NCBI RefSeq assembly: GCF_022548875.1
Contig: NZ_JAKZEW010000002.1
Span: 62,898-126,897, forward strand
Direction of reading: 5' to 3'
DNA length: 64,000 nucleotides
From: Glycomyces sp. L485
GTDB taxonomy: Bacteria > Actinomycetota > Actinomycetes > Mycobacteriales > Micromonosporaceae
The position numbers and the translations under genes are program-made. Positions 1-64,000 of the stretch are shown piece after piece. Each line of letters begins with the position of its first letter. The first letter of the stretch is position 1. The notes under the pieces are model-generated. The model made no database searches. It worked only from the letters and a program-made list of their open reading frames with translations, and was not told the DNA's origin.

Positions 1-65
1 ACGGCAGCGCCCTGCTGAAGAACTGGCTGCAGCGCCTCGCAGTCTCATCGCGTGAGACCACCTAG
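1..65 (+). CDS. possible C-terminal end of an upstream gene (partial)
   Basis: One open frame enters from the left edge and stops at 63-65. It encodes GSALLKNWLQRLAVSSRETT, an amphipathic helix followed by a polar tail. It is too short to assign a family. If real, it ends about 65 bases before the chosen start of the next gene. Confidence 0.3.
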   Translation, partial: GSALLKNWLQRLAVSSRETT

Positions 66-129
66 GAATCGGCCGTCGCCTGACGACGGCACCGACCACA
101 CACCGCAAGGCGCCTTTGGGGAGCTGTAC

Positions 130-1464
130 TTGACTCGGGAGGACTGGAATCCTCGGAACCGGCACCGGCCGCGGCGCCCGCTGGTCCTCGCCGGATTCCT
201 GCTGCTCCCGGTCGGGGCCTGGGAGGTCTTCATCGGCTATGCGATCGCCCACGGCGAGACGTTCGTCTTCTCCGACGGCGGCTACTGGTACCGGGCCGAC
301 AACACCGGCTGGGGTTGGGTCAACCTCGTCATCGGCCTCGCCGCGATCACCCTCGGCCTCGGTCTCGTAGTCGCGGCCAAGCGGCTCGCGCGCCTGCGCG
401 CGAAGGTCACCCTGGCGCTGCTGCTCGCCGTGGTCTCGGCGATGAACCAGTTCTTCCTGGCCACGCAGTATCCCCTGTGGTCGACCCTGGTGATCGCGGT
501 GGACGTCTTCATCATCTGGACGGTCACGACGCAGACCGAGGACCTCGGCGACAACATCGGACTGGACGACGGAATCGTCCGTTTAGGCCCGACCTGTCCG
601 CAGAGCTGGCACGGTGGAGTCATGGGCCGTCGATCCTTCAAGACCGCGGCGAAGCGGTTCTGGGCCGAGAAGCGCACCGACGCCGCAGCAGCGCTCACGT
701 ACTACGCGGTGCTGTCGATCTTCCCCGCCATCCTCGTCGGCACCTCAGTAATCGGCATGCTGAACCCGGACGCCACCGAGGAGATGCTGAACGCCGCCGA
801 CGATCTGTTCCCCGACGACGCCATGTCGATCATCGACTCCGCGGTCGCGCAACTCCAGACCAACCCGGCGACGGCCGGGCTCATGGCCCTGGTCGGCCTG
901 GCCGCCGCCCTCTGGGCGGCATCGAAGTACGTCGCGGCGTTCTCACGAGCCCTCAACGACGTCAACGGCACCGGCGAGACCCGCAAGTGGTGGACCGTAC
1001 TCATCGTCCGCGTCGTGCTCACCGTCGTCGTCGGCGCCTTGACGGCCGTGTGCGCGATCATCGCCGCCACCGGCGGGGCCGTCGCCGACGCGATCGGCGA
1101 CGCAGTCGGCGCCGGAGGAACCGCGGTCACCGTCTGGAACTGGGTGAAGTGGCCGGTCATCATCGTGCTCGTCATGGTCATCGTCACGCTGCTGTACTGG
1201 CTGGCCCCCGCCAAACGCTCCACGTTCCGGTTCCGCGCGCCCGGCGCCGTCTTGGCCGTCGCCGCGTGGATCGTCGTCTCCGCGCTGTTCGGCCTGTACG
1301 TGGCGAACTTCGGCAACTTCGACAGGACGTACGGCGCCCTCGGCGGCGTCATCGTGTTCCTGGTGTGGCTTTGGATCACCAACTCGGTGCTGCTGTTCGG
1401 CTCCGAGTACAACGTCTCGGCGCTCGCCGACGAAGTGAACGCCGAGGAGTCGGCGATCGGCTGA
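130..1464 (+). CDS. DUF7144-YihY/BrkB fusion membrane protein
   Basis: Integral membrane protein of about 444 aa in two parts. The first ~120 residues hold four hydrophobic segments with the pattern LAGFLLLPVGAWEVFIGY, then GWGWVNLVIGLA, then MNQFFLATQYPLWS, which is the DUF7144 family. After a polar linker comes a complete YihY/BrkB domain that opens with AAALTYYAVLSIFPAILVG and has about six membrane helices. YihY proteins are inner-membrane proteins of unclear role. I chose the TTG at 130 because GGGGAG lies 7 bases upstream. A GTG at 52 would add 26 low-complexity residues. An internal in-frame ATG near 622 is preceded by GGTGGAG but with very tight spacing. The joining of the two domains in one frame is unusual. 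Confidence 0.75.
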   Translation: MTREDWNPRNRHRPRRPLVLAGFLLLPVGAWEVFIGYAIAHGETFVFSDGGYWYRADNTGWGWVNLVIGLAAITLGLGLVVAAKRLARLRAKVTLALLLAVVSAMNQFFLATQYPLWSTLVIAVDVFIIWTVTTQTEDLGDNIGLDDGIVRLGPTCPQSWHGGVMGRRSFKTAAKRFWAEKRTDAAAALTYYAVLSIFPAILVGTSVIGMLNPDATEEMLNAADDLFPDDAMSIIDSAVAQLQTNPATAGLMALVGLAAALWAASKYVAAFSRALNDVNGTGETRKWWTVLIVRVVLTVVVGALTAVCAIIAATGGAVADAIGDAVGAGGTAVTVWNWVKWPVIIVLVMVIVTLLYWLAPAKRSTFRFRAPGAVLAVAAWIVVSALFGLYVANFGNFDRTYGALGGVIVFLVWLWITNSVLLFGSEYNVSALADEVNAEESAIG

Positions 1465-1467
1465 ACG

Positions 1468-2116
1468 TCACTCCTCGACCTTGGGCTGCACCAGACCCGA
1501 CTCGTAGGCGAACACGACCAGCCCGGCCCGGTCCCGGACGCCGAGCTTCATCATCGCCCGGTGGACGTGCGTCTTCGCCGTCGCGGGACTGATGAACAGC
1601 CGCTCGGCGATCTCCGTGTTCGTCAGCCCGCGCGCCACCAGCGCGACGATCTCGGTCTCTCGGCCGGTGAGTCCCTCGACCTTCCCGGCCAGGCGGGTCG
1701 GCGGGTGCGCGACATACTCGGCGACGAGTTTTGCGGCGATCTGCGGCGACAGCAGCGTCTCCCCGCACGCACCGCAGCAGCTCCTCGGGCTCGGTGTCCT
1801 TGACGAGGTAGCCGGCGGCCCCGGCGCGAAGCGCGTCGAAGACGTACCCGTCGAAGGAGTAGTTGGTGAGCATGAGGACGCGCAGATCCGCCAGCGCGCG
1901 ACGTTCGGCGATCTCGCGGACGGCGCTGATGCCGTCCCCGCCGGGCATCTCGACGTCGATGAGGGCGACGTCGGGCCGGTGGGCGAGCGCGAGTTCGACC
2001 GCGGCTGGCCCGTCGGCGGCCTCGGCCACGACGGTCATGTCGTCCTCGGCGTCGATGAGCGCGCGGAAGCCGCCGCGCATGAGCGGCTGGTCGTCTGCGA
2101 GGAGCACCTGGATCAT
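1468..2116 (-). pseudogene. NarL/LuxR-type response regulator, frameshifted
   Basis: Partner of the histidine kinase upstream; its ATG overlaps the kinase stop as ATGA. The receiver domain is intact: LLADDQPLMRG, the phosphoacceptor in DVALIDVEMPGGDG and the lysine in GYLVKDT. The frame breaks at about 1761-1780 after EELLRCVR. A different frame then gives GETLLSPQIAAKL, a linker and a full LuxR helix-turn-helix (LTGRETEIVALVARGLTNTE, then ISPATAKTHVHRAMMKLGV), ending in QPKVEE. Removing one G or adding two bases in the G-run restores the protein, about 215 aa. This is either a true inactivation that uncouples the output domain or a sequencing error. Confidence 0.8.
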
Positions 2117-3228
2117 CCGGTCACCTCTTGTTCCGTTCGGGATTCGGCCGCGGCGGGCAACCGCGCTCGGACGCTGAAGCCGTGCCGGCCCGGTCCGACG
2201 ACGAGCGAGCCGCCGACTGAGTCGACGCGTTCGCGCATCCCGGTGATGCCCCGGCCGGGTTCGAACGCGGTCACGTGGCCGTTGTCGGCGACCTCGATGT
2301 CGAGCTCGCCGTCGTCTCGGGCGATGCGAACTTCGACGCGGTCGCCGTCGGAGTGGCGGACGGCGTTGGTGAGCGCCTCCTGGACGATCCGGTAGGCGGC
2401 GTGGTCGACCTCGTGGTCGATGCCTTCGCAGTCGCCGCAGTCGAGGGCGATTTCGAGGCCGAGTCCGTGGTAGCGCTCGGTGAGGCTTTTGACGCGGCCG
2501 AGGCGCAGGCCGTCGTCGTCGCGGAGCATCGTGAGCGTCTCGCGAAGTTCGCGTGTGGCGTCTTTGGCGGCGTCCTCGACGGCGAGGAGCGCTTCGGGTG
2601 GTTGTTCGCCGCGCTTGCGCGCCAAGTGGACGGCGACGCCGGCCTGGACGCGGATGACGGAGATGGAGTGGGTGAGGGAGTCGTGGAGTTCGCGGGCGAT
2701 GCGGACGCGCTCGTCGGCGGCCTTGCGTTTGACCGCCTCTTCTTTGGTTCGTTCGGCCTCTTCGATGTAGGCGTCCCGCTGGCGCCTCGACTCGCCGGTG
2801 ACCATCGCGACGTGGAGCCAGCCGACGACCAGGAGCGTGTTCCGGACGACGTCGCCGGTGAGGCGGTAGTCGGCTGATTGCCAGAATCCGAAGCCCGCGA
2901 TCGCGGAGACGGCGAGGACCATGGTGATCGTCAGCGCGCGGTAGCCGGTGTACATGGCGGTGGCGATGGCCACCAGCGCGGGCACGGCGGGGAGCGCGCC
3001 GAGTTCCAGGTGGGCGAGCACGACCATGGAGGCGATCGACACGGTGAGCACGGTGCGCGGGTGGACGCGCCGGAACACCAGCGCGATTGGTCCGAAGGCG
3101 AGCACGATCCAGGCCCATGTCGGCAGCGGATCGCGGAAGTGGCTGAACGCGGCTGCCAGCTCGGAGAGCACCAGGAGGGCGACTCCGAGGACGACGTCCG
3201 TCCGGCGGACGGGCAAGCGCTTCGACAT
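2113..3228 (-). CDS. NarL-family sensor histidine kinase
   Basis: Membrane sensor kinase of 371 aa. About five N-terminal membrane helices (from VVLGVALLVLSELAAAF to about residue 140) lead into a short coiled segment rich in Glu, Arg and Lys. Then comes the HisKA_3 dimerisation box with the phospho-accepting His in ARELHDSLTHSIS. The HATPase domain follows, with N-box IVQEALTNAVRHS, DNG box and GITGMRERV. Start is ATG at 3228; a longer frame to 3450 adds only basic low-complexity residues. It is coupled by a 4-base overlap to the frameshifted response regulator. The stimulus is unknown: the sensor part is membrane only, with no large extracellular domain. Confidence 0.85.
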   Translation of the reverse strand: MSKRLPVRRTDVVLGVALLVLSELAAAFSHFRDPLPTWAWIVLAFGPIALVFRRVHPRTVLTVSIASMVVLAHLELGALPAVPALVAIATAMYTGYRALTITMVLAVSAIAGFGFWQSADYRLTGDVVRNTLLVVGWLHVAMVTGESRRQRDAYIEEAERTKEEAVKRKAADERVRIARELHDSLTHSISVIRVQAGVAVHLARKRGEQPPEALLAVEDAAKDATRELRETLTMLRDDDGLRLGRVKSLTERYHGLGLEIALDCGDCEGIDHEVDHAAYRIVQEALTNAVRHSDGDRVEVRIARDDGELDIEVADNGHVTAFEPGRGITGMRERVDSVGGSLVVGPGRHGFSVRARLPAAAESRTEQEVTG

Positions 3229-3443
3229 CGTTTCATCGTAAGCCGAGGCGTCTTCACCGGCGTCGGCCAGCGGTTTCACCGCCGGCGTACGACCAGCGTG
3301 GTATGCGGTCGGTCCGATTGCGACGTCCGGCTCGGAGTGGATTGTCGGCGTGGGGAGGACGTTTTTCGATCGGCCGACGGGAATCGTCGATGGGGACGGA
3401 GGTGGTCGCCTCCGCCGCCACCCGAACCGAGGAGCGCGAAGCG

Positions 3444-3716
3444 ATGTCATCTTCCATTCTGGACGTCGCCCCCGTCGACCGGAAGGCCGCCGGAGGACCG
3501 ACCGCGCCGGGGACTGCGGCGCTCGGCGCGCGCCTGGCCGCGACCGCCGCGATCGATCCGGGCTCGATCAAGGACGAGGACGTGGCGGCGTGGCGGACCG
3601 GATCGGTCTCCTACCACTGCACCGTCTTCCACTTCGCGGTCGGGCACCTGGTCGACCGCGTCCAGTCCGACCTGTCCACATCCGGTCTTGTCAAGAGGGG
3701 AAACGTCGATGCTTGA
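3444..3716 (+). CDS. hypothetical protein, 90 aa
   Basis: Small soluble protein starting at ATG 3444 with GGAGCG seven bases upstream. It has an Ala/Gly-rich first half and a C-terminal amphipathic part (YHCTVFHFAVGHLVDRVQSDL). No family recognised. Its last codons overlap the start of the DUF6220 gene by 8 bases, so the two are probably translated together. Divergent from the kinase gene, with about 215 bases between them for promoters. Confidence 0.5.
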   Translation: MSSSILDVAPVDRKAAGGPTAPGTAALGARLAATAAIDPGSIKDEDVAAWRTGSVSYHCTVFHFAVGHLVDRVQSDLSTSGLVKRGNVDA

Positions 3717-4134
3717 GTTCTTCAGGATCTGGACGGGCGTCCTGGGCGCATTGATCGCGCTCCAGTTCTTCCTGGCCGGCTACGGTGCGATAGCTACGGG
3801 CGACACGGCGGAGGCGTTCGAGCTGCACATCATGAACGGGCGGCTCATCGGAGCGGTGTCGCTGCTGGGCATCCTGTTCGCGGTGCTGGCGCGCTCGGGG
3901 TCGAAGCTCGTGGGCCTGGCCGCCGCCGTGTTCGGCCTGGTCGCACTCCAGTCGGTCATCGCGCTGGTCAGCGTAGGCGGGACGGTGCCGGGGCAGATCC
4001 TCTTCGGCCTCCACGCCGTGAACGCCGTGTTCATCATGTCGGTCGCCGGTCGAGCGGACAAGACCGCCAAACGACTCCTGGAAGACCGCCGGATCTCTGC
4101 GGGCGACGCCTCCCCGGAGGCCGCTACGGCTTGA
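3709..4134 (+). CDS. DUF6220 family membrane protein
   Basis: A 141-aa protein with four membrane helices: IWTGVLGALIALQFFLAGYG, LIGAVSLLGILFAVLA, a third around LVGLAAAVFGLVALQSVIAL, and one starting LFGLHAVNAVFIMSVAG. The spacing and the conserved His in FELH and LHAVN match DUF6220 proteins, which have no known function. ATG 3709 lies 8 bases after GAGGGG. It overlaps the preceding small gene. Confidence 0.75.
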   Translation: MLEFFRIWTGVLGALIALQFFLAGYGAIATGDTAEAFELHIMNGRLIGAVSLLGILFAVLARSGSKLVGLAAAVFGLVALQSVIALVSVGGTVPGQILFGLHAVNAVFIMSVAGRADKTAKRLLEDRRISAGDASPEAATA

Positions 4135-4418
4135 CCGGGAACCGAGGAAACCCGGCTCGGGGACGGGGACGCCGCCCGTGTCTCGAGCCGGACATCCGGC
4201 CCGCATGCGGTGCCGATCCCTGTGAGCCGAACACTTCCTCCCCGTCAGATCGAGGGCCGTCGGCTCGGCAGGATCATGTCTCGCATACATCGCAGAGTCA
4301 CAATCGGTTGTCACCGTTGTTACTACTGTAACCAGTTATTCGACTCGGAATCCCCTGCAACCCAATGTGAGTTAAATTCGCCTAGGGAGTAAAGTATTGC
4401 CCCATATCTTCGGTAGAA
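4135..4418. other. intergenic stretch without a recognisable gene
   Basis: The right part (about 4290-4410) is clearly richer in A and T than its surroundings. I see no coding frame with actinobacterial third-position bias and no strong hairpin. Confidence 0.4.
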
Positions 4419-4770
4419 TCAGACTTGGGCGGCGGCCCTCTTGATGTCGGCGGCGTTCGATCCCTGGTTCGCCCAGGTTCGGTGGGAGTGCTCGCACACC
4501 CACAGATCAGGCTCGCCGACGACGAGTCCGGTCACGTAACCGAGCAGCGCTGGTTCGAACTCGGTGAACGCCAACCACATCCGCGGTGCGTCGGCCGTCG
4601 TGCCGAATCGGATCTCTCGACCGCCGACGGTTTCTGTGCCGAGAACCGTTGAGCCGGGCCGGGTCGATCGGGTCCGCCAGCCGCACCGGGATGGGGGGTG
4701 GCGTTGAGCTCGCGCTGATACCGACTTCGGATCCGGTGGGGATTGAAGCGCGACAGGCGATGACCACCGG
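4419..4770 (-). pseudogene. decayed gene of unknown family
   Basis: The C-terminal frame reads like real protein (VLGTETVGGREIRFGTTADA, then WLAFTEFEPALLGYVTGLVV, then EPDLWVCEHSHRTWANQGSN) and ends KRAAAQV at the stop. The plausible upstream continuation is spread over two other frames (PVRLADPIDPARLNG and QRELNATPHP), so at least two frameshifts separate the pieces. No family recognised. From here to 5003 no intact gene is present. Confidence 0.35.
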
Positions 4771-5003
4771 GCGGCGAATTGCATTCTGCCTTATTGAATT
4801 GGTTGAATGCGAGGCGCATGCCTCGTAACGCGATTTGTTGTAGACGTAAGCGCCTGTGCTGCTTGCGTATTCGAATGCTTGCTCATGGCATAATGAACGA
4901 TGGTCATTGGAATGTCAACTCCCGCGTCCAGATGTTCTCAATGAGTCCGGTTGAGACTCGAAATTGACTTGTCAAAGCCAGGCCATACTGAAAGACTTTC
5001 GCA

Positions 5004-5495
5004 ATGTCATCCTCTCCTGAAATGCTATTGTTCCGGCAGCGTGCGACATCTTATGTGCTGCGGCGATCGTCAGATGGCAGTGAAGTCGAGGTGCTCGTGT
5101 TCCTGCACATCGACGCGCCCGAGGCCGGAGTCCAAGTGCCCGGCGGCGGAGCACTGCCGCACGAGACGGTCGGTCAGGCCGCCATACGCGAAGCCTTCGA
5201 GGAGACCGGTGCCGCCGGTCTCGCCCTCGGCGAAGTCATCGGCAACAAGCTCATGCCCATCCAAGAGTCCCCAGTGCCGTACCAGGTGTCGACCTACTGC
5301 TGGCTCACGACCACCGAGACTCGCGACTCCTGGGACCACTTCGTCAACAGCCACGACGGCGACCACGGGATGCGCTTCCGCTGCGAATTCCGACCCTCGA
5401 CCTCGGCCGGTCTCGATTGGGGCTTCGACATCTTTCTCGACCGCGCCGTCAAGCGCTTCAAGACATCCCACGGAAGGGTGACGTGTGCGGGCTGA
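5004..5495 (+). CDS. Nudix hydrolase
   Basis: 163-aa Nudix-fold hydrolase of nucleoside diphosphate-X substrates; the exact substrate is unknown. The Nudix box G-x5-E-x7-REUxEExGU is complete: GGALPHETVGQ followed by AAIREAFEETGA, near residues 49-71. It starts with an N-terminal YVLRR strand typical of the fold. Start ATG 5004. It overlaps the following P-loop kinase gene by 11 bases, suggesting a two-gene operon. It may handle a phosphorylated metabolite made or used by that kinase. Confidence 0.85.
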   Translation: MSSSPEMLLFRQRATSYVLRRSSDGSEVEVLVFLHIDAPEAGVQVPGGGALPHETVGQAAIREAFEETGAAGLALGEVIGNKLMPIQESPVPYQVSTYCWLTTTETRDSWDHFVNSHDGDHGMRFRCEFRPSTSAGLDWGFDIFLDRAVKRFKTSHGRVTCAG

Positions 5496-6153
5496 GCGAT
5501 TCGAATCGACGGCTGACCTCGCAGCGTTGCGGGAGCGGCTGCGGCACGTTCACTGGATAGGCGGCGGACCCGGCGCGGGCAAATCGACCATGGCCCGCCT
5601 AATGTCCTCTCGCCATGGCCTGCACTACTACTCGACCGACGAGGTCATGCCGGACCATGCCCGTCGTACGAACCCCGAGGACGCCCCGTTCCTGCACCGG
5701 TTCATCGCCATGAGCATGGACGAGCGATGGCTCCACCGTTCACCGGAGACCATGATGGATACGTTCCACTGGTTTCGCGGCGAGGGCTTCGAGCTGATCA
5801 TCGAAGACCTCTTGCGACTCGCGGCCGCGCCCGGCGTCATCGTCGAGGGCTTCCGGCTGCTGCCGCACCTGGTGAAGCCACTCCTGGCCATGCAGAACCA
5901 GGCAGTCTGGCTCCTCCCCACCGCCGACTTCCGTCGAGCCGCGATCCGCGGCCGGGGATCACCTGGGGTCGGGTTCCTCCACAAGACCAGCGCCCCGGAA
6001 CTGGCCGAGGAGAACCTGGCCGAACGCGACCGAATGTTCACGGAACACCTCTATGAGGAGACGGAACGGCTCGCACTGCGCCGCATCCGGGTCGACCCCA
6101 CCATGACCGAAGAGGAAGTGGCTCGACAGGTGGCCGAAGCCCTCGAACTCTGA
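5485..6153 (+). CDS. P-loop kinase-like ATP-binding protein
   Basis: 222-aa protein with a Walker A motif GGGPGAGKSTMARLM near residue 25, followed by the kinase-like strand HYYSTDEVMPDH. Further on are a Walker-B-like GVIVEGFRLLPHLV and a lid-like Arg-rich segment (RRAAIRGRG), as in small-molecule or shikimate-kinase-like NMP kinases. Start GTG 5485 with GGAAGGG seven bases upstream and inside the Nudix gene. Substrate not evident. Confidence 0.75.
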   Translation: MRAERFESTADLAALRERLRHVHWIGGGPGAGKSTMARLMSSRHGLHYYSTDEVMPDHARRTNPEDAPFLHRFIAMSMDERWLHRSPETMMDTFHWFRGEGFELIIEDLLRLAAAPGVIVEGFRLLPHLVKPLLAMQNQAVWLLPTADFRRAAIRGRGSPGVGFLHKTSAPELAEENLAERDRMFTEHLYEETERLALRRIRVDPTMTEEEVARQVAEALEL

Positions 6154-6271
6154 TCTGACGCCTGCCAGGTGAACTGCTGGACGGTCACCTTTGGGCCGGT
6201 CGCAGCGGAATCGTCCGCCGCCGACGGCAGCTCGCGAAGGCCGCCTGGCGAACGACGGCTAAGCTCGCCGG

Positions 6272-7324
6272 ATGACCGACGCACAGTCGAACGATGCGAT
6301 CTTGCAACTCGACCACGTCGATGAACCGCAGCGGAAGGCGGCCGGGACCCGCTGGTATCGAACTCGCGTGTTCCGGTCACTGTCTTGGACGGCGACCGCC
6401 GGGGTCGTCGCTTACTCGCTGATCCGGCTGTTGGGCCTGGAGACCGGGTGGATCCTGGTCACGACCATCGCGTTCGTGCCGTACCTGGCGGCAGCCGCAC
6501 TGGTCGGCGCCGGGATGCAGGCCGCATTCCGGCACTGGCGGGCCGCGATCGTCACTGCCGCTGCGGCACTCGCGATGGTCGCCGCGATCGTCCCCCGCGT
6601 CCTGCCTGAGAACCAGCCGGTGGCCGAGGGCGCCGAGCTGACCGTCATGTCGGTGAACATGTATGTGGGCGTGGCGAACGTGAAGTACATCATCGAGCTG
6701 GTCGACCGCTACGAGCCCGACATCCTCAGCGTCCAGGAGCTCACCCCGTCCGGCTTCGACGAGTTGGCCTCGCGCGGCTTGGAGGAGCGTCTGCCTCATG
6801 TGATCGCCGAGCCCGCCTGGAACGCGGTCGGCACCGGCATCTACTCGCGCCATCCGATGGAGCGGCTCGAAGAGTTGGAGCCCGACGGGATCTTCTACCA
6901 GCCCGCAGCGGAGGTGACTTTGCCGGACGAGTCCAAGATCCGGTTCATGGCCGTCCACGTCGCCGCACCGGGCAGCCCCGAGCGGATTCCCGATTGGGAG
7001 GCCGACTTCGAGGACTTTCCCGCAACCGGCTCGGACGTCCCCTGGGTGCTGGCCGGCGACTTCAACTCCACGCTCGACCACCGGCTGCTGCGCCAGGTCG
7101 TCGACTCGGGTTACAGCGACGCCGCCGACGCCACCGGCGAGGGGCTCGTTCCGACGTGGCGGCCGTTCGAGGGCGGCTTCCTCGGCAACCGGCTGCACCC
7201 GCCTGCGGTGACGCTCGACCACGTCCTGGTCGACGAGCGGGCCGCGGTGCGTGACTTCGAGGTGCTCGACAGGGACGGCAGCGACCACGCCCCCGTGGTC
7301 GCCACCATTCGACTACCGTCCTAG
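6272..7324 (+). CDS. membrane-anchored endonuclease/exonuclease/phosphatase family protein
   Basis: 350 aa. The N-terminal ~110 residues include three membrane helices (SWTATAGVVAYSLIRLLG, ILVTTIAFVPYLAAAALVGA, AAIVTAAAALAMVAAIVPRV). The rest is an extracytoplasmic EEP domain with the usual landmarks: VMSVNMYVG, ILSVQEL, GIYSRHPM, AVHVAAP, VLAGDFNSTLDH and the final SDHAPVVA. EEP enzymes are Mg-dependent phosphoesterases acting on nucleic acids, lipids or phosphates. The anchored, secreted form is common in actinobacteria, and the substrate is not known. A hairpin follows the stop. Confidence 0.85.
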   Translation: MTDAQSNDAILQLDHVDEPQRKAAGTRWYRTRVFRSLSWTATAGVVAYSLIRLLGLETGWILVTTIAFVPYLAAAALVGAGMQAAFRHWRAAIVTAAAALAMVAAIVPRVLPENQPVAEGAELTVMSVNMYVGVANVKYIIELVDRYEPDILSVQELTPSGFDELASRGLEERLPHVIAEPAWNAVGTGIYSRHPMERLEELEPDGIFYQPAAEVTLPDESKIRFMAVHVAAPGSPERIPDWEADFEDFPATGSDVPWVLAGDFNSTLDHRLLRQVVDSGYSDAADATGEGLVPTWRPFEGGFLGNRLHPPAVTLDHVLVDERAAVRDFEVLDRDGSDHAPVVATIRLPS

Positions 7325-7327
7325 TGT

Positions 7328-7349
7328 CGGCCACTGCGAAACGTGGCCG
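7328..7349 (+). terminator. hairpin after the EEP gene
   Basis: CGGCCAC and GTGGCCG form a 7-bp stem around TGCGAAAC, four bases after the EEP stop and followed by a short T-run (CCTTTGTC). Likely intrinsic terminator. Confidence 0.55.
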
Positions 7350-7398
7350 GCCTTTGTCGACCTAGACCGATGCCGAGCGTGCGACCTGGGGGAGTCGG

Positions 7399-7600
7399 GT
7401 GCGTCGGCCGAAGACCGCCCTCGCGCAGCGGGCTCGCATCATCTTGGCCTGCGCCGCATCGACAGAGCAGTCCCGCACGAGCGATTTCCACATCGTCTGC
7501 GACGACTGCGCAACCCACCGTGCGGCGGTGACCGACCCGCCACCCCCGCTTCCACATCCGCTTCACCCCGAACGGCGCCTCCTGGATCAACCAGGTCTCG
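7399..7600 (+). pseudogene. IS630-family transposase remnant
   Basis: Two pieces of an IS630-type transposase are fused and broken. The first 19 codons give the helix-turn-helix lead RRPKTALAQRARIILACA. They run directly into a DDE-domain piece FHIVCDDCATH, where intact enzymes have about 200 residues between. A frameshift then leads to RHPRFHIRFTPNGASWINQV, the conserved IS630 segment ending near the catalytic Glu. No terminal repeats are evident. From here to 7848 I see no intact gene. Confidence 0.7.
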
Positions 7601-7848
7601 CCGTCGACCTCCGCCTGCCCTGGGAGAACCCAGCGAAGCCCGGCCTGGCAACTCCCGCACGAGTCCGCCGCGACTTCCCGAACCTCCACCAGGCCCCTGC
7701 CTTGCCTGACCAGCGCACCGAACCCGTTAGGCCCGGTCCCGGACGCTTTCGCGGGCAACGCGACAGAGAGTGAAGTGTCGGGATACACCCGTTTCATATG
7801 ACTGCACCCCCATTACGCCCCAAGGAAACATATGCCATCATATGCCCC

Positions 7849-8520
7849 GTGAAAATTTCTCACTTTCTAATCGCCGCCACGGCGGCCGCAATCACCTCCC
7901 TCTCTCTCACCGCTCCGGCGGCCGCCCAGACCGCCGAGTCGGCGGACGACTGGGGCGACACCATCTTCCTCACCTTCGACGACGGCCCCGGCGGCTCGAA
8001 CACCGACCGGATCCTGGAGGTCCTGGACGACAACGACGCCCAGGCCACCTTCTTCGCCATTGGCGAGAACATGCAGAACGACCCCTTGCGCACCCGGCAG
8101 GTCCTGGCCAACGGCCACGCGATGGGGAACCACACCTGGAGCCACCCCGACCTGACCGAACTGACCCGCTTGGAGGTCGACCAGGAGATCTACTCGGCCG
8201 CCGCGCTGCTGACCGCTTTCGGCGCCGAGGCCCCGTGCTTCCGTCCGCCGTATGGGGCGACGAACGCCGAGGTCGACGAGGCGATCGCCGACGCGGGGCT
8301 GAAGAAGCAGATGTGGAACGTCGACACCAGAGACTGGTCGCGGCCCGGCGTGGACGCGATCGTGGATGAGCTGCTCGGGGCCACGCCGGGCGACGTGGTC
8401 CTCATGCACGACGGCGGCGGAAACCGCTCGCAGACGGTCGAGGCCCTGGAGATCGCGCTGCCGAAGCTGGCCGAGAAGGGCTACGACTTCGGCATCACGC
8501 CCAAGTGCACCCCCGCATAG
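7849..8520 (+). CDS. secreted polysaccharide deacetylase (NodB domain, CE4)
   Basis: Sec-exported protein of about 223 aa: a signal peptide (residues 1 to about 26, ending PAAAQT), then a complete CE4 NodB domain. Motifs in order are TFDDGPG (catalytic Asp and metal Asp), GNHTWSHPDL (two metal-binding His), RPPYGATN, VDTRDWSRPG and LMHDGGG (catalytic His). Such enzymes remove N- or O-acetyl groups from peptidoglycan, chitin-like or xylan substrates outside the cell. GTG 7849 gives the clean signal peptide but lacks a close ribosome binding site; an ATG at 7798 would add 17 residues. A strong hairpin separates it from the convergent GNAT gene. Confidence 0.85.
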   Translation: MKISHFLIAATAAAITSLSLTAPAAAQTAESADDWGDTIFLTFDDGPGGSNTDRILEVLDDNDAQATFFAIGENMQNDPLRTRQVLANGHAMGNHTWSHPDLTELTRLEVDQEIYSAAALLTAFGAEAPCFRPPYGATNAEVDEAIADAGLKKQMWNVDTRDWSRPGVDAIVDELLGATPGDVVLMHDGGGNRSQTVEALEIALPKLAEKGYDFGITPKCTPA

Positions 8521-8610
8521 CGAAACACTGACGGACTGGTCCTGTTCAGGGCCCTTCCAAGAACCCGGGCGAGGTTGGATCCGGTTCACTTGTTCGCTCG
8601 CAAAGCGGAA

Positions 8611-8639
8611 GGTCTCCCAGATGTTGCATCTGGGAGACC
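8611..8639. terminator. bidirectional terminator hairpin
   Basis: Perfect 13-bp stem GGTCTCCCAGATG / CATCTGGGAGACC with a 3-base loop. It lies between two convergent genes (deacetylase and GNAT). There is no T-run on either side, as is common in high-GC actinobacteria. Confidence 0.75.
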
Positions 8640-8681
8640 GACAACGCAGAGGGCGGGCAGATGGGCCGGATCCAATCGGGA

Positions 8682-9227
8682 TCAGGCGAGTTCGTCGACG
8701 ACGCGCTCCTTCGGGAGGGTGAGGCGCACGATCGGGTAGTCGCTGCCGTTCATCTCATGGGTGCTGCGCTCGCCGTCCCGGACGAAGCCGTACTGCTCGT
8801 AGAAGCGCAGGCCGACCTCGTTGCTGTCCAGAACCCACACGCGGATCGGGGAGAGTGCGAACTCATTGAGCGCCTTGTGGGCCTCGCGCATGAGCGCGCG
8901 GCCGACTCCCTTGCCCCAGCGGTCGGGGTGGACGTAGAGCATCCAGACCTCGCCGGGCGAGCCCGGCGAGGTCTCGTCTTTCGTCGATTCCCTGGTGTCC
9001 CGGCCGACTGTGACGGAACCGATCACGTCGGGACCGCGCTCGGCCACCAACGTGAGCCAGAACGGAGGCGGGGAACTCAGGTTCATCACGAACGCTTCGG
9101 AGGGTTCGTCGCTGAGCCCGGCGAGCACGTTGTCGTCGATGAGGCCGCTGTAGGCGGCGCGCCAGGACGCGTTCTTGACATGCACGATCTCGTCTGCGTC
9201 TGCGGGCCCGGCTGTTCGGATCTTCAT
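8682..9227 (-). CDS. GNAT family N-acetyltransferase
   Basis: 181-aa acetyl-CoA-dependent acyltransferase. It shows the N-terminal IRTAGPADADEIVHV start, then a long segment to strand 4 VWMLYVHPDRWGKGVGRALM. There the acetyl-CoA pyrophosphate loop R/Q-x-x-G-x-G/A appears as RWGKGVG. LDSNEVGLRFYEQYGFVRDG is the typical C-terminal part. Start ATG 9227; a TTG at 9236 would add three residues. Acceptor substrate unknown. Confidence 0.85.
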   Translation of the reverse strand: MKIRTAGPADADEIVHVKNASWRAAYSGLIDDNVLAGLSDEPSEAFVMNLSSPPPFWLTLVAERGPDVIGSVTVGRDTRESTKDETSPGSPGEVWMLYVHPDRWGKGVGRALMREAHKALNEFALSPIRVWVLDSNEVGLRFYEQYGFVRDGERSTHEMNGSDYPIVRLTLPKERVVDELA

Positions 9228-9314
9228 GTCTACCAACCGTGCCTGAAGGTCAATAAGAAAGCAACCACTAATTCGGATAGAATTTCGCCTGCACTCCGGT
9301 TGTGCATGAAGCGT

Positions 9315-10292
9315 CTAGGAGACAGGGGATTCCAAGAGTTTCAGGATCTGCGAGTCGGCGTCGACCTCGGCGTTCAATCCGATCGGCATCGGCAGATTCG
9401 GTCCAGTGTGGCCGAATTCGACGCCGCCGAGAATCGGGAGGTCGTGGTCGGCGAGAACGTCGAGGACGACCTCGCTGACCGTCGCCGGCCCGTACTTCTC
9501 GGGCGGGCCGTGCAAGTCGGTGGGGATGCCGACGACCATCGCGCCGACGCGGTCGAAGACGCCCTGCAATCGGAGGCTGTGCAGGTCGTTCCAGATGTGG
9601 CCGATATTGCGACCCACGTCCTCCCAGAAGAGGATCGCACCGTCGAACGCCTCGGGAGGCAGGGCGTACGGAGTCGCCTGGAGGCGGACGAGCCTGTCGA
9701 GCAGGCCGCCGACGAGGCGGCCGGTGGCCCGGCCGGGCTTCCATGTCTCCCACTGTTCGTCGGCGGGCAGGTCGATCTCGGTGATCTCGCCGGTGAGCAG
9801 GCCGCGGAGGATCTCCCGGACTCGGCCGCGGCGCTCGGGAGTCGACGCCTCCTCCCAGAAGTTCCCGAGACCGGGCGCGAAGTCGGCGTGCATTCCGATG
9901 AGTCCGGTCTGGGAGTGGAGGGCGAGGTGCAGGGCGGTGATGTCGGAGAAGCCGAGCAGCGGCTTGGGGTCGGCTCTGACGGCGTCGTAGTCAAGGCGGT
10001 CGATGTAGCCGGTGGTGGCGTTGCCGCCGGCGAAAGGGACGATGGCGCGGACATCGGGGTCGGCCAGCAGCTCGTTGATCTCGGCAGACTGCTCGGCCGG
10101 GGGCGCGGAGCGCCAGAAGCGCCTGGAGGCGGACTCGACGAGCTTCGAGACGCGGACGTCGAATCCCATGTCCTCGATGGCGGCGATCCCCGAGTCCAGC
10201 TCGTCGCGGCGGCCGGGGAGGAACGGTCCGGAGGGAGCGGCGATGACGACGGTGTCGCCCGGGTGGAGTCGCCTGGGCCGAAGCGGTTGCAT
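9315..10292 (-). CDS. S66 family peptidase (LD-carboxypeptidase/MccF-like)
   Basis: 325-aa cytoplasmic serine peptidase. Landmarks: LHPGDTVVIAAPSGPF at the start, VPFAGGNATTGYID, the nucleophile in LGFSDITALH, the Glu in ILFWEDVGRN, and the His in EFGHTGPNLPMPIG. These give the Ser-Glu-His triad of the LD-carboxypeptidase A and MccF families. It may cleave L,D-bonds of recycled muropeptides or detoxify microcin-C-like compounds. Start ATG 10292 is chosen because GGAGG lies 8 bases upstream. A longer frame exists but has no such signal. Confidence 0.85.
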   Translation of the reverse strand: MQPLRPRRLHPGDTVVIAAPSGPFLPGRRDELDSGIAAIEDMGFDVRVSKLVESASRRFWRSAPPAEQSAEINELLADPDVRAIVPFAGGNATTGYIDRLDYDAVRADPKPLLGFSDITALHLALHSQTGLIGMHADFAPGLGNFWEEASTPERRGRVREILRGLLTGEITEIDLPADEQWETWKPGRATGRLVGGLLDRLVRLQATPYALPPEAFDGAILFWEDVGRNIGHIWNDLHSLRLQGVFDRVGAMVVGIPTDLHGPPEKYGPATVSEVVLDVLADHDLPILGGVEFGHTGPNLPMPIGLNAEVDADSQILKLLESPVS

Positions 10293-10674
10293 TGCGTCTA
10301 CCTCCAGAGCGTGTGCCGGAACCGAGACCAGCCTACGGCCGGACCGGTTCCGGCACAAGACGCGAGGCGAACGCCGGCCGCTTTGAGCGCGGGAGCGACT
10401 TGCTCTAGTTGAAGGGCAGTTGAGGGATCGGGATCCAGAACGGATCTCCCGAGAGCGTGCGGTCGTCGATGGACATGCGATGACCGTGGGCGCGGCGAAG
10501 GCGAGCCCCGCCGCGGTGACCAGCGCGTCGGGGCGGCGTGGCGGGGTGCGGGTGTCTTCTCGCCGAGGGGAGACCCGTGCTCATGGAGCACGTGGACCGC
10601 GAGCGTGGCAAGAGCTCGAACGGCTCGCGTCGTTCGGCTTGCACATTCACCCATCCGTAACGAGGATGTGACGG
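10293..10674. other. intergenic region, divergent promoters expected
   Basis: 382 bases between the divergent S66 and GH92 genes. An antisense frame ends in SGDPFWIPIPQLPFN, but its upstream part is low-complexity and Arg-rich, so I do not call a gene. Promoters for both neighbours must lie here; none is obvious. Confidence 0.35.
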
Positions 10675-12951
10675 ATGAACCTTAATATCGGTCACATCCT
10701 GGAGTCAGTAGATCCCTTCATCGGGACCGCAGCGACCGAACTGCCGGCGGCGAGAGGCCTCGCGGCCTCATGGTGGTGGCCGAAAGCGCAGGTGGGCAAC
10801 ACCCACCCCGGCGCCTGCCATCCACTCGGCATGGTCTCGGCCTGCGCCTGCTCCGGGGCCTACCCCACCGGATACGGCCGCTACGGCATCAGCACCGAGG
10901 GCGCCCCCGAGCCGATCTACGACGACTACCTCGCCTCCGGGTTCACCCACTTCCAGCAGTCCGGCACCGGCGCGATCCGCAAGTACTACAACTACTTCCG
11001 CGTCACCCCTATGGTCGAGCCGCTCGACGCGCTAGGCACCCGGTGGCGGCTCCACGACGAGGTCGCCGAACCCGGCTACTACGCCGCCACCCTCGACACA
11101 GGCATCCGCTGCGAGCTCACCGTCGGCGCCAAGACCGCCGTCCACCGCTATACCTTTCCGGCCTCGGCTTCGGCCCGTGTCGTCCTCGATTTCTCTTACG
11201 GCGGCCTTGCCATCGAGCACGGCGGCACGGTGCCGCTCCGCGCCGAGATGCAGAGCCTCGGCCACGGCCGCGCCCAGGGCACGGTCGTCATGGAGGGCGT
11301 CCCGATCTCTGTCTACATCAAGTCCGACACGCCCGGCTGGCGCCAACTGTGCTGGTACGACCGACGCCGCGTCGACGGCGGCACCCGCCTCGACTTCGAC
11401 TACATCCGACGCACCACCCTGCGGCCCTTCGGCCTGATGTTCATGGGCCCCACCGAACCCGGCCAGGCCATCGAGTTGCGCATGGGCTTCTCCCTGCGCG
11501 GATGCGAGCAGGCCAGGAGGAACCTCGAAGAGGGGACGCCCGAGCCGGCCACGTTCGACGCCCGCCGCGAGCGTACGGCCGAAGCGTGGAACGAGTACTT
11601 CGACCAGATCAGAGTGGACGGCGGCACCCCCGAGCGGCGCACCGTGTTCGCCACGAGCGTCTACCACTCGCTCATCAAGCCGTGCTTCGCCGAGGACGAG
11701 AGCCCCTTCTGGCCCTCCGACGGCCCGTTCGTCTTCGACATCTCGACGATGTGGGACATGTACAAGACCCAGTTTCCGCTGCTCACGGCACTGTCGCCGA
11801 CGATGGGCGCCGAGATGCTCGAATCGCTCGTCCGCATCTGCGAGGAGGAGGGCAACCTCCCCATCGGCTACCGCATGGCCCGCGGCTCCGACCGGTTCTT
11901 CCGCCAGGCAAGCGCCCTCGCCCACACCGCCCTCGCCGACGGCTACCGGCTGGGCCTGCCCGGTGTGGACTGGGACTGGGCGCTCGTGCACATGGTCGAC
12001 GACCTTCGCCGCGGCTTCGGCGAGGACTTCTACGAGCGCGGCATCGTCCATCCCATCAGCCACACTCTCGACCTCGCCTGCGGCTACCACTGCGCGGCGC
12101 AGGTCGCGCGCGGCCTCGGCGACGAGAAGCTCGCCGGGTTTCTGGAGGAGAAGGCTCGCAACTGGATCAACGCGTTCGACCCTTCCAACGGCCTGCTCAA
12201 GGACTCCTCGTTCTATGAGGGCGGCCGCTGGAACTACTCGTTCCGGCTACTGCACGACATGGCCGCGCGCATCGGCCTCGCCGGAGGCGACACCGAGTTC
12301 ACGGCCATGCTCGACCGCTTCTTCGGTTTCGGCGCCCCGCCGGTCACGCAGCTCGGGACGCCGCCGTTCGGCACGGAGCTGTCGATCGGCGGCGACCTCA
12401 ACCGATTCGAAGGGCTCAACAACGAGCCGGACATGGAAGCGCCCTGGGCCTACCACTACGCGGGCCGTCCTGACAGGACTGCCGAAGTCGTGCATGCGGC
12501 CTTGGCCTACCAGTTCGGAACAGGTCGCGGGGGCTTGCCGGGCAACGACGACTCGGGCGGGCTCAGCTCCTGGTACGTGTGGGCCTCGCTGGGGCTGTTC
12601 CCCGTCGCCGGGCAGAACCTGTTCCTGGTCAACGCCCCGGCGTTCGCGGGCGCGGCGCTGCGGTTCGGCGGGAACGAGTTCGAGATCGCCACGACCGGGC
12701 ACGTCGAGTCCGGGATCGGCGACGACGCCGAGGGCTCCTCGCCGCGCTACGTGCAGAGCGCCCGCTTCAACGGCCGTCCACTGGAGCACGGCTACATCAC
12801 CGGGAACCAGCTGCACGGCGGTGGAACGCTGGAGATCGAGCTGGGTCCCGAACCTTCCGACTGGGCGACGAAGACGCGCCCTCCGTCCGTCTCCGACCGA
12901 CCCGACGACGCTCGGGGCGGTGGGACCCGCTTCCAGGAGTTCCTGCTATGA
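10675..12951 (+). CDS. GH92 family glycoside hydrolase (alpha-mannosidase type)
   Basis: 758 aa with no signal peptide, so probably cytoplasmic. GH92 enzymes are Ca-dependent exo-alpha-mannosidases. Hallmarks: SVDPFIGT at the start, VGNTHPGACHPLGMV, YDDYLASGFTHFQQSGTG, FDISTMWDMYKTQFPL, then LNNEPDMEAPWAYHYAG and GNDDSGGLSSWYVWASLGLF. These last two carry the family's Glu/Asp catalytic and Ca sites. The stop overlaps the start of a GT4 glycosyltransferase (ATGA), so the two are co-translated. Together they suggest turnover and synthesis of a mannose-containing glycan. Confidence 0.85.
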   Translation: MNLNIGHILESVDPFIGTAATELPAARGLAASWWWPKAQVGNTHPGACHPLGMVSACACSGAYPTGYGRYGISTEGAPEPIYDDYLASGFTHFQQSGTGAIRKYYNYFRVTPMVEPLDALGTRWRLHDEVAEPGYYAATLDTGIRCELTVGAKTAVHRYTFPASASARVVLDFSYGGLAIEHGGTVPLRAEMQSLGHGRAQGTVVMEGVPISVYIKSDTPGWRQLCWYDRRRVDGGTRLDFDYIRRTTLRPFGLMFMGPTEPGQAIELRMGFSLRGCEQARRNLEEGTPEPATFDARRERTAEAWNEYFDQIRVDGGTPERRTVFATSVYHSLIKPCFAEDESPFWPSDGPFVFDISTMWDMYKTQFPLLTALSPTMGAEMLESLVRICEEEGNLPIGYRMARGSDRFFRQASALAHTALADGYRLGLPGVDWDWALVHMVDDLRRGFGEDFYERGIVHPISHTLDLACGYHCAAQVARGLGDEKLAGFLEEKARNWINAFDPSNGLLKDSSFYEGGRWNYSFRLLHDMAARIGLAGGDTEFTAMLDRFFGFGAPPVTQLGTPPFGTELSIGGDLNRFEGLNNEPDMEAPWAYHYAGRPDRTAEVVHAALAYQFGTGRGGLPGNDDSGGLSSWYVWASLGLFPVAGQNLFLVNAPAFAGAALRFGGNEFEIATTGHVESGIGDDAEGSSPRYVQSARFNGRPLEHGYITGNQLHGGGTLEIELGPEPSDWATKTRPPSVSDRPDDARGGGTRFQEFLL

Positions 12952-14243
12952 AGCTGATCCAGCCGGCGAGCCGACGGCTCGTCATCGTCGTCCGCGCCGA
13001 CCCGGTCGTCTGCGGCCACGCCACCGAGGCCCGCAACCTCGCCGAAGTCGCCCTCGCCAGGGGCTTCGACGACGTGCGGATCGTGTCGTGGCCGATCCCC
13101 GCGCTCCAGGCCGCGGGCCTGCCGCTCAAACCGCTCGACGCGCTCGTGCCGTACTCGGAGGGCATCACCGTCGAACGGCCCGAACCGGTCGGCGACTACC
13201 GAGTCCCGGACGGGCGGTTCCTGCTCGGGCTGTCGGGGCGGCTGTTCGAGCTGTTCACCGACGGGGTGCCGACGGTGTGCATGTCGATGTACCTGACGCC
13301 GCATGCGAACGTCGTCGCCGAGGCGATGCGGTCGGTCCGCGACGCCGGGCTCGGCTCGCAGGTGACGACGATCGCCGAGGCGGTCGGCTCGGACATCACC
13401 AACGTGGTGCGCGGCTGCATCGCCGACGGCCGGGTCGGCGCGGCCGCGTCGCTGTTCACCACGTACCTGGCGAGCGACCGGTGCGTGGCGGTCTCGGAGT
13501 ACACGAAGGACCTCATCGCCTCCTCGGCGCGCGAGGTGGACCTGGCGTGCGGGACGCGCTTCGCCGACGAGGTCGAGCGGCGCGTCGCGGTCAGCTACCC
13601 GGCCGTGGACTCCTCGATCTACCTCGACCTCACCGATGAGCAGGTCGACGCGGCGCTGCGGCGCCGCGGCCTGGAGCGCGACGGGTACATCCTGTTCTTG
13701 TCGCGCGTGGCGGCCGCGAAGGGCGCCGACGACCTCGTCGCCGGGTGGCGCGCCTCGGCCGCCGCGGCGACGCACAAGCTGGTGATCGCCGGAACCGGCC
13801 CGGCTTTGGCCGACGTGCGGGCCGAGGCCGCCGGCGATGAGCGGATCGTGTTCCTCACCGACGTCGGCGACGAGGAGAAGCCGCTGCTGATGAACGGCTG
13901 CGCCGCGTACGCGCTGCCGTCCAAGCCGCGGCCGGAGTTCGTCGAGACGTTCGGGATCGCGCTGGTCGAGAAGATGCTCGCCGGCGGCGGCCCGGTCATC
14001 ACCACCCGCACCGGCGGCATCCCCGAGGCGGTGGGCGACACGGCGATCGAGGTGGCGCCGTCCGACCGACCCGGACTGGCCGCGGCGATCGACGCGGCCC
14101 TGGCGATGAGCCCGGACGAGCGCGAACAGGCCGCGGACCGGGCCAGGCGCCACGCGATGAGGTTCGACCGCATCAGCGTCTTCGACGGCCTCTTCGCCGA
14201 CCTTCCCACGACCGACGCCGTCCCCTCGATTTCACAGTTCTAG
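12948..14243 (+). CDS. GT4 family glycosyltransferase
   Basis: 431-aa GT-B-fold glycosyltransferase. The N-terminal half (RLVIVVRADPVVCGHATEAR) is the acceptor domain. The C-terminal donor domain opens with GYILFLSRVAAAKGADDLV. It contains the GT4 EX7E motif as ETFGIALVE and the GGIPEAVG loop. The start ATG overlaps the GH92 stop. Sugar donor not evident; GDP- or UDP-linked hexoses are usual. Confidence 0.8.
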   Translation: MKLIQPASRRLVIVVRADPVVCGHATEARNLAEVALARGFDDVRIVSWPIPALQAAGLPLKPLDALVPYSEGITVERPEPVGDYRVPDGRFLLGLSGRLFELFTDGVPTVCMSMYLTPHANVVAEAMRSVRDAGLGSQVTTIAEAVGSDITNVVRGCIADGRVGAAASLFTTYLASDRCVAVSEYTKDLIASSAREVDLACGTRFADEVERRVAVSYPAVDSSIYLDLTDEQVDAALRRRGLERDGYILFLSRVAAAKGADDLVAGWRASAAAATHKLVIAGTGPALADVRAEAAGDERIVFLTDVGDEEKPLLMNGCAAYALPSKPRPEFVETFGIALVEKMLAGGGPVITTRTGGIPEAVGDTAIEVAPSDRPGLAAAIDAALAMSPDEREQAADRARRHAMRFDRISVFDGLFADLPTTDAVPSISQF

Positions 14244-14524
14244 CTTCTCTGACCTGCGGCTGAGCAAGTTCCCAAAATTCTTTCGAAATCGCGGCAACCT
14301 TCGAGCGCTCGGCGGCAACTACATGTCGGTGCGGCAACCCGGCTCCGTCGCACCTACAAACAACCAGGCCCAAATATGGAGAGGCATGCATGTCTTCACC
14401 TCGCGTCGCGCGTGCCGCGCAATCTCGGCCCCGGCCGGGAGTACACGCGCATCGGGGGACCGTCGGGTCACGGCCCGCGGTCGGACTCCCGGCCGAAAGG
14501 CTGGACGCGAGGGGCCGCTGACGG

Positions 14525-14577
14525 TATCAGCGCAGGTAGGGCGGGCGCAAGTGGCGCCCGCCCTACCTGCGCTGATA
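14525..14577. repeat. perfect 24-bp inverted repeat, 5-base loop
   Basis: The arms at 14525-14548 and 14554-14577 are exactly reverse-complementary over 24 bases. They begin TATCAGCGCAGGTAGG and are separated by AAGTG. The structure lies 42 bases upstream of the sigma factor start and 281 bases after the GT4 stop. It could be a terminator of the GH92-GT4 operon, a transcript leader structure for the sigma factor, or a mobile-element end. The stretch from 14244 to 14619 holds no gene. Confidence 0.9.
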
Positions 14578-14619
14578 AACTCCGCCTCCCCGATACCTAC
14601 CCGCACAGGGAGGGCCCCG

Positions 14620-15171
14620 TTGTACGTCCCCGCCTCGCCCGGAGAAGACGCCTTCCGCGCCTTCTTCGAACGGCACCATGCCGAACTGGCACGGTTCGCG
14701 TGGATGCTCATCGGTGAGCGCGCGGCGGCGGAGGACATCGCGGCCGACGCGATGCTCGCAGTGTGGCGACAGTGGAGCGACGTCGAGCGCTCCGCTTCGG
14801 GGATCGCCTACGCTCGCGGCATCGTCGCCAACCTGGCCAAGAGCAGGATCCGCTCCGCTGTGAGGGAACGCCGCCGGAACGCCGCGTTCTGGCTGCGCCC
14901 GAACGAGACGGTCAGCGAACCGAACATGGCGGCCGTGGTGGACGTGCGCCGAGCCCTGGACCGCCTGCCGTTCCGCAAACGCGCCTGCGTAGTGCTGCGG
15001 CACTCGCTCGACCTGTCCGAGCACGAGACGGCCGAGGCCCTCGGGATCTCGGTCGGGACGGTGAAGAGCCAGACCTCCAAGGGCCTGGCCGAGCTGCGAC
15101 GGCTCCTGGCGCCGGCGAACGGGAAGGAGGGTACCGCGTGGGCGACCATACGGAACGGGATACAGCTATGA
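14620..15171 (+). CDS. SigE-type ECF RNA polymerase sigma factor
   Basis: 183 aa. Sigma-2 region: FRAFFERHHAELARFAWMLI through AAEDIAADAMLAVWRQW. Sigma-4 region: RRALDRLPFRKRACVVLRHS, then SEHETAEALGISVGTVKSQT and SKGLAELRRLL. It lacks additional domains, as in the actinobacterial SigE subfamily. Start TTG 14620 with AGGGAGGG five bases upstream; the open frame continues further left but crosses the large hairpin. The stop overlaps the next gene's ATG, which points to a sigma/partner pair. Confidence 0.85.
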   Translation: MYVPASPGEDAFRAFFERHHAELARFAWMLIGERAAAEDIAADAMLAVWRQWSDVERSASGIAYARGIVANLAKSRIRSAVRERRRNAAFWLRPNETVSEPNMAAVVDVRRALDRLPFRKRACVVLRHSLDLSEHETAEALGISVGTVKSQTSKGLAELRRLLAPANGKEGTAWATIRNGIQL

Positions 15172-15878
15172 ACGACGATCTGCCCGGCCGTCTGCGGGTG
15201 ACCGCCGAGGAATTCCGGCCCGACTCGGAACGCATGTGGGAGCGGGTCGCCTCCGGCATGGACCGCTCCGGGACCGTCGCGTCCGAGCCGGCCCGCAGGG
15301 GCTTTCGCATCCCGCATCTGGCGATCGCCACCGGCGTCGCGGTAGTGCTCATCGCCGCGGTCGTGGCCGTCGGCTACGGGCCCGGCCTGGTCCGGCCGAC
15401 GACGCCCGCGCCCGGATCGACCGGCTCGGACTCGGAGACGGGCGCGCCGGCGGTCGGCCACGATCGGCCCGAAGCGGTCGACGATCTCGACTTCCTGTCG
15501 GCCGGCGCCGCGGTCAACGACGACACCGACAACGCCTACTGGTCCCAGGCAGAGCTGACCTTGGACACCGAGGAGCCACTCACCGAGCTGACCGTGGAGC
15601 TGTACGTCGTCGTCGGTGAAGACGTCGAGACGACCGGCTCCTGGACGACCGCCGAGCACTACTTCGGCATGCCCGACGTCTACGAGGACGACGGCTACCT
15701 CGTCTACCGGTGGACGCTGCGCGAGGACGAGACCGTCGAACCGGGTGAGTACGTCTTGGCGGGGCAGCACAACCACGGCGACGGCGCCAGGGACACGGGC
15801 GGCGACTACTACGTGTTCGAGGCCTCCGCCGATTCCGGCGAGGGCACCGTCATCGGCCACTTCCCGCCGCAGGACTAG
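15168..15878 (+). CDS. single-pass membrane protein, probable sigma partner
   Basis: 236 aa. Cytoplasmic N-terminus of about 45 residues (LRVTAEEFRPDSERMWERVA), one membrane helix (HLAIATGVAVVLIAAVVAVG), then an acidic extracellular domain with beta-rich blocks (SQAELTLDTEEPLTELTVEL, VEPGEYVLAGQHNHGDG). Coupled to the SigE-type gene by ATGA. By position it could act as an anti-sigma factor or be the sensor for the system, but no zinc HxxxCxxC motif is present. Its TAG stop shares a CTAG with the convergent deacetylase stop. Confidence 0.7.
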   Translation: MNDDLPGRLRVTAEEFRPDSERMWERVASGMDRSGTVASEPARRGFRIPHLAIATGVAVVLIAAVVAVGYGPGLVRPTTPAPGSTGSDSETGAPAVGHDRPEAVDDLDFLSAGAAVNDDTDNAYWSQAELTLDTEEPLTELTVELYVVVGEDVETTGSWTTAEHYFGMPDVYEDDGYLVYRWTLREDETVEPGEYVLAGQHNHGDGARDTGGDYYVFEASADSGEGTVIGHFPPQD

Positions 15879-16603
15879 AAGGAGACGAGCTCGAACGTGG
15901 CCGCGTAACGCGTGCCGAAACGCTCGCCGCCCATCGCCGCGAAAGCCGTGAGGAGTTCGCGGGCGTAGGTCTCCGGGTCGGTGTCGCTGAGCGCCGAGAT
16001 GTACGCGCGGTGCTCGACGAGCGAGGCTATGCCGATCTCCATCGTCGCGGTCGTGTCCACCGCGTGCGACGCCTCCGGCGAACCGAACAGGGCCGCCCAG
16101 CGCACCCCCGGCCACGGTTCAAGCCCCTGTTCGAGCAGGTCGGTGTGGATCCAGCGATTCCCGGCGTCGTTCACGGCGTCCAGCACCGACTCGCCGACGG
16201 CTCGGTGGTCGGCCGAGTTCCAGCCGCCGGGCTGGAAGTTCTCACGGGGGTTGAGCGTGACCACCAGCTCGGGCCGGTGCCGGCGGATCGCGGCGGCCAG
16301 GTCGCGGCGCAGCGGCACCCCGGCCTCGACGACGCCGTCGCGGTGGTCGAGGAACTCCACGGAGCCGACGCCGACGACCTCGGCGCTGGCGCGCTGCTCG
16401 GCCTCGCGCAGCGGCGCGCACTCGTCGGGCGGGATCGTGTCGATGCCCGCCTCGCCGCGAGTGACCATGAGGTAGGCGACCTCGCGGCCCCCCGCGGTCC
16501 ATGCGGCGACCGCGGCGGCGGCGCCGTACTCCATGTCGTCGGGGTGGGCCACAATGGCGAGCGCCCGGGTCCAGTCCGTCGGCATCTCGAGGAGTTCGCC
16601 CAT
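15875..16603 (-). CDS. PIG-L/LmbE family deacetylase (MshB-like)
   Basis: 242-aa zinc-dependent N-acetylglucosaminyl deacetylase-like enzyme. Zinc and catalytic motif AHPDDMEYG near residue 19, with the third metal His in SADHRAVGESV, and the family pattern VTRGEAGID. Members make mycothiol intermediates, lincomycin or GPI precursors, or process mycothiol conjugates (Mca). Start ATG 16603. Its stop overlaps the stop of the convergent gene by 4 bases. Confidence 0.8.
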   Translation of the reverse strand: MGELLEMPTDWTRALAIVAHPDDMEYGAAAAVAAWTAGGREVAYLMVTRGEAGIDTIPPDECAPLREAEQRASAEVVGVGSVEFLDHRDGVVEAGVPLRRDLAAAIRRHRPELVVTLNPRENFQPGGWNSADHRAVGESVLDAVNDAGNRWIHTDLLEQGLEPWPGVRWAALFGSPEASHAVDTTATMEIGIASLVEHRAYISALSDTDPETYARELLTAFAAMGGERFGTRYAATFELVSF

Positions 16604-16732
16604 GAGCCCAGTATGCGCCTCGGCCGCCGGAATCGAAGGCCCCTCCCCGCGTTCCATCACGCGGGAGGCAGCCGTGGGCCCTCACTCTGGAGTTCGTTCA
16701 CATGGCCGTCGAGCCCGGTCGGAGTCGCCGCA

Positions 16733-17308
16733 TCACCCCATCAGGAGGTGCGGGGCGAGGGCGACGGCGATGAACCTGATCGACCGTCCAAGTAGGCAGA
16801 CGAGGACGAACGCAGGCGCGCTGATCCGGGTGTAGGCGGTGTAGATGCAGGTCGCCAGCAATGGAGGTAGCCCCGTCACCGCGCTGAGGAACAGGATCGG
16901 CACGGTCAGGGCGGGCCGGTCGAGCAGGGCCGTGAGTTTTCCGGCGGCGGCGCCGATCGGCTCGGCCAGGCCTCGCCACCGTGCGCCGGCCGCCGTCCTG
17001 GATCGGGTACTCACCGGATCCTGCGGTTCACCGGAGGAGTCCTCGATCCGACCGGCCGGTTCCCGGTGGCGGCGGCGGCCGGCGGCATGGGCCCACTGCC
17101 GAAGCCGAGTCGACCGCAGGGCACCGCGGGTGCCGAGGAAGAAGACGGTCTTGCCGGCGGTCTGGCCCAGCGCCGCGGCGATGCCCAGCCCCACGGGGCC
17201 GTGTCCGGTGGTGGCTGCCAGCCCGATCAGATACGGCTCGACGGGCGTCACCGGCAGGAACGCCGATACCAGTCCGGTGAGGCAGGTGAGGAGATAGGCG
17301 GCGATCAC
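16733..17308 (-). CDS. VTT/YqaA-like membrane protein
   Basis: 191-aa membrane protein of the DedA/VTT type. It has an N-terminal re-entrant/helix block (PVEPYLIGLAATTGHGPVGL, then GIAAALGQTAGKTVFFLGTR), a basic cytoplasmic loop, then PALTVPILFLSAVTGLPPLL and a final helix pair. The GTG start overlaps the stop of the CDP-alcohol transferase gene (GTGA). VTT proteins are linked to lipid scrambling and membrane homeostasis, which fits the phospholipid enzyme next to it. Confidence 0.7.
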   Translation of the reverse strand: MIAAYLLTCLTGLVSAFLPVTPVEPYLIGLAATTGHGPVGLGIAAALGQTAGKTVFFLGTRGALRSTRLRQWAHAAGRRRHREPAGRIEDSSGEPQDPVSTRSRTAAGARWRGLAEPIGAAAGKLTALLDRPALTVPILFLSAVTGLPPLLATCIYTAYTRISAPAFVLVCLLGRSIRFIAVALAPHLLMG

Positions 17309-18072
17309 GGGGCCTGCAACCGGGCCGAACGCAGACGTCCGACGACCACCAGCGATGCGGCCTTGACGCATGCGACCGCTAGGGCGAACGCCGCGGGCCA
17401 GAGTGGCGAGGGAGAGAGCAGCACCAGGACCACCAGGCCACCGGTGTTCAGCGCCTTGGCCGGCGGCGACCAGTTCCACCGGTGCACGCCGCGATGGATC
17501 TCATAGAAGTAGTTGGGGCTCACCACGGGCCAGTACAGGAAGGCGAGGCTGAGCATGCAGTCGAGCACCATGAACTGGACCAGGAAGATCGCCAGCGGCA
17601 GCGCCATGTCCGGGCGCAGTACCAGCAGCGCCGCCGCGCACATCGAAGTGCAGCCTCGATCGGCGACGATGTCCAGCACTGCGCCGGCTCGGGTCTCCTG
17701 GTCGAGCAGGCGCGCGAACAGGCCGTCCAGGATGTCGCCGATCCAATAGACCACGTAGGCGGCCACGGCCAGTGCGACGCCGGCTTCGGTGACCGCCAGT
17801 ACGGCCAAGATCATCGCGGCGACCGTGCGCACGATGGTGATCGTGTTGGGCACGTTGACCAGGGGAGATTCAGTCGCGAGTCTGATGCGGTCCTTCGGAG
17901 CCTGCTTCTCGGATGCCGAGGGAGGTTCGATGACGGCTCCTCCATCGATCAGTTTCGCGCTGTGCGGGGCCGGAGAGTACTTGACCTCCTTGGACAAGAA
18001 ACTACCAGGTTTGCATACTCGGTGTGCACCATGGATTCCGATGTGTACCGCACGAATGGTCCACAGGGTCAT
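17305..18072 (-). CDS. CDP-alcohol phosphatidyltransferase family protein
   Basis: About 255 aa, integral membrane. The catalytic CDP-AP motif is complete: DILDGLFAR followed, after eight residues, by GAVLDIVAD, giving D-x2-DG-x2-AR-x8-G-x3-D-x3-D. It transfers a phosphoalcohol from a CDP-activated donor to a second alcohol in phospholipid synthesis; the acceptor is not predictable. The start is uncertain: ATG 18072 is used, ATG 18129 is possible, and the conserved domain begins about 70 residues in. Coupled downstream to the VTT gene. Confidence 0.8.
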   Translation of the reverse strand: MTLWTIRAVHIGIHGAHRVCKPGSFLSKEVKYSPAPHSAKLIDGGAVIEPPSASEKQAPKDRIRLATESPLVNVPNTITIVRTVAAMILAVLAVTEAGVALAVAAYVVYWIGDILDGLFARLLDQETRAGAVLDIVADRGCTSMCAAALLVLRPDMALPLAIFLVQFMVLDCMLSLAFLYWPVVSPNYFYEIHRGVHRWNWSPPAKALNTGGLVVLVLLSPSPLWPAAFALAVACVKAASLVVVGRLRSARLQAP

Positions 18073-18317
18073 GTCCCGTCTCTCATTGGTGTTCAGTACC
18101 GGCCGGCCGTCGGTCTTCGGCCCCGACATCGGTTGGAGTCTCCTGCCGCCTCCGCTCGGGAGATGCTCGGCTCTCCGCGCGTTTGGCGAGGGCTCGGCCC
18201 CGTCTGCGGGACCTCGACGATCGGGCTCGGGATCGCCGCGGCCGCCGGCGAACGCGCCTGACACTTCACCCGCACCGGAGCCGAGCCACTCGTCTCGCTC
18301 GGACTGGTCCTTGCGCC

Positions 18318-18600
18318 TCAGCCGGCCACCGGCGGGATGTTCTGGTTGGCGTGGAAGAAGTTGTCCGGGTCGTAGTCGTGCTTGATCGCTGCCAGCCGAT
18401 CGTGGTGGCCGCGGTAGGTGGACCGGACACGCTCAGGACCCTCTTGTGCGCCGAGGAAGTTGACGTAGGAGCCGCCCATCGAATACGGATGCAGGTCGTT
18501 CCAGTAGTCGACGCACCATCGGCGGATCAGGTCGGCGTTGGCGGGGTCGGGATCGATCCCGGCGATCACCCCGGACCACATGGCGTCCCGGTAGGCCCAG
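18318..18600 (-). pseudogene. FAD-linked oxidase, C-terminal (BBE) fragment
   Basis: Only about 90 C-terminal residues of a berberine-bridge-type oxidoreductase remain: AWAYRDAMWS at the break, then YWNDLHPYSMGGSYVNFLG, then HDYDPDNFFHANQNIPPVAG at the stop. Intact relatives are about 450 aa. The 5' break lies at about 18600, where the next sequence belongs to a divergent gene, so the FAD domain and promoter are gone. Confidence 0.8.
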
Positions 18601-18729
18601 GCGATCGACCGGGCGGGCTTCAAGCTCATCGCCTCCGGCATGCGTGAATGCCGTCACGCCGCCGAACGCGGCGAGGAGGAACCGCTGACCGAGGAAGAGC
18701 TCGAGAAGCTCTTCATGGCCCTGGCCTGA
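18601..18729 (+). pseudogene. CsoR/CstR-family repressor, 3' fragment only
   Basis: The last 42 codons of a CsoR-family (DUF156) metal- or sulfide-sensing repressor: AIDRAGFKLIASGMREC, then EEEPLTEEELEKLFMALA at the stop. This matches the C-terminal helix of the actinobacterial subtype (typically ALDRAGF...MEKLFLSLA), including the second sensor-site Cys. In frame, a TAG precedes the fragment, so no start exists. The missing ~50 residues would carry the DNA-binding surface and the first Cys. Context: immediately upstream of a persulfide operon carrying CsoR-type operators. Confidence 0.75.
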
Positions 18730-18778
18730 GACCTCATGCCCGGCGGGCGGGCGCCGGGCACATTTCTTTCGATGAAAA

Positions 18779-18794
18779 ATACCCCATGGGGTAT
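18779..18794. promoter_or_regulatory. CsoR/CstR-type operator 1
   Basis: Perfect 16-base palindrome ATACCCCATGGGGTAT located 13 bases upstream of the rhodanese ATG. A/T-flanked G-tract dyads of this type are the operators of CsoR-family repressors. The same motif recurs before the next gene. Confidence 0.75.
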
Positions 18795-18807
18795 AGAGGG
18801 GAAATCC

Positions 18808-19125
18808 ATGCCGAACGAAGAACCATTGCACGCCTTCCGGGCCGCGCACCAACGCGGCGAGACCGTCGTCGACGTCCGGGAGGAGGTCGAGTACACCGCC
18901 GGTCACGTCCCCGGCGCGGTGTCGATCCCGCTCCACCGGCTCGCGGCGCAGCTCGACCGCGTCCCGCCCGGGCGTGTCCATGTCGTTTGCGCCAGTGGCA
19001 ACCGCAGCAAGGTCGCCGCCGAGATGCTGCGCCGCGCCGGCCGCGACGCCGTCTCGGTCGCAGGTGGCACCGCCGCTTGGCACCACGCCGGGGGCACGCT
19101 CGCGCTCGGCCGCTACGCCGCCTGA
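18808..19125 (+). CDS. single-domain rhodanese sulfurtransferase
   Basis: 105-aa rhodanese: DVREEVEYTAGHVPGA, then the active-site loop CASGNRS (catalytic Cys), then VAGGTAAWHHAGG. It moves sulfane sulfur between thiosulfate or persulfide donors and acceptors. First gene of the sulfur-detoxification cluster. Start ATG 18808 with GAGGGG seven bases upstream, which places the operator over the promoter. Confidence 0.85.
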   Translation: MPNEEPLHAFRAAHQRGETVVDVREEVEYTAGHVPGAVSIPLHRLAAQLDRVPPGRVHVVCASGNRSKVAAEMLRRAGRDAVSVAGGTAAWHHAGGTLALGRYAA

Positions 19126-19160
19126 TTCATTGCAGATCCGCGCCGCAGTGCGCCCGAAAT

Positions 19161-19176
19161 ATACCCCCAGGGGTAT
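19161..19176. promoter_or_regulatory. CsoR/CstR-type operator 2
   Basis: ATACCCCCAGGGGTAT, matching operator 1 at 14 of 16 positions (only the two central bases differ), 21 bases upstream of the MBL-rhodanese ATG. It suggests that the second gene has its own regulated promoter. Confidence 0.75.
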
Positions 19177-19197
19177 TGTCCGATCTTGGAGGCAACC

Positions 19198-20544
19198 ATG
19201 GAGATCATCTCGTTCCCGACCCCAGGGCTCGGAGACACCAGCTACCTGCTCGTGCACGACGGGCTGGGCGTCCTCGTCGACGCCCAGCGCGACATCGACC
19301 GCTTCCTCGCCGAGGCGGCCCGGCGCGATGTCGACCTGCGGTTCGTCCTGGAGACGCACCTTCACAACGACTACGTCTCCGGAGGCGAGCAGGCCGCGCT
19401 GCGCTCCGGCGCCGAGCTCGTGATCCCGGCAGCCGCGGCTCCGGCCTACCGGCACACGCCCGCGTTCCACCTCGAGGACATCAAGGGCGACAAGGGCTTG
19501 AGCCTCCGCCCGATCCACACTCCGGGCCACACGCCCGAGCACACCAGCTACCTGGTGCTCATCGACGGGGAGCCGCAGGCCGTGTTCTCCGGCGGCAGCC
19601 TCCTGGTGGCCGCGGCCGGCCGCCCCGACCTGCTCGGTCCCGAGCGCGCCGGGACCCTTGCCCGGCTCCAGCACGGATCGCTCCACCGCCTCGCCGACCT
19701 GCCGCCGGAGGTGGCCCTCCTGCCGACGCACGGCGCGGGCTCGTTCTGCACCACCACCGGCGCGCTGCGCACCACCTCGACCATCGGCGACGAGCGCGAG
19801 ACGAACCCACTGCTCGCCGTCCCCGGCGTCGACGAGTTCGCCGAGCGGCTCATGGCCGCCCCTGCCCCGATCCCGGCCTTCTACCAGCACATGGGTCCGG
19901 CCAACACGCTCGGCGTCCCGCCGATGCCCCCGATCGCCCCGCCGCCGCTCACACCATCCGATCTGGACGAACTCCCGGAGGACACCGTCGTCGTCGACTT
20001 GCGCCCCCGTATCGCCGCCTCCCGCGGCTTCCTGCCCGGCGCCACGCTGATCGAGCTGGCCGACGACTTCGGATCGTGGACCGGCTGGCTCACGCCCCGC
20101 GACGCGCCACTGGTACTGGTCGCCGAACTGGACCAGGACGTGACCGAGGCGGTCACCCAGCTCGCCCAGATCGGCGTCGACACCGTCGCGGGCGTCATCA
20201 CCGACCCCGGCGAGGCCGCCGCCGCCGCCTCGTTCGAGCTGCTCGAACTCGACGACTTCCTCGAGCGCCTGCGCGACCCGAACGCGCAGCTGCTCGACGT
20301 GCGCATGCCCTCAGAGCGCGAAGCGGTCAGCGTGCCCGGCGCAGTCCAGCAGTTCCTGCCCGACCTGTTCTCGAGCGGCATCGCGCCCGAACTCGACCCC
20401 GCCAAGCCCGTCCACATCGCCTGCGGTTCGGGGCGCCGCGCCCTCATCGCCGCGAGCCTCCTGCACCGCAACGGCTTCACACCCGTCGTCCTCACCGGAG
20501 CCGGCATCGCCCAGCTCGCCGCCACACTCGAAGGAGCCCAGTGA
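19198..20544 (+). CDS. metallo-beta-lactamase/rhodanese fusion, persulfide dioxygenase type
   Basis: 448 aa. The N-terminal MBL-fold domain (residues 1 to ~250) shows ETHLHNDYVSGGEQAA, the TPGHTPEHTSY loop and PTHGAGSFC. It is of the ETHE1/CstB persulfide dioxygenase group, which oxidises low-molecular-weight persulfides to sulfite. Two rhodanese-like domains follow: one about 260-345 without the active-site Cys, and one about 360-445 with Cys in HIACGSGRRA. CstB-type enzymes combine dioxygenase and sulfurtransferase steps. ATG 19198 follows GGAGG by 5 bases. Stop overlaps the next GTG. Confidence 0.85.
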   Translation: MEIISFPTPGLGDTSYLLVHDGLGVLVDAQRDIDRFLAEAARRDVDLRFVLETHLHNDYVSGGEQAALRSGAELVIPAAAAPAYRHTPAFHLEDIKGDKGLSLRPIHTPGHTPEHTSYLVLIDGEPQAVFSGGSLLVAAAGRPDLLGPERAGTLARLQHGSLHRLADLPPEVALLPTHGAGSFCTTTGALRTTSTIGDERETNPLLAVPGVDEFAERLMAAPAPIPAFYQHMGPANTLGVPPMPPIAPPPLTPSDLDELPEDTVVVDLRPRIAASRGFLPGATLIELADDFGSWTGWLTPRDAPLVLVAELDQDVTEAVTQLAQIGVDTVAGVITDPGEAAAAASFELLELDDFLERLRDPNAQLLDVRMPSEREAVSVPGAVQQFLPDLFSSGIAPELDPAKPVHIACGSGRRALIAASLLHRNGFTPVVLTGAGIAQLAATLEGAQ

Positions 20545-21107
20545 CCACCATCGACCCGCGGTCCGCCCGCGAGCTGATCGAAACCGCACCCGACACCCTC
20601 GTCGTCGACGTCCGCACCCCCGGCGAATTCCAGAGCGCGCACCTCCCGGGAGCGATCAACCTCCCGCTCGACCAAGTGGACCCGCACCTGCGACGCATCG
20701 TCGCCGACGCGGGCGGACGCATGATCCTGGTGTGCCAGAGCGGCCGCCGGGCCGCCCAATGCCAGGCCAAACTCGCCGCCGCCGGACTCGCCGACACCGC
20801 GATCCTCGACGGCGGCATGCTCGCCTGGACAGCCGCGAACGGGCCGGTCGTCAACGGACCCAGACGATGGGAACTCGAACGTCAGGTCCGGCTCGCCGCA
20901 GGGAGCCTCGTCCTGACCTCCGTCCTGACGAGCCTGCTGTGGGCACCGGCGCTGGTCCTCGCCGGGATCGTCGGCGCCGGCCTCACCTTCGCCGCGCTCA
21001 GCAACTCCTGCCTCATGGGCATGCTGCTCGCACAGCTCCCGTACAACCGCGACGGCGCCCCGCCCATCGAGGACTCACTCCGCCGTCTCGCGGGAACGGC
21101 CCGGTGA
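20541..21107 (+). CDS. rhodanese with YgaP-type membrane domain
   Basis: 188 aa. N-terminal rhodanese (DVRTPGEFQSAHLPGAINLP, catalytic Cys in LVCQSGRRA), then a DUF2892/YgaP-like pair of membrane helices (AAGSLVLTSVLTSLLW, ALVLAGIVGAGLTFAALS) ending with the conserved CLMGMLLAQLPYN. It presents sulfurtransferase activity at the inner membrane. GTG start overlaps the previous TGA, and its own TGA overlaps the next GTG. Confidence 0.85.
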   Translation: MTTIDPRSARELIETAPDTLVVDVRTPGEFQSAHLPGAINLPLDQVDPHLRRIVADAGGRMILVCQSGRRAAQCQAKLAAAGLADTAILDGGMLAWTAANGPVVNGPRRWELERQVRLAAGSLVLTSVLTSLLWAPALVLAGIVGAGLTFAALSNSCLMGMLLAQLPYNRDGAPPIEDSLRRLAGTAR

Positions 21108-21865
21108 CAGCCGCACTCGCGGCGACCCTCGCCGCCGCCATCGCCATCGGCCTGCTCCTGGGCCTGCTCGGCGGCGGCGGGTCGATCCTCACCGTCCCGG
21201 TCCTCGTCTACCTCGCCGGGATCGAACCGAAGGCCGCGATCGCCATGTCGCTGTTCATCGTCGGCGCCACCTCCCTGATCGCGATGGGCTCGCACGCCCA
21301 CGCGGGCCGGGTGCAGTGGCGCACTGGCGTCATCTTCGGCTCCGCGGGCATGGCCGGGGCATACGCCGGAGGCAGGATCGCCGAATACCTGCCCGGGGCG
21401 TTGCTGCTCACCGGATTCGCGCTGATGATGGTGCTGACCGCGGTCGCGATGATCCGGCGCTGCAAGAAATGCGAGTCAGAGACCGCGCCCCGCCGCAGAC
21501 CGGTCCTCAAGATCCTCGCCGAGGGAGCAACGGTCGGCCTGTTCACCGGCCTGGTAGGCGCGGGCGGCGGATTCCTCGTCGTCCCCGCCCTGGTGATCCT
21601 CGGCGGCCTCAGCATGCAGGCCGCAGTCGGCACGTCCCTGCTGGTCATCGTCGCCAAGTCCTTCGCGGGCCTGGCCGGATACCTCCACTCGACCACGATC
21701 GACTGGCCGCTCACTCTGTCCATGACCGCGCTGGCGATCGTCGGCAGCCTCATCGGCGGAACCCTCGTCGGCCGAATGGACCCGGCCGCCCTGCGCCGCG
21801 CGTTCGGCTGGTTCGTCGCCGTCATGGGCGTCGCCCTTCTCGCCGGGCAACTGGCCTCGGCCTGA
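21104..21865 (+). CDS. TauE/SafE family sulfite/organosulfonate exporter
   Basis: 253-aa membrane carrier with about eight helices. Typical repeats are GLLLGLLGGGGSILTVPVLV in the first half and TGLVGAGGGFLVVPALVILG in the second. In persulfide operons, TauE is thought to export the sulfite made by the dioxygenase. A CKKCES pair sits in the central cytoplasmic loop. Translationally coupled to the upstream gene by GTGA; last gene of the operon. Confidence 0.85.
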   Translation: MTAALAATLAAAIAIGLLLGLLGGGGSILTVPVLVYLAGIEPKAAIAMSLFIVGATSLIAMGSHAHAGRVQWRTGVIFGSAGMAGAYAGGRIAEYLPGALLLTGFALMMVLTAVAMIRRCKKCESETAPRRRPVLKILAEGATVGLFTGLVGAGGGFLVVPALVILGGLSMQAAVGTSLLVIVAKSFAGLAGYLHSTTIDWPLTLSMTALAIVGSLIGGTLVGRMDPAALRRAFGWFVAVMGVALLAGQLASA

Positions 21866-21933
21866 CCGAAGTGGCCTCACCCCGCCTCGACCGTCCGGCC
21901 GAAGCACCTGATTCGAACCCTGGCGCTGAGCGA

Positions 21934-23067
21934 CTACTTGTCGTTCTCGCCCCAGTCTCCGCCGGCGGTGGCGGCGCGGCGGCGCTTGAGCACCAGCAGA
22001 ACGCCGCCGGCGAGCAGCACAGCGGCGATGCCGACGACCATGGTCAGGGTAGAACCGGTGACGGGGAGCGTCGCTTCCGAAGCCGGGGAGGCGGCCTCAT
22101 CGGGGCTCGCGAACTCGATCTCCGTGGCGACCCTGTTGCTGATCTGCGAGGCGAGGATCAGGGTCTGGCCCTCGGCATCCGCGCCGCCAACGGGGACGAA
22201 GGTGCGCCCGACGGGCGCGATCCAGGTGGCCGTTTCGGCGATGACGGTAACCGGGCCGGTCTCCTCTCCATCGAACTCCACCCAGACGGACTGGCCGTCC
22301 TCGAAGCGGTCGATGGCGTGGCCGTTCAGGTTGACGAGCGTCGCGCCTTCGGGCTGGGAGAGACTGACCGGGGGCTGGGTGAGGCTGACCGGACTGAAAT
22401 TGGTCGAGACGGTGAACGGACCGACCTTGGCGCCCTCGGTGACGGCTGCGGCATTGTCGATCGCAAAGTGCGGATCAGGGTTCGGTTCTTCGATCGGCTC
22501 GGCGTTGTCGAGCAGGTAGGCCATGATGGCGATGACCCACCGGTCGACGTCATCCCCGTCGTCGGTCGGGTCCTCGGCGTCGATCTCCCAACCGTCGGCC
22601 AGGTGCCAGATGGCGGCCTGGGTGCCGGCGTAGGCGACTTCTTCGATGCTGATCTCGTCGGAGGGGACGAAGGAGCCGAGCACGCCAGCGGCATCGAGCA
22701 CATCCGCCGCCCAGTCGCCGTTGTAGCCGTTCGCAAGGACGCCGAGCACGAGCGGCAGGTCCTCGACCGGGACGTCCTCCCAGGCGCGCTCCTGATAGGT
22801 GTCCAGCTTCTGGGGTTCCACATCGACCTGGACGCCATAGACGGTGTAGGGCCAGTTGTCCACGACCAGTTGGTGCATGTAGGCGTTGGCCGGCTTGTCC
22901 TCGCCGTCCAACTGGCCGTTGAGGTCGAGGCCCGGCCCGCCTGACATGGTGCCTGAGGCGATGTCCTCGGCGGGTTCGTCCTGCGCGAGCGCAGCGCCGT
23001 CGACTCCGAGGACGAGTGCGAGACTCGCGGCAACGGCCAGCGACCCTTTCAGAGCTTTTCTCATCAT
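21934..23067 (-). CDS. LPVTG-anchored surface protein with thioester-type domain
   Basis: 377 aa. Signal peptide (ALKGSLAVAASLALVLG to ALA), then a thioester/TQXA-type domain (AYAGTQAAIWHLADG near residue 165), a beta-sandwich-like stalk, and a sortase signal LPVTG followed by a membrane helix and KRRRA. It would be covalently linked to peptidoglycan. In functional thioester domains a Cys in a YCID motif bonds to the Gln of TQAA. Here the corresponding segment reads VYGVQVDVEP, so the Cys is Gly and the bond cannot form. Start ATG 23067 with GGAG seven bases upstream. Confidence 0.8.
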   Translation of the reverse strand: MMRKALKGSLAVAASLALVLGVDGAALAQDEPAEDIASGTMSGGPGLDLNGQLDGEDKPANAYMHQLVVDNWPYTVYGVQVDVEPQKLDTYQERAWEDVPVEDLPLVLGVLANGYNGDWAADVLDAAGVLGSFVPSDEISIEEVAYAGTQAAIWHLADGWEIDAEDPTDDGDDVDRWVIAIMAYLLDNAEPIEEPNPDPHFAIDNAAAVTEGAKVGPFTVSTNFSPVSLTQPPVSLSQPEGATLVNLNGHAIDRFEDGQSVWVEFDGEETGPVTVIAETATWIAPVGRTFVPVGGADAEGQTLILASQISNRVATEIEFASPDEAASPASEATLPVTGSTLTMVVGIAAVLLAGGVLLVLKRRRAATAGGDWGENDK

Positions 23068-23470
23068 TGTGAAGCTCCATCTGCTTCTCAAGGGATTGAC
23101 GCGTTGATGCTGTATGCAACACATTAACGACCCCGCGCTGGTCGCACCAGACCGGAGACTGGCCCACATCTGGCGTTGGCCTCGGGTTTCTCCTGCGAGA
23201 CAAGAGGTTCGGCGAGATCTTCATGAGACGCGACACGATAACGATTCGGTGTCGGGCCGGAGCTCGACCGAAGTGTCCACGTGGAGCAGGCCTCATTGCC
23301 CACAGCAGTCCAACAGGACGTTGGCCAGCTGGTAGAGATCGATCCTGTCCTGCACTTCGCTCGCCACCCGGATCTGACCTGCAGAGCAAACAAATAGGGA
23401 ACGATGCAAGCGGGCATCGACCGCGCGGACGGTAGAACCGTCCACCCAGAACCGAGCTTCGTCGGTCTAC
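23068..23470. other. gene-free region with a possible fragment
   Basis: On the minus strand about 23295-23440 reads VDGSTVRAVDARLH, then SEVQDRIDLYQLANVLLDCC and a stop. This looks like protein but has no start. It vaguely resembles a transposase piece and I cannot assign it. The rest should contain the promoter of the LPVTG protein. Confidence 0.3.
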
Positions 23471-24448
23471 TCAACACATCGCGTTGAGAGGAAGCAGGCA
23501 TCTGGAGTGCGCAACGCTCAGTGAGTCGTACCAGATCGGATATTGTCCAGGATTACCCGTGTAGTTGAATGCGCCACCAACGGCAAGCCACTCCTGCGGC
23601 AGCGACCACATAGGCTGTGATTTTGCGACCATACCTGGGGTGAAGCCGTCACCTACTCCAAATGAGTCAGCAACTACCACGCATCTTGCAGCAGGAACCA
23701 ACAATCGTTCCGAACTCGGCGCTTCAGGCAAGGTGGGGTATATGAATGATGTGGCCCCGGAAGCACACTCCCCAGACTCATTAATATTTGCTTGCATGTT
23801 CCGCTGCTCGCCTGGACCATAATTCGGTCCCCACAGCCCAGTATCTCTACTGTCAGCGGAGACCGTTGCTATTTCAAAATCAGTCGTAAGCACCTGGCCC
23901 TCGACAGTTTTAACGGCCTCTCGAACGGACGCCTCTCGGACTACCGCGACCGCACCGTCATCTACTATCTGGGTAGTACAACTAATAACCCTGTGCATTT
24001 GATCAGTCGCATACACCGCCGAATACCAAGCTGCCATGCAAGTGTTCGAATCCGAATCTCCAGAGCGCGAAACAGATATATCCAGCGAGTCCGAACCGGC
24101 CCCTGCACCTACTTTCCATTCAGCGGTTACGCTAGTAGGACTCAAGATCGTTGGCCAGATCATTATCAGCCGATGATGCTCGCTTCCATCTGCCCTGAGC
24201 TCCGCGGCGCGGAATGCCTCGAGGTCATACTGCATCCCAAGGCTATCCAACGTCCGAAGCAACTCAATGGCGAGATCTTCGGACTCACCGGAATCTCGAA
24301 ACTGGTCCACAGTTGCGAACTCAATATCGTCCTGATCTGCCTTGAGAATAAACCTCTCGACAGGCAGGAACGAGCCTGTCGCTACGATACTAGCCAACAA
24401 TACCGCAATTGCAATGAGCACTACAAGGTATACCCTAGGTCGCGACAT
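23471..24448 (-). CDS. membrane-anchored extracellular protein of unknown function
   Basis: 325 aa. One N-terminal membrane helix (VYLVVLIAIAVLLASIVATG) and an extracellular domain of about 290 residues with five Cys (NTCMAAWYS, VISCTT, GECASG, ARCVVV, SRCLLP) plus the C-terminal residue Cys. No family recognised. It starts inside the 3' end of the hydrolase gene (14-base overlap) and is the last of three linked genes. Base composition is less GC-rich than in the flanking core genes. Confidence 0.65.
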   Translation of the reverse strand: MSRPRVYLVVLIAIAVLLASIVATGSFLPVERFILKADQDDIEFATVDQFRDSGESEDLAIELLRTLDSLGMQYDLEAFRAAELRADGSEHHRLIMIWPTILSPTSVTAEWKVGAGAGSDSLDISVSRSGDSDSNTCMAAWYSAVYATDQMHRVISCTTQIVDDGAVAVVREASVREAVKTVEGQVLTTDFEIATVSADSRDTGLWGPNYGPGEQRNMQANINESGECASGATSFIYPTLPEAPSSERLLVPAARCVVVADSFGVGDGFTPGMVAKSQPMWSLPQEWLAVGGAFNYTGNPGQYPIWYDSLSVAHSRCLLPLNAMC

Positions 24449-25697
24449 GCTCCCAACACTCCTCCCATCCGCCAATATCACTATGTGATTGCTCCTCAAC
24501 TTCCACAAAATACGTGGCATCGACGTACTCGTGGACCAACGAGATCGGTGTGACTGAGTCCGCGGAGCTACCAGTCATGCATGTAGGTGTAATCGACGTG
24601 TCGATCGTGAGGTTGATTCTCTCACTTTCGCACGGTGCGGCATTGGATTGAAGGATCTGGCGAAGGCCACGACCGTCATCAATGGGCGAGTTTGCTCCCG
24701 CAACACCACACAACTCCTCCCAATAGGCCAGCATCCCTGGCGACAGCGAGTCTACCCCGTATCTCATCCACAGCTGGTCTGACAACTTTCCAATGAGCTC
24801 GGGATCAGAGTCGTTCTGGACGGCGTCGAGTATCTCGTTGACTTCCGCACTCTCGACGTATCCGGTGGAAATTATCGCCGAGACTGCGTCAAATTGAGTC
24901 ACTGGCAACGATCGACTAGATATGGACTGGTCTTCCCAGTGAATTTCACCCGCCTGAAGGTCTTGAAGTAGGCCTAGGCGAGCATCTATGACTTCATCTA
25001 TCCCCGCGCCCACTGGAAACGGTCGTGTGAGCACAGCCCACTCAGGATGCACTGTCGGGAGACCGGTCTGGAGGTAAGCGAGCCTAGCAGCGCCAAACGA
25101 ATGCCCTATAAAGCCGGTGACCTCAATTTGCTCTTCGGACGCGATGTTGGCGACCAGTGTGGTGTAAGTATCAGCTGTAAATCCGTAGTGCGAGCCACTG
25201 AGTTCACATGACTCTAGGACTCCATCGACGCCAACCTCGGCTTGTGCGCTGCCATTTCGGAGGTTCCGATAATACTCGGCCATCGCACTACTACATTGAT
25301 CGGTCACCTCAGACGCGACCCACGGCTCTTCAAGCACCAGAAGATTGTAGCTCTCTGGGAGGGATTGTTGAGTGCCGGCCAACTGAAATGAGCCTGAAAG
25401 CGCTGAAACCCCAGGGCCTCCGGGGTCGTATATCACTGTTTTAGAAGTTGCTTGACGGGACCGTATAAGTGAATAGCGCCATTCCCTACCGTCAACTGAA
25501 ATAGCTTGACACACCTCCCGAGCCGGAGGATCAAGGCAGAGGTCATTGAGAGTATCCGGGTGTACTTCGACAGCAGGCTCCTCGTTGCTGTCCAATAGGA
25601 GTCCCACGCCTATCAAGACCACAATTAGGAAAGCGATTAGCAGAAGGAGGGGGCGGGCCCCGAAGGGCCCACCCTTAGAATAGTTACCGTGTGGCAT
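24435..25697 (-). CDS. membrane-anchored alpha/beta hydrolase (S33-like)
   Basis: 420 aa. N-terminal membrane anchor (LLLLIAFLIVVLIGVGLLL), then an extracellular alpha/beta-hydrolase domain. Landmarks are the oxyanion loop VIYDPGGPGVS, nucleophile elbow GFIGHSFGAARL, candidate acid in GSSADSVTP and candidate His in EEQSHSDIGG. The order and the DPGGPG loop resemble secreted S33 (TAP-like) aminopeptidases, though overall it is divergent. It lies 2 bases after the stop of the secreted protein gene and overlaps the next gene. Confidence 0.7.
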   Translation of the reverse strand: MPHGNYSKGGPFGARPLLLLIAFLIVVLIGVGLLLDSNEEPAVEVHPDTLNDLCLDPPAREVCQAISVDGREWRYSLIRSRQATSKTVIYDPGGPGVSALSGSFQLAGTQQSLPESYNLLVLEEPWVASEVTDQCSSAMAEYYRNLRNGSAQAEVGVDGVLESCELSGSHYGFTADTYTTLVANIASEEQIEVTGFIGHSFGAARLAYLQTGLPTVHPEWAVLTRPFPVGAGIDEVIDARLGLLQDLQAGEIHWEDQSISSRSLPVTQFDAVSAIISTGYVESAEVNEILDAVQNDSDPELIGKLSDQLWMRYGVDSLSPGMLAYWEELCGVAGANSPIDDGRGLRQILQSNAAPCESERINLTIDTSITPTCMTGSSADSVTPISLVHEYVDATYFVEVEEQSHSDIGGWEECWEHVAT

Positions 25698-25699
25698 AG

Positions 25700-26776
25700 C
25701 TACCAGCCGCTATCCCATTGTGAGTGGACCTTTGCGCTACAGTACTTGTCCGTACATTCGCGGGCTTCTACCCAGTTGTAGTCTGCGAACGACGGAACGA
25801 CCGAGTTGTTGGCGGCGCGGAGTGACATAGCGGCGTCGATTCCCATGTACGACTGCTTTGCATTACCTTTGAACTTGGCTCCGAAATGGAAGTCGGAACC
25901 GATCAGAATTGGCGTCACTGAATCGCATTGAGTGATGGGGAAGCTAATTGAAGCTCCACCCGCTCCGAGTTCAGCGTTCGCGCCGTTACAGTGCTGATTG
26001 TATTGAGTCGGTGCATGCCCCAATACACTAAAGAAGTTGCTGTTGTTCTCGTTCCAGGGGCGCGATCGAATCGTGAATTCCCTGAAGAATGTCGTGAGAT
26101 TTGTCCTGGTCCGGAAGTTCGAGTAGCGGTTGTAGAACCACCGGTCGGTGCCAGAGACGGCGTATTTCTGGTATAGCGTGTTCATGATGTGATCACCCTT
26201 CGCGCCATGCTCAACCGCCGGCGTGAAGTGGATGGTTGCGGAGCCACTGCTGTACAGATAGGCACCCGTCGCGCTCTGGACTGAACCGAACCCGCTGCCA
26301 GATTCAACGATCGAGGGCTTGCTCGTGCTCGGTACTTCCTGGACAGTGAGTCCAACGGCGGTCGCGGCATCGACCTCTCCGCCTTCGCTGGCATCTTCAC
26401 GACCAAGGAACAGACCTGTGGGTTCAAGGTCCGACGGCCAGACCACATCAATGGTGCCTTCAGGAACCGTAGGATCGGGAAGTGTGGCGACGTTCACCGC
26501 GGAAGCGTCAGTGAGCACGCCAGAGCGTGCATTCGACTCGAGGTACTCAGTGGCGAACTCCTGAGAGCTAGCGGAACTCGCAATGCGGCTCAGGATCTCT
26601 CCTCCTGAGTACTCCACCTCGCTGCTCGTTGAAGCTTGCGCTGACGCCGCCGGCACTAGGCCGAACACCAGGCTGACCACCGGAATCACAAGGACTGCGA
26701 CCCTGCCGAGTGCATGCGATAGGTTTGTTGATGGTTGATGGGTGATGGGGTGATGGGGTGATGGGGGGGAAACCAT
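25700..26776 (-). CDS. secreted protein of unknown function
   Basis: 358 aa. Start ATG 26776 with AGGAAGGA about 6 bases upstream. The first ~20 residues are a His/Pro/Ser-rich lead encoded by a short tandem repeat. A signal sequence follows (VAVLVIPVVSLVFGLVPAASA). The mature part is rich in Ser, Thr, Asn and aromatic residues (GTDRWFYNRYSNFRTRTN) with four Cys near the C-terminus. No family recognised. First gene of the tight three-gene secreted/membrane operon. Confidence 0.65.
   Translation of the reverse strand: MVSPPSPHHPITHQPSTNLSHALGRVAVLVIPVVSLVFGLVPAASAQASTSSEVEYSGGEILSRIASSASSQEFATEYLESNARSGVLTDASAVNVATLPDPTVPEGTIDVVWPSDLEPTGLFLGREDASEGGEVDAATAVGLTVQEVPSTSKPSIVESGSGFGSVQSATGAYLYSSGSATIHFTPAVEHGAKGDHIMNTLYQKYAVSGTDRWFYNRYSNFRTRTNLTTFFREFTIRSRPWNENNSNFFSVLGHAPTQYNQHCNGANAELGAGGASISFPITQCDSVTPILIGSDFHFGAKFKGNAKQSYMGIDAAMSLRAANNSVVPSFADYNWVEARECTDKYCSAKVHSQWDSGW
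26730..26769. repeat. short tandem repeat at a gene's 5' end
   Basis: Five units of GATGGKT/GATGGGGT (7-8 bases each) run from 26730 to the start region of the secreted protein gene. A G7 tract lies next to its ATG. Unit lengths are not multiples of three, so gain or loss of a unit would shift the frame ahead of the signal peptide. Confidence 0.7.
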
Positions 26777-27245
26777 CGAAATCCTTCCTATTACGGATTC
26801 GATACTTGGAGTGCTTTTGTCGGTAATGCTAACGTTTGCCACAATGAAAATATCAGCCACCCGATACTCGCGCAAGCACGCTACGGGCTGGTTCAAGTCG
26901 CAAAAGCTCGACCGTCGTCGCTGGTCAAGTAGCCCATAGCTCCATACGTTCGGCTTGGGGGAGTGTAGGGAAGAAGTAGCACTCTTGTGAGGACTGTCAT
27001 ATTTGTCCTTCGAGGTAGGCGCCCAACCACTCGAGGGAGCATGTTGGGCCGTAGACATCAGTGTTCGAGATCCGCAGCCTCGGACCCTGCCGCTTCCGCC
27101 CCAACCACGGCGATCCCGCCGCTGACACTGGTCATGGTGAACCAGACGCCACCAGAGCCGATCCCAGTGGTTCCACCAACGCACTACCTCGCCATCTGAG
27201 ACCGGCACCAAGAGGTCTCAGGCTGAAATGCGGCTGTAGTACCGG
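26777..27245. other. gene-free region upstream of the secreted operon
   Basis: 469 bases. No frame with convincing codon bias on either strand. Expected to hold the promoter of the three-gene operon. Confidence 0.35.
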
Positions 27246-27836
27246 TCAATCCAAGTTGAGCGGTATTCGGCGTGGAGCAAAGGTTTCGACTGCCGCGGCG
27301 AGGTGCTCTCGGTCTAGTCTCCACCAGAAATCCACCGGCACGGCCACGTCGTACCGCGGATCGCAGGCGTGGATCTGGCTGGCCGCCATACCGTGCAACG
27401 CGGTGAACGGAAGACGGCGTCGTAGCGGACGAGACTTCGCAGCCCGTTTCACAACGAGCCATTGGTTGGAAGCCTTCGTGGCATCGGTGCGGACCGTGAT
27501 CGAGGCGACCTCCCTCCAGGGAATTGTCATGTACCCGGAAAGCAGGCCGAACGGCTGGATCGTCAGGCCTGAGCGATCCGCCCGGAGCGCAAGAGGTCGA
27601 AATAGTCCCATGGCAAGCCTGACCATGAGTATCACGCTGAACATGACCAGGGCAACGAGCCCGATGGCCTGCTGGAGTGAGCGAGGCAGCCTCCGGTACT
27701 CAGAGGACATATCCACTAGCAACAATGTGACACCCGTAGCTGCGAATAGGCTTAGCAGGGGATACCGCCACAGGTCGTGGAGCAAGAAACCGTAGCGGAC
27801 GGAATACTCTGAGTCTTTGTCGCGTTCGGGGAGCAC
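27246..27836 (-). CDS. two-helix membrane protein with bacterial PH-like domain
   Basis: 196 aa. Two membrane helices (YPLLSLFAATGVTLLLVDM, AIGLVALVMFSVILMVRLAM) are followed by a soluble part with a PH-like start (LALRADRSGLTIQPFGLLSG, then YMTIPWREVASITVRTD). This layout is common in actinobacterial STM3941/bPH-type proteins of unknown role. Start GTG 27836 is weakly supported. Confidence 0.55.
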   Translation of the reverse strand: MLPERDKDSEYSVRYGFLLHDLWRYPLLSLFAATGVTLLLVDMSSEYRRLPRSLQQAIGLVALVMFSVILMVRLAMGLFRPLALRADRSGLTIQPFGLLSGYMTIPWREVASITVRTDATKASNQWLVVKRAAKSRPLRRRLPFTALHGMAASQIHACDPRYDVAVPVDFWWRLDREHLAAAVETFAPRRIPLNLD

Positions 27837-27953
27837 TCCCGCATTCTAGGCCGTCTACCAGGATCTGAGGTCCCAGTTGAACACGGCCCAGCACCTCCCC
27901 CATGTTTCAACCCGAAGTTCAACGGCGTTGTCAACCGCGTTCGCGACCGCACC

Positions 27954-28463
27954 TCAGTGATGGGTGCTCAGCATCGACTTGTGCAGTCGATGGGCGAACA
28001 CCTCGAAGTCGAGCATCGCCTCGACGTACCTTCTTGCCGCGGGGACCGAGGAGTCGGCCTCGGCTCGCAGCTCCCCGACTCGGCGCAGCCGGTTCTCGAG
28101 CTCCGCGCGCAGCCCCGCCGAAAGGAACGAGTAGAGATCGGCGATCGACCCGGACTCGATGGCCTTCTCCGCCAGAGGGATCACCGGACCGATGTCAAGC
28201 CCGGCGGGCTTGAGGCCCGTGTACGGCGCGCCCTCACCCTCCCGATGTAGGCGTACCACCGTCTCGAGGAAGTACCGGTCGGCGACCTCGCGGGCTTCGG
28301 GGCCCGACTCGCGAGCGCGCTGAGCCTTGTGGAAGGTCGCCCGCACCTCCGCCTCGGCGGACTCGGGGACGAACGGGAGGGCCAGGGCGACATTCGATTC
28401 TTCGAGGGCGCGCCGAGCGGCGGTCGCGACCGGGCCGTCCATCGAATCGCAATGCGGTGGCAT
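27954..28463 (-). CDS. DUF6448 family protein
   Basis: 169-aa cytoplasmic helical protein. The beginning MPPHCDSMDGPVATAARRAL and the central FLETVVRLHREGEGAPYTGL are characteristic of DUF6448. Function unknown. ATG 28463 gives the conserved MPPHCD start; a start six codons upstream is possible. Confidence 0.75.
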   Translation of the reverse strand: MPPHCDSMDGPVATAARRALEESNVALALPFVPESAEAEVRATFHKAQRARESGPEAREVADRYFLETVVRLHREGEGAPYTGLKPAGLDIGPVIPLAEKAIESGSIADLYSFLSAGLRAELENRLRRVGELRAEADSSVPAARRYVEAMLDFEVFAHRLHKSMLSTHH

Positions 28464-28670
28464 CGGTGACCGCCTCCTCATGACGACTACCCGTTCAGCA
28501 TATGTCCGAGCCTTGCAGTAGCCGAGTTCTTCTCAAGGATCGCCTGCGACCGGAGATCGCCCCGCCGGTCCGCACTCGCGCGTGAAGCGGTTGGGAAGTT
28601 CGGAGTATGGGTAGACGATCACTCCCGACAGCTTCGGCTACGCCCTTCATCAACTGGGATCGAGAGTCGA

Positions 28671-28770
28671 ACGTCTGCTATCGGCTGGCCCTGGATATAC
28701 ACCGCGACCTCGGCAATCGTCGACGGCACGACATCGTTCTCACGCAGCTCGGCGACGATCGGCACCTACG
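28671..28770 (+). pseudogene. possible TPR-repeat fragment
   Basis: One frame reads CYRLALDIHRDLGNRRRHD then IVLTQLGDD, the signature of one tetratricopeptide unit as found in actinobacterial NB-ARC/TPR proteins. It has no start, no second repeat, and a stop a few codons later. It abuts the DUF3500 remnant. Low confidence because an overlapping frame is also open. Confidence 0.35.
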
Positions 28771-28957
28771 GTGAGGACGCGGTCTACTACTACCGAGTCC
28801 AAAACCCGGTCGTGCTCATCCAGTGCGACTGCCAGGGGCCGCCGCCTGCGACGGCGACGGCCCGAGCCAGAACCAGATCCACACCCTGATCCGCACCCCG
28901 AACGGCAACGACTACGGAATGGACCTGCTCAAGCTCCACCTCGAACTCGACCACTGA
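28760..28957 (+). pseudogene. DUF3500 protein, C-terminal remnant with frameshift
   Basis: [20 protein letters not shown], then a frameshift at about 28835-28870, then [20 protein letters not shown] and LKLHLELDH at a stop. The [13 protein letters not shown] and [15 protein letters not shown] blocks are the conserved end of DUF3500 proteins; the ~300 upstream residues are gone. The whole stretch 28464-29465 contains only such debris. Confidence 0.65.
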
Positions 28958-29124
28958 CGCAGGTGAGGGACGCCGCGGCGGTGCCGGGTTCAGATGGCTC
29001 CGTCGCTGGCCGGCCATGCTGACGTCGTCGCCGGGAGAGATGCACCGGACGGACCTTGGGAGGGGGCCGGAGGAGGCAGGGCCTGCGAACGTGGTGCACG
29101 ACCGACCGAGCCCTCAAAACACGA

Positions 29125-29155
29125 ATGAGCGGTCATCAACCCGTTGGCCGCTCAT
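29125..29155. terminator. hairpin in the remnant region
   Basis: ATGAGCGG and CCGCTCAT pair over 8 bp, extendable by three more pairs. Possibly a terminator left from a lost gene, or serving the tRNA on the other strand. Confidence 0.35.
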
Positions 29156-29462
29156 GTGCTTAATCTAGCGGCTTTGTTCGGCTGAGGACTGCTTCGCTTC
29201 GTGGTGCCAGGTTCGTCTGCGGTCTTCGGGCTGTACGAGTCGCTGGTCGAGGAAGACCGGCAGACACTCAACTCGATCTGCTTCACCCGGCTCCACGTCG
29301 ATACCGATGCGGACCAGCGACCCACCACCAGCGGGAGCGCCACGACCGCCAGCATCGCGCCCCAGCTGGCGTATCGGGACCAGGAACGCGAAAACGGCAC
29401 CTGCCCTAAGGCCGGTGCCGCGGACGATATTCAGAAGGGTCAGAGTTCAAGTCTGACCGCCG

Positions 29463-29538
29463 TGGTGGAGCTTAGGGGATTCGAACCCCTGACCTTTTCC
29501 ATGCCATGGAAACGCGCTACCAACTGCGCCAAAGCCCC
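29463..29538 (-). tRNA. tRNA-Ala (anticodon GGC)
   Basis: Complete cloverleaf on the minus strand: acceptor GGGGCTT/AAGCTCC including the G3-U70 wobble pair that marks alanine tRNAs, D-arm with GCGCAGTTGGTAGCGC, anticodon stem TTTCC/GGAAA around loop ATGGCAT, and T-arm with GGTTCGAATCC. The 3' CCA is encoded (29463-29465). Reads GCC codons. Confidence 0.95.
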
Positions 29539-29715
29539 TTGCGGTTTGGATCCCAGGTTTCAGACCTTGGAACCGGGACCAGTTTACACAGGGTTCAGGC
29601 CGCTACCCAGGGAGGGGCTGGAGACGGCGGTCACGTTGGTTCGGTGAGGTTCTGGCGGGGTTCCGGCTCGTCTACGGTGAAGTTCGATTGATGTGGAATG
29701 TCTGGGGGACGTTGC

Positions 29716-30468
29716 ATGATTCCTTACCATCTGGTCGATGGGACGGGCGATCCCGTGGTGTTGATCAACTCGCTGGGCGGGACGCTGGATATGTGGAAAC
29801 CGCAGGTCGGACCGCTGACGGAGCGGTTCCGGGTGGTGCGGTTCGACACCCGCGGGCATGGGGCGACCCACGCCGAGCCGGGGGAGTGGAGCATGGACGA
29901 CTTCGCCGACGATGTCGCTGATCTGCTCGTTGGACTCGGCATCGAGCGGGCACACCTGGTCGGGATCTCGCTCGGCGGGGCGATCGCGATGACGACGGCG
30001 CTGCGCCACCCCGGCCGGGTCGGGCGGCTGGTGCTCCTGAGCACGGCCCCGAAGCTCGGCACCGTCGAGTCGTGGCACGAGCGGACGGCGAAGGTCAAGG
30101 CCGAGGGCTGCGGATCCATCGCCGACGCGACGATGAACCGTTGGTTCACCCCGGGATTCCACGCCGAGCACCCGGAGGTCGTCGCCGAGTTCCGCGAGCA
30201 CTTCGCCGCCTGCGACGCGGAGGGCTACGCGTCCTGCTGCGACGCGATCGCGAAGTACGACCTGCGCGGCCGGCTCAGCCCGATCGACACCGGTGCGCTG
30301 GTCATGTACGGCACGCTGGACGAGGTCACGACCGCTTCGGACGCCGAGGCCATCGCCTCGGAGATCGCCCTGACGGAGGTGGTCGAGGTCGAGGGAGCCC
30401 AGCACCTGATCTCCACCGAGCAAGCCGACTTCGTCAACCGGAGGATCATCGACTTCCTCAGCGTTTGA
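29716..30468 (+). CDS. alpha/beta hydrolase, 3-oxoadipate enol-lactonase-like
   Basis: 250-aa hydrolase. Start region DPVVLINSLGGTLDMWKPQV (oxyanion His-Gly replaced by NSLGG, as in PcaD-type enzymes), RFDTRGHGATHAE, nucleophile GISLGGAIAM, acid in TLDEVTTASD and His in EGAQHLIS. PcaD relatives hydrolyse the enol-lactone of the beta-ketoadipate pathway. No other pathway gene is adjacent, so the substrate is open. ATG 29716 chosen; ATG 29698 is possible. Confidence 0.8.
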   Translation: MIPYHLVDGTGDPVVLINSLGGTLDMWKPQVGPLTERFRVVRFDTRGHGATHAEPGEWSMDDFADDVADLLVGLGIERAHLVGISLGGAIAMTTALRHPGRVGRLVLLSTAPKLGTVESWHERTAKVKAEGCGSIADATMNRWFTPGFHAEHPEVVAEFREHFAACDAEGYASCCDAIAKYDLRGRLSPIDTGALVMYGTLDEVTTASDAEAIASEIALTEVVEVEGAQHLISTEQADFVNRRIIDFLSV

Positions 30469-30588
30469 CCATCGTCCAGTCGCCGTCGGCGGACGAGGAG
30501 CACCGCGGGCGGGCCCGCCTATTTCCTCATTTGCGAAGTCATCGTGGCCGATCTTCGATCCGTCCGGGTGTCCGGCATGATGCGGCGC

Positions 30589-30747
30589 CTACCTACGGCC
30601 GACCCGGCGCCTGATGAACCCGAAGACGATGGTGCCGATGAAGAGCACGATGGCGATGACGGCCAGCCAGAGCAGGCCCTCAAGGGCGAAGCCGACGATC
30701 GCCAGCACAGCCCAGATAATGATCAGGATCCATAGAACTGTCCACAT
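30589..30747 (-). CDS. small hydrophobic membrane protein, 52 aa
   Basis: Two membrane helices: VLWILIIIWAVLAIVGFAL and LLWLAVIAIVLFIGTIVFGF, then RRRVGRR at the C-terminus. Small hydrophobic proteins with this shape are frequent in actinobacteria and are of unknown function. No strong ribosome binding site, so the transcript may be leaderless. Confidence 0.6.
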   Translation of the reverse strand: MWTVLWILIIIWAVLAIVGFALEGLLWLAVIAIVLFIGTIVFGFIRRRVGRR

Positions 30748-31038
30748 GTCTTGATCGTAGGCTTCAGTTCGCGTGAAATGTCAGAATTAGCACAAACAAC
30801 GCTATTTCTCAACGTGCGACGGTTGAGCGCGGCGACGAATCTCGGTGGTCGGCGGCCCGTGCGCATGCCCTACGGACGTGACCGGCGTGGCCCACGCTTC
30901 GCGCGTGGACCACTCCGGTGTTCGCCTCGGATCAGAGTGTCATCGGTCGATGTCGTCGGTGATCGCCTCGCCGACGAACAAGGGGCCCGCCCACTCCGAG
31001 GGCTCCCATTCCTTCGCGTTCAGAGCGCCACTCATCAG

Positions 31039-31170
31039 GTCTCGCAGCTCAAGGGCAGCTCGGACCGATGGCGCATCCGCGTCGGCGATCGGCGCATCTT
31101 CTACAAGATCGAGGACGGCCGGCTCGTCGTTCTGGTCATCGCCATCGGCCGTCGCGACAAGGACGGCTGA
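31039..31170 (+). pseudogene. RelE/ParE-type toxin, C-terminal remnant
   Basis: The last ~43 codons match the end of a RelE toxin: SQLKGSSDRWRIRVGDRRIF followed by YKIEDGRLVVLVIAIGRRD. The N-terminal half is missing or out of frame, and no antitoxin gene is recognisable upstream. Probably a broken toxin-antitoxin locus. Confidence 0.65.
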
Positions 31171-31186
31171 ATCACGTCGGTTCGCG

Positions 31187-32554
31187 TCAGTCCCAGGTGA
31201 GGCCCGGGGCGTAGCGGCGGGGCCGCAGTTTGGCGATGAGCTGCGCCGCGACGTCGAAGAGCCTGCCGGTGGAGCCGGGCGGGCCCACGAGCTGGACCGT
31301 CGCGGGGACGCCGTCGCCGCGCATGCCCACCGGGACCACCAGCGCCGGGAGTCCGGCCAGGCCGAACGGCGCGGTGAACGCGGCGGCGCCGGCCAGGTGG
31401 GTCACGTTGGAGCGCAGCGTCTGCGTCGACCAGCCCTGCGCCGCCGGAGGCGGGCCGGGCATGCCGGGGGTGACGAGCAGGTCGTAGTCGCCGAAGTCGA
31501 ACCAGTCCTCTAGGTGGCGGCGGATCCGGTTGCCGTCGCCGAGGATCGGGCCGAACAGGCCCTTCAGGTACGTCTTCTCGCCGAGGGCGACCAGGCGGCG
31601 GGTGCGCCGCTGGAGACCGTCGGGCCCGCACTTGAGGCTCCTGAGGTAGGCCGCGCACGACCATGCCCCCGAGGAGGCGGCGGTCAGGCGGGGACCGAAC
31701 TTCGGCCGCGCCCTGAACGTGTCGTGTCCCAGGTCGGTCATGCACCGCACGGCCTGGAGCAGCGACTTCGTGGCTTCGTCGTCGACCCTCGCGGGCAGCG
31801 GCGTGGTGTTGGCCGCCGCGATCCGCAGGCGGCCGGGGTCGCCGGTGCTGCGCGGGGACCGGTGCGTCAGCGCCGCGTATGCCAGGGCCGCGTCGTCGAC
31901 GGTGGTGGCGAGGACTCCGACGTGGCCGTTGAGCCAGTGCTCGGGGTCGGAGTTGAGGTCGGCTGGGACGTGCTCGGGGCTGTAGGCGACGACGCCGCAG
32001 GCCGCGGCGGCGGTGCGGACGCCGCCGGCCGAGCCGGGGCCGTCGATGCCGATGCCGATCGGGGCCGCGCCTGTCGCGACCGCGAGCGCGGCGCCGCCTG
32101 AGGGACCGCCTATGCCGCGGTCGGGCCGCCACGGGTTGCCCGGCACGTTGCCGTCGTCGTCGGTGGCGGGCCACAGTCCCAGTTCGGACGAGCGGCCGAA
32201 GCCGACCACGACCGCTCCGGCGCCCCTGATGCGCTGCACCGCCCGGTGGTCGCTCTCGGCGATCGGGAGGAACGTGGCGTTCGAGCCGAGGCGGGGAGCG
32301 TGGCCGGTGACCGGCAGTTGCTCGCACACGGCGACGGGGACGCCCGCGGCCGGCAGGGCCGAGCGGTCGTCGATCTCGTCGACGGCGGCGGCCTCGGCGA
32401 GCGATTCGATCTTGCGGACGGAGGTGAGCGCGTCGGCGGCCTCGCGGTGCTCCTCGATGTGGCGGAGGTGGTGGTCGACGACGATGGCGGCGTCGGCGTC
32501 ACCTCGCCTGACCGCCTTGGCTATCTGCTGCGCGGTAGTTCCCGACCAGCTCAC
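31187..32554 (-). CDS. amidase-signature family protein, atypical active site
   Basis: 455 aa, full length for the family. The fold's landmarks are visible: GVPVAVCEQLPV where the catalytic Lys normally stands (GVPVAVKD), IGGPSGGAALAVATG in place of GGSSGG, IDGPGSAGGVRTAAAACGV in place of the nucleophile loop DGAGSVRxPA, and FGLAGLPALVVPVGM. With Lys replaced by Cys, one Ser by Pro, and a 3-residue insertion or a Ser-to-Gly change at the nucleophile loop, classical amidase chemistry looks lost. It lies 43 bases downstream of metB on the same strand. Confidence 0.75.
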   Translation of the reverse strand: MSWSGTTAQQIAKAVRRGDADAAIVVDHHLRHIEEHREAADALTSVRKIESLAEAAAVDEIDDRSALPAAGVPVAVCEQLPVTGHAPRLGSNATFLPIAESDHRAVQRIRGAGAVVVGFGRSSELGLWPATDDDGNVPGNPWRPDRGIGGPSGGAALAVATGAAPIGIGIDGPGSAGGVRTAAAACGVVAYSPEHVPADLNSDPEHWLNGHVGVLATTVDDAALAYAALTHRSPRSTGDPGRLRIAAANTTPLPARVDDEATKSLLQAVRCMTDLGHDTFRARPKFGPRLTAASSGAWSCAAYLRSLKCGPDGLQRRTRRLVALGEKTYLKGLFGPILGDGNRIRRHLEDWFDFGDYDLLVTPGMPGPPPAAQGWSTQTLRSNVTHLAGAAAFTAPFGLAGLPALVVPVGMRGDGVPATVQLVGPPGSTGRLFDVAAQLIAKLRPRRYAPGLTWD

Positions 32555-32597
32555 GACTCTCGTCCTTTCGTATGGGGATGGGGTGTCATTGCCGGGG

Positions 32598-33746
32598 TCA
32601 GCTCCCGAGTGCCTGGCGCAGGTCGGCCAGGAGGTCGCCCGGATCCTCGATGCCGACCGACAGCCGGACGAGGTCGGAGGGCACTTCGAGCGCCGAGCCC
32701 GCGACGGAGGCGTGGGTCATGCGGCCGGGGTGCTCGATGAGCGACTCGACGCCGCCGAGGGACTCGCCGAGCGTGAACACCTCGGTGCGCGAGCACATCT
32801 CGACTGCCGCCTCCTCGCCGTGCTTGTGGCGGAACGAGATCATGCCGCCGTAGCGTTTCATCTGCTTGCCGGCGACGTCGTGCCCGGGGTGGGTGGACAG
32901 GCCGGGGTAGCGGACTTCGGCGACGGCGTCGTGGCCGGCGAGGAACTCCGCGATCGCCTCGGCGTTGTCGCAGTGCCGGTCCATGCGGGCGGCGAGAGTT
33001 TTGATGCCGCGCAGCGTAAGCCAGGCGTCGAAGGGGCCGGCGACGGCACCCATCGAGTTGTGGTGGAACGCGATCGGCTCGGCCAGCACCTCGTCGTCGA
33101 CGACGACGGCCCCGCCGACCACGTCGGAGTGTCCGCCGAGGTATTTCGTGGTCGAGTGGACGACGACGTCGGCGCCGAGCGCGAGCGGCTGCTGGAGGTA
33201 GGGGCTGGCGAAGGTGTTGTCGACGACGAGGATCGCGTCGTTCTGGTGCGCGAGCGCGGCGAGTTCGGCGATGTCGGCGATATTGAGCAGCGGGTTCGTG
33301 GGCGTCTCGACCCAGATCATCCGCGTGCCTTGATCCAGGCTCTGGGCGACCGCGTCCAGGTCGGTGATGGGCGCGGCGGTGTAGCGCAGGCCCCAGCGGG
33401 CGGCGACCTTGTCGAACAGGCGGAACGTGCCGCCGTAGGCGTCGTTGGGGATGATGACGTGGTCGCCGGGTTTCAGGAGCGCGCGCAGCACGGTGTCCTC
33501 GGCGGCGAGGCCCGAGGCGAAGGCGAAGCCGCGGGCGCCGCCTTCGATGGAGGCCAGGCAGGTCTCCAGTGCGGTGCGGGTGGGATTGCCTGAGCGCGAG
33601 TACTCGTAGCCGCCTCGCAGGCCCCCGACGCCGTCCTGCTTGTAGGTGGAGGTGGCGTAGATCGGTGGGACGACCGCGCCGGTGAGCGGGTCGGGTTCCT
33701 GCCCGGCGTGGATCGCGCGTGTGGAGAATCCGTGGGCTTCGTGCAT
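32598..33746 (-). CDS. metB: cystathionine gamma-synthase
   Basis: 382-aa PLP enzyme of the Cys/Met metabolism family: STRAIHAGQEPDP, YEYSRSGNPTR, the PLP Lys in HSTTKYLGGHSD, and LSVGIEDPGDLLADL at the end. It joins an activated homoserine to cysteine in methionine synthesis. Together with the cystathionine beta-synthase at the right edge it indicates transsulfuration. MetB versus CysB/CGL-type lyase cannot be fully separated by eye; actinobacterial neighbours of this sequence type are usually called MetB. Confidence 0.85.
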   Translation of the reverse strand: MHEAHGFSTRAIHAGQEPDPLTGAVVPPIYATSTYKQDGVGGLRGGYEYSRSGNPTRTALETCLASIEGGARGFAFASGLAAEDTVLRALLKPGDHVIIPNDAYGGTFRLFDKVAARWGLRYTAAPITDLDAVAQSLDQGTRMIWVETPTNPLLNIADIAELAALAHQNDAILVVDNTFASPYLQQPLALGADVVVHSTTKYLGGHSDVVGGAVVVDDEVLAEPIAFHHNSMGAVAGPFDAWLTLRGIKTLAARMDRHCDNAEAIAEFLAGHDAVAEVRYPGLSTHPGHDVAGKQMKRYGGMISFRHKHGEEAAVEMCSRTEVFTLGESLGGVESLIEHPGRMTHASVAGSALEVPSDLVRLSVGIEDPGDLLADLRQALGS

Positions 33747-33839
33747 AGCCCTAACGCTAACCGACGCGAGTACCTGTGGCCATGCATAGCCACGCTAAGC
33801 TGCGAGCGACACGTACCTGCTTCACTTAGGGGTTGCCTC

Positions 33840-34103
33840 ATGGGCTTCGACGAAGTACACAAGATGGACATCACTGGCGACGGCCACGAAGAGACGGTCG
33901 GTGTGCGCCGCAACGAAGACGGCTCGGTCGAGTATCACGTGGACATCGACGACGACGGCACCGCCGACATGAAGGCCGTCGACTCCGACGGCGACGGCAA
34001 CATCGACCACGTGCTGCTGGACCACGACGGCGACGGCAAGTACGACGCGGCGGCCGTCGACTCGACCGGCGACGGCCAGCTCGACACCATGGCCGAGAAC
34101 TAA
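33840..34103 (+). CDS. small Asp-rich protein with five EF-hand-like loops
   Basis: 87 aa, no signal peptide. Five DxxxDG repeats follow one another: DITGDGHEE, DIDDDGTAD, DSDGDGNID, DHDGDGKYD and DSTGDGQLD, spaced about 9-21 residues apart. These resemble calcium-binding loops of dockerins and thrombospondin type 3 repeats. Cytoplasmic location would suit a Ca buffer or sensor. ATG 33840 with AGGGG eight bases upstream. Ends before a strong hairpin. Confidence 0.7.
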   Translation: MGFDEVHKMDITGDGHEETVGVRRNEDGSVEYHVDIDDDGTADMKAVDSDGDGNIDHVLLDHDGDGKYDAAAVDSTGDGQLDTMAEN

Positions 34104-34122
34104 GCCCCGCACAGACTTTCGC

Positions 34123-34152
34123 CGCGGGCGCCCCGGTTCCGGGGCGCCCGCG
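34123..34152. terminator. strong GC hairpin between convergent genes
   Basis: CGCGGGCGCCCCGG and its exact complement flank TT (effective loop 4 bases). It lies between the Asp-rich protein gene and the convergent VOC gene and probably ends both transcripts. Confidence 0.75.
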
Positions 34153-34159
34153 TTCGTCG

Positions 34160-34543
34160 CTAAGGCTCGGTGCGCTCGGCCTCGGAGCGCTCGACGCAGA
34201 ACTCGTTGCCCTCTGGGTCGGCCAGGACGACCCAGCCCTTGCCGTCGTCGGTGCGATGGTCGGCGACGAGGGCGGCGCCGATGCCGATGAGGCGCTCGAC
34301 CTCCTCGTCGCGGGTGGTGTCGGGCCCGAGGTCGAGGTGGAGCCTGTTCTTGACGCTCTTCTCTTCGGGGACGTTGATGAAGAGGAGATCCACCCCGTCG
34401 GGGTTGACGAGTAGATTCTCCTCGTCTTCGGGGTTGTTCGGGTACTCCGGGTGCTCGGAGAAGCCGGTGACCAGCTCCCAGAACTTCGAGAGCGCGTAGG
34501 AGTTCTCGCAGTCGAACGTGACCTGCCTGATAAGTGAAACCAT
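34160..34543 (-). CDS. VOC family (glyoxalase-like) protein
   Basis: 127-aa single VOC module: IRQVTFDCENSYALSKFWEL at the start, KNRLHLDLGPDT in the middle and VVLADPEGNEFCVE at the end. It supplies His and Glu metal-ligand candidates. Substrate unknown. ATG 34543 used; ATG 34549 would add two residues. Confidence 0.8.
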   Translation of the reverse strand: MVSLIRQVTFDCENSYALSKFWELVTGFSEHPEYPNNPEDEENLLVNPDGVDLLFINVPEEKSVKNRLHLDLGPDTTRDEEVERLIGIGAALVADHRTDDGKGWVVLADPEGNEFCVERSEAERTEP

Positions 34544-34630
34544 GCGCATACGCTAACGGAATGCGCGACACTGGTCGATTGTTATTCCTCCGAGACACGC
34601 TTGCGTGATGCGCACCGAACGGAGTGAGCG

Positions 34631-35197
34631 ATGACGGCCAAGACACATCCTGTCCTGAAACACCCGATCGAGGGCCCGGCCCCGGGCGCCTCCGAGATCG
34701 CCTACTTCGGCATGGGCTGCTTCTGGGGGGCGGAGCGCCTGTTCTGGCAGACGCCGGGTGTGTGGACGACCTCGGTCGGCTATATGGGAGGCGACACGGA
34801 GAATCCGACGTACGAAGAGGTCTGTACCGGCCTGACCGGCCACGCCGAGGCCGTCAGGGTCGTCTTCGACCCCGAGCAGGTCTCCTACGAGACCCTCCTC
34901 AAGGTGTTCTTCGAGAACCACGACCCGACGCAGGGCATGCGGCAGGGCAACGACATCGGCTCGCAGTACCGGTCGGTCGTCTTCACGACCACGCCCGAGC
35001 AGAAGGAGATCGCCGAGGCCATGAAGAAGGCCTTCGAGCCGGTCGTGCGCGACGCCGGACTCGGCTCGGTCACGACCTCGATCGTCCCGGCCGGCCCTTA
35101 CTGGCTCGCCGAGGACTACCACCAGCAGTATCTGCACCGCAACCCGAACGGCTACTGCAACCACGGCCCGAACGGCCTGTCAATATGTAGTCTATGA
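34631..35197 (+). CDS. msrA: peptide methionine sulfoxide reductase MsrA, hybrid C-terminus
   Basis: 188 aa. Reduces Met-S-sulfoxide in proteins. The catalytic GCFWGAE motif follows YFGMG, and the substrate pocket residues are present ([20 protein letters not shown]). The normal end of this protein (NGLSCPVGVVKAQVEVEPPS) lies 9.1 kb away at 44300-44365. A mobile element has inserted after the codons for NGL and supplies a new ending, SICSL. A Cys is thereby kept, shifted by one residue. The TGA stop overlaps the integrase ATG. Confidence 0.9.
35171..35181. other. attL core
   Basis: AACGGCCTGTC within the msrA codons for N-G-L-S, 13 bases before the integrase ATG. Identical to the attR core; the preceding bases CC also match with one mismatch between. 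Confidence 0.85.
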
Positions 35198-36654
35198 CAA
35201 TCTCGGGAATCTACGTCCGCATCTCCCAGGACCGCGGCGGCGCCGGCCTCGGCGTCGCACGCCAAGAGGAAGACTGCCGCGCCCTGTGCGAACGCAAAGG
35301 CTGGGCCGTCGCCGAGGTCTACGTCGACAACGACACCTCCGCCTACTCTGGCGCACCCCGCCCAGCATGGCAACGTCTGATAGCCGACTCAGAGGCCGGC
35401 GCCGTCGACGCCGTGGTCTGCTGGCACGTCGACCGGCTCACCCGCACACCTCGCGAACTCGAGGACGTGATCGACCTCGCCGACCGCCTCGGGTTGCAAC
35501 TCGGCACCGTCGCCGGCGACATCGACCTGGCGACGCCCACGGGCCGGATGGTCGCCCGGATGCTCGGCGCCGCCGCCCGCCACGAGAGCGAGCACAAAGC
35601 CGAACGGCAGCGCCGCGAGCACCAGCAGCGCGCCGAGGCAGGGAAGTTCTCCGGCGGCGGCCACCGGCCCTTCGGATACACCCGCATCTACGACACCACC
35701 GACCCCGACCGGCCCCGCCGATTCGTCCGCGACGAGATCAACGACGACGAGGCCGCCATCGTGCGCGAGGCCGCCGCCCGCGCCCTCACCGGTGAGACCC
35801 TGTCGTCGATCTGCAGGGAACTCAAGGCCCGGGACGTCAAGACCAGCGCCGGGAACCACTTCATGCCCCACACGCTCCGGCTCGTGCTGTGCTCGGCCCG
35901 GATCTCCGGACGCCGCGAGCATAAGCCGCGCGACTCCTACCAGGGGACGCGCCCTATCCTCGGCCAGATCGTCGCCGAGGCGGTGTGGCCTGCGATCATC
36001 ACACCCGAGGACTCAGACGCCCTCAGAGCCACACTCACGCGCCCAGAGCGGCGGAAGCACTCCGGTCCCACCGGGAGGAAATACATGCTGTCAGGCATCC
36101 TGCGGTGCGGTAAATGCGGTCACCAGATGTCGAACCGGCCCCGCAGCGGCACCCCCCGGTACGTGTGCCCCAACCTCCCCGGAGGAAAGTCCTGCGGTGG
36201 GACGGCCACCAACGGCGCCAAGACCGACGAGCTGATTCGCGACATGGTGCTGGAGGCCCTGGCCTCCCCCAACCTCGCCGAGCGGCTCCAACAGCGAGGC
36301 GCGCCCAATGATGGCCTCGCCGAGCGCATTCGGACCGCCGAGGACCGCGCCGACGAGTTGGCCGCCGATTGGGCCGCGGGCGAGATCACCCGCTCAGAGT
36401 GGCGCACCGCGAAAGACGTACTGGACAAGCAGTTGGAACGGGACCGGGAAACGCTCGCGAGGTCGACCCAGACCAGGGCGTTGAACGGATTCCTCGGGGT
36501 CACACCGGGACAGATACGGCTGCGGTGGGACGGGCTCGGGACGGGGCAGCGGACGGCAGTGGTCGCCGCTGTCGTTGAGCGGATCATCGTGCATCCGGCG
36601 AACCCTCGCAAGCGCTGGGACCCCGACCGGTTCGAGATCGTCTGGCGGGCCTAA
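35194..36654 (+). CDS. large serine recombinase (integrase)
   Basis: 486 aa. N-terminal resolvase domain with catalytic Ser in [12 protein letters not shown] and the conserved [11 protein letters not shown], then [20 protein letters not shown]. Next is the recombinase domain (about 160-270), a zinc ribbon ([14 protein letters not shown], then [14 protein letters not shown]) and a C-terminal coiled coil. It catalyses attP x attB recombination without host factors. Its ATG overlaps the hybrid msrA stop, so in the integrated state it is translated from the msrA transcript. In the excised circle its upstream DNA would come from the element's right end. Confidence 0.9.
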
Positions 36655-37239
36655 CTCGGCGTCTTCCCAACCTTCGTCAACTTCGTCGTCGCCGGAGTAG
36701 AAGTGGACGACCATCCGGCCTTTCCTACTTCGCTCGGCGTCCGAACCCTTGCGGCTGTAGGTGTAGTCGACTTGGCCGTCTCCGTCGACGCTGATCGTGA
36801 CGTTGAACGGCCACGCCTCCCGCCACGTCAGGTTCCGTACCGCATCCTCCACCGGGTCGTCGAGCTCGTAAGGCCGATTGTCGGCGATGAACCGCCGCAC
36901 GCGGGACCGGTCGCCGTAGCCGGCTAGCGGCGTCTCGCCATGAGCCCAGCGCCAAGCCACCAGCCACGGCACCACCTTGTGCTCTGTGAGCCACACTCCC
37001 CCTTCAGTCTCCTCGGCAGGCAGCAGCAGCGTCATAGGCGAGACGTTGAGCGCTACAGCCAAGGCCATCAGGTCGTCGACGTCGCAGCGCCTTGTGCCCG
37101 CCTCCATCTTGGTGATGCCCGACGGCAGGATCGGATGCCCGATCTCTGACAGCGTGGCCGACAGCGATCGAACCGTGTGTTCCCGGCGCTTCCGCCACTT
37201 CAGCAGGTTGACACCTAGCGATTCTGAGACTGTTTGCAT
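36394..37239 (-). CDS. XRE-family transcriptional regulator
   Basis: 281 aa. Helix-turn-helix at the N-terminus (LKWRKRREHTVRSLSATLSE, then SGITKMEAGTRRCDVDDLMA), followed by a ~150-residue domain (VVPWLVAWRWAHGETPLAGY, then WPFNVTISVDGDGQVDYTYS). Likely the element's repressor, facing away from the rep/capsid genes. The frame continues antisense through the last 261 bases of the integrase gene; the final ~85 residues are Pro/Arg-rich and may be a by-product of the missing stop. Confidence 0.75.
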   Translation of the reverse strand: MQTVSESLGVNLLKWRKRREHTVRSLSATLSEIGHPILPSGITKMEAGTRRCDVDDLMALAVALNVSPMTLLLPAEETEGGVWLTEHKVVPWLVAWRWAHGETPLAGYGDRSRVRRFIADNRPYELDDPVEDAVRNLTWREAWPFNVTISVDGDGQVDYTYSRKGSDAERSRKGRMVVHFYSGDDEVDEGWEDAELGPPDDLEPVGVPALARVRRMHDDPLNDSGDHCRPLPRPEPVPPQPYLSRCDPEESVQRPGLGRPRERFPVPFQLLVQYVFRGAPL

Positions 37240-37342
37240 ATTGGCACCTTAAGCCACTGTTGACGAACATACAACCCCGGTGTAGATTCCTCGCGAGACC
37301 ACATGTTTGCGAATTGGATCAGATGAACCGAGGAAAAAACAG

Positions 37343-37537
37343 ATGAGCGTCGATTGCGAACCCACGATCAAAGAGCGCGTAGCCGCCTCACGAGCTGCGC
37401 AAGGGCTTCCCCCGGTCATCACCGATCCCGCCGCCATCGAACGTGTTGCCGCGATCCTGCTCGCCGCAGAGGCGGCCGACGGCAACCGCGCCGACGCAGC
37501 GGGACCGCCATCGTGCGGCGGCCCGCGCTGGCCATAG
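37343..37537 (+). CDS. small element protein, 64 aa
   Basis: Starts at ATG 37343, preceded by GAGGAAA. TIKERVAASRAAQGLPPVIT is followed by AAIERVAAILLAAEAADG. Short helical proteins of this kind often precede replication genes in actinobacterial integrative elements. No function known. It is divergent from the XRE gene, so the ~100 bases between are probably the control region. Confidence 0.55.
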   Translation: MSVDCEPTIKERVAASRAAQGLPPVITDPAAIERVAAILLAAEAADGNRADAAGPPSCGGPRWP

Positions 37538-37547
37538 GGCGGCGGCA

Positions 37548-38456
37548 GTGGGTTACATCCTGTTCCGGGAAGTCCGCGACCACGCACCGACCGACCTAAG
37601 TCAAAGCGAGATGGTGGTGCTCTTGGTGCTCGCCGACTGCGCGAACGAAAACACCAGGGAGGCGTACCCCGGCATGGAGACGCTCGCGCGGTGGTGCCGA
37701 CTCAAGCCCGACAGCGTCGGCAAGGCTCTGAAGCGACTTGCTGCGCGCGGGCTGGAACTACGCGTCCAGCGAGGTGTGAACAGTCGTGGCGAGCCGCTCT
37801 ATGCCGTCAAAGGTCGACAGACCACGTACCGAATTCCCGAGTTCGTATGCCCGGACGATGATCCGGGCATCATGCCCGGATCATCATCCGGGCATACGAA
37901 CAATGCCCGGACCACCGTCCGCCAAAGCCCGGATGATCATCCGCCTATGCCCGGATCATCATCCGGCCCTTCTCCTCATGAACCCTCAGAACCCTCAGAC
38001 GATCACCGGCCGTCGCGCACCTCCGGGACGCACGCCTTCGTCCGCGATCCGAGATCTAGCTACCGCAATGGTGTTGCCGGGGTGTGCCTGGAGTGTGGGA
38101 TGCCGGAGTCACACAGCAACCACGGCAAGGGGAGGGGGGTAGGTGATGACTGGTCGCTCTCGCGTGCGCCCGCACGCCTTCGAAGACGACGCCGAGCTAC
38201 AGGACCCGTACGTCCCCTGCGACCGTCGAGACGACGGCCCGCGCCGCTGGTGCGCTCGCTGCGGCCTTCCCGGCGAACCAGGCGACGCCCGGCACCCACC
38301 CGACGCCGAGGACGCACAGCGGCGACACGAGGACTTCCTGGCCGCCGCCGCCGAGGTCGACCGACGCCGGACCGGCGAACACTGAGCGCCACTGCAAGAG
38401 GACTCAACGGTGCCGACCGAAGCTCAATGCACCTGGTCACGCACACCGAACGATGA
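37548..38456 (+). CDS. winged-helix protein, replication-initiator-like, with intragenic iterons
   Basis: Open frame of 302 aa. Start GTG 37548 gives GYILFREVRDHAPTDLSQSE then MVVLLVLADCANENTREAYP and METLARWCRLKPDSVGKALK, an HTH_36-type winged helix as in phage replication proteins. The middle part (CPDDDPGIMPGSSSG) is encoded by palindromic repeats. A zinc-knuckle-like VCLECGMPESHSNHGKG follows. After a G6 run at about 38131-38137 the frame turns Arg-rich. One extra G would end the protein at a TGA overlapping the next gene's ATG, near 38146. Confidence 0.65.
   Translation: MGYILFREVRDHAPTDLSQSEMVVLLVLADCANENTREAYPGMETLARWCRLKPDSVGKALKRLAARGLELRVQRGVNSRGEPLYAVKGRQTTYRIPEFVCPDDDPGIMPGSSSGHTNNARTTVRQSPDDHPPMPGSSSGPSPHEPSEPSDDHRPSRTSGTHAFVRDPRSSYRNGVAGVCLECGMPESHSNHGKGRGVGDDWSLSRAPARLRRRRRATGPVRPLRPSRRRPAPLVRSLRPSRRTRRRPAPTRRRGRTAATRGLPGRRRRGRPTPDRRTLSATARGLNGADRSSMHLVTHTER
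37842..37966. repeat. five palindromic iterons inside the winged-helix gene
   Basis: Units of about 20-24 bases with core ATGCCCGGAtsATCATCCGG begin at 37847, 37872, 37903, about 37925 and 37947. Each unit is itself a dyad. The first two are arranged head to head in a 59-base near-perfect palindrome (37842-37900, one mismatch per 29-base arm, centre 37871). Multiple dyad iterons within a replication-protein gene recall the lambda O/ori arrangement, so this is a candidate origin of the element. Confidence 0.75.
38146..38385 (+). CDS. small zinc-ribbon-like element protein, 79 aa
   Basis: PYVPCDRRDDGPRRWCARCG is followed by LPGEPGDARH and a charged helix. A Cys, a CxxC pair and a His could bind zinc. 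ATG 38146 follows GGGGTAGGTG. Probably translated right after the winged-helix protein. Function unknown. Confidence 0.5.
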   Translation: MTGRSRVRPHAFEDDAELQDPYVPCDRRDDGPRRWCARCGLPGEPGDARHPPDAEDAQRRHEDFLAAAAEVDRRRTGEH

Positions 38457-38619
38457 AGCGAGCGTTCGTCACTCTCCGTTGATTGGGGAGGGGACACCTA
38501 AATCTCTGGGCGGGGGGCTGTCGACCGCGCGGGGGTGAGGCAGCGAACTCTTTGACAAAACTCCCGGATTTCTCCCAAGACCCGCCGTCACGTTCCGTAA
38601 TCGATGATTGGAGATCTTC
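38386..38619. other. non-coding tract with cos-like G-rich block (38485-38535)
   Basis: Between the small zinc-ribbon gene and the next gene lies a strongly strand-asymmetric stretch: GGGGAGGGGACACCTAAATC (from 38485), then GGGCGGGGGG, then GCGCGGGGGTGAGG. Similar GGGG-rich, CTAAATCT-containing blocks occur near the cos site ahead of the packaging genes in cos phages of Gram-positive bacteria. Here it sits ahead of the capsid module although no terminase is encoded. Confidence 0.4.
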
Positions 38620-38835
38620 ATGTCTCAAGAACTACCGGATTGGCTACGATCCGAGGCTGAGGAGTTCATCGCCGAGATCCCTAAGGACGAGCAAGCTTCG
38701 GCGCGGGCGATCCTCGATGCCGGCGAGTTCACCGTGGAGTCGTGGACCACGCCCAACGGCACCGAGGCGATCGCGCTCGACCTCGGCGACGCGGAACTAT
38801 GGACTTGTCCGCCCGATGACGTAGCATCGTCATAA
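38620..38835 (+). CDS. small element protein, 71 aa
   Basis: MSQELPDWLRSEAEEFIAEI, then a compact domain with SWTTPNGTEAIALDLGDAEL. ATG 38620 has GGAG six bases upstream. Acidic, soluble, no family recognised. It precedes the capsid gene by 127 bases. Confidence 0.55.
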   Translation: MSQELPDWLRSEAEEFIAEIPKDEQASARAILDAGEFTVESWTTPNGTEAIALDLGDAELWTCPPDDVASS

Positions 38836-38962
38836 CGCGGCTGTCGCAACCCGACCCCGGCTGGTCGGCTCTGCGGCCCGCGCAGTTGATCTCGTCCCGG
38901 CTGGCGAGCAGCAATCCCGAACCGTCGTTCGGCGCTGCTGTGCGCCAGACCAGGAGACACCG

Positions 38963-40360
38963 ATGCCCAAGCAAGACCGACGCCAGCGCGTCGGCACCCA
39001 AGACGAGACCACTCGCACGAAGTGGCTCCGCGCCACCCACCAGGCCGAAACCCTCGAGCTCGGCCAGGCCTCCGTTCGCAGCTTCCAACAGGAGCGCCAC
39101 GCCCGCGGAGAGCGGGCGCGCAGCATCCTCGACGGCGCCCACGCCGACGGCCGGGAGCTGACACCGTCCGAAGAGCGCGACTTCGACCAGGCAATGGACG
39201 ACGTCGATGAACTCAAAGCACTCATCGGCGGGGAGGAAGCCGCACGCGACCGGGCGCGCTCCGACTTCGCGGGTACCACGGACCGCGCTGGCGAGGCCGG
39301 CTTTCGCTTCCGCCTGGCCGACGGCCGGGAAATCCCCGGCGTGCGGCACGGCGAGTCCTTCGCCGCCGCGCTCGGCCACGAACGCCGCTCTCTGCCGGTC
39401 GTCGGCGGCAACGACGGTGGCGGATCGCTGGATCTAGGCCGTTCGATCATGGCCGTGATCAACGGCGAGCAGCCCATCATCGAGTCCGCACAACGCGCTC
39501 AGTCGATCTCCAATGACCCATCGGGCGGGTACCTGACCAGTCCGCAGATGTCGAGCCTGTTCATCGACCTCGCCCGTTCACGGTCGATCATGTCGGCCGC
39601 CGGCGCTATCACGGTGCCGCTGAACGGCCCCGAGACGCGGATTCTGCGGGTCACTCAGGACCCGGTCGCGGCGTTCAAGGCCGAGCTCGCGCAGTTGACC
39701 GAGACCGACATGAAGTTCGGGCTGGTCGTGCTGTACCCCAAGACACTCGGCGCCGTGATCACGGTGTCCGAGGAGCTCGCGGCCGACGGGCAGAACGCCG
39801 GCCGCATCATCCAGGAGACGCTCGCGCAGTCGGTCGCGAACCAGCTCGACCGGGCGTTCTTCCGCGGCATCGGCACCATCGAGGGCCAGGAGTTCTCCGG
39901 CGTCCTTGACGACCCCGATGTGAACGTCGTGGACCTTTCCGGCGCCGCGCCAACGTCGTTCGATGAGGTTGTCGACGCGATCCAGCTCGTGCGCGACGCC
40001 AACGGCGAGCCGGTCGTGCGGATCGATTCGCCGCGGACCGCGGGCCAGTACGCCAAGCTCGCCGATACGACGGGCCAGCCGTTGCAGCCGCCGGCCGAGG
40101 TTGCCGCGCTTCGGCACCTGGTGTCGACACAGACGCCGGTCGACCTCGGCACCGGGTCCGACGAGTCGGTTTCGGTCGTCGGCAACTTCGGCTCGGCGTT
40201 CGTGATGCTCGGCATCCGCTCGTCGTTCCGAGTGGAGGTGTCCCCCTACGCCGGGGACGCGTTCGAAACCTTCGCGCGCAAAGTCCGGATCGTCGGCCGC
40301 GTCGACCTGGCCATCGGCCGGCCCTCGCACCTGTCGCTCGTCGAGAACATCGGAGTCTGA
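38963..40360 (+). CDS. HK97-fold phage major capsid protein
   Basis: 465 aa. An N-terminal helical segment of about 110 residues (QERHARGERARSILDGAHAD, then TPSEERDFDQAMDDVDELKA) resembles the scaffolding delta region. The capsid domain contains SNDPSGGYLTSPQMSSLFID, a P-domain helix, FFRGIGTIEGQEFSGVLDDP and a C-terminal VEVSPYAGDAFETFARKVRI. This is typical of HK97-type major capsid proteins. No separate protease or portal gene is present, so maturation and packaging would depend on a helper phage, or the shell has another use. Confidence 0.9.
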   Translation: MPKQDRRQRVGTQDETTRTKWLRATHQAETLELGQASVRSFQQERHARGERARSILDGAHADGRELTPSEERDFDQAMDDVDELKALIGGEEAARDRARSDFAGTTDRAGEAGFRFRLADGREIPGVRHGESFAAALGHERRSLPVVGGNDGGGSLDLGRSIMAVINGEQPIIESAQRAQSISNDPSGGYLTSPQMSSLFIDLARSRSIMSAAGAITVPLNGPETRILRVTQDPVAAFKAELAQLTETDMKFGLVVLYPKTLGAVITVSEELAADGQNAGRIIQETLAQSVANQLDRAFFRGIGTIEGQEFSGVLDDPDVNVVDLSGAAPTSFDEVVDAIQLVRDANGEPVVRIDSPRTAGQYAKLADTTGQPLQPPAEVAALRHLVSTQTPVDLGTGSDESVSVVGNFGSAFVMLGIRSSFRVEVSPYAGDAFETFARKVRIVGRVDLAIGRPSHLSLVENIGV

Positions 40361-40361
40361 G

Positions 40362-40742
40362 ATGACCAGAGTGACCTTCAACCGCAACTACCGCAGGGCT
40401 AAGGACAACCTGGCCGCCCGCAAGGGTGAGACGGTCGAGGTGCCCCAGGGCGTCGCGGCCTACCTGGCCGACCACGGCTACGCCGATCCCGAGGAGTCGG
40501 CGAGAGTGAAGCGCCGCGGCAAGTCCAAGCGGGCCGTGACATCCGCCGAGGACGCCGAGGACGAGCGCCCCGAGCCGACCGCCCGAAAGGCGGACTGGGT
40601 CCGCTGGGTGGCCGAGCAGCACGGTCTCGACGTCGAGCAGGCCAAGCAGATGACCCGCCGCGACCTCATAGCCGTCGATGCCGCCGCCGAGGACCCCGAC
40701 GGCGACGACGAGGGCCATGCCGACGACACCGACCAGACCTAA
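40362..40742 (+). CDS. small phage head-type protein with HeH/LEM-like end
   Basis: 126 aa, starting one base after the capsid stop. The N-terminus (VTFNRNYRRAKDNLAARKGE, then VEVPQGVAAYLADHGYAD) is like small proteins found just after capsid genes in actinophages. The C-terminus WVRWVAEQHGLDVEQAKQMT, then RRDLIAVD, resembles a helix-extended-helix (HeH/LEM) motif. Acidic tail. Likely a head or connector accessory. Confidence 0.65.
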   Translation: MTRVTFNRNYRRAKDNLAARKGETVEVPQGVAAYLADHGYADPEESARVKRRGKSKRAVTSAEDAEDERPEPTARKADWVRWVAEQHGLDVEQAKQMTRRDLIAVDAAAEDPDGDDEGHADDTDQT

Positions 40743-40745
40743 CCA

Positions 40746-41492
40746 ATGCACACGACGGATGCCGCCGCAGTCGGCGACGGGATCGAGGCAGGGAGCGGCC
40801 GGTGGAACTTCGCCGGCCGCGCCGCCGAGCACTTCGACGCCCACGTACACAAGAGCGTCCCCGGCTACGCCGACGGCCACCGCCTAGTCCTCGAGCTGTC
40901 CGACTGGTTCGTCGGCCCCGACAGCACCGTGTACGACCTGGGCTGTGCCACCGGGGCGCTACTCGCCGCGCTGGCCGAGCGGCACGCCGACCTTGCCGCC
41001 CGGTTCATCGGCGTCGACGTCGAACCGGACATGGTCGCCGCGGCACGCTCCCGCACCGCTCACCTGCCCACGGTGGAGGTCCGGCACGCCGACGCCGCAG
41101 CGATGACATGGGAGGCCGCCGACCTGGTCGTCGGCTGCTACACGCTCCAGTTCCTGCCGTCCGACCAGCGCGGGGCGCTCGTCGAGCGGATACACCGCGT
41201 CCTGAGGCCCGGCGGCGCCCTGGTGCTGTTCGAGAAGGTGCTCGCCCCAGACGCCCGATTGCAGGACATCGCTTCGGCCCTGTACGTCGAGCACAAGCTG
41301 TCGGCCGGCTTCACCCCGGCCGAGATCGTCGGCAAGGCCCGCAGCCTCAAGCGGATACTCACCCCGTGGCCGACTGGCCGGCATGTCGAGACGCTGCACG
41401 CGGCTGGCTTCCCGCACGTGATGACGATCTACAAGAACATCTCCTTCGAAGGCTTCCTAGCGATCAAGGAGGGACCGTGCGCCGCATCGTGA
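40746..41492 (+). CDS. CmoA-like class I methyltransferase
   Basis: 248 aa. SAM motif I VYDLGCATGALLAAL, motif II acid in GVDVEPDM. It also has blocks specific to carboxy-SAM synthase CmoA: FDAHVHKSVPGYADGH at the start, CYTLQFLPSDQRGALVERIH, LRPGGALVLFEKV, and the C-terminal HAAGFPHVMTIYKNISFEGF. CmoA makes carboxy-SAM from SAM and prephenate. A member on a mobile element, without CmoB, suggests a different use such as a nucleic-acid or protein modification. Three bases after the head-type gene, in one operon with the CheR-like gene. Confidence 0.75.
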   Translation: MHTTDAAAVGDGIEAGSGRWNFAGRAAEHFDAHVHKSVPGYADGHRLVLELSDWFVGPDSTVYDLGCATGALLAALAERHADLAARFIGVDVEPDMVAAARSRTAHLPTVEVRHADAAAMTWEAADLVVGCYTLQFLPSDQRGALVERIHRVLRPGGALVLFEKVLAPDARLQDIASALYVEHKLSAGFTPAEIVGKARSLKRILTPWPTGRHVETLHAAGFPHVMTIYKNISFEGFLAIKEGPCAAS

Positions 41493-42106
41493 CCGAGTGG
41501 TTCCGCGTCCCGCGCGTCTGGCCGCACGTCGAGAAGCACCTGGCCGGACTCGATCGGCCACTGGTCGTGTGGTCCGGTGGTTGCGGCACCGGCGAGGAGC
41601 CGTACTCGGCCGCGATCATGCTCGAGGAGCTCGGCATACCCGGCCGCGTCGTCGCGACCGATCTTGACGAGCAGCTGCTCGCCATCGCCCGCCAAGGCGA
41701 GTACAGCCGCCGCAACATCACGCTCAACCTGGACGAGCGCCGACTGACCACCCAGCAGGTCGGCCAGTACTTCGACTATGCCGATGGCCGGTACACGGTG
41801 CGGGCGGAGATCCGACAGCGCGTCGACTTCGCCGTTGGCGCGCTGGGCACCGACCAGCCGCCACAGTGCGATGTGGCGTTCGTGCGCAACGTGTGGCGAC
41901 ACCTCGGCGCGGCCGTACAGCGGCGCCTAGCCGCCCAAGTGCACGAATGCCTCCCGGCCGATGGTCTTCTGTTGCTCGGCGGCGGGGACCTCATGACGCA
42001 GGACCCAATAACGCTGGAGCTGAAGGAAATCGAACCGGCCGGCCTGTCGCAGTACTTCGCCGAATCACGTGAGCATGAGCTGATCTGGCGCCCGCGCGAG
42101 GGATAG
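41477..42106 (+). CDS. CheR-like methyltransferase
   Basis: 209 aa. WSGGCGTGEEPYSAAIMLEE and VATDLDEQLLAIARQGEYSR are the SAM-binding blocks of CheR-type enzymes, followed by RVDFAVGALGTDQPPQCDVA, FVRNVWRHLGAAVQRRLAAQ and GLLLLGGGDLM. The N-terminal receptor-binding domain of true CheR is missing, and no chemotaxis gene is near. GTG 41477 with AAGGAGGG a few bases upstream, overlapping the CmoA-like gene by 16 bases. The pair probably acts together. Confidence 0.75.
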   Translation: MRRIVTEWFRVPRVWPHVEKHLAGLDRPLVVWSGGCGTGEEPYSAAIMLEELGIPGRVVATDLDEQLLAIARQGEYSRRNITLNLDERRLTTQQVGQYFDYADGRYTVRAEIRQRVDFAVGALGTDQPPQCDVAFVRNVWRHLGAAVQRRLAAQVHECLPADGLLLLGGGDLMTQDPITLELKEIEPAGLSQYFAESREHELIWRPREG

Positions 42107-42151
42107 CAGAAAGGCCAGGCCGCTTCGGGTGGGACCGTTGCGACCTGGCCG

Positions 42152-42177
42152 CTCTCGGCATCTGTGCACGCCGAGAG
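42152..42177. terminator. terminator hairpin after the methyltransferases
   Basis: CTCTCGGC and GCCGAGAG form an 8-bp stem around a 10-base loop, between the CheR-like gene and a convergent small gene. A GGCCAGG/CCTGGCC pairing lies just before it. Confidence 0.55.
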
Positions 42178-42186
42178 ATCTGAATC

Positions 42187-42456
42187 TTACTTGTAGCGGC
42201 GAACGAGCAGGAGCTGTACTTCGGCGACGAGCTTGCCGCGTACCGCCGGCGCGAGGTGAGCCCGCCACGACTCAGACCAGTCGACCTGGAGACCGCGGCC
42301 GGCGTTATGGCGGATGGTGAGCACCTGGTCGGTCTGCTCGACGGTCCGGGCCGGCCGGTAGGCCACAGTCGCGGTGGCTTTGTCGAAGGTGACTTCGAAT
42401 CGGAACCCGAGCCGCGGCTGTTCTCTGACGAGGACTTCGACAGTCGTCACGGTCAC
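42187..42456 (-). CDS. small element protein, 89 aa
   Basis: Beta-rich protein: TTVEVLVREQPRLGFRFEVT, FDKATATVAYRPARTVEQTD. Start GTG 42456 with GGGGAG eight bases upstream; it overlaps the preceding stop (GTGA). No family recognised. Confidence 0.5.
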   Translation of the reverse strand: MTVTTVEVLVREQPRLGFRFEVTFDKATATVAYRPARTVEQTDQVLTIRHNAGRGLQVDWSESWRAHLAPAVRGKLVAEVQLLLVRRYK

Positions 42457-42668
42457 CGGTCGAACTCCCCGCAGTCCTTGACTTCGGCGTCGGGGCACGG
42501 CCACGCGAGGTGGCAGGACTGGCAGATGGGGCCGTTCCGCATCGCCTCAGTGCAGCGGGGGCAGTCGCACCGACCCCAGGCGGGAACGTGGAAGGCCGCT
42601 TCCATCCGTCGGCGTCGCTCGGCTTCGGTCTCTGGCGGCTTGCCGCCGCGGGTCGATAGGGTTTGCAT
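42453..42668 (-). CDS. small Cys-rich, zinc-finger-like protein, 71 aa
   Basis: GRCDCPRCTEAMRNGPICQS followed by CHLAWPCPD gives two CxxC-type pairs, likely one zinc site. N-terminal half basic and helical. ATG 42668 with GGAG seven bases upstream. Divergent from the GntR-type gene. Confidence 0.55.
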   Translation of the reverse strand: MQTLSTRGGKPPETEAERRRRMEAAFHVPAWGRCDCPRCTEAMRNGPICQSCHLAWPCPDAEVKDCGEFDR

Positions 42669-42759
42669 GTCTCGACTCCAATTCAGTCGGGGCCACGCTC
42701 CGGGGCCGTGTCAGCGGTCGCCGGAGCCTTCGTCTGCAGCCTAAAGCTACTTGTCATAT

Positions 42760-42772
42760 ACGTCAATGACGT
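42760..42772. promoter_or_regulatory. palindromic operator candidate
   Basis: ACGTCAATGACGT is a dyad around one central A. The half-site TGACGT recurs at about 42794. It lies in the divergent intergenic region between the Cys-rich gene and the GntR-type gene, which probably binds it. Confidence 0.55.
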
Positions 42773-42824
42773 CACAAACGTAAAGATTGATTACTGACGT
42801 TCAGGAGTTGCCTAACGTGAGGCC

Positions 42825-43094
42825 ATGACCGCCGACCCGGATGGCCGAATCGACGAGATGTCGCCCGAGCCGCTCTATCGCCAGCTCGCCGCGATCCTGC
42901 GCGCCCGAATCGAGCGTGGCGACTGGCAGCCACGCACACCGATCCCGAGCGAGTCACAACTCGTCGATGCCTACGGCGTGTCCCGGCCGACCGTCCGCCA
43001 CGCCGTCGCCGTCCTGGTCGACGAGGGCCTGGTGGTCACCATCCCTCAGCGCGGCAGCTTCGTAGTCGGCCAGGACACCGCCGCGGCCGACTGA
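42825..43094 (+). CDS. GntR-type winged-helix regulator (DNA-binding domain only)
   Basis: 89 aa. PLYRQLAAILRARIERGDWQ, then IPSESQLVDAYGVSRPTVRH and AVLVDEGLVVTIPQRGSFVV is a complete GntR DNA-binding domain with no effector domain. Such short GntR (KorSA-like) proteins control transfer or maintenance genes of actinobacterial integrative elements. Confidence 0.8.
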   Translation: MTADPDGRIDEMSPEPLYRQLAAILRARIERGDWQPRTPIPSESQLVDAYGVSRPTVRHAVAVLVDEGLVVTIPQRGSFVVGQDTAAAD

Positions 43095-43125
43095 GAGGCG
43101 ACGCTAGGCCGCCCCTCAGCGGGCG

Positions 43126-43749
43126 TCAGGTTTCCTTGCGGGCCTTGTGGATCGCCAGTAGGGCCAGTGCGCCGACGGTCACCAGGCCGTCGACAGCGAT
43201 GGGGCCGAGGTGGGCCGAGAGGACGTCCTCGCCCCAGTAGGCCAGCAAGCCGGCCATGTGCTTGTAGGAGACGACAGCGGCAACGACGGCAACCGCGCCG
43301 ACGCCAGCGAACCTGATGAGGCTGTAGCCGATCGAGGCCGGCCAGCGGACGCGCGCCATAACTTCGATGGCGACGACGAGGGCGATAGGCCAAAACGCCG
43401 CGCCGGCCACCTGCGGCACGGACCCGCCCCCGTTGCCGATCACGAGCACGGTGTGGAGGATGTTCGCACCGACCGAGGCGCCGACCCCGAGGGCCAGCGC
43501 GAGCCAGGCGGTAGCCGCGGCGCCGCGCGGCTGTGCCGCGGCATGCCGCCCGGCGTCGGCCGGCTGCTCGGCGGCGGGGGAGTTGTCGCCCGCAGCATCT
43601 TCGGCGCGGACCTCGGCGATTCGGTCGCGGCCCCACCGTTCGGAGCGTCCGAACTCGGCGGCCAGTTTCGCGCCCGTGAAGGCCGCGCCGGCGGCCACGG
43701 ATTGCCGGTACGCCTCGCGGGCAGCCGCGCGCTGCTCGGCCGCGCTCAT
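43126..43749 (-). CDS. DUF2637 family membrane protein
   Basis: 207 aa. An N-terminal helix-turn-helix-like segment (AAGAAFTGAKLAAEFGRSER) leads to four membrane helices beginning AWLALALGVGASVGANILHT. SYKHMAGLLAYWGEDVLSAH, then LGPIAVDGLVTVGALALLAI is the DUF2637 signature. These proteins are found on integrative elements and plasmids of actinobacteria, often next to transfer/spread genes. ATG overlaps the stop of the gene upstream. Confidence 0.75.
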   Translation of the reverse strand: MSAAEQRAAAREAYRQSVAAGAAFTGAKLAAEFGRSERWGRDRIAEVRAEDAAGDNSPAAEQPADAGRHAAAQPRGAAATAWLALALGVGASVGANILHTVLVIGNGGGSVPQVAGAAFWPIALVVAIEVMARVRWPASIGYSLIRFAGVGAVAVVAAVVSYKHMAGLLAYWGEDVLSAHLGPIAVDGLVTVGALALLAIHKARKET

Positions 43750-44195
43750 GCCGAGGCTCCGGCGCCGAGCTGTGCGCGGAGCCGCGCGACTTCCGCTAGG
43801 GCCTCGTCGCGCTCGGTAGCGACCTGGTCGAAGGCCGAGAAGATCTTTGCGGACAACTGCAGCGCCCGCTGTACGCGTCCCGAGGCGCGGCCGGACACCT
43901 CGCCGCCGACGTCGCCGTCGTCGTATTGGTCGTCTCCGCGCTCGGGATTCTCGTCGCGCGGCCCTGTCGCCTCGTCAAGTTCGGGTCGGGCCTGGCCGGT
44001 GGCGGCGTAGACGTGCCGCTTCCATTCGGCGGCGAGCGAGGCGGGGATGTCGTCGTCGTCGTGGCCGTCCGCGAATGCCGCGGTGGCGGACCAGCCGCAC
44101 TCGCAGTCGAGCGTGACCGTGCCGTCGGCGGCGTTGTAGCGGTCTTCGGCCTCGTGGTCGTAGGAGGCGGGGTGGCCGTTGTCTAGAGTGATCAT
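43746..44195 (-). CDS. element protein with zinc-ribbon-like start and coiled coil
   Basis: 149 aa. MITLDNGHPASYDHEAEDRY, then LDCECGWSATAAFADGHDDD with a CxC pair, a linker rich in Asp and Gly, and a C-terminal coiled coil (ALQLSAKIFSAFDQVATERD, EALAEVARLRAQL). ATG 44195 with GAGG ten bases upstream. Co-translated with the DUF2637 gene. Confidence 0.6.
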   Translation of the reverse strand: MITLDNGHPASYDHEAEDRYNAADGTVTLDCECGWSATAAFADGHDDDDIPASLAAEWKRHVYAATGQARPELDEATGPRDENPERGDDQYDDGDVGGEVSGRASGRVQRALQLSAKIFSAFDQVATERDEALAEVARLRAQLGAGASA

Positions 44196-44219
44196 GGTCG
44201 GAACCTCGTTTTCCGTCAA

Positions 44220-44253
44220 GGCCCTGGTCTGGTGTTGCATCACCACCAGGGCC
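44220..44253. terminator. hairpin near the element's right end
   Basis: GGCCCTGGT and ACCAGGGCC form a 9-bp stem that can extend by a GGTG/CACC pair after a 2-base bulge. It lies between the rightmost element gene and attR. Confidence 0.5.
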
Positions 44254-44299
44254 GTTCCGTACCCGGCAAATCAACCGGATACATAACCTTGACATGGTT

Positions 44300-44365
44300 C
44301 CCAACGGCCTGTCGTGCCCTGTCGGCGTCGTCAAGGCGCAGGTGGAGGTCGAGCCGCCGAGCTAG
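44300..44365 (+). pseudogene. msrA: displaced native 3' end of msrA
   Basis: Reads PNGLSCPVGVVKAQVEVEPPS and a TAG stop, in the frame that would continue the msrA codons before the element. It contains the Cys of the SCPVG motif typical of this MsrA type. Without the element it is the normal end of the gene. Confidence 0.9.
44303..44313. other. attR core
   Basis: AACGGCCTGTC, identical to attL. It is preceded inside the element by TTGACA (44289-44294), a possible -35 box. Confidence 0.85.
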
Positions 44366-44460
44366 CGCCGGACTCAGGATCACGGTGTTCGCGCCGACCG
44401 CCGACGCGGCCGTGTACATCATCGACTCGGACCTCATATCCTGATATGAAGTCCATATCG

Positions 44461-44493
44461 CGAGGGGCCGCCCGCGGCGCGGGCGGCCCCTCG
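44461..44493. terminator. strong terminator hairpin after native msrA
   Basis: CGAGGGGCCGCCCGC and its exact complement form a 15-bp stem with loop GGC. It originally ended msrA and is now cut off from most of that gene. Confidence 0.75.
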
Positions 44494-44563
44494 TCCGCGT
44501 TCGGGCCCCGTCCGGGGCCGCGGCGGGTTCGAATGAACAGTGCGTACCTCTGAGGGGGATCCG

Positions 44564-44641
44564 ATGGTCTCGAACCTGGCGGTGCGGACCGCCGTGGTGC
44601 TCGCCGCGGCCACCTGGCGCGGGGCGGGCCGGACCGCGTGA
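44564..44641 (+). CDS. possible 25-codon leader peptide of the MMPL gene
   Basis: ATG 44564 follows GAGGGGGATCC. The frame reads VSNLAVRTAVVLAAATWRGA and ends with TGA overlapping the MMPL GTG. It could couple translation of the transporter or be a remnant of a lost gene. Confidence 0.35.
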   Translation: MVSNLAVRTAVVLAAATWRGAGRTA

Positions 44642-46722
44642 ACGTCGTCGATCCGCGGCCGGTGCGCCGCCGCCGCTGGCTGATCCCCGCCCTCGCGGCG
44701 CTCGCGTGGCTGGCTCTCGGCGCGTTCGCCGGGCCGTACGCCGGCCGGCTCAGCACCGTCGCCGAGAACGACAGCTCGGCGTTCCTGCCGTCGTCGGCGG
44801 AGTCGACCGAGGTCGCGGGGCTGCGCGCGGGCTTCGCCGACGCCGAGGCGACCGCCGCGGTCGTCGTCGCCGAGCGCCCTGGCGGCCTCACCGGCGCCGA
44901 CTTCGCCTACCTGGAGGCGGCGGGCTCGGGCCTGGCCGGACTGCCTTTCACGCTCGACCCGGCGCCGGCACCTGTCCCCTCGGAAGAGACCGCGCCGGAG
45001 GCCGCACAGATGGTCGTGCTCATCGACGCGGCGGCCGAGCTCGACGAGGCCGTCTCGCAGATCCGCGCGGACCTCGAGGACGCCCGTCCGGACGGGTTGA
45101 CCGTCCTGGTGACCGGCCAGGCCGCACTCGGGGCCGACCTCGGCGCCGCGTTCGGCGGCGTCGACGGCCTGCTGCTCCTCGTCGCCGCCTCCGTCGTCGC
45201 GGTGATCCTCGTACTGGTGTACCGCTCCCCGCTCCTGCCGCTGCTGGTCCTGACGTCCAGCGTCTTCGCGCTGAGCCTCGCGAGCATGGCGGTCTTCCTC
45301 CTCGCCGACGCCGGAGCGATCGACCTCAACGGTCAGAGCCAGGGCATCCTGTTCATCCTCGTGTTCGGCGCCGCCACCGACTACGCGCTGCTCCTGGTGG
45401 CCCGGTTCCGCGAGAAGCTGGGGACCGAACCCGACCGGCTGCGGGCGGTCGCCGCGGCGCTGCGCGGGACGATCGAGCCGATCGCGGCCTCGGCCGGGAC
45501 GGTGATCCTCGGCGTTCTGTGCCTGCTGTTCAGCCAGCTCGATTCGAACCGGGGCCTCGGTCCGGTCGCGGCGATCGGCATCGCCGCCTCCTTCCTTGCC
45601 TCCATCACCTTCCTGCCCGCCGTCCTCGCGCTGTTCGGCCGCGCCGCGTTCTGGCCGCGACGGCCCGCCGCCGGCGCTCGCGCTCGCCGCTCGCGGCTGT
45701 GGAGCCGCGTCGCGGGGCTGGTCGCCGCCCGGCCGCGCAAGGTGTGGGTCTCGACGGCGCTCGCGCTGCTATTCGCCGCCGTCTTCATGACGCAGCTGCG
45801 CGCCGACGGCACCGCCCAGACCGACGTGTTCCTCACCGAGGTCGACTCGGTGACCGGCCAGGAGGTGCTCGCCGAGCACTTCCCGGCCGGATCCGGGACC
45901 CCGGCGGTGGTCATCGCGGACGCGGCCCGGGCCGAGCACGTCGCCGCCGCGGCCGAGGTCGACGGGGTGGCCGGGGTCTCGGTCACGACCGGGGACGGCG
46001 GCGAGCCGAAGGTGGTCGACGGCCTGGTCATGATCGAGGCGGTCCTGGAGGACGCCCCCGATTCCCAGGCGGCCATGGACACCGTCGAGCGGGTGCGGGA
46101 GTCGGTCGGCGCCGTCGACGGCGCCGGAGCGAAGGTCGGCGGCGCGACCGCGGTACAGCTCGACACGATCGAAGTGTCCGAACGCGACAGGTCGGTCATC
46201 ATCCCGATCGTGCTGGCGGTCATCCTGGCGGTCCTGGCGCTGCTGCTGCGGTCGATCACGGCGCCGCTGCTCCTGGTTGGGACCGTCGTGCTCTCCTTCG
46301 CGGCGACCATGGGCGTCTCGGCGCTGGTGTTCAACCACCTCCTCGGCTTCCCGGGCGCCGATCCGACCGTGGTCCTGTTCGGCTTCGTGTTCCTGGTGGC
46401 CTTGGGGATCGACTACAACATCTTCCTCATGACCCGGGTCCGAGAGGAGGCGGCGCACATCGGCACTCGCGCGGGCACGCTGCGCGGGCTGGTCGCCACC
46501 GGCGGCGTCATCACCTCGGCCGGGGTCGTCCTCGCCGCGACGTTCTCAGCTCTGGCGGTGCTCCCCCTGCTGTTCCTCGCGCAGATCGCGTTCATCGTCG
46601 CATTCGGCGTCATGCTCGACGCCGTGCTGGTGCGCTCGTTCCTGGTTCCCGCGCTCACCGTCGACATAGGGCCGTCCGTGTGGTGGCCTTCGCGACTGGC
46701 CCGCCGCGGTAAGGGCCGATGA
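44638..46722 (+). CDS. MMPL-family RND transporter
   Basis: 694 aa. Two symmetrical halves, each with one helix, an extracytoplasmic loop and five helices. The first half contains GILFILVFGAATDYALLLVA and the second half VLFGFVFLVALGIDYNIFLM. These GAATDY/ALGIDY motifs carry the proton-relay Asp-Tyr pairs of MMPL transporters. They export lipids, siderophores or drugs using the proton gradient. GTG start overlaps a 25-codon ORF. No substrate clue from neighbours. Confidence 0.85.
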   Translation: MNVVDPRPVRRRRWLIPALAALAWLALGAFAGPYAGRLSTVAENDSSAFLPSSAESTEVAGLRAGFADAEATAAVVVAERPGGLTGADFAYLEAAGSGLAGLPFTLDPAPAPVPSEETAPEAAQMVVLIDAAAELDEAVSQIRADLEDARPDGLTVLVTGQAALGADLGAAFGGVDGLLLLVAASVVAVILVLVYRSPLLPLLVLTSSVFALSLASMAVFLLADAGAIDLNGQSQGILFILVFGAATDYALLLVARFREKLGTEPDRLRAVAAALRGTIEPIAASAGTVILGVLCLLFSQLDSNRGLGPVAAIGIAASFLASITFLPAVLALFGRAAFWPRRPAAGARARRSRLWSRVAGLVAARPRKVWVSTALALLFAAVFMTQLRADGTAQTDVFLTEVDSVTGQEVLAEHFPAGSGTPAVVIADAARAEHVAAAAEVDGVAGVSVTTGDGGEPKVVDGLVMIEAVLEDAPDSQAAMDTVERVRESVGAVDGAGAKVGGATAVQLDTIEVSERDRSVIIPIVLAVILAVLALLLRSITAPLLLVGTVVLSFAATMGVSALVFNHLLGFPGADPTVVLFGFVFLVALGIDYNIFLMTRVREEAAHIGTRAGTLRGLVATGGVITSAGVVLAATFSALAVLPLLFLAQIAFIVAFGVMLDAVLVRSFLVPALTVDIGPSVWWPSRLARRGKGR

Positions 46723-46855
46723 GGCGACCTTCGCGTCCCCGGAGGCGAGAAGTAAGGCCTCCGCGGAGCGCATCGACGCGATGTGCTGATGCCGCCCCGG
46801 CGGCCTCAGCCGAAGACTCGGTGTCACAAGGAACAACGACACCGAGGGAACCATC

Positions 46856-47062
46856 GTGAACGACTTCGAACTCCACTACGTCCACTCGGCCCGCTCCCGC
46901 GAGCTCATGGCCGACGCCGCCTACGAGCGCCTCGCCGAGAGCGCCCGCGCGGGCTCCGGCCTCACCCGCCGCCGGAGCCTGACCGCCCGTATCGCGGATG
47001 CGCTGCGACGGAAGGAGGCTCCGGCGGCCGAACCCGCCCGTCGGCTTCAGCCGGCGAAATAA
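46856..47062 (+). CDS. hypothetical protein, 68 aa
   Basis: Small basic helical protein: NDFELHYVHSARSRELMADA, then RRRSLTARIADALRRKEAPA. GTG 46856 follows GAGGGA. Short proteins with this N-terminal pattern are common beside actinobacterial regulators; no function known. Confidence 0.5.
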   Translation: MNDFELHYVHSARSRELMADAAYERLAESARAGSGLTRRRSLTARIADALRRKEAPAAEPARRLQPAK

Positions 47063-47072
47063 GAAGCCCGGA

Positions 47073-47092
47073 ATGTCATGAGCTCATGTCAT
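47073..47092. promoter_or_regulatory. palindrome at the LAL regulator start
   Basis: ATGTCATGAGCTCATGTCAT has a perfect 12-base dyad core CATGAGCTCATG and near-symmetrical flanks. It ends 10 bases before the regulator's ATG. Position suggests autoregulation. Confidence 0.5.
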
Positions 47093-47102
47093 GATTGTGG
47101 AC

Positions 47103-50057
47103 ATGCCGCGCCTAGGTTCCGACCTCCCGCTCTTCGCCCGCGACAACGAGCTCGCGACGCTGCGCGGCGCCCTCGACAAGGCACGCGAAGGCAGGCCGGC
47201 CACCATCCTCATCTCAGGCGACGCAGGAGTCGGGAAATCCCGGCTCCTGCACGAATTCAACACCGGCGCCGGTGACGATGTCCTCACCGTCACCGGCCAC
47301 TGCCTCGACACCGCCGACTCCGCCCTCCCCTACCTGCCCTTCGCCGAAGCCGTCGGCGCACTCTCGCGCCGCCGACCCGACCTCGTCGCCGACCACCAGG
47401 GACTGCGGCCGCTCATCCCCGGCCAGAGCCAAGGCACCGAAGGCGAACTCGGCCGACTCGGCTTGTTCGAGGCCCTCCACGGCGCCCTCACCGACCTCGC
47501 CTCGCACCAGCCCGTCGTGCTCACCCTCGAAGACCTCCACTGGGCCGACCGCTCCAGCCGCGACCTCCTCGCATTCCTCACCTCCCGCCTGAGCGACCAG
47601 CCCCTGCTCATCCTCGGCACCTACCGGGCCGACGCCGTCCACCGCAGCCACCCCATGCGGCCCCTCATCGCCGAGCTCGTGCGCCTGCCCGCCGTCGAAC
47701 GACTCCACCTCGCCCCCTTCGACGCCCCGCACGCCGCCGCCTTCGTCCGCGAACTCAACACCGGACTCGACGACGCGACCGTCGCCAGGATCGCCCAGGC
47801 CAGCGAAGGCAACGCGTTCCTCGCCGAGGAGCTCGCCGCAGCCGAGACCCACACCATCACCTTCGAACTCGCCGAAGTGCTGCTCTCCCGCCTCGAACGC
47901 CTCCCCGAGGTCGCCCAGCAGGTCGTGCGCCTCGCCTCCGTCATGGGCCGCGTGTTCACCTACCGGCGGCTCAACTCCGCGGCCTGGAACCTGCTCGACG
48001 AGACCGGCATCAAACACGAGCGCGAACTCGACCAGGCGCTGCGCGCGGCCATCTCCCACGGCATCCTCGTCCAGAAGAGCGACGACGCCTACGCCTTCCG
48101 CCACTCCCTGCTCGGCGAAGCCGTCTACACCGACCTCCTGCCGGGCGAACGCAGCCGCTACCACCAGCGCATCGCCGGCACCCTCGGCAAGGACACCGGC
48201 AAGGGCGCCGCCGCCGAACTCGCCCACCACGCCTACGAGTCGGGCGACCTCGCCACGGCACTGGCCGCGTCCGTCCAGGCGGCCCACGAAGCCGACGAGC
48301 TGTCCGCGCCCGCCGAATCCCTCCTCCACTTCGAGCGCGCGCTGCGCCTGCTCGACCGCGTCCCCGACGCCGACCGACCCCAGGGCTGCTCCGAACTCCA
48401 GCTGACCCTCAAAGCCGCAGCCCAGGCCGCGGCCTCGGGCGAGATCAAGCGCGCGCTGTCGTACGGCAGCGCCGCCGTGGCGCTCGCCGACCGCGCGGGT
48501 GACCGGGTTCGCGCCGCAGCCACCCGCCGCAAGCACGCGAAACACCTGCTCGCCATCGAAGGCGACGAAGAAGAGGCGCACCGGATCGCCAGCGAGGCAT
48601 GGGAGCTGGTCGAGGACGACGAGCCGCACGCGACGAAGGCCTGGACGCAGGCGATCATGGCCCGCGCGTGCCTCTCGGTGCGCGGCAAGCGAGAAGCCGA
48701 CGAATGGGCCGCCCGGGCCATCGCCACCGCCGACGCGATCGAAGGCCCCGGCGCCCACATCGCCGCGAAGGCCGACGCGATCATCTCGGCCGGCGCCTCC
48801 TCGCTGCGCCGCGGCGACGATGTCGAGGCGGTCCTGCGCCTCTTCGCCGAAGCTCTCGACCTCGTGCGCGGCACCTGCTGGCACGAGGTCGAACTGCGGG
48901 CGCACTTCAGCTCCGGAATCGCCTGCGTCGAGCGGGCCCGCACCGCCGACGCCCTCGTCCACTTCGACCGCGGCATGGCCATGGCCGGCGAGACCGGGCA
49001 CAAATGGAGCGCCTTCGGCCTGGAGACCGCCGTGCGCCAAGTCATCTGCAACTACATGCTCGGCGACTGGGACGCCGCCGACGCCGCCGGTGAGATGGCC
49101 TCCAGCGTCGTGCCCGGCGTCGTCCTCACCCGACTCACCGCCGCCGTGCTGCTCGTCGACGTCGCGCGCGGCCACTTCGACACCGCCGACCGGCGCCTCG
49201 CCTACCTGGCCGACCGCTGGCAGCTCGACGGCCAGGGCCTCGCCCTCGCCGGCCTGTGCGGCGTCGAGCTCGAACGCTGGCGGCACCGCCCCGCCGAAGC
49301 GGTCGCAGTCGCCGAACGGACCGTCGACCGCATGGACAAGATGCGCCCCTACTACATGGCCGGGATCTCCGTGTGCGCCGCCGGGGTCGGTGCCGCCGCC
49401 GACCTGGCGCACGCCGCCCGGCGCGAGGGCGACCTCGACACCGCCAAGGACGCGGTCGCCAAAGGCGAACGCCTCCTGGCGCGCCTGCACTTCTTCCTCG
49501 AGCACGGCCGCCCGCTCTCCGGCGAGCTCGGCCCCGAAGGCCGCGCCTGGGTCGCCGTCGGCGAGGCCGAGGCCTCCCGCCTCGACGGCGACGGCGAAGC
49601 GGACCTGTGGCGCGAGGTCATCGACCTGTTCGCCTACAGCGAGTCCGGTCAAGGCGAGCCCTACCGGCAGGCGTACGCGCGCTGGCGCCTCGCCGAGACG
49701 CTGCTCGCGCGCGGCGACACCGCCGCTCGAGGCGACGCCGCCGAGCAGATCGCCGAGGCCAAGCGCACTGCCGGGCGGCTCGGCGCCGACCCGCTCCACA
49801 CCCAGCTGTGCGCCCTGTCCCAGCGCGCCAGGCTCGACATCGCCAAGCCGACGACCGGCCCGCTCACCCCGCGCGAGCTCGGCGTGCTCCGCCTCGTCGC
49901 CAAGGGCCTGACCAACCGGCAGATCGGCGCCGAGCTGTACATCTCCGAGAAGACCGTCTCGGTCCACCTCTCGCGGGCCATGTCGAAGCTCGGCGTCGCC
50001 AACCGCGCCGAGGCCGTCAACGCCGCCCACCTGCGCGGATATCTCGCCGAACGCTGA
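47103..50057 (+). CDS. LuxR-family AAA (LAL) transcriptional regulator
   Basis: 984 aa. N-terminal AAA domain with Walker A ISGDAGVGKSRLLHEF and Walker B VVLTLEDLHWADRSSRD, a long TPR-like helical middle region of ~600 residues, and a C-terminal LuxR helix-turn-helix (LTPRELGVLRLVAKGLTNRQ, then ISEKTVSVHLSRAMSKLGV). LAL proteins are ATP-dependent activators. The multicopper oxidase gene downstream, 111 bases away, may be a target. ATG 47103 used; ATG 47091 possible. Confidence 0.85.
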   Translation: MPRLGSDLPLFARDNELATLRGALDKAREGRPATILISGDAGVGKSRLLHEFNTGAGDDVLTVTGHCLDTADSALPYLPFAEAVGALSRRRPDLVADHQGLRPLIPGQSQGTEGELGRLGLFEALHGALTDLASHQPVVLTLEDLHWADRSSRDLLAFLTSRLSDQPLLILGTYRADAVHRSHPMRPLIAELVRLPAVERLHLAPFDAPHAAAFVRELNTGLDDATVARIAQASEGNAFLAEELAAAETHTITFELAEVLLSRLERLPEVAQQVVRLASVMGRVFTYRRLNSAAWNLLDETGIKHERELDQALRAAISHGILVQKSDDAYAFRHSLLGEAVYTDLLPGERSRYHQRIAGTLGKDTGKGAAAELAHHAYESGDLATALAASVQAAHEADELSAPAESLLHFERALRLLDRVPDADRPQGCSELQLTLKAAAQAAASGEIKRALSYGSAAVALADRAGDRVRAAATRRKHAKHLLAIEGDEEEAHRIASEAWELVEDDEPHATKAWTQAIMARACLSVRGKREADEWAARAIATADAIEGPGAHIAAKADAIISAGASSLRRGDDVEAVLRLFAEALDLVRGTCWHEVELRAHFSSGIACVERARTADALVHFDRGMAMAGETGHKWSAFGLETAVRQVICNYMLGDWDAADAAGEMASSVVPGVVLTRLTAAVLLVDVARGHFDTADRRLAYLADRWQLDGQGLALAGLCGVELERWRHRPAEAVAVAERTVDRMDKMRPYYMAGISVCAAGVGAAADLAHAARREGDLDTAKDAVAKGERLLARLHFFLEHGRPLSGELGPEGRAWVAVGEAEASRLDGDGEADLWREVIDLFAYSESGQGEPYRQAYARWRLAETLLARGDTAARGDAAEQIAEAKRTAGRLGADPLHTQLCALSQRARLDIAKPTTGPLTPRELGVLRLVAKGLTNRQIGAELYISEKTVSVHLSRAMSKLGVANRAEAVNAAHLRGYLAER

Positions 50058-50168
50058 GACGCACTACCGGCGGCGCACGCCGGGCGCGCGCGTAGTCCCT
50101 CTGGTGTACGGCGAAAGACCGCTCTCGCCCGATGCCGTCCCCCCTGCCGCCCGGCCAGGATTGCCGCC

Positions 50169-51701
50169 ATGAAACGGCGCAAGGCATTGAAGTGGACCCT
50201 CATCGGCGTCGGCGGCGGCGTCGGAGCCCTGGTCCTCGGCGGCGGCGGCACGATCGCCTACCTCTACGGCAACGCGAAGCTCGACACCGTCGGCGAGGTC
50301 GACTTCGACAACCCCCTGGGCATCCCCCCGCTGGCCGAATCCGAGACGGACGCCTCGGGCACGCGAGTGTTCAACCTGTCCGTACGGGCCGGAGCGACCC
50401 GGTTCAAAGAGGGCGGGGCGACGAGCACGTGGGGCGTCAACGGCGACTTCCTGGGGCCGACGATCCGAGCCGGGCGCGGCGAGGAGGTCGCGTTCTCCGT
50501 CCATAACGGACTCGATGAGGCGACGTCGATCCACTGGCACGGCATGCACCTGCCGGCGGTCATGGACGGCGGTCCTCACCAGTGGATCGGACCCGGCGGC
50601 GAGTGGCTTCCACAGTGGACGATCGACCAGCCAGCGGCGACGCTCTGGTACCACCCGCACCCGCACGGGCAGACCGGCCGCCACGTCTACCGGGGCCTGG
50701 CCGGCATGTTCATCATCGACGACGAGGAGACCGGCGCGCTCAACCTGCCCGGCGAGTACGGCGTCGACGACGTCCCGCTCATCGTGCAGGACCGGAAGTT
50801 CGACGGCGGCAACCAGTTCGACGAGTCCGCGTCGTTCATGAGCACCCAGGGCGTCATCGGCGACGAGATCCTCGTCAACGGCACGCTCGGCCCCTACTTC
50901 GACGTGACGACCAGGCTGGTGCGCCTGCGGCTGCTGAACGGCTCGAACTCGCGGCTGTACAACTTCGGGTTCTCCGACGACCGGCGCTTCTCGCTCATCG
51001 GCACCGACGGCGGGCTGCTGCCCGAGGCTTGGGAGACCGACCGGCTCCAGCTCTCGCCCGGCGAGCGGGCCGAGGTCGTGGTGGCGTTCGAGCCGGGCGA
51101 GACGGTCGATCTGCGGTCATACCCGGCGCGCTTCGGTTACACCGGGCCGCTGGCGCGTCTCAACGGAGCCGAGGACCGGCTCGACATCCTCCGGTTCCGG
51201 GCCCCGGGGACGCTGGCCGACGAGACCGAGATCCCGGCGGCGATGGGCGCCGCGCCGGACGTGGACGGGGACGAGGTCGCCGAGGAGCGCTCCTTCGAGC
51301 TCTCGGGGTTCAACTCGATCAACGGCGAGCAGATGGACCCCGGGCGCATCGATTTCGGGGTGCGGGAGGGCACCGCGGAAGTGTGGGAGGTGACGAACAA
51401 CGACGGCTTCATGCACAACTTCCACGTCCACGACGTGCAGTTCCAGGTGTTGTCGGTGGACGGGCAGGAGCCGCCGCCGTTTCTGCGCGGATGGAAGGAC
51501 ACGGTGCAGCTGGTGCCACAGGAGCGGTACCGGCTGGCGATGCGGTTCACCGGGTACACCGACCCGAACCTGCCGTACATGTTCCACTGCCACATCCTGG
51601 TCCACGAGGACTCCGGGATGATGGGCCAGTTCGTGGTCTTGGGCGAGGGCGAGCGGATCGGCACCGTCCCCGAAGGCGGCGTCGGCCACGGTCACCCCTG
51701 A
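50169..51701 (+). CDS. multicopper oxidase (three-domain, CueO/CotA type)
   Basis: 510 aa. N-terminal membrane anchor (WTLIGVGGGVGALVLGG). All copper motifs are present: IHWHGMH, WYHPHPHGQT, MHNFHVHD and FHCHILVHEDSGMM, giving the T1 and trinuclear sites, with Met as axial T1 ligand. It oxidises phenols or metal ions such as Cu(I) or Mn(II) and reduces oxygen to water outside the membrane. It is followed by an inverted repeat. Confidence 0.9.
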   Translation: MKRRKALKWTLIGVGGGVGALVLGGGGTIAYLYGNAKLDTVGEVDFDNPLGIPPLAESETDASGTRVFNLSVRAGATRFKEGGATSTWGVNGDFLGPTIRAGRGEEVAFSVHNGLDEATSIHWHGMHLPAVMDGGPHQWIGPGGEWLPQWTIDQPAATLWYHPHPHGQTGRHVYRGLAGMFIIDDEETGALNLPGEYGVDDVPLIVQDRKFDGGNQFDESASFMSTQGVIGDEILVNGTLGPYFDVTTRLVRLRLLNGSNSRLYNFGFSDDRRFSLIGTDGGLLPEAWETDRLQLSPGERAEVVVAFEPGETVDLRSYPARFGYTGPLARLNGAEDRLDILRFRAPGTLADETEIPAAMGAAPDVDGDEVAEERSFELSGFNSINGEQMDPGRIDFGVREGTAEVWEVTNNDGFMHNFHVHDVQFQVLSVDGQEPPPFLRGWKDTVQLVPQERYRLAMRFTGYTDPNLPYMFHCHILVHEDSGMMGQFVVLGEGERIGTVPEGGVGHGHP

Positions 51702-51727
51702 TCCTATAGGATATTTCCTATAGGATC
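51700..51727. terminator. AT-rich inverted repeat after the oxidase
   Basis: GATCCTATAGGA and TCCTATAGGATC (12 bp, perfect) around TATT, overlapping the oxidase stop. Each arm is itself almost palindromic. It could be a terminator or a regulator site; the low GC is unusual here. Confidence 0.5.
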
Positions 51728-51844
51728 TTGGTGGAGGTCCGGCCGGTCCGCAGGCACCGGCGGCCGGAACCCGAACCGTCGCGCCCCCGAGTCACGATTG
51801 AATCGGGGGTTCCCAAAGGTCCGATTTGAAGGCCCGCGCCGGAT

Positions 51845-53017
51845 TCAGGAGTATTGCTCCGCCGCCAGCGCCGCGGCCTGCGCGATCACGACCTTCACCG
51901 GGCGGCCCAGCGCCGCCGCGGCCGCCACCGCGTCCTCGTACTCCACCGACGCGTTCACCACCTCGCCGTCCTCGACGGCGATCTTCACACCGATGTCGCA
52001 GCCGTCGACCGTCACCGAGGCGTACCGGCGCTCCAGCGCGAACTTGTCGATCTCGTAGGAGCGCATGCCGATCGTCGTCGTGTGCCGCACCAGCGCCGAC
52101 CGGACCCCGGCCACCTTCTCCGCCCGGCACAGCACATGCACCGTGTGCGCGGGGCGGCCCTTCTTCATCAGGATCGGCGTCAACCACGCGTCCGACGCCC
52201 CGGCCTCCAGCAGCGCCGCCAGCGCCGCCGGCCACAGTCTCGGATCCAGGTCGTCCACGTTCGTCTCGATGACGACCGGTCTCGGCGCCGCCCCCGCGAC
52301 CTCCCGGCCGACCACCATCCGCAGCAGGTTCGCCCGCTCGGCCGGGTCGCGCCCGCCCGCGCCGACACCGATCGCCTCCACGACCATCTCCGGCATCGTC
52401 CCGAAGGCGTCCGCGCTCGCGGCGATGATCGCCGCGCCCGTCGGCGTGCACGCCTCGTACGGCACCGCCCCCACCGTCGGGGCCTCGGCGTCGGCCAGGA
52501 TCCGCAGCACCGCCGGCGCGGGCAGCGGAATCGAGCCGTGCGATCCGCGCGTCGTCCCGCCGCCGACGGTCACCGTCGACGCGGTCACCCGCTCGGCCCC
52601 GAGCGAGTCGAGTCCGGCTGCGGCACCGATGATGTCGGCGATCGAGTCGAGCGCGCCCACCTCGTGGAAATGCACGTCGTCGACGTCGATGCCGTGCGAC
52701 GACGACTCGGCCGCCGCGAGCCTGGCGAACGCGTCGAGCGCCCTCGCCTTGATCCCCTCGCCCAGCCCGGAACCCTCGATCATGCCGCGGATCGCCCGCC
52801 AGCGCCGGTCGACCTCCACCACGGGCGCCTCGACGTCGACCTTGACGCCGGCCAGGCCGTGGCGCTTCACCGTGGTCGACCTCAAGCGGACCTCCTCGAC
52901 GCCGAGGGCGTCCACCGCCTGCTGCATGACCGCCAGATCGACGCCCGCGCCCACCAGGGCGCCCAGGAACATGTCACCGCTCGCGCCCGCCGAGCAGTCC
53001 AACCAGGCGACCGTCAC
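51845..53017 (-). CDS. larC: nickel pincer cofactor biosynthesis protein LarC
   Basis: 390 aa, full length and unsplit. LDCSAGASGDMFLGALVGAG at the start, VDDVHFHEVGALDSIADIIG, ACTPTGAAIIAA and ETNVDDLDPRLWPA are LarC blocks. LarC uses CTP to insert nickel into the pyridinium dithio-acid cofactor of lactate racemase-type enzymes. GTG start overlaps the larB stop. larE and larA are not in the window. Confidence 0.9.
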   Translation of the reverse strand: MTVAWLDCSAGASGDMFLGALVGAGVDLAVMQQAVDALGVEEVRLRSTTVKRHGLAGVKVDVEAPVVEVDRRWRAIRGMIEGSGLGEGIKARALDAFARLAAAESSSHGIDVDDVHFHEVGALDSIADIIGAAAGLDSLGAERVTASTVTVGGGTTRGSHGSIPLPAPAVLRILADAEAPTVGAVPYEACTPTGAAIIAASADAFGTMPEMVVEAIGVGAGGRDPAERANLLRMVVGREVAGAAPRPVVIETNVDDLDPRLWPAALAALLEAGASDAWLTPILMKKGRPAHTVHVLCRAEKVAGVRSALVRHTTTIGMRSYEIDKFALERRYASVTVDGCDIGVKIAVEDGEVVNASVEYEDAVAAAAALGRPVKVVIAQAAALAAEQYS

Positions 53018-53700
53018 CGCTCGGCCTTCACGTTCAGGATCCGCGCCGCGGCCATCGCCGCGCCGAAACCGTTGTCGATGTTCACCACCGTCACCCCCGG
53101 CGAACAGGAGTTCAGCATCGTCAGCAGCGGCGCGAGCCCGCCGAAGGCCGCCCCGTAGCCGACCGATGTCGGCACTGCGATCACCGGAGCGCCCACCAGG
53201 CCCGCCACCACGCTCGGCAGCGCCCCGTCCATGCCCGCCACGACGATCACGCACGCCGCCTCCCGCAGCTCCGGAACCTTGTCCAGGAGCCGGTGCAGGC
53301 CCGCGACCCCGACGTCCGCGATGAGCCGGGTGTCCAGCCCGCTCGCGCGCGCGACCAGCTCAGCCTCTCGCGCCACCGGCAGGTCCGACGTGCCTGCGCA
53401 CACCACCGCCACCGGCCCCGTCTCCGGCTCGGGGAATTCGCCGATCGCCGCGACGCCCCGGTCGCACACCGCCTCGTCCCCGAAGGCCTCCTTCACCTGC
53501 GCGACGCACGCCTCGTCGCACCGGGTGGCGATCGCCACCCGGCCCGGGTGGGACTCTCGGAGCGCACGGAGCGCGCCGACCACCTGGTCGGGCGTCTTGC
53601 CGGCCGCGAAGACCGCTTCGGCCGCGCCGGTGCGCGCCAGGCGGCCCGTGTCGATCTTGGCCCAGCCCAGATCCGTATATCCCTGCTCGTCGTACTGCAC
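53014..53700 (-). CDS. larB: nickel pincer cofactor biosynthesis protein LarB
   Basis: 228 aa. LGWAKIDTGRLARTGAAEAV, FAAGKTPDQVVGALRAL at the start and an AIR-carboxylase-like C-terminus (VVCAGTSDLPVAREAELVAR, GMDGALPSVVAGLVGAPVIA, VPTSVGYGAAFGGLAPLLTM). LarB carboxylates and hydrolyses nicotinic acid adenine dinucleotide, the first step of the cofactor pathway. GTG 53700 is chosen for the upstream GAGG; an ATG at 53735 is possible. Divergent from the phosphodiesterase gene. Confidence 0.9.
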   Translation of the reverse strand: MQYDEQGYTDLGWAKIDTGRLARTGAAEAVFAAGKTPDQVVGALRALRESHPGRVAIATRCDEACVAQVKEAFGDEAVCDRGVAAIGEFPEPETGPVAVVCAGTSDLPVAREAELVARASGLDTRLIADVGVAGLHRLLDKVPELREAACVIVVAGMDGALPSVVAGLVGAPVIAVPTSVGYGAAFGGLAPLLTMLNSCSPGVTVVNIDNGFGAAMAAARILNVKAER

Positions 53701-53739
53701 TCCACGATCCTCGCATCCAGCACAAGTTATCGTCATGGT

Positions 53740-54471
53740 GTGTCCCAACCGCTGATCATCGCCCACCGGGGCGCGAACGAGCTCTTCCCGGAGCACTCGC
53801 TGGCCGCGTACAGGCAGGCGATCGTCGAAGGCGCCGACGGCTTCGAATTCGATCTCAGGCTCACCGCCGACGGCCACCTCGTGCTCCACCACGACCGCAC
53901 CGTCAAACGCACCTCCGACGGCAAGGGCGCCGTATCCGACCTCACGCTCGCGCAGCTGCGCGAGTTCAACTTCGCGGCGCTGCGTCCCGACTGCGGCGCC
54001 GATCCCGAAGCCGCCCTCATCCCGACCGTCGAGGACCTCTTCGGCCTCGTCGTCGACTCCGGCAAGGACCTCAAGCTCCTCATCGAGGCCAAGCACCCTT
54101 CCAGGTTCGGGCCGCGCCTGGAGATGCGGCTGTGGGAGACGCTGCGCCGGTGGCCAGGGCTCGACGTCACCGTCATGTCCTTCTCGCGCGCGGCCTTGAA
54201 GACCTGGCGCGAGCTCGATCACGGCACGCCCCTGGTGTGGATCTTCGAATACCCGTTCCGTCGCCCGCCCGAGGGCGTGCAGGCGCTCAGCGCGAAGGTC
54301 GACTACGTCGACTCGGCCCCGACGTTCATCGACCGCACGCACGATCAGGGCTACGAGGCCTACGTGTGGACCGTCAACGACGCCGAGACCGCCCTGAAGG
54401 TGGCCGGCGCCGGAGCCGACCTGTTCTTCACCGACCGGCCGGCCGCGATGCGGGAAGCGCTCGCCGTCTGA
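53740..54471 (+). CDS. glycerophosphodiester phosphodiesterase
   Basis: 243 aa, cytoplasmic. IIAHRGANELFPEHSLAAYR (catalytic His, Arg), GADGFEFDLRLTADGHLVLH HD (Glu/Asp metal ligands and second His) and the C-terminal YVWTVNDAETALKVAGAGAD, LFFTDRP are GDPD hallmarks. It cleaves glycerophosphodiesters to glycerol-3-phosphate and an alcohol. GTG 53740; the short spacing to the divergent larB suggests a compact, perhaps leaderless promoter. Confidence 0.9.
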   Translation: MSQPLIIAHRGANELFPEHSLAAYRQAIVEGADGFEFDLRLTADGHLVLHHDRTVKRTSDGKGAVSDLTLAQLREFNFAALRPDCGADPEAALIPTVEDLFGLVVDSGKDLKLLIEAKHPSRFGPRLEMRLWETLRRWPGLDVTVMSFSRAALKTWRELDHGTPLVWIFEYPFRRPPEGVQALSAKVDYVDSAPTFIDRTHDQGYEAYVWTVNDAETALKVAGAGADLFFTDRPAAMREALAV

Positions 54472-54582
54472 GGGGAGCGGAGACGGACCCGGGGTCCGTC
54501 CGTAATGCTGGCGTCAAGTCGAGGTAACAGGTAGGTTGCTGTATAGCTTTCGATGGTGCGGACCACGGGTGGGGAGGGGGTC

Positions 54583-55080
54583 ATGATGCCAGCGGCGACA
54601 CCGGCGCCCGAGCGGCTCCGCGTCCCCCATCAAGCGGGCGCCCCCACCATCGTCCGCCGATGGCTGCGCGAATCCCTGCCCCACCTGCCCGACGACGTCC
54701 GCGACGACCTGCTCGTGTGCGCCACCGAGCTCGTCTCCAACGCCGTGCGCCACGCCAGGCCGCTGCCGGCCGGGGACCTGTGCGTCACCTGCATCGTCGG
54801 GCCGCGCGACGTCGAGGTCCGCGTCGTCGACGGCGGCTCGGTCACCCAGCCCCACGTGTGCTCCATCAACCTCGACTCCGCCCATGGCCGGGGCATGTTC
54901 ATCGTGTCCAAACTGTCCGCCGTCTGGGGCGCGAAGTCGCTCGACGACGGCACACAGGAGGTCTGGGCGCGAATCCCCGTACGCTTAGGCGCGTGTCGAA
55001 GCGTCCGCTCATCCTCGACCTGGTCCTCTACGGCACCGCCGCACTGTTCGCCGGCGCCACCGCGCTGTGGACGACGCTGA
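54583..55080 (+). CDS. HATPase-type anti-sigma regulatory protein
   Basis: 165 aa in frame. RsbW-like ATPase: VRRWLRESLPHLPDDVRDDL, N-box CATELVSNAVRHA, VRVVDGGSVTQP and GRGMFIVSKLSAVWG. Single-domain kinases of this type bind or phosphorylate anti-sigma antagonists or act in signalling complexes. ATG 54583 follows GGGGAGGGGG. The conserved domain ends near residue 135. The last ~30 residues run antiphase through the start of the next gene (88-base overlap). Confidence 0.75.
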   Translation: MMPAATPAPERLRVPHQAGAPTIVRRWLRESLPHLPDDVRDDLLVCATELVSNAVRHARPLPAGDLCVTCIVGPRDVEVRVVDGGSVTQPHVCSINLDSAHGRGMFIVSKLSAVWGAKSLDDGTQEVWARIPVRLGACRSVRSSSTWSSTAPPHCSPAPPRCGRR

Positions 55081-56264
55081 CCCCGCACGAGCACTGGGGC
55101 GCTGTCGCCTTCGGCGGGTACGCCTCCGCCGCGTTCGTCGCCGCGGTCCTGCTCATGCAGTTCGGCGCCTCCTGGCTGAAACGGGCGCTCGTCGCCGGCG
55201 CCACCGGCATCGCCGTCGTCGCGATTCCCCTGGTGGCGCAGGCGATCGAGCGGGCGAACGGGGCCACCGGCCGGGCCCAGGAGGAGGTCCTCGTGGTCGA
55301 GGGCTCCGGGCGGCGGCTGCTCGACACCGGCAGCCCCTACCTCCACGCCGACGCCATCGCGGGCATGGCCGACCCGGTCCTCGGCTACAACCCGTACCAG
55401 CCGGGCATGGCCGTGTTCGGGCTGCCGTCGGCGCTGTTCGGTCACCACTGGTGGACCGACGCCCGCGTCTACTTCCTGCTGGCGACGCTCGCGTGCCTGG
55501 CCGCGGCGCTGCGGCTGCTGAGCGAGCACGCCGGGAAGGGCACGCTGCTGCGCGCCCTCCAGGTCAGTGTCGTCTTCCCGGTGTGCGCCTTGACGTTCGT
55601 GACCGGCGGCGACGACATGCCAGTGGTCGGGCTGATGGTGCTGGCGCTGGCGTTCTGCGCGAGCGGGCGCCCGCTCGGGGCCGGGCTCGCGATCGGCACG
55701 GCCGGCGCGCTCAAGCTGTTCGCCTGGCCCGTCGCCGTGGTGCTCGCGTTCCTGGTCTGGCGCCGGTTCGGCGCGCAGGCGTCACCGTTCGGCGCCTTGC
55801 GCCGGTACCTGCTCGGCTTCGCCGTCCCGGTGGCGGCGACGATGGTTCCGGTGCTGCTCCTCGACGCGCGCGGCTTCTTCGACAACGTGATCGCGTTCGG
55901 CCTCGGCCACGGCGTGGTCGAGTCCCCGGCGCAGTCGCCGCTGCCGGGTTTCCTTGTGGCGCGGTATGTGCCCGGCGGCGAGCTGTTGGCCCCGGTGCTG
56001 CTGGGGTCGGCCGCGCTGGTGATCGCGGTGCTGCTGTGGACTCGTCCGCCGGCGACGGCCGCGTCGGCGGCGCTGTGGTCGGCCGCCGGGCTGTCGGCTG
56101 CGTTCTTGCTCATGCCGTCGACGCGGTTCGGCTATCTGCTCTATCCGGTCGTGCTGCTGGGGTGGTGGCTGCCGCTGCGGGACGCGGCGGCGACGGCGGC
56201 GGAGCAGCTGAGCGACGGCGCCGAGAGTCCGGGGCCGTCGCTGGCCGTGGAGTGGTGGCGTTGA
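54993..56264 (+). CDS. DUF2029/GT87-like membrane glycosyltransferase
   Basis: 423 aa with about eleven membrane helices. YNPYQPGMAVFGLPSALFGH and VTGGDDMPVVGLMVLALAFC form the luminal loop regions, and PSTRFGYLLYPVVLLGWWLP lies near the C-terminus. The layout is that of polyprenyl-phosphate-mannose-dependent alpha-1,2-mannosyltransferases of actinobacteria. The acceptor would be a lipoglycan or glycoprotein. GTG 54993. Confidence 0.7.
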   Translation: MSKRPLILDLVLYGTAALFAGATALWTTLTPHEHWGAVAFGGYASAAFVAAVLLMQFGASWLKRALVAGATGIAVVAIPLVAQAIERANGATGRAQEEVLVVEGSGRRLLDTGSPYLHADAIAGMADPVLGYNPYQPGMAVFGLPSALFGHHWWTDARVYFLLATLACLAAALRLLSEHAGKGTLLRALQVSVVFPVCALTFVTGGDDMPVVGLMVLALAFCASGRPLGAGLAIGTAGALKLFAWPVAVVLAFLVWRRFGAQASPFGALRRYLLGFAVPVAATMVPVLLLDARGFFDNVIAFGLGHGVVESPAQSPLPGFLVARYVPGGELLAPVLLGSAALVIAVLLWTRPPATAASAALWSAAGLSAAFLLMPSTRFGYLLYPVVLLGWWLPLRDAAATAAEQLSDGAESPGPSLAVEWWR

Positions 56265-56352
56265 CGTCTGTCGTTGGGGCCGTGGCGGGTCGGACCAGGT
56301 GCGCTTTCGCGTCGAATTAGCGGATCGCGACGTTTGCATGTACGGTTTCGCC

Positions 56353-56640
56353 ATGGATCTCACCTGTCCGAAATGCGGCGCGATGATGCGCCAGTACGAA
56401 CGGAATCGCGTCACGGTCGACCAGTGCACCGAGTGCCGGGGGATCTTCCTCGACCGGGGCGAGTTGGATCACCTGCTGGACGCCGAGGCCGCGTTCAACG
56501 CGCCGCGGGGGGCGCCGGTGGCGCCGGCTCCGCAGCAGTACCGGGATGATCGCCGCTACGACGACCACCGCGGCCGGGACGACTACCACTACAAGAAAAA
56601 GAAGAAGCGCTCGCTGTTCGCGGAGCTCTTCGACGACTGA
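56353..56640 (+). CDS. zf-TFIIB family zinc protein
   Basis: 95 aa. LTCPKCGAMMRQYERNRVTV followed by DQCTECRGIFLDRGELDHLL gives the CxxC...CxxC zinc site and the GIFLDRGEL motif of this family. The tail is polar with a K-rich stretch (DYHYKKKKKRSLFAELFDD). ATG 56353 used; ATG 56338 possible. Convergent with dnaB. Confidence 0.8.
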   Translation: MDLTCPKCGAMMRQYERNRVTVDQCTECRGIFLDRGELDHLLDAEAAFNAPRGAPVAPAPQQYRDDRRYDDHRGRDDYHYKKKKKRSLFAELFDD

Positions 56641-56655
56641 CGCCGGGAGGCCGCC

Positions 56656-58101
56656 CTACACGGCCATGTCGACGAAGCGCGACAGGTGCAGTTGGGCGGC
56701 GACGGTGATGGTGTCGGTGGCGCCGTTGCGGTGCTTCGCGACGATGAAGTCGGCCTCGCCGGCGCGCGGGGACTCCTTGTCGTAGTAGTCGTCGCGGTGC
56801 AGCAGGATGACCACGTCCGCATCCTGCTCCAAACTGCCGCTTTCACGCAGGTCGGACAGCTGCGGGCGCTTGTCGGTGCGCTGCTCGGGGCCTCGGTTGA
56901 GCTGTGCGACAGCGATGACCGGGCATTCGATCTCCTTGGCGAGCAGTTTGAGCCCACGGCTGATCTCGGAGACCTCCTGCTGCCTCGACTCGGTCTTCTT
57001 CGGCGAGGTCATCAGCTGGAGGTAGTCGACGACCATGAGTTTGAGGTCGTGGCGCTGCTTGAGTCGGCGGGCCTTGGCGCGGATCTCCATCATCGTCATC
57101 GACGCGGTGTCGTCGACGAACAGCGGCGCTTCGGAGATGTCTCCCATGCGCTTGGCCAGGCGCGTCCAGTCGTCGTCGGACAGGTCGCCCGAACGCAGGA
57201 CGTGCATGGGCACGCGGGTCTCGGCCGACAGCAGGCGCATGACGATTTCGAGCTTGCTCATCTCGAGGCTGAACAGCGCGGCGGCGTGCCGGTGATGCAG
57301 AGAAGCATGCCTCATGAAGTCCATCGCGGCGGTGGACTTGCCGAGGCCGGGGCGGCCGGCGACGATGATGAGCTGGCCGGCCTGGAGGCCCGACAGAAGC
57401 CGGTCGAGGTCGGCGAAACCTGTGGGGATGCCGGTCATGACGCCCTGGTTGGCGCCGATGGCCTCGATCTCGTCCATGGCCGGCTGGAGCAGGTCGGACA
57501 GGATCGAGAAGTCCTCGTTCTCGCGTTTGTCGGTGACGTCGTAGACGGCCTGCTGGGAGAGGTCGACGAGGTCGTCGATGTCTCGCCCGCCCTGGCCGCC
57601 GCCGTAGCCGTACTGGACCACCTTCGTGCCGGCTTCGATGAGGCGGCGCAGGATCGCCTTGTCCTTGACGATGCGGGCGTAGTAGCCGGCGTTGGCGGCC
57701 GTGGGCACCGCGTCGAGCAGGTCGTGCAGGTAGGGTCCGCCGCCGATCTTCGCGAGGTCGCCGGAGTCGGCGAGCGCGGCGGCGATGGTGACCGCGTCGG
57801 CGGGCTCGCCGTTGCCGAACTTGTCGGTGATGGCGTCGAAGATGATGCCGTGGCTGGGCTTGTAGAAGTCCCCCGATTTGAGGGTTTCGACGACGTCGGC
57901 GATGGCGTCCTTGCTCATGAGCATGCCGCCGAGGACGGACTGCTCGGCCGCGAGGTCTTGGGGCGGGGTGCGCTCGTACGTGCGGGCGCCGCCGCCTCCG
58001 AACGGGTCGTCGGACGGTGGCGAGTCGAAGTAGGAGCCGTTCTGGGCTCTCGCGCCGTTCGAGCCGCGCGAGTAGGCGCCCTCCGTGGACACGTCGGCCA
58101 T
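56656..58101 (-). CDS. dnaB: replicative DNA helicase DnaB
   Basis: 481 aa. N-terminal primase-interaction domain (PPQDLAAEQSVLGGMLMSKD) and RecA-like helicase domain with Walker A IIVAGRPGLGKSTAAMDFMR and Walker B LMVVDYLQLM. Further motifs are SEISRGLKLLAKEIECPVIA, VAQLNRGPEQRTDKRPQLSD and LRESGSLEQDADVVILLHRD. No intein interrupts it, unlike in many actinobacteria. ATG 58101. A DnaA-box array lies in its upstream region. Confidence 0.95.
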   Translation of the reverse strand: MADVSTEGAYSRGSNGARAQNGSYFDSPPSDDPFGGGGARTYERTPPQDLAAEQSVLGGMLMSKDAIADVVETLKSGDFYKPSHGIIFDAITDKFGNGEPADAVTIAAALADSGDLAKIGGGPYLHDLLDAVPTAANAGYYARIVKDKAILRRLIEAGTKVVQYGYGGGQGGRDIDDLVDLSQQAVYDVTDKRENEDFSILSDLLQPAMDEIEAIGANQGVMTGIPTGFADLDRLLSGLQAGQLIIVAGRPGLGKSTAAMDFMRHASLHHRHAAALFSLEMSKLEIVMRLLSAETRVPMHVLRSGDLSDDDWTRLAKRMGDISEAPLFVDDTASMTMMEIRAKARRLKQRHDLKLMVVDYLQLMTSPKKTESRQQEVSEISRGLKLLAKEIECPVIAVAQLNRGPEQRTDKRPQLSDLRESGSLEQDADVVILLHRDDYYDKESPRAGEADFIVAKHRNGATDTITVAAQLHLSRFVDMAV

Positions 58102-58212
58102 AACGCCCACCCCCTCAATCACCGTGCGTTCATCGGAAATCTACCGCCCGGTTGCGACCGCCCGGCGGCCTCAGTGACGCTATGTCGTTCCCGACACCGA
58201 TGCAAACGCCCC

Positions 58213-58352
58213 TGTGGACAACCTGTGGACAAGTCTGTGGAAAACCTGTGGATAACCACCTCATAGCTGTGGACAACCTGTGGACAGAAACAGAATCCTT
58301 GCTCACTTTGCGTGTGTGAGCTGTGGCTTCGTCATCCACTGCCTGTGGATGG
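58213..58352 (+). promoter_or_regulatory. phased array of seven DnaA-box-like 9-mers
   Basis: TGTGGACAA at 58213, 58224 and 58268; TGTGGAAAA at 58236; TGTGGATAA at 58247; TGTGGACAG at 58279; TGTGGATGG at 58344. All point the same way. Steps are 11, 12, 11, 21, 11 and 65 bases, so six boxes lie on one face of the helix. Reverse-complemented, TTGTCCACA and TTATCCACA are the actinobacterial and general DnaA boxes. The array fills the divergent gap upstream of dnaB. Confidence 0.8.
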
Positions 58353-58425
58353 GAAATTCTTCGTGCCAAGTTGGCATGATGGTGATGGCGGCCGCCGCCG
58401 CACCCCCGTCTGAGGAAGGCCCGCG

Positions 58426-58815
58426 ATGAGTTCGAACCCGCGCCCCGAGCGCCGCCCTCGGCTGGACCCGGACGGCGACGACCGGCCCGGTGAGCGGGCG
58501 TTCACTCCGACCCTGCTGGTGGCGCTCGCGTGGTACGTGGTGCCGGCGATCGTGTACCTGGCGTGGGTGGCGTGGCAGCCGGCGGTGGAGGCGAACTGCG
58601 TCGACACGGGTTGCGCGGCGACGGCGCGGATCTCGGCGGCGATCTCGGGCGGGTGGGCCTGGCTCGGCTCGTCGCTGACGGCGAGTCTGCTGGTCGCGGT
58701 GCTGCTGCGGCTGCCGCGCGCCGGGTGGCGGGCCGGAGTGGCCGGGACGGCGGCGGCGATCCTCGGCGCGGGGTTGGTGACGGTGGTGCTGCGGACCGCG
58801 GGATGGGTGATCTGA
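58426..58815 (+). CDS. small four-helix membrane protein
   Basis: 129 aa. Polar Arg/Asp-rich start, then FTPTLLVALAWYVVPAIVYL, an extracellular loop with two Cys (ANCVDTGCAATA), ISGGWAWLGSSLTASLLVAV and a final helix. No family recognised. Ends before the terminator of the opposing ribosomal operon. Confidence 0.6.
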   Translation: MSSNPRPERRPRLDPDGDDRPGERAFTPTLLVALAWYVVPAIVYLAWVAWQPAVEANCVDTGCAATARISAAISGGWAWLGSSLTASLLVAVLLRLPRAGWRAGVAGTAAAILGAGLVTVVLRTAGWVI

Positions 58816-58858
58816 GCGCATACCGACAGGCCACGGTTCACTCCGTGGAGGGAACGAA

Positions 58859-58894
58859 GAAGACCCGTGATCACGTATGTGATCACGGGTCTTC
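58859..58894 (-). terminator. terminator of the rpsF-ssb-rpsR-rplI operon
   Basis: GAAGACCCGTGATCAC and its exact complement (16 bp) around GTAT, 11 bases after the rplI stop. On the minus strand it is followed by a T-rich TTCGTTCC. Confidence 0.85.
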
Positions 58895-58904
58895 GCGCTC
58901 AGCG

Positions 58905-59366
58905 CTACTTCTTGCGGCGCTTGGCCGGGGTCACCTGAAGCTTGAACTTCGCGGTCACCTCCGGGTGCACCTTCACCGCGATGTCGTAGGTGCCGATGGA
59001 CTTGATCGTCCCCGGCAGCTCGACGCGGCGGCGGTCGATCTTCGGACCGCCGGCCTCGTCGACGGCCTTGACGACATCGGCCGCGGTGATCGAACCGAAC
59101 AGACGGCCGGCGTCGCCCACGCGGGCGACGATGTGCGCGTCGGTCTGCTTCAACCGATCGACCAGCGCGCGAGCCTGGTCGAGGTCGTGGACCTCGCGGG
59201 CGGCGCGGGCGCGCTGGATCGAGTCGACCTGCTTCTGACCGCCCTTGGTCCAGGCGATCGCCAGGCCCTGCGGCAGCAGGTAGTTGCGGCCGTAACCGGG
59301 CTTGACCTCGACGACGTCACCGGCCGAGCCCAGGTTGGCGACCTCATGAGTCAGGATGATCTTCAT
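58905..59366 (-). CDS. rplI: 50S ribosomal protein L9
   Basis: 153 aa. KIILTHEVANLGSAGDVVEV then GYGRNYLLPQGLAI is the L9 N-terminal signature. Long central helix and C-terminal RNA-binding domain follow. Last gene of the operon. Confidence 0.97.
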   Translation of the reverse strand: MKIILTHEVANLGSAGDVVEVKPGYGRNYLLPQGLAIAWTKGGQKQVDSIQRARAAREVHDLDQARALVDRLKQTDAHIVARVGDAGRLFGSITAADVVKAVDEAGGPKIDRRRVELPGTIKSIGTYDIAVKVHPEVTAKFKLQVTPAKRRKK

Positions 59367-59381
59367 AAGTGCGCTCCTTCC

Positions 59382-59627
59382 TTAACGGGTCTGGCTGGTG
59401 TACGGCAGCAGCGCCATTTCGCGGGCGTTCTTGACGGCCGCGGCGATCTGCCGCTGCTGCTGCGAGGTCACGCCGGTCACACGACGGGCACGGATCTTGC
59501 CGCGGTCGGAGATGAACTTCCGCAGCAGCGCCGTGTCCTTGTAGTCGACGTATTTGATGTCCTCTTTGTCAAGAGGATTGGGCTTCTTCTTCGGCTTCCG
59601 CAGGGGAGCCGATTTCGGGTTGGCCAT
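59382..59627 (-). CDS. rpsR: 30S ribosomal protein S18
   Basis: 81 aa. [20 protein letters not shown], then [20 protein letters not shown] is the S18 core. No CxxC zinc motif, so this is the zinc-independent form. 15 bases before rplI. Confidence 0.97.
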
Positions 59628-59670
59628 TGGTGTCTTGCCTTACTTGAAATCGAGCCGGGTCTGAGCCCGG

Positions 59671-60183
59671 TTAGAACGGCGGGTCTTCGTCGAAGCCCTG
59701 GCCGGTAGCAGAGCCGGAGCTCTGGCCTGCCGGGGCCGCGGAGGCCCAGGGATCGTCCGGAACAGCGCCGCCGCCGCCACCGCCCCCGAATTGGGAACGG
59801 CCGCCGCCTCCGCCGCCGCCGCCGGACTTGTTGACCTTCGCCGTGGCGAATCGCAGTGCCGGGCCGACTTCTTCGACGTCGAGCTCGTAGACGGTGCGCT
59901 TCTCGCCCTCGCGGGTGTCGAAACTGCGCTGCTTGAGCTTGCCCTGCACGATCACGCGGGTACCGCGCGACAGTGACTCGGCGACGTTCTCGGCGTACTG
60001 GCGCCACACGCTGCAGGTCAGGAACAACGCCTCACCGTCGCGCCACTGACCGGACTCCCGGTCGAAGGTGCGCGGGGTGGAGGCGATCCGGAACTTCGCG
60101 ACGGCTGCACCGGAAGGCGTGTAACGCAGCTCCGGGTCGTCGACGAGGTTGCCGATAACCGTGATGACTGTCTCTCCTGCCAT
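59671..60183 (-). CDS. ssb: single-stranded DNA-binding protein
   Basis: 170 aa. OB-fold ([60 protein letters not shown]), a Gly-rich linker and the acidic tip DEDPPF that recruits partner proteins. Located between rpsF and rpsR as in most bacteria. Confidence 0.97.
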
Positions 60184-60222
60184 GACCTCTTCTCCCTAAG
60201 GTCTCGCAGTTGCAAGGTCGGG

Positions 60223-60513
60223 TTACCGAAGCTCCGGCCGCAGCACCTTGGCCCGCAGCACCGACTCGTTGAGCCGCAACTGCCGGTCCATCTCCGCCAC
60301 GGGAGCGGGCTCGGACTGCAGGTCGACGACGGCGTAGATGCCTTCGTTGTTCTTCTCGATCTCGTAGGCGAGACGACGCCGTCCCCAGACATCGATCTTG
60401 TCGACCGTGCCTCCGGCGTCCTTGACGCCCTTCAGGAACTTCTCCAGCGTCGGGCTGACCTGGCTTTCCTCGAGGTTCGGCTCGAGAATCACCATGAGTT
60501 CGTAATGCCGCAA
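60223..60513 (-). CDS. rpsF: 30S ribosomal protein S6
   Basis: 96 aa. [20 protein letters not shown] and [20 protein letters not shown] are the S6 blocks. First gene of the operon; divergent from the fumarase gene with about 276 bases between for promoters. Confidence 0.97.
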
Positions 60514-60789
60514 GATCGCTCCACCTCCTCTGGTCTCATCGGCCGCGGTATCTCCGCGGCAGGAGGGTCACTTGCACGTCGCCCTCCCGGCCACGCCTCA
60601 CCGGAGGCGGTCGGGTGGACAACCTGGCAATAGTACCTGCGTTTTCGTGGCCCGAATCCGCCGGACCACGCCTTTGTGACGCTACCGGTGGGCACCGACA
60701 ACCCAGGGCGCTCGAGGTCGGCGGCGGTGTGCGCGAACCAACCCCTCCGCTGCCGTGTGCGCAGGCTCTCCCGCGCTAAGTTAGGACGC

Positions 60790-62451
60790 GTGACAGCGTC
60801 GTTCCAATACACGGATCTGCTCCCCATCGGCCCCGACACCGCCGAGTACCGGTTGCTCACCAAGGACGGGGTGAACACGGTCGAAGCCGCCGGCCGCCGG
60901 TTCCTCACCGTCGAGCCCCAGGTGCTCACCGACCTCGCGGCCGAGGCCATCCACGACATCTCCCACTACCTGCGGCCCGCGCACCTCGCGCAGCTGCGCT
61001 CCATCCTCGACGACCCCGAGGCGAGCGGCAACGACCGTTTCGTGGCGATGGACCTGCTCAAGAACGCGAACATCGCCTCCGGCGGCGTCCTTCCGATGTG
61101 CCAGGACACCGGCACCGCGATCGTCATGGGCAAGCGCGGCCGCCACGTCCTCACCGACGGGCGCGACTCCGAGCACCTCTCACGCGGCATCTGGCAGGCC
61201 TACCGCGATCTGAACCTCCGCTACAGCCAGATGGCGCCGATGACGACGTGGGACGAGAAGAACACCGGCTCGAACCTGCCCGCCCAGATCGAGCTCTACG
61301 CCGACGGCGACGACGCCTACAAGCTGCTGTTCATGGCCAAGGGCGGCGGCAGCGCCAACAAGTCGTTCCTGTTCCAGGAGACCAAGGCGATCCTCAACCC
61401 GGACGCCATGATGGCGTTCCTCGACGAGAAGCTGCGCCAGATCGGCACCGCCGCCTGCCCGCCCTACCACCTTGCGGTCGTCATCGGCGGCACCAGCGCC
61501 GAGTACGCGCTCAAGACCGCGAAGTACGCCTCCGCCAAGTACCTCGACGCGATGCCCGCCGAAGGCTCGGCGACCGGGCACGGCTTCCGCGACGTCGAGC
61601 TGGAGCAGCAGGTCCTCGAGCTGACCCGGAACTTCGGGATCGGCGCGCAGTTCGGCGGGAAGTACTTCTGCCACGACGTGCGGGTCATCCGCTTGCCGCG
61701 CCACGGCGCGTCTCTTCCGGTGGCGCTGGCCGTCTCGTGCTCGGCCGACCGGCAGGTGCTGGCGAAGGTCACCGCCGAGGGCGTGTTCCTGGAGCAGTTG
61801 GAGACCGACCCGTCGACGTACCTTCCGGACACAGAGGAGGCGGAGCTCGACGGCGACGTCGTGCGCATCGACTTGAACCGGCCGATGTCCGAGATCCGCG
61901 AGGAGCTGTCGAGGCACCCGGTCAAGACCCGGCTGTCGCTGACCGGCCCGCTCGTGGTCGCCCGCGACATCGCGCACGCCAAGATCAAGGAGCGCCTCGA
62001 CGCGGGCGAACCGATGCCGGACTACCTGCGCGACCACGCCGTCTACTACGCGGGTCCGGCCAAGACGCCCGAGGGTTACGCCTCGGGTTCGTTCGGGCCG
62101 ACCACGGCCGGGCGCATGGACTCCTACGTCGACCTGTTCCAGGCGGCGGGCGGCTCGATGGTCATGCTGGCCAAGGGGAACCGCTCGCAGAAGGTCACCG
62201 ACGCGTGCAAGTCGCACGGCGGGTTCTACCTCGGCTCGATCGGCGGCCCCGCCGCGAAGCTCGCTCAGGACAACATCAAGGCCATGGAGGTCCTGGAGTA
62301 CCCCGAGCTGGGCATGGAGGCGGTCTGGAAGATCGAGGTCGAGGACTTCCCCGCGTTCATCGTCGTGGACGACAAGGGCAACGACTTCTTCGAGGACACC
62401 CGCAAGCCCACGCTCTCCATCGGCCGCAAGCCCAAGATCTCGGTGTCGTAG
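60790..62451 (+). CDS. class I fumarate hydratase (iron-sulfur)
   Basis: 553 aa, single-chain FumA/B type. The three [4Fe-4S] cysteines are in [23 protein letters not shown] and [11 protein letters not shown]. Alpha part: [20 protein letters not shown]; beta part: [40 protein letters not shown]. It interconverts fumarate and malate in the TCA cycle. GTG 60790. Confidence 0.92.
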
Positions 62452-62457
62452 TCCGGC

Positions 62458-62570
62458 TCACCCGCGGCCGTAAGTGAGCCGCCTGAGCAGGGTCTCTGCC
62501 GGGCCGCGGTAGGAGCGGCGCCGCATGAGGTCGGCGGCGGCGACCGTGGCCAGCCAGACCGCGACCGCGC
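62458..62570 (-). pseudogene. DUF418 protein, C-terminal remnant
   Basis: CAVAVWLATVAAADLMRRRS, then YRGPAETLLRRLTYGRG and a stop. The GPxExLLRRLTYG ending is the hallmark of DUF418 membrane proteins. About 300 upstream residues are missing; the sequence to the right (to 62695) belongs to no recognisable gene. Confidence 0.6.
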
Positions 62571-62695
62571 AGAGACGTCGGGCTGCGCGCGCTGCGCCAG
62601 ACCGGTCTCGACTGGGGCTCGAAGGTCGGCGTGGCCATGCTGGTCGGCGAATACGTGCGGCGTGCTCGAAGGCACCTTCGCGGCGTGCCCGGGGT

Positions 62696-63589
62696 TCAAG
62701 CGTCGGGCGAGGTGAAGACCTCGTCAGCGCTGTCCGCGCTCAGGGCCCGGCGGAGCCACAGCAGGAAGGTCGCCTCGTCCTCGCAGACTGACACAAGCTC
62801 CCGTTGAGACTGGCTGAGCTCGATGCCACGGGCGGCGAGCAGCTCGAACAGCATTGTCGCCTGACCTTTGTACATGCCGCGTTCCTCGCCGCGTTCTTCG
62901 AATTCGCGGCGGAGTTCAGATCTGAGCGGGTAGGTCGTGGCCATGATTATGCTCCTCCAGTGTTTGCGTGCGCTACCTTCGCCGAGGCCGATCTCGACGT
63001 ACTCGGCGAAGAACTTCGCGGATTCGAGGTCGATGTCGACGAGGACCTCGGCGAGTGTGTCGAGCGCCGCGTGGATCCCAGGGTCCCGCCGATGAGCGAG
63101 CGCCGCGAAGACCGCGAGCATGACGTCTTCGGCGGCTTGAGCCTTTTCGGTGATGAACGGCGTGTTGTCCGGGCCGATCACGAACGGGTGGACGGTGGCC
63201 GAGGCCCTCCGCTCCGGTCCGAGCGTCATCGGCCTCCGGCAGGAGGTCGCCGTGGCCTTCTCCGCCGTGATGATGATCAGCGTGGCCGCCACGTCGAAGT
63301 GCGCCTCGAAGTACGACAGGTACCAGTGCCACGCCCGTATCTTGGCCTGCGTGGGCGGCTTCGACTGCGGTTCGATGATGAGGATCTCGGCACCCTCGTC
63401 GGTCTCGACCATGAGCGCCGTGTCCACTTCGCGGGTGATGGCCTTGATCTCGGTCGGATCCGAGTCGATGAGCGCCACGCTCCGGAACCTGGGGAAGTCC
63501 TCGTCCAGACATTCCTTCAGCGCGCGCCGGACCAGGTCAGGATCGTCGCGGAACAGATGGTGGAGAGCCTCATGGGGAGCTTTCGGCAT
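62696..63589 (-). CDS. PD-(D/E)XK nuclease-like / Rpn-type protein
   Basis: 297 aa. EVDTALMVETDEGAEILIIE followed by PQSKPPTQAKIRAWHWYLSY has the D...ExQ pattern of the PD-(D/E)XK fold seen in Rpn/transposase-like families. The helical C-terminus carries LRREFEERGEERGMYKGQAT, as in those proteins. Rpn proteins promote recombination or act in phage defence, but the family here is only loosely assigned. Confidence 0.55.
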   Translation of the reverse strand: MPKAPHEALHHLFRDDPDLVRRALKECLDEDFPRFRSVALIDSDPTEIKAITREVDTALMVETDEGAEILIIEPQSKPPTQAKIRAWHWYLSYFEAHFDVAATLIIITAEKATATSCRRPMTLGPERRASATVHPFVIGPDNTPFITEKAQAAEDVMLAVFAALAHRRDPGIHAALDTLAEVLVDIDLESAKFFAEYVEIGLGEGSARKHWRSIIMATTYPLRSELRREFEERGEERGMYKGQATMLFELLAARGIELSQSQRELVSVCEDEATFLLWLRRALSADSADEVFTSPDA

Positions 63590-63663
63590 GACGCGAGACT
63601 AGGAAGCACGAACGGCGAGCCCTCGTATTTCGACCGGCGAGTCTCCGTGCCGTGATCACCGTC

Positions 63664-64000
63664 TCAACGTTCGACGTAGCTGAGCAGGTCCTGGCGGGTC
63701 AGCACGCCGGTCGGCTTGCCCTCGGTGAAGACCATGAGCGCGTCGTGGTTCTCCAGGACCTCCACGGCCCGCTCCACGTTCTCGCCCGATCCGATCGTCG
63801 GCAGTCCCTTGCCGATGTGCCGCTCGATCGGGTCGTGCAGCGTCGCCTCGCCCTTGAACAGCGCGTCCATCAGGTCCCGTTCGGCCACCGCCCCGGCGAC
63901 CTCGCCGCTCATCACCGGCGGCTCGGCCTTGAGCACCGGCATCTGGCTGACGCCGTACTGGCGCATGATGTCGATCGCCTCACGAACCGTGTCCGTGGGG
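63664..64000 (-). CDS. cbs: cystathionine beta-synthase, C-terminal CBS domains (partial)
   Basis: The gene continues beyond the right edge. Visible part: VREAIDIMRQYGVSQMPVLK, GEVAGAVAERDLMDALFKGE and LMVFTEGKPTGVLTRQDLLS, i.e. one and a half CBS domains in the order found after the PLP domain of actinobacterial cystathionine beta-synthase. With metB it supports transsulfuration. A stand-alone CBS protein cannot be excluded. Confidence 0.7.
   Translation of the reverse strand, partial: PTDTVREAIDIMRQYGVSQMPVLKAEPPVMSGEVAGAVAERDLMDALFKGEATLHDPIERHIGKGLPTIGSGENVERAVEVLENHDALMVFTEGKPTGVLTRQDLLSYVER

Follow-up and report, generated by a model that had tools for sequence, protein, structure and literature searches.

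Integrated element and its gene content

The window analysed here, a 64,000-nucleotide stretch of the genome of Glycomyces sp. L485, contains an integrated element of 9,132 bp (35182..44313, including one copy of an 11-bp core). The core, AACGGCCTGTC, is located at 35171–35181 and again at 44303–44313. Joining of the flanks restores the C-terminus of MsrA, and the restored protein aligns with all five same-genus MsrA proteins examined (selected from 21 other genomes with a match), although two of these five differ from it over roughly the final dozen residues. This comparison supports the borders of the element as real. The insertion in the 3' end of msrA (35160–35200 and 44292–44366) exchanges the C-terminal residues of MsrA for four others.

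Fifteen ORFs of the element were scanned with Pfam and eight with PHROGs. The gene for a large serine integrase (35194..36654, plus strand) matched the Pfam families Resolvase (4.2e-32), Recombinase (6.2e-11), and Zn_ribbon_recom (1.8e-9) as well as phrog_95, integrase (5.9e-99). An HTH regulator-like protein is encoded at 36394..37239 on the minus strand, divergently from the initiator-like gene described below (phrog_11503, HTH DNA binding protein, 1.1e-14; Pfam HTH_3 below the cut-off). Downstream of the latter are plus-strand genes for an HK97-type major capsid protein (38963..40360; Phage_capsid, 2.8e-25), a head-tail connector-like protein (40362..40742; phrog_2322, 1.2e-9), and a short GntR-type regulator (42825..43094; Pfam GntR, 5.5e-19), and a minus-strand gene for a DUF2637 protein (43126..43749; 2.6e-5), a family also encoded beside HTH_36 genes in loci L143 and L144. 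Two methyltransferase-type proteins are also encoded within the element. The 15 ORFs scanned with Pfam and the eight scanned with PHROGs included no helicase, helicase loader, or primase, and no terminase, portal, protease, HNH, or FtsK-type translocase was detected among the scanned ORFs. The frames of the integrase, initiator, and capsid genes are open, and both att cores are intact. The host assembly contained no second or extrachromosomal copy of the element.

Winged-helix initiator-like gene

The initiator-like gene (37548..38142, the latter being a probable end; plus strand) has a GTG start. Its product matched Pfam HTH_36 (5.1e-13), the sole Pfam match at E values up to 0.1; a RepA_N domain was absent. 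Among the PHROGs profiles, it matched phrog_1032, replication initiation protein (6.9e-10), and three families named replication initiation O-like (3.1e-9 to 4.7e-7). The original prediction, made from the letters of the window, located the repeats described below in a winged-helix gene whose product resembles replication initiators, and the HTH_36 and O-like matches agree with this assignment.

The reading frame remains open to 38456. Beyond approximately 38142, the open frame displays no gene-like position-specific GC content, and an overlapping frame at 38143–38382 looks coding; the end part of the frame 37548–38456 is probably non-coding in that frame. The next ORF (38143–38385), whose frame overlaps that of the initiator, contains a CxxCGLP motif resembling the CxxCGMP motif close to the initiator's end.

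The single-sequence AF2 model of the initiator was poor, with a mean pLDDT of 49.4. In this weak model, residues 19–89 have the order HHH-EE, as in a winged helix, and the pLDDT values are low in the stretch encoded by the repeats (below 50 for residues 70–120). A PDB sequence search yielded a single irrelevant match (E 0.39). Neither the initiator nor the capsid protein had a confirmed close relative in searches of genome and viral contigs with peptide patterns. Because the initiator protein diverges fast, the search was moved to the Pfam family and to distant tblastn matches.

Repeat array within the initiator gene

A repeat search revealed five copies of a 19-nt unit starting at 37847, 37872, 37903, 37925, and 37947, i.e. 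with start-to-start spacings of 25, 31, 22, and 22. The identity of these copies to the reference copy is 84, 100, 84, 89, and 100%, respectively. The half-site ATGCCCGGA/TCCGGGCAT, with at most one mismatch, occurs seven times: five copies are direct (plus strand, 37847, 37872, 37903, 37925 with one mismatch, and 37947) and two are inverted (minus strand, 37862 and 37887). The order of the array is dyad, dyad, half-site, half-site, partial dyad. Namely, iterons 1 (37847..37870) and 2 (37872..37895) are full 24-nt dyads; iterons 3 (37903..37921) and 4 (37925..37943, 22 bp after iteron 3) are partial copies on the plus strand; and iteron 5 (37947..37966, plus strand, 22 bp after iteron 4) is a partial dyad. 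The five copies originally predicted were thus recovered, but the half-site scan does not make full dyads of them all. Both full dyads are included in a near-palindrome at 37841..37901, the 30-nt arms of which are 97% complementary, with one mismatch, and are centred around 37871 on a single nucleotide. The prediction of a palindrome with one mismatch holds, but its length is 61 nt rather than 59.

The repeat score in the 300 bp following the winged-helix domain was 81, as compared to means of 8.5 for synonymous and 2.7 for codon shuffles; this value was reached by none of 300 shuffles of either type. None of the spacings is divisible by three, and the copies consequently start in different reading frames. 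Taken together, the different frames and the result of the synonymous shuffles identify the repeats as a DNA signal. The repeats are confirmed as real and far beyond chance.

A search of the 4.4-Mb host assembly for the unit with up to three mismatches gave eight matches, seven of which were located within 37847–37965. The eighth has three mismatches, and a reversed control pattern also yields one match. A genome-wide repeat family is therefore ruled out; in this assembly, the iteron is unique to the initiator locus.

The GC content across the array is 0.58–0.64 (50-base steps) and 0.60 directly after it, with the nearby minimum of 0.52 located upstream, at 37800–37849. No AT-rich unwinding tract was found beside the iterons (GC 0.60 over 37940–38009), and no DnaA box with up to one mismatch was present anywhere in the initiator gene. 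The array is followed by a C-rich tract with repeated GAACCCTCA (37970..37999, plus strand), which includes GAACCCTCAGAACCCTCA at 37980–37997; the GC skew over 37940–38009 is −0.47, a strong C bias. Some relatives have an AACC module in this place, and the tract is a candidate melting or loading site.

Survey of HTH_36 genes

Matches to HTH_36 above the cut-off were present in 156 of 298 genomes of the order. The sample comprised the matches listed from the top down to 39.0 bits (43 including the studied gene, namely 41 genes in 40 regions, L047, and the studied gene), the gene of pPaSha2, L050, and L051, i.e. 46 in total. Three genes were excluded, L050 and L051 because they had been read in the wrong orientation and L105 because its frame is truncated; the remaining 43 genes had been picked without regard to repeats. 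The controls were 448 segments from the longest open frames (at least 450 nt) of L070–L110; these are other open frames of the same loci rather than verified genes. Values of z were calculated for the 300 bp that follow the winged helix, relative to synonymous shuffles.

The original prediction proposed looking for the same layout in related elements. It was indeed found: a z of at least 3 was obtained for 29 of the 43 HTH_36 genes, including the studied one, versus 21 of 448 controls. Further down these HTH_36 genes, in the following 300 bp, this value was reached in one of 24. The repeats differ in sequence from gene to gene, yet occupy the same place. Clusters were also counted, since many of the 43 genes are related. 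At 55% identity, these genes, four out-group genes, and lambda O formed 17 clusters, 12 of which, that of lambda O among them, have a member whose score was reached by at most one of 300 shuffles. With lambda excluded, the count is 11 of 16, including the cluster of the studied gene. The five clusters without an array are those of L073, L075, L079, L089, and L127. In locus L093 (G144:C5), two HTH_36 genes are separated by approximately 6 kb and differ markedly in their iterons; the top raw repeat score of all 43 genes (140) belongs to the second.

Nine-mers matching at an offset of 22 were detected in 27 of 43 HTH_36 genes and in five of 448 controls. The corresponding numbers for offset 21, a multiple of three, were 17 of 43 and 27 of 448, and offset 24 was found in six of the 43 genes. 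Spacings in the controls peak at 18, 21, 24, and 27, as those of protein repeats do. Summed over clusters, the offsets gave 141 at 22 versus 39 at 21 and 46 at 23. A 22-bp unit shifts the frame at each step, and selection must therefore act on the DNA. The order of dyad, dyad, half-site, half-site, dyad is common to the studied gene (with the last one partial), L070, and L085, the sequences of which are wholly different; in L070 and L085, the 22-bp-phased half-sites are in direct orientation.

Two further marks were recorded in tests set up after the sequences had been inspected. Perfect DnaA boxes after the winged helix were present in 12 of 43 HTH_36 genes versus five of 448 controls; these 12 genes belong to three clusters, one of which includes nine. 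When one mismatch was permitted, the counts were 13 of 43 and 19 of 448. The module AACC-N-TC-AACC, a motif defined post hoc, occurred in 16 of 43 genes (four clusters, the studied gene included) versus one of 448 controls. It is read in one frame (E-P-S) in several carriers, where it may be a protein motif, and in another frame in L085.

Iterons of the TGTCA/TGACA type averaged 2.8 copies in 19 genes sharing one helix pattern and 0.5 in the other 24, in a comparison for which the pattern was chosen post hoc, kin were counted separately, and the helix of L070 was cut wrongly. A pairing of the recognition helix with these iterons is only a lead. The iterons of L143 are GGGTGAC with one inverted GTCACCC, and those of L095 are GGGCGAC/GGGCGGC with GTCGCCC. 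The base change between the two loci is identical in all four copies (three direct and one inverted) and, judged from these sequences, looks like a concerted change of the iteron.

Out-group, circular, and capsid-bearing relatives

The distant tblastn search for similarity to the initiator matched seven records, five of which were used; two further Piscirickettsia plasmids were left out. Four out-group genes were picked by similarity of the winged helix. Arrays with a score reached by none of 300 shuffles were identified in three of them, from a gut phage, a Microcystis phage, and a Thermaerobacter plasmid. The short gene of a Piscirickettsia plasmid has no array (34 of 300 shuffles reach its score). 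The Thermaerobacter plasmid gene adjoins a parB gene. This plasmid carries a second replication-related gene and is, therefore, no proof on its own.

The nearest relative in this search (37.6% over 101 residues) is encoded in pPaSha2, a circular 41.9-kb phage-like record, the incomplete gene table of which names no other initiator. By eye, the frame of this initiator (L070, 12001–13131) seems to shift after the iterons; the gene is missing from the PLSDB table. Locus L094 is a 13,170-bp contig with an HTH_36 initiator gene and a serine integrase. It is probably circular, since it ends in a 95-bp terminal direct repeat, as circular molecules do when assembled. An FtsK-like protein was also recognized in L094 by eye. 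The circular relatives L094, pPaSha2, and the Thermaerobacter plasmid lend only indirect support to the proposed autonomous replication of the studied element after excision.

Distant relatives of the capsid protein were found in nine other genomes, in three of which an HTH_36 gene is located within about 4 kb. An HTH_36 initiator, a DUF2637-like gene (assigned by eye in L095), and an HK97-type capsid gene co-occur in L143 (6110–15603), L144 (1245–10730), and L095 (7635–12772). The L143 and L144 elements also encode a serine integrase, with a portal in L143 and a prohead protease in L144. As judged from gene content, these three elements possibly represent a family of small tail-less capsid-bearing elements.

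Arrays are weak in the initiator genes of these three elements, the scores of which were reached by 21 (L143), 100 (L144), and 73 (L095) of 300 shuffles. This counts against a universal array. Loss of the repeats in relatives that still replicate had been named at the outset as evidence that would speak against an origin, and the weak arrays may bear on this in part. Strong arrays, with scores reached by none of 300 shuffles, are present in L146 and L147. A second, weaker HTH_36 match in L143 has no array (145 of 300 shuffles).

Comparison with known systems

A close parallel is gene O of phage lambda, for which an in-gene iteron origin has been described (PMC7466680). The iterons are located mid-gene in both cases: the four annotated lambda iterons occupy 39034–39118 within O (38686–39585) and begin 348 bp into the gene, as compared to 299 bp in the studied gene. 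A stretch of lambda O, hand-set from codon 91, gave a z of 7.9 in the same shuffle test. The two proteins share 16% identity in an alignment, and the lambda iteron starts are 20, 24, and 23 bp apart versus 22 in the studied array. An AT-rich tract adjoins the lambda iterons (PMC7466680); it has no counterpart in the studied gene, where the sequence is C-rich with AACC repeats at a GC content of about 0.60, and this is the clearest anatomical difference between the two. Also, no loader similar to lambda P was found among the scanned ORFs of the element; the host may supply one.

In the staphylococcal RepA_N plasmid pSK41, the origin is located centrally in the rep gene, the N-terminal domain binds four Rep boxes, and the part of the protein encoded by the origin is a deletable linker (PMC5703833). 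The domain in the studied gene is HTH_36 instead of RepA_N, and no primase-interaction domain was identified in it. The authors of a study on the mycobacterial RepA phages Miko and Rachaly suspected that, as in lambda, the origin is either contained in repA or precedes it; the regions that they inspected are reported to lack repeated motifs, and these phages carry parABS instead of an integration cassette (PMC7157519). Plasmid Rep proteins with HTH_36 have been named (PMC3832669, PMC4224046, PMC4913263), and HTH_36 proteins are known from phage replication regions (PMC8951638). For the Paracoccus plasmids of this type, the repeats are reported to be close to the start of rep or upstream of it rather than within the gene (PMC3832669). 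The portions of these four papers considered here describe no in-gene iterons.

With regard to its gene content, the element resembles capsid-forming PICIs, with which candidate PICIs and phiRv-like elements of mycobacteria were grouped for comparison, in possessing an integrase and a major capsid gene. Capsid-forming PICIs also carry portal, protease, terminase, and HNH genes (PMC10690885), which were not found in the scanned ORFs of the studied element, and PICI origins are located 3' of rep, not inside it (PMC6092414). Actinomycete elements of the pSAM2 type (AICEs) possess an integrase and their own replication initiator and replicate autonomously after excision (PMC3218068). They differ from the studied element by an FtsK-type transfer gene, not found among its scanned ORFs, and HTH_36 is absent from the Rep models given for AICEs in the relevant part of that paper.

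Interpretation of the array

We consider it very probable that the 9.1-kb element has its replication origin at 37841–38000, inside its initiator gene. This is the best reading of the DNA-level array, the initiator family matches, the excess of arrays in the survey, the 22-bp spacing, the DnaA boxes of relatives, and the response of lambda O to the same test. The lack of an AT-rich stretch, of a DnaA box, and of a loader among the scanned ORFs, as well as the three weak capsid-bearing relatives, speak against it. The parallel with lambda O drawn in the original prediction is supported insofar as the repeats act at the DNA level, relatives often share the 22-bp phasing, and lambda O responds alike.

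By analogy with lambda and pSK41, the N-terminal winged helix would bind the dyads and half-sites. A distance of 22 bp corresponds to about two helical turns, so that bound subunits would be placed on one face and the DNA would be wrapped. Wrapping may open the adjacent C-rich tract (37970–37999) and allow the host helicase to enter. In the protein, the stretch that the iterons encode would be tolerated as a flexible linker. A circle would be excised from msrA by the serine integrase and then multiplied from the origin, and the capsid genes would serve transfer of the element.

Among the alternatives, the best placed, although improbable, is that the array is a former origin and the studied copy a decayed remnant; its odds overlap with those of the preferred explanation, since both read the array as an origin. 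Copies 3–5 are partial, no DnaA box is present, and the reading frame continues beyond the likely end of the gene, as expected of a remnant. However, the succession of half-site, half-site, and dyad recurs in L070 and L085, the repeat core is well kept, and neither the att cores nor the integrase, initiator, and capsid frames show damage.

Dyads bound by winged-helix proteins are commonly operators. The repeats could accordingly serve the initiator-like protein in repressing or otherwise regulating its own operon from inside the gene, with no function as an origin. A roadblock could act at sites downstream of the start, and one binding site can serve both uses. Nevertheless, the family matches are to replication initiators, an excess of DnaA boxes accompanies the arrays of some relatives, and lambda O, a proven origin, shares the layout. 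Moreover, the arrays are located mid-gene, and the sole promoter-like site found in 37000–39000 starts at 37260. We regard a purely regulatory role as quite unlikely.

It is more unlikely still that the array functions through hairpins of RNA or DNA, such as an attenuator, a cruciform, or a terminator-like structure. The region 37835–37975, folded as DNA, does form a strong structure (−53.5 kcal/mol, z −11.5), but the relatives L070 and L085 keep direct, 22-bp-phased half-sites, a hairpin does not need fixed phasing of direct copies, and a terminator scan gave no site at the array.

A low-complexity protein linker grown by slippage is hardly credible and, as the whole explanation for the studied gene, is refuted by the different frames of the copies and by the synonymous shuffles, and across the 43 genes the commonest spacing is 22 rather than one of the control values, even though the low pLDDT of the encoded stretch (in a model that is weak throughout) resembles that of disordered linkers and 21-bp spacings do occur in 17 genes.

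Implications for HTH_36 initiators

Origins within the gene of the initiator are no novelty as such: lambdoid phages and pSK41 have them, and for mycobacterial RepA phages one has been suspected. In a limited literature search, we found no description of in-gene iteron arrays of HTH_36 initiators, and the 22-bp-phased layout across these initiators looks new. With an origin within the initiator gene as the preferred reading of the studied locus, we lean, with some reserve, towards a broader view, in which replicons with an HTH_36 initiator, whether in phages, plasmids, or satellite-like elements and irrespective of phylum, belong to a single class that has the origin inside the initiator gene. 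These origins would consist of 22-bp-phased dyads and half-sites, some with a DnaA box and some with an AACC module replacing the AT-rich tract. The iteron would diverge together with the recognition helix, making each element a private replicon, and tail-less capsid-bearing actinobacterial elements would be among the carriers.

A 22-bp period inside HTH_36 genes, unlike the product of any protein repeat, offers a means of finding origins from sequence alone and ties small unannotated elements to self-replication. The pairing of recognition helix and iteron becomes directly testable, since natural variants exist. Finally, the array suggests that a 9-kb capsid-bearing element may own its replicon, which bears on the possibility of satellite life without a helper.
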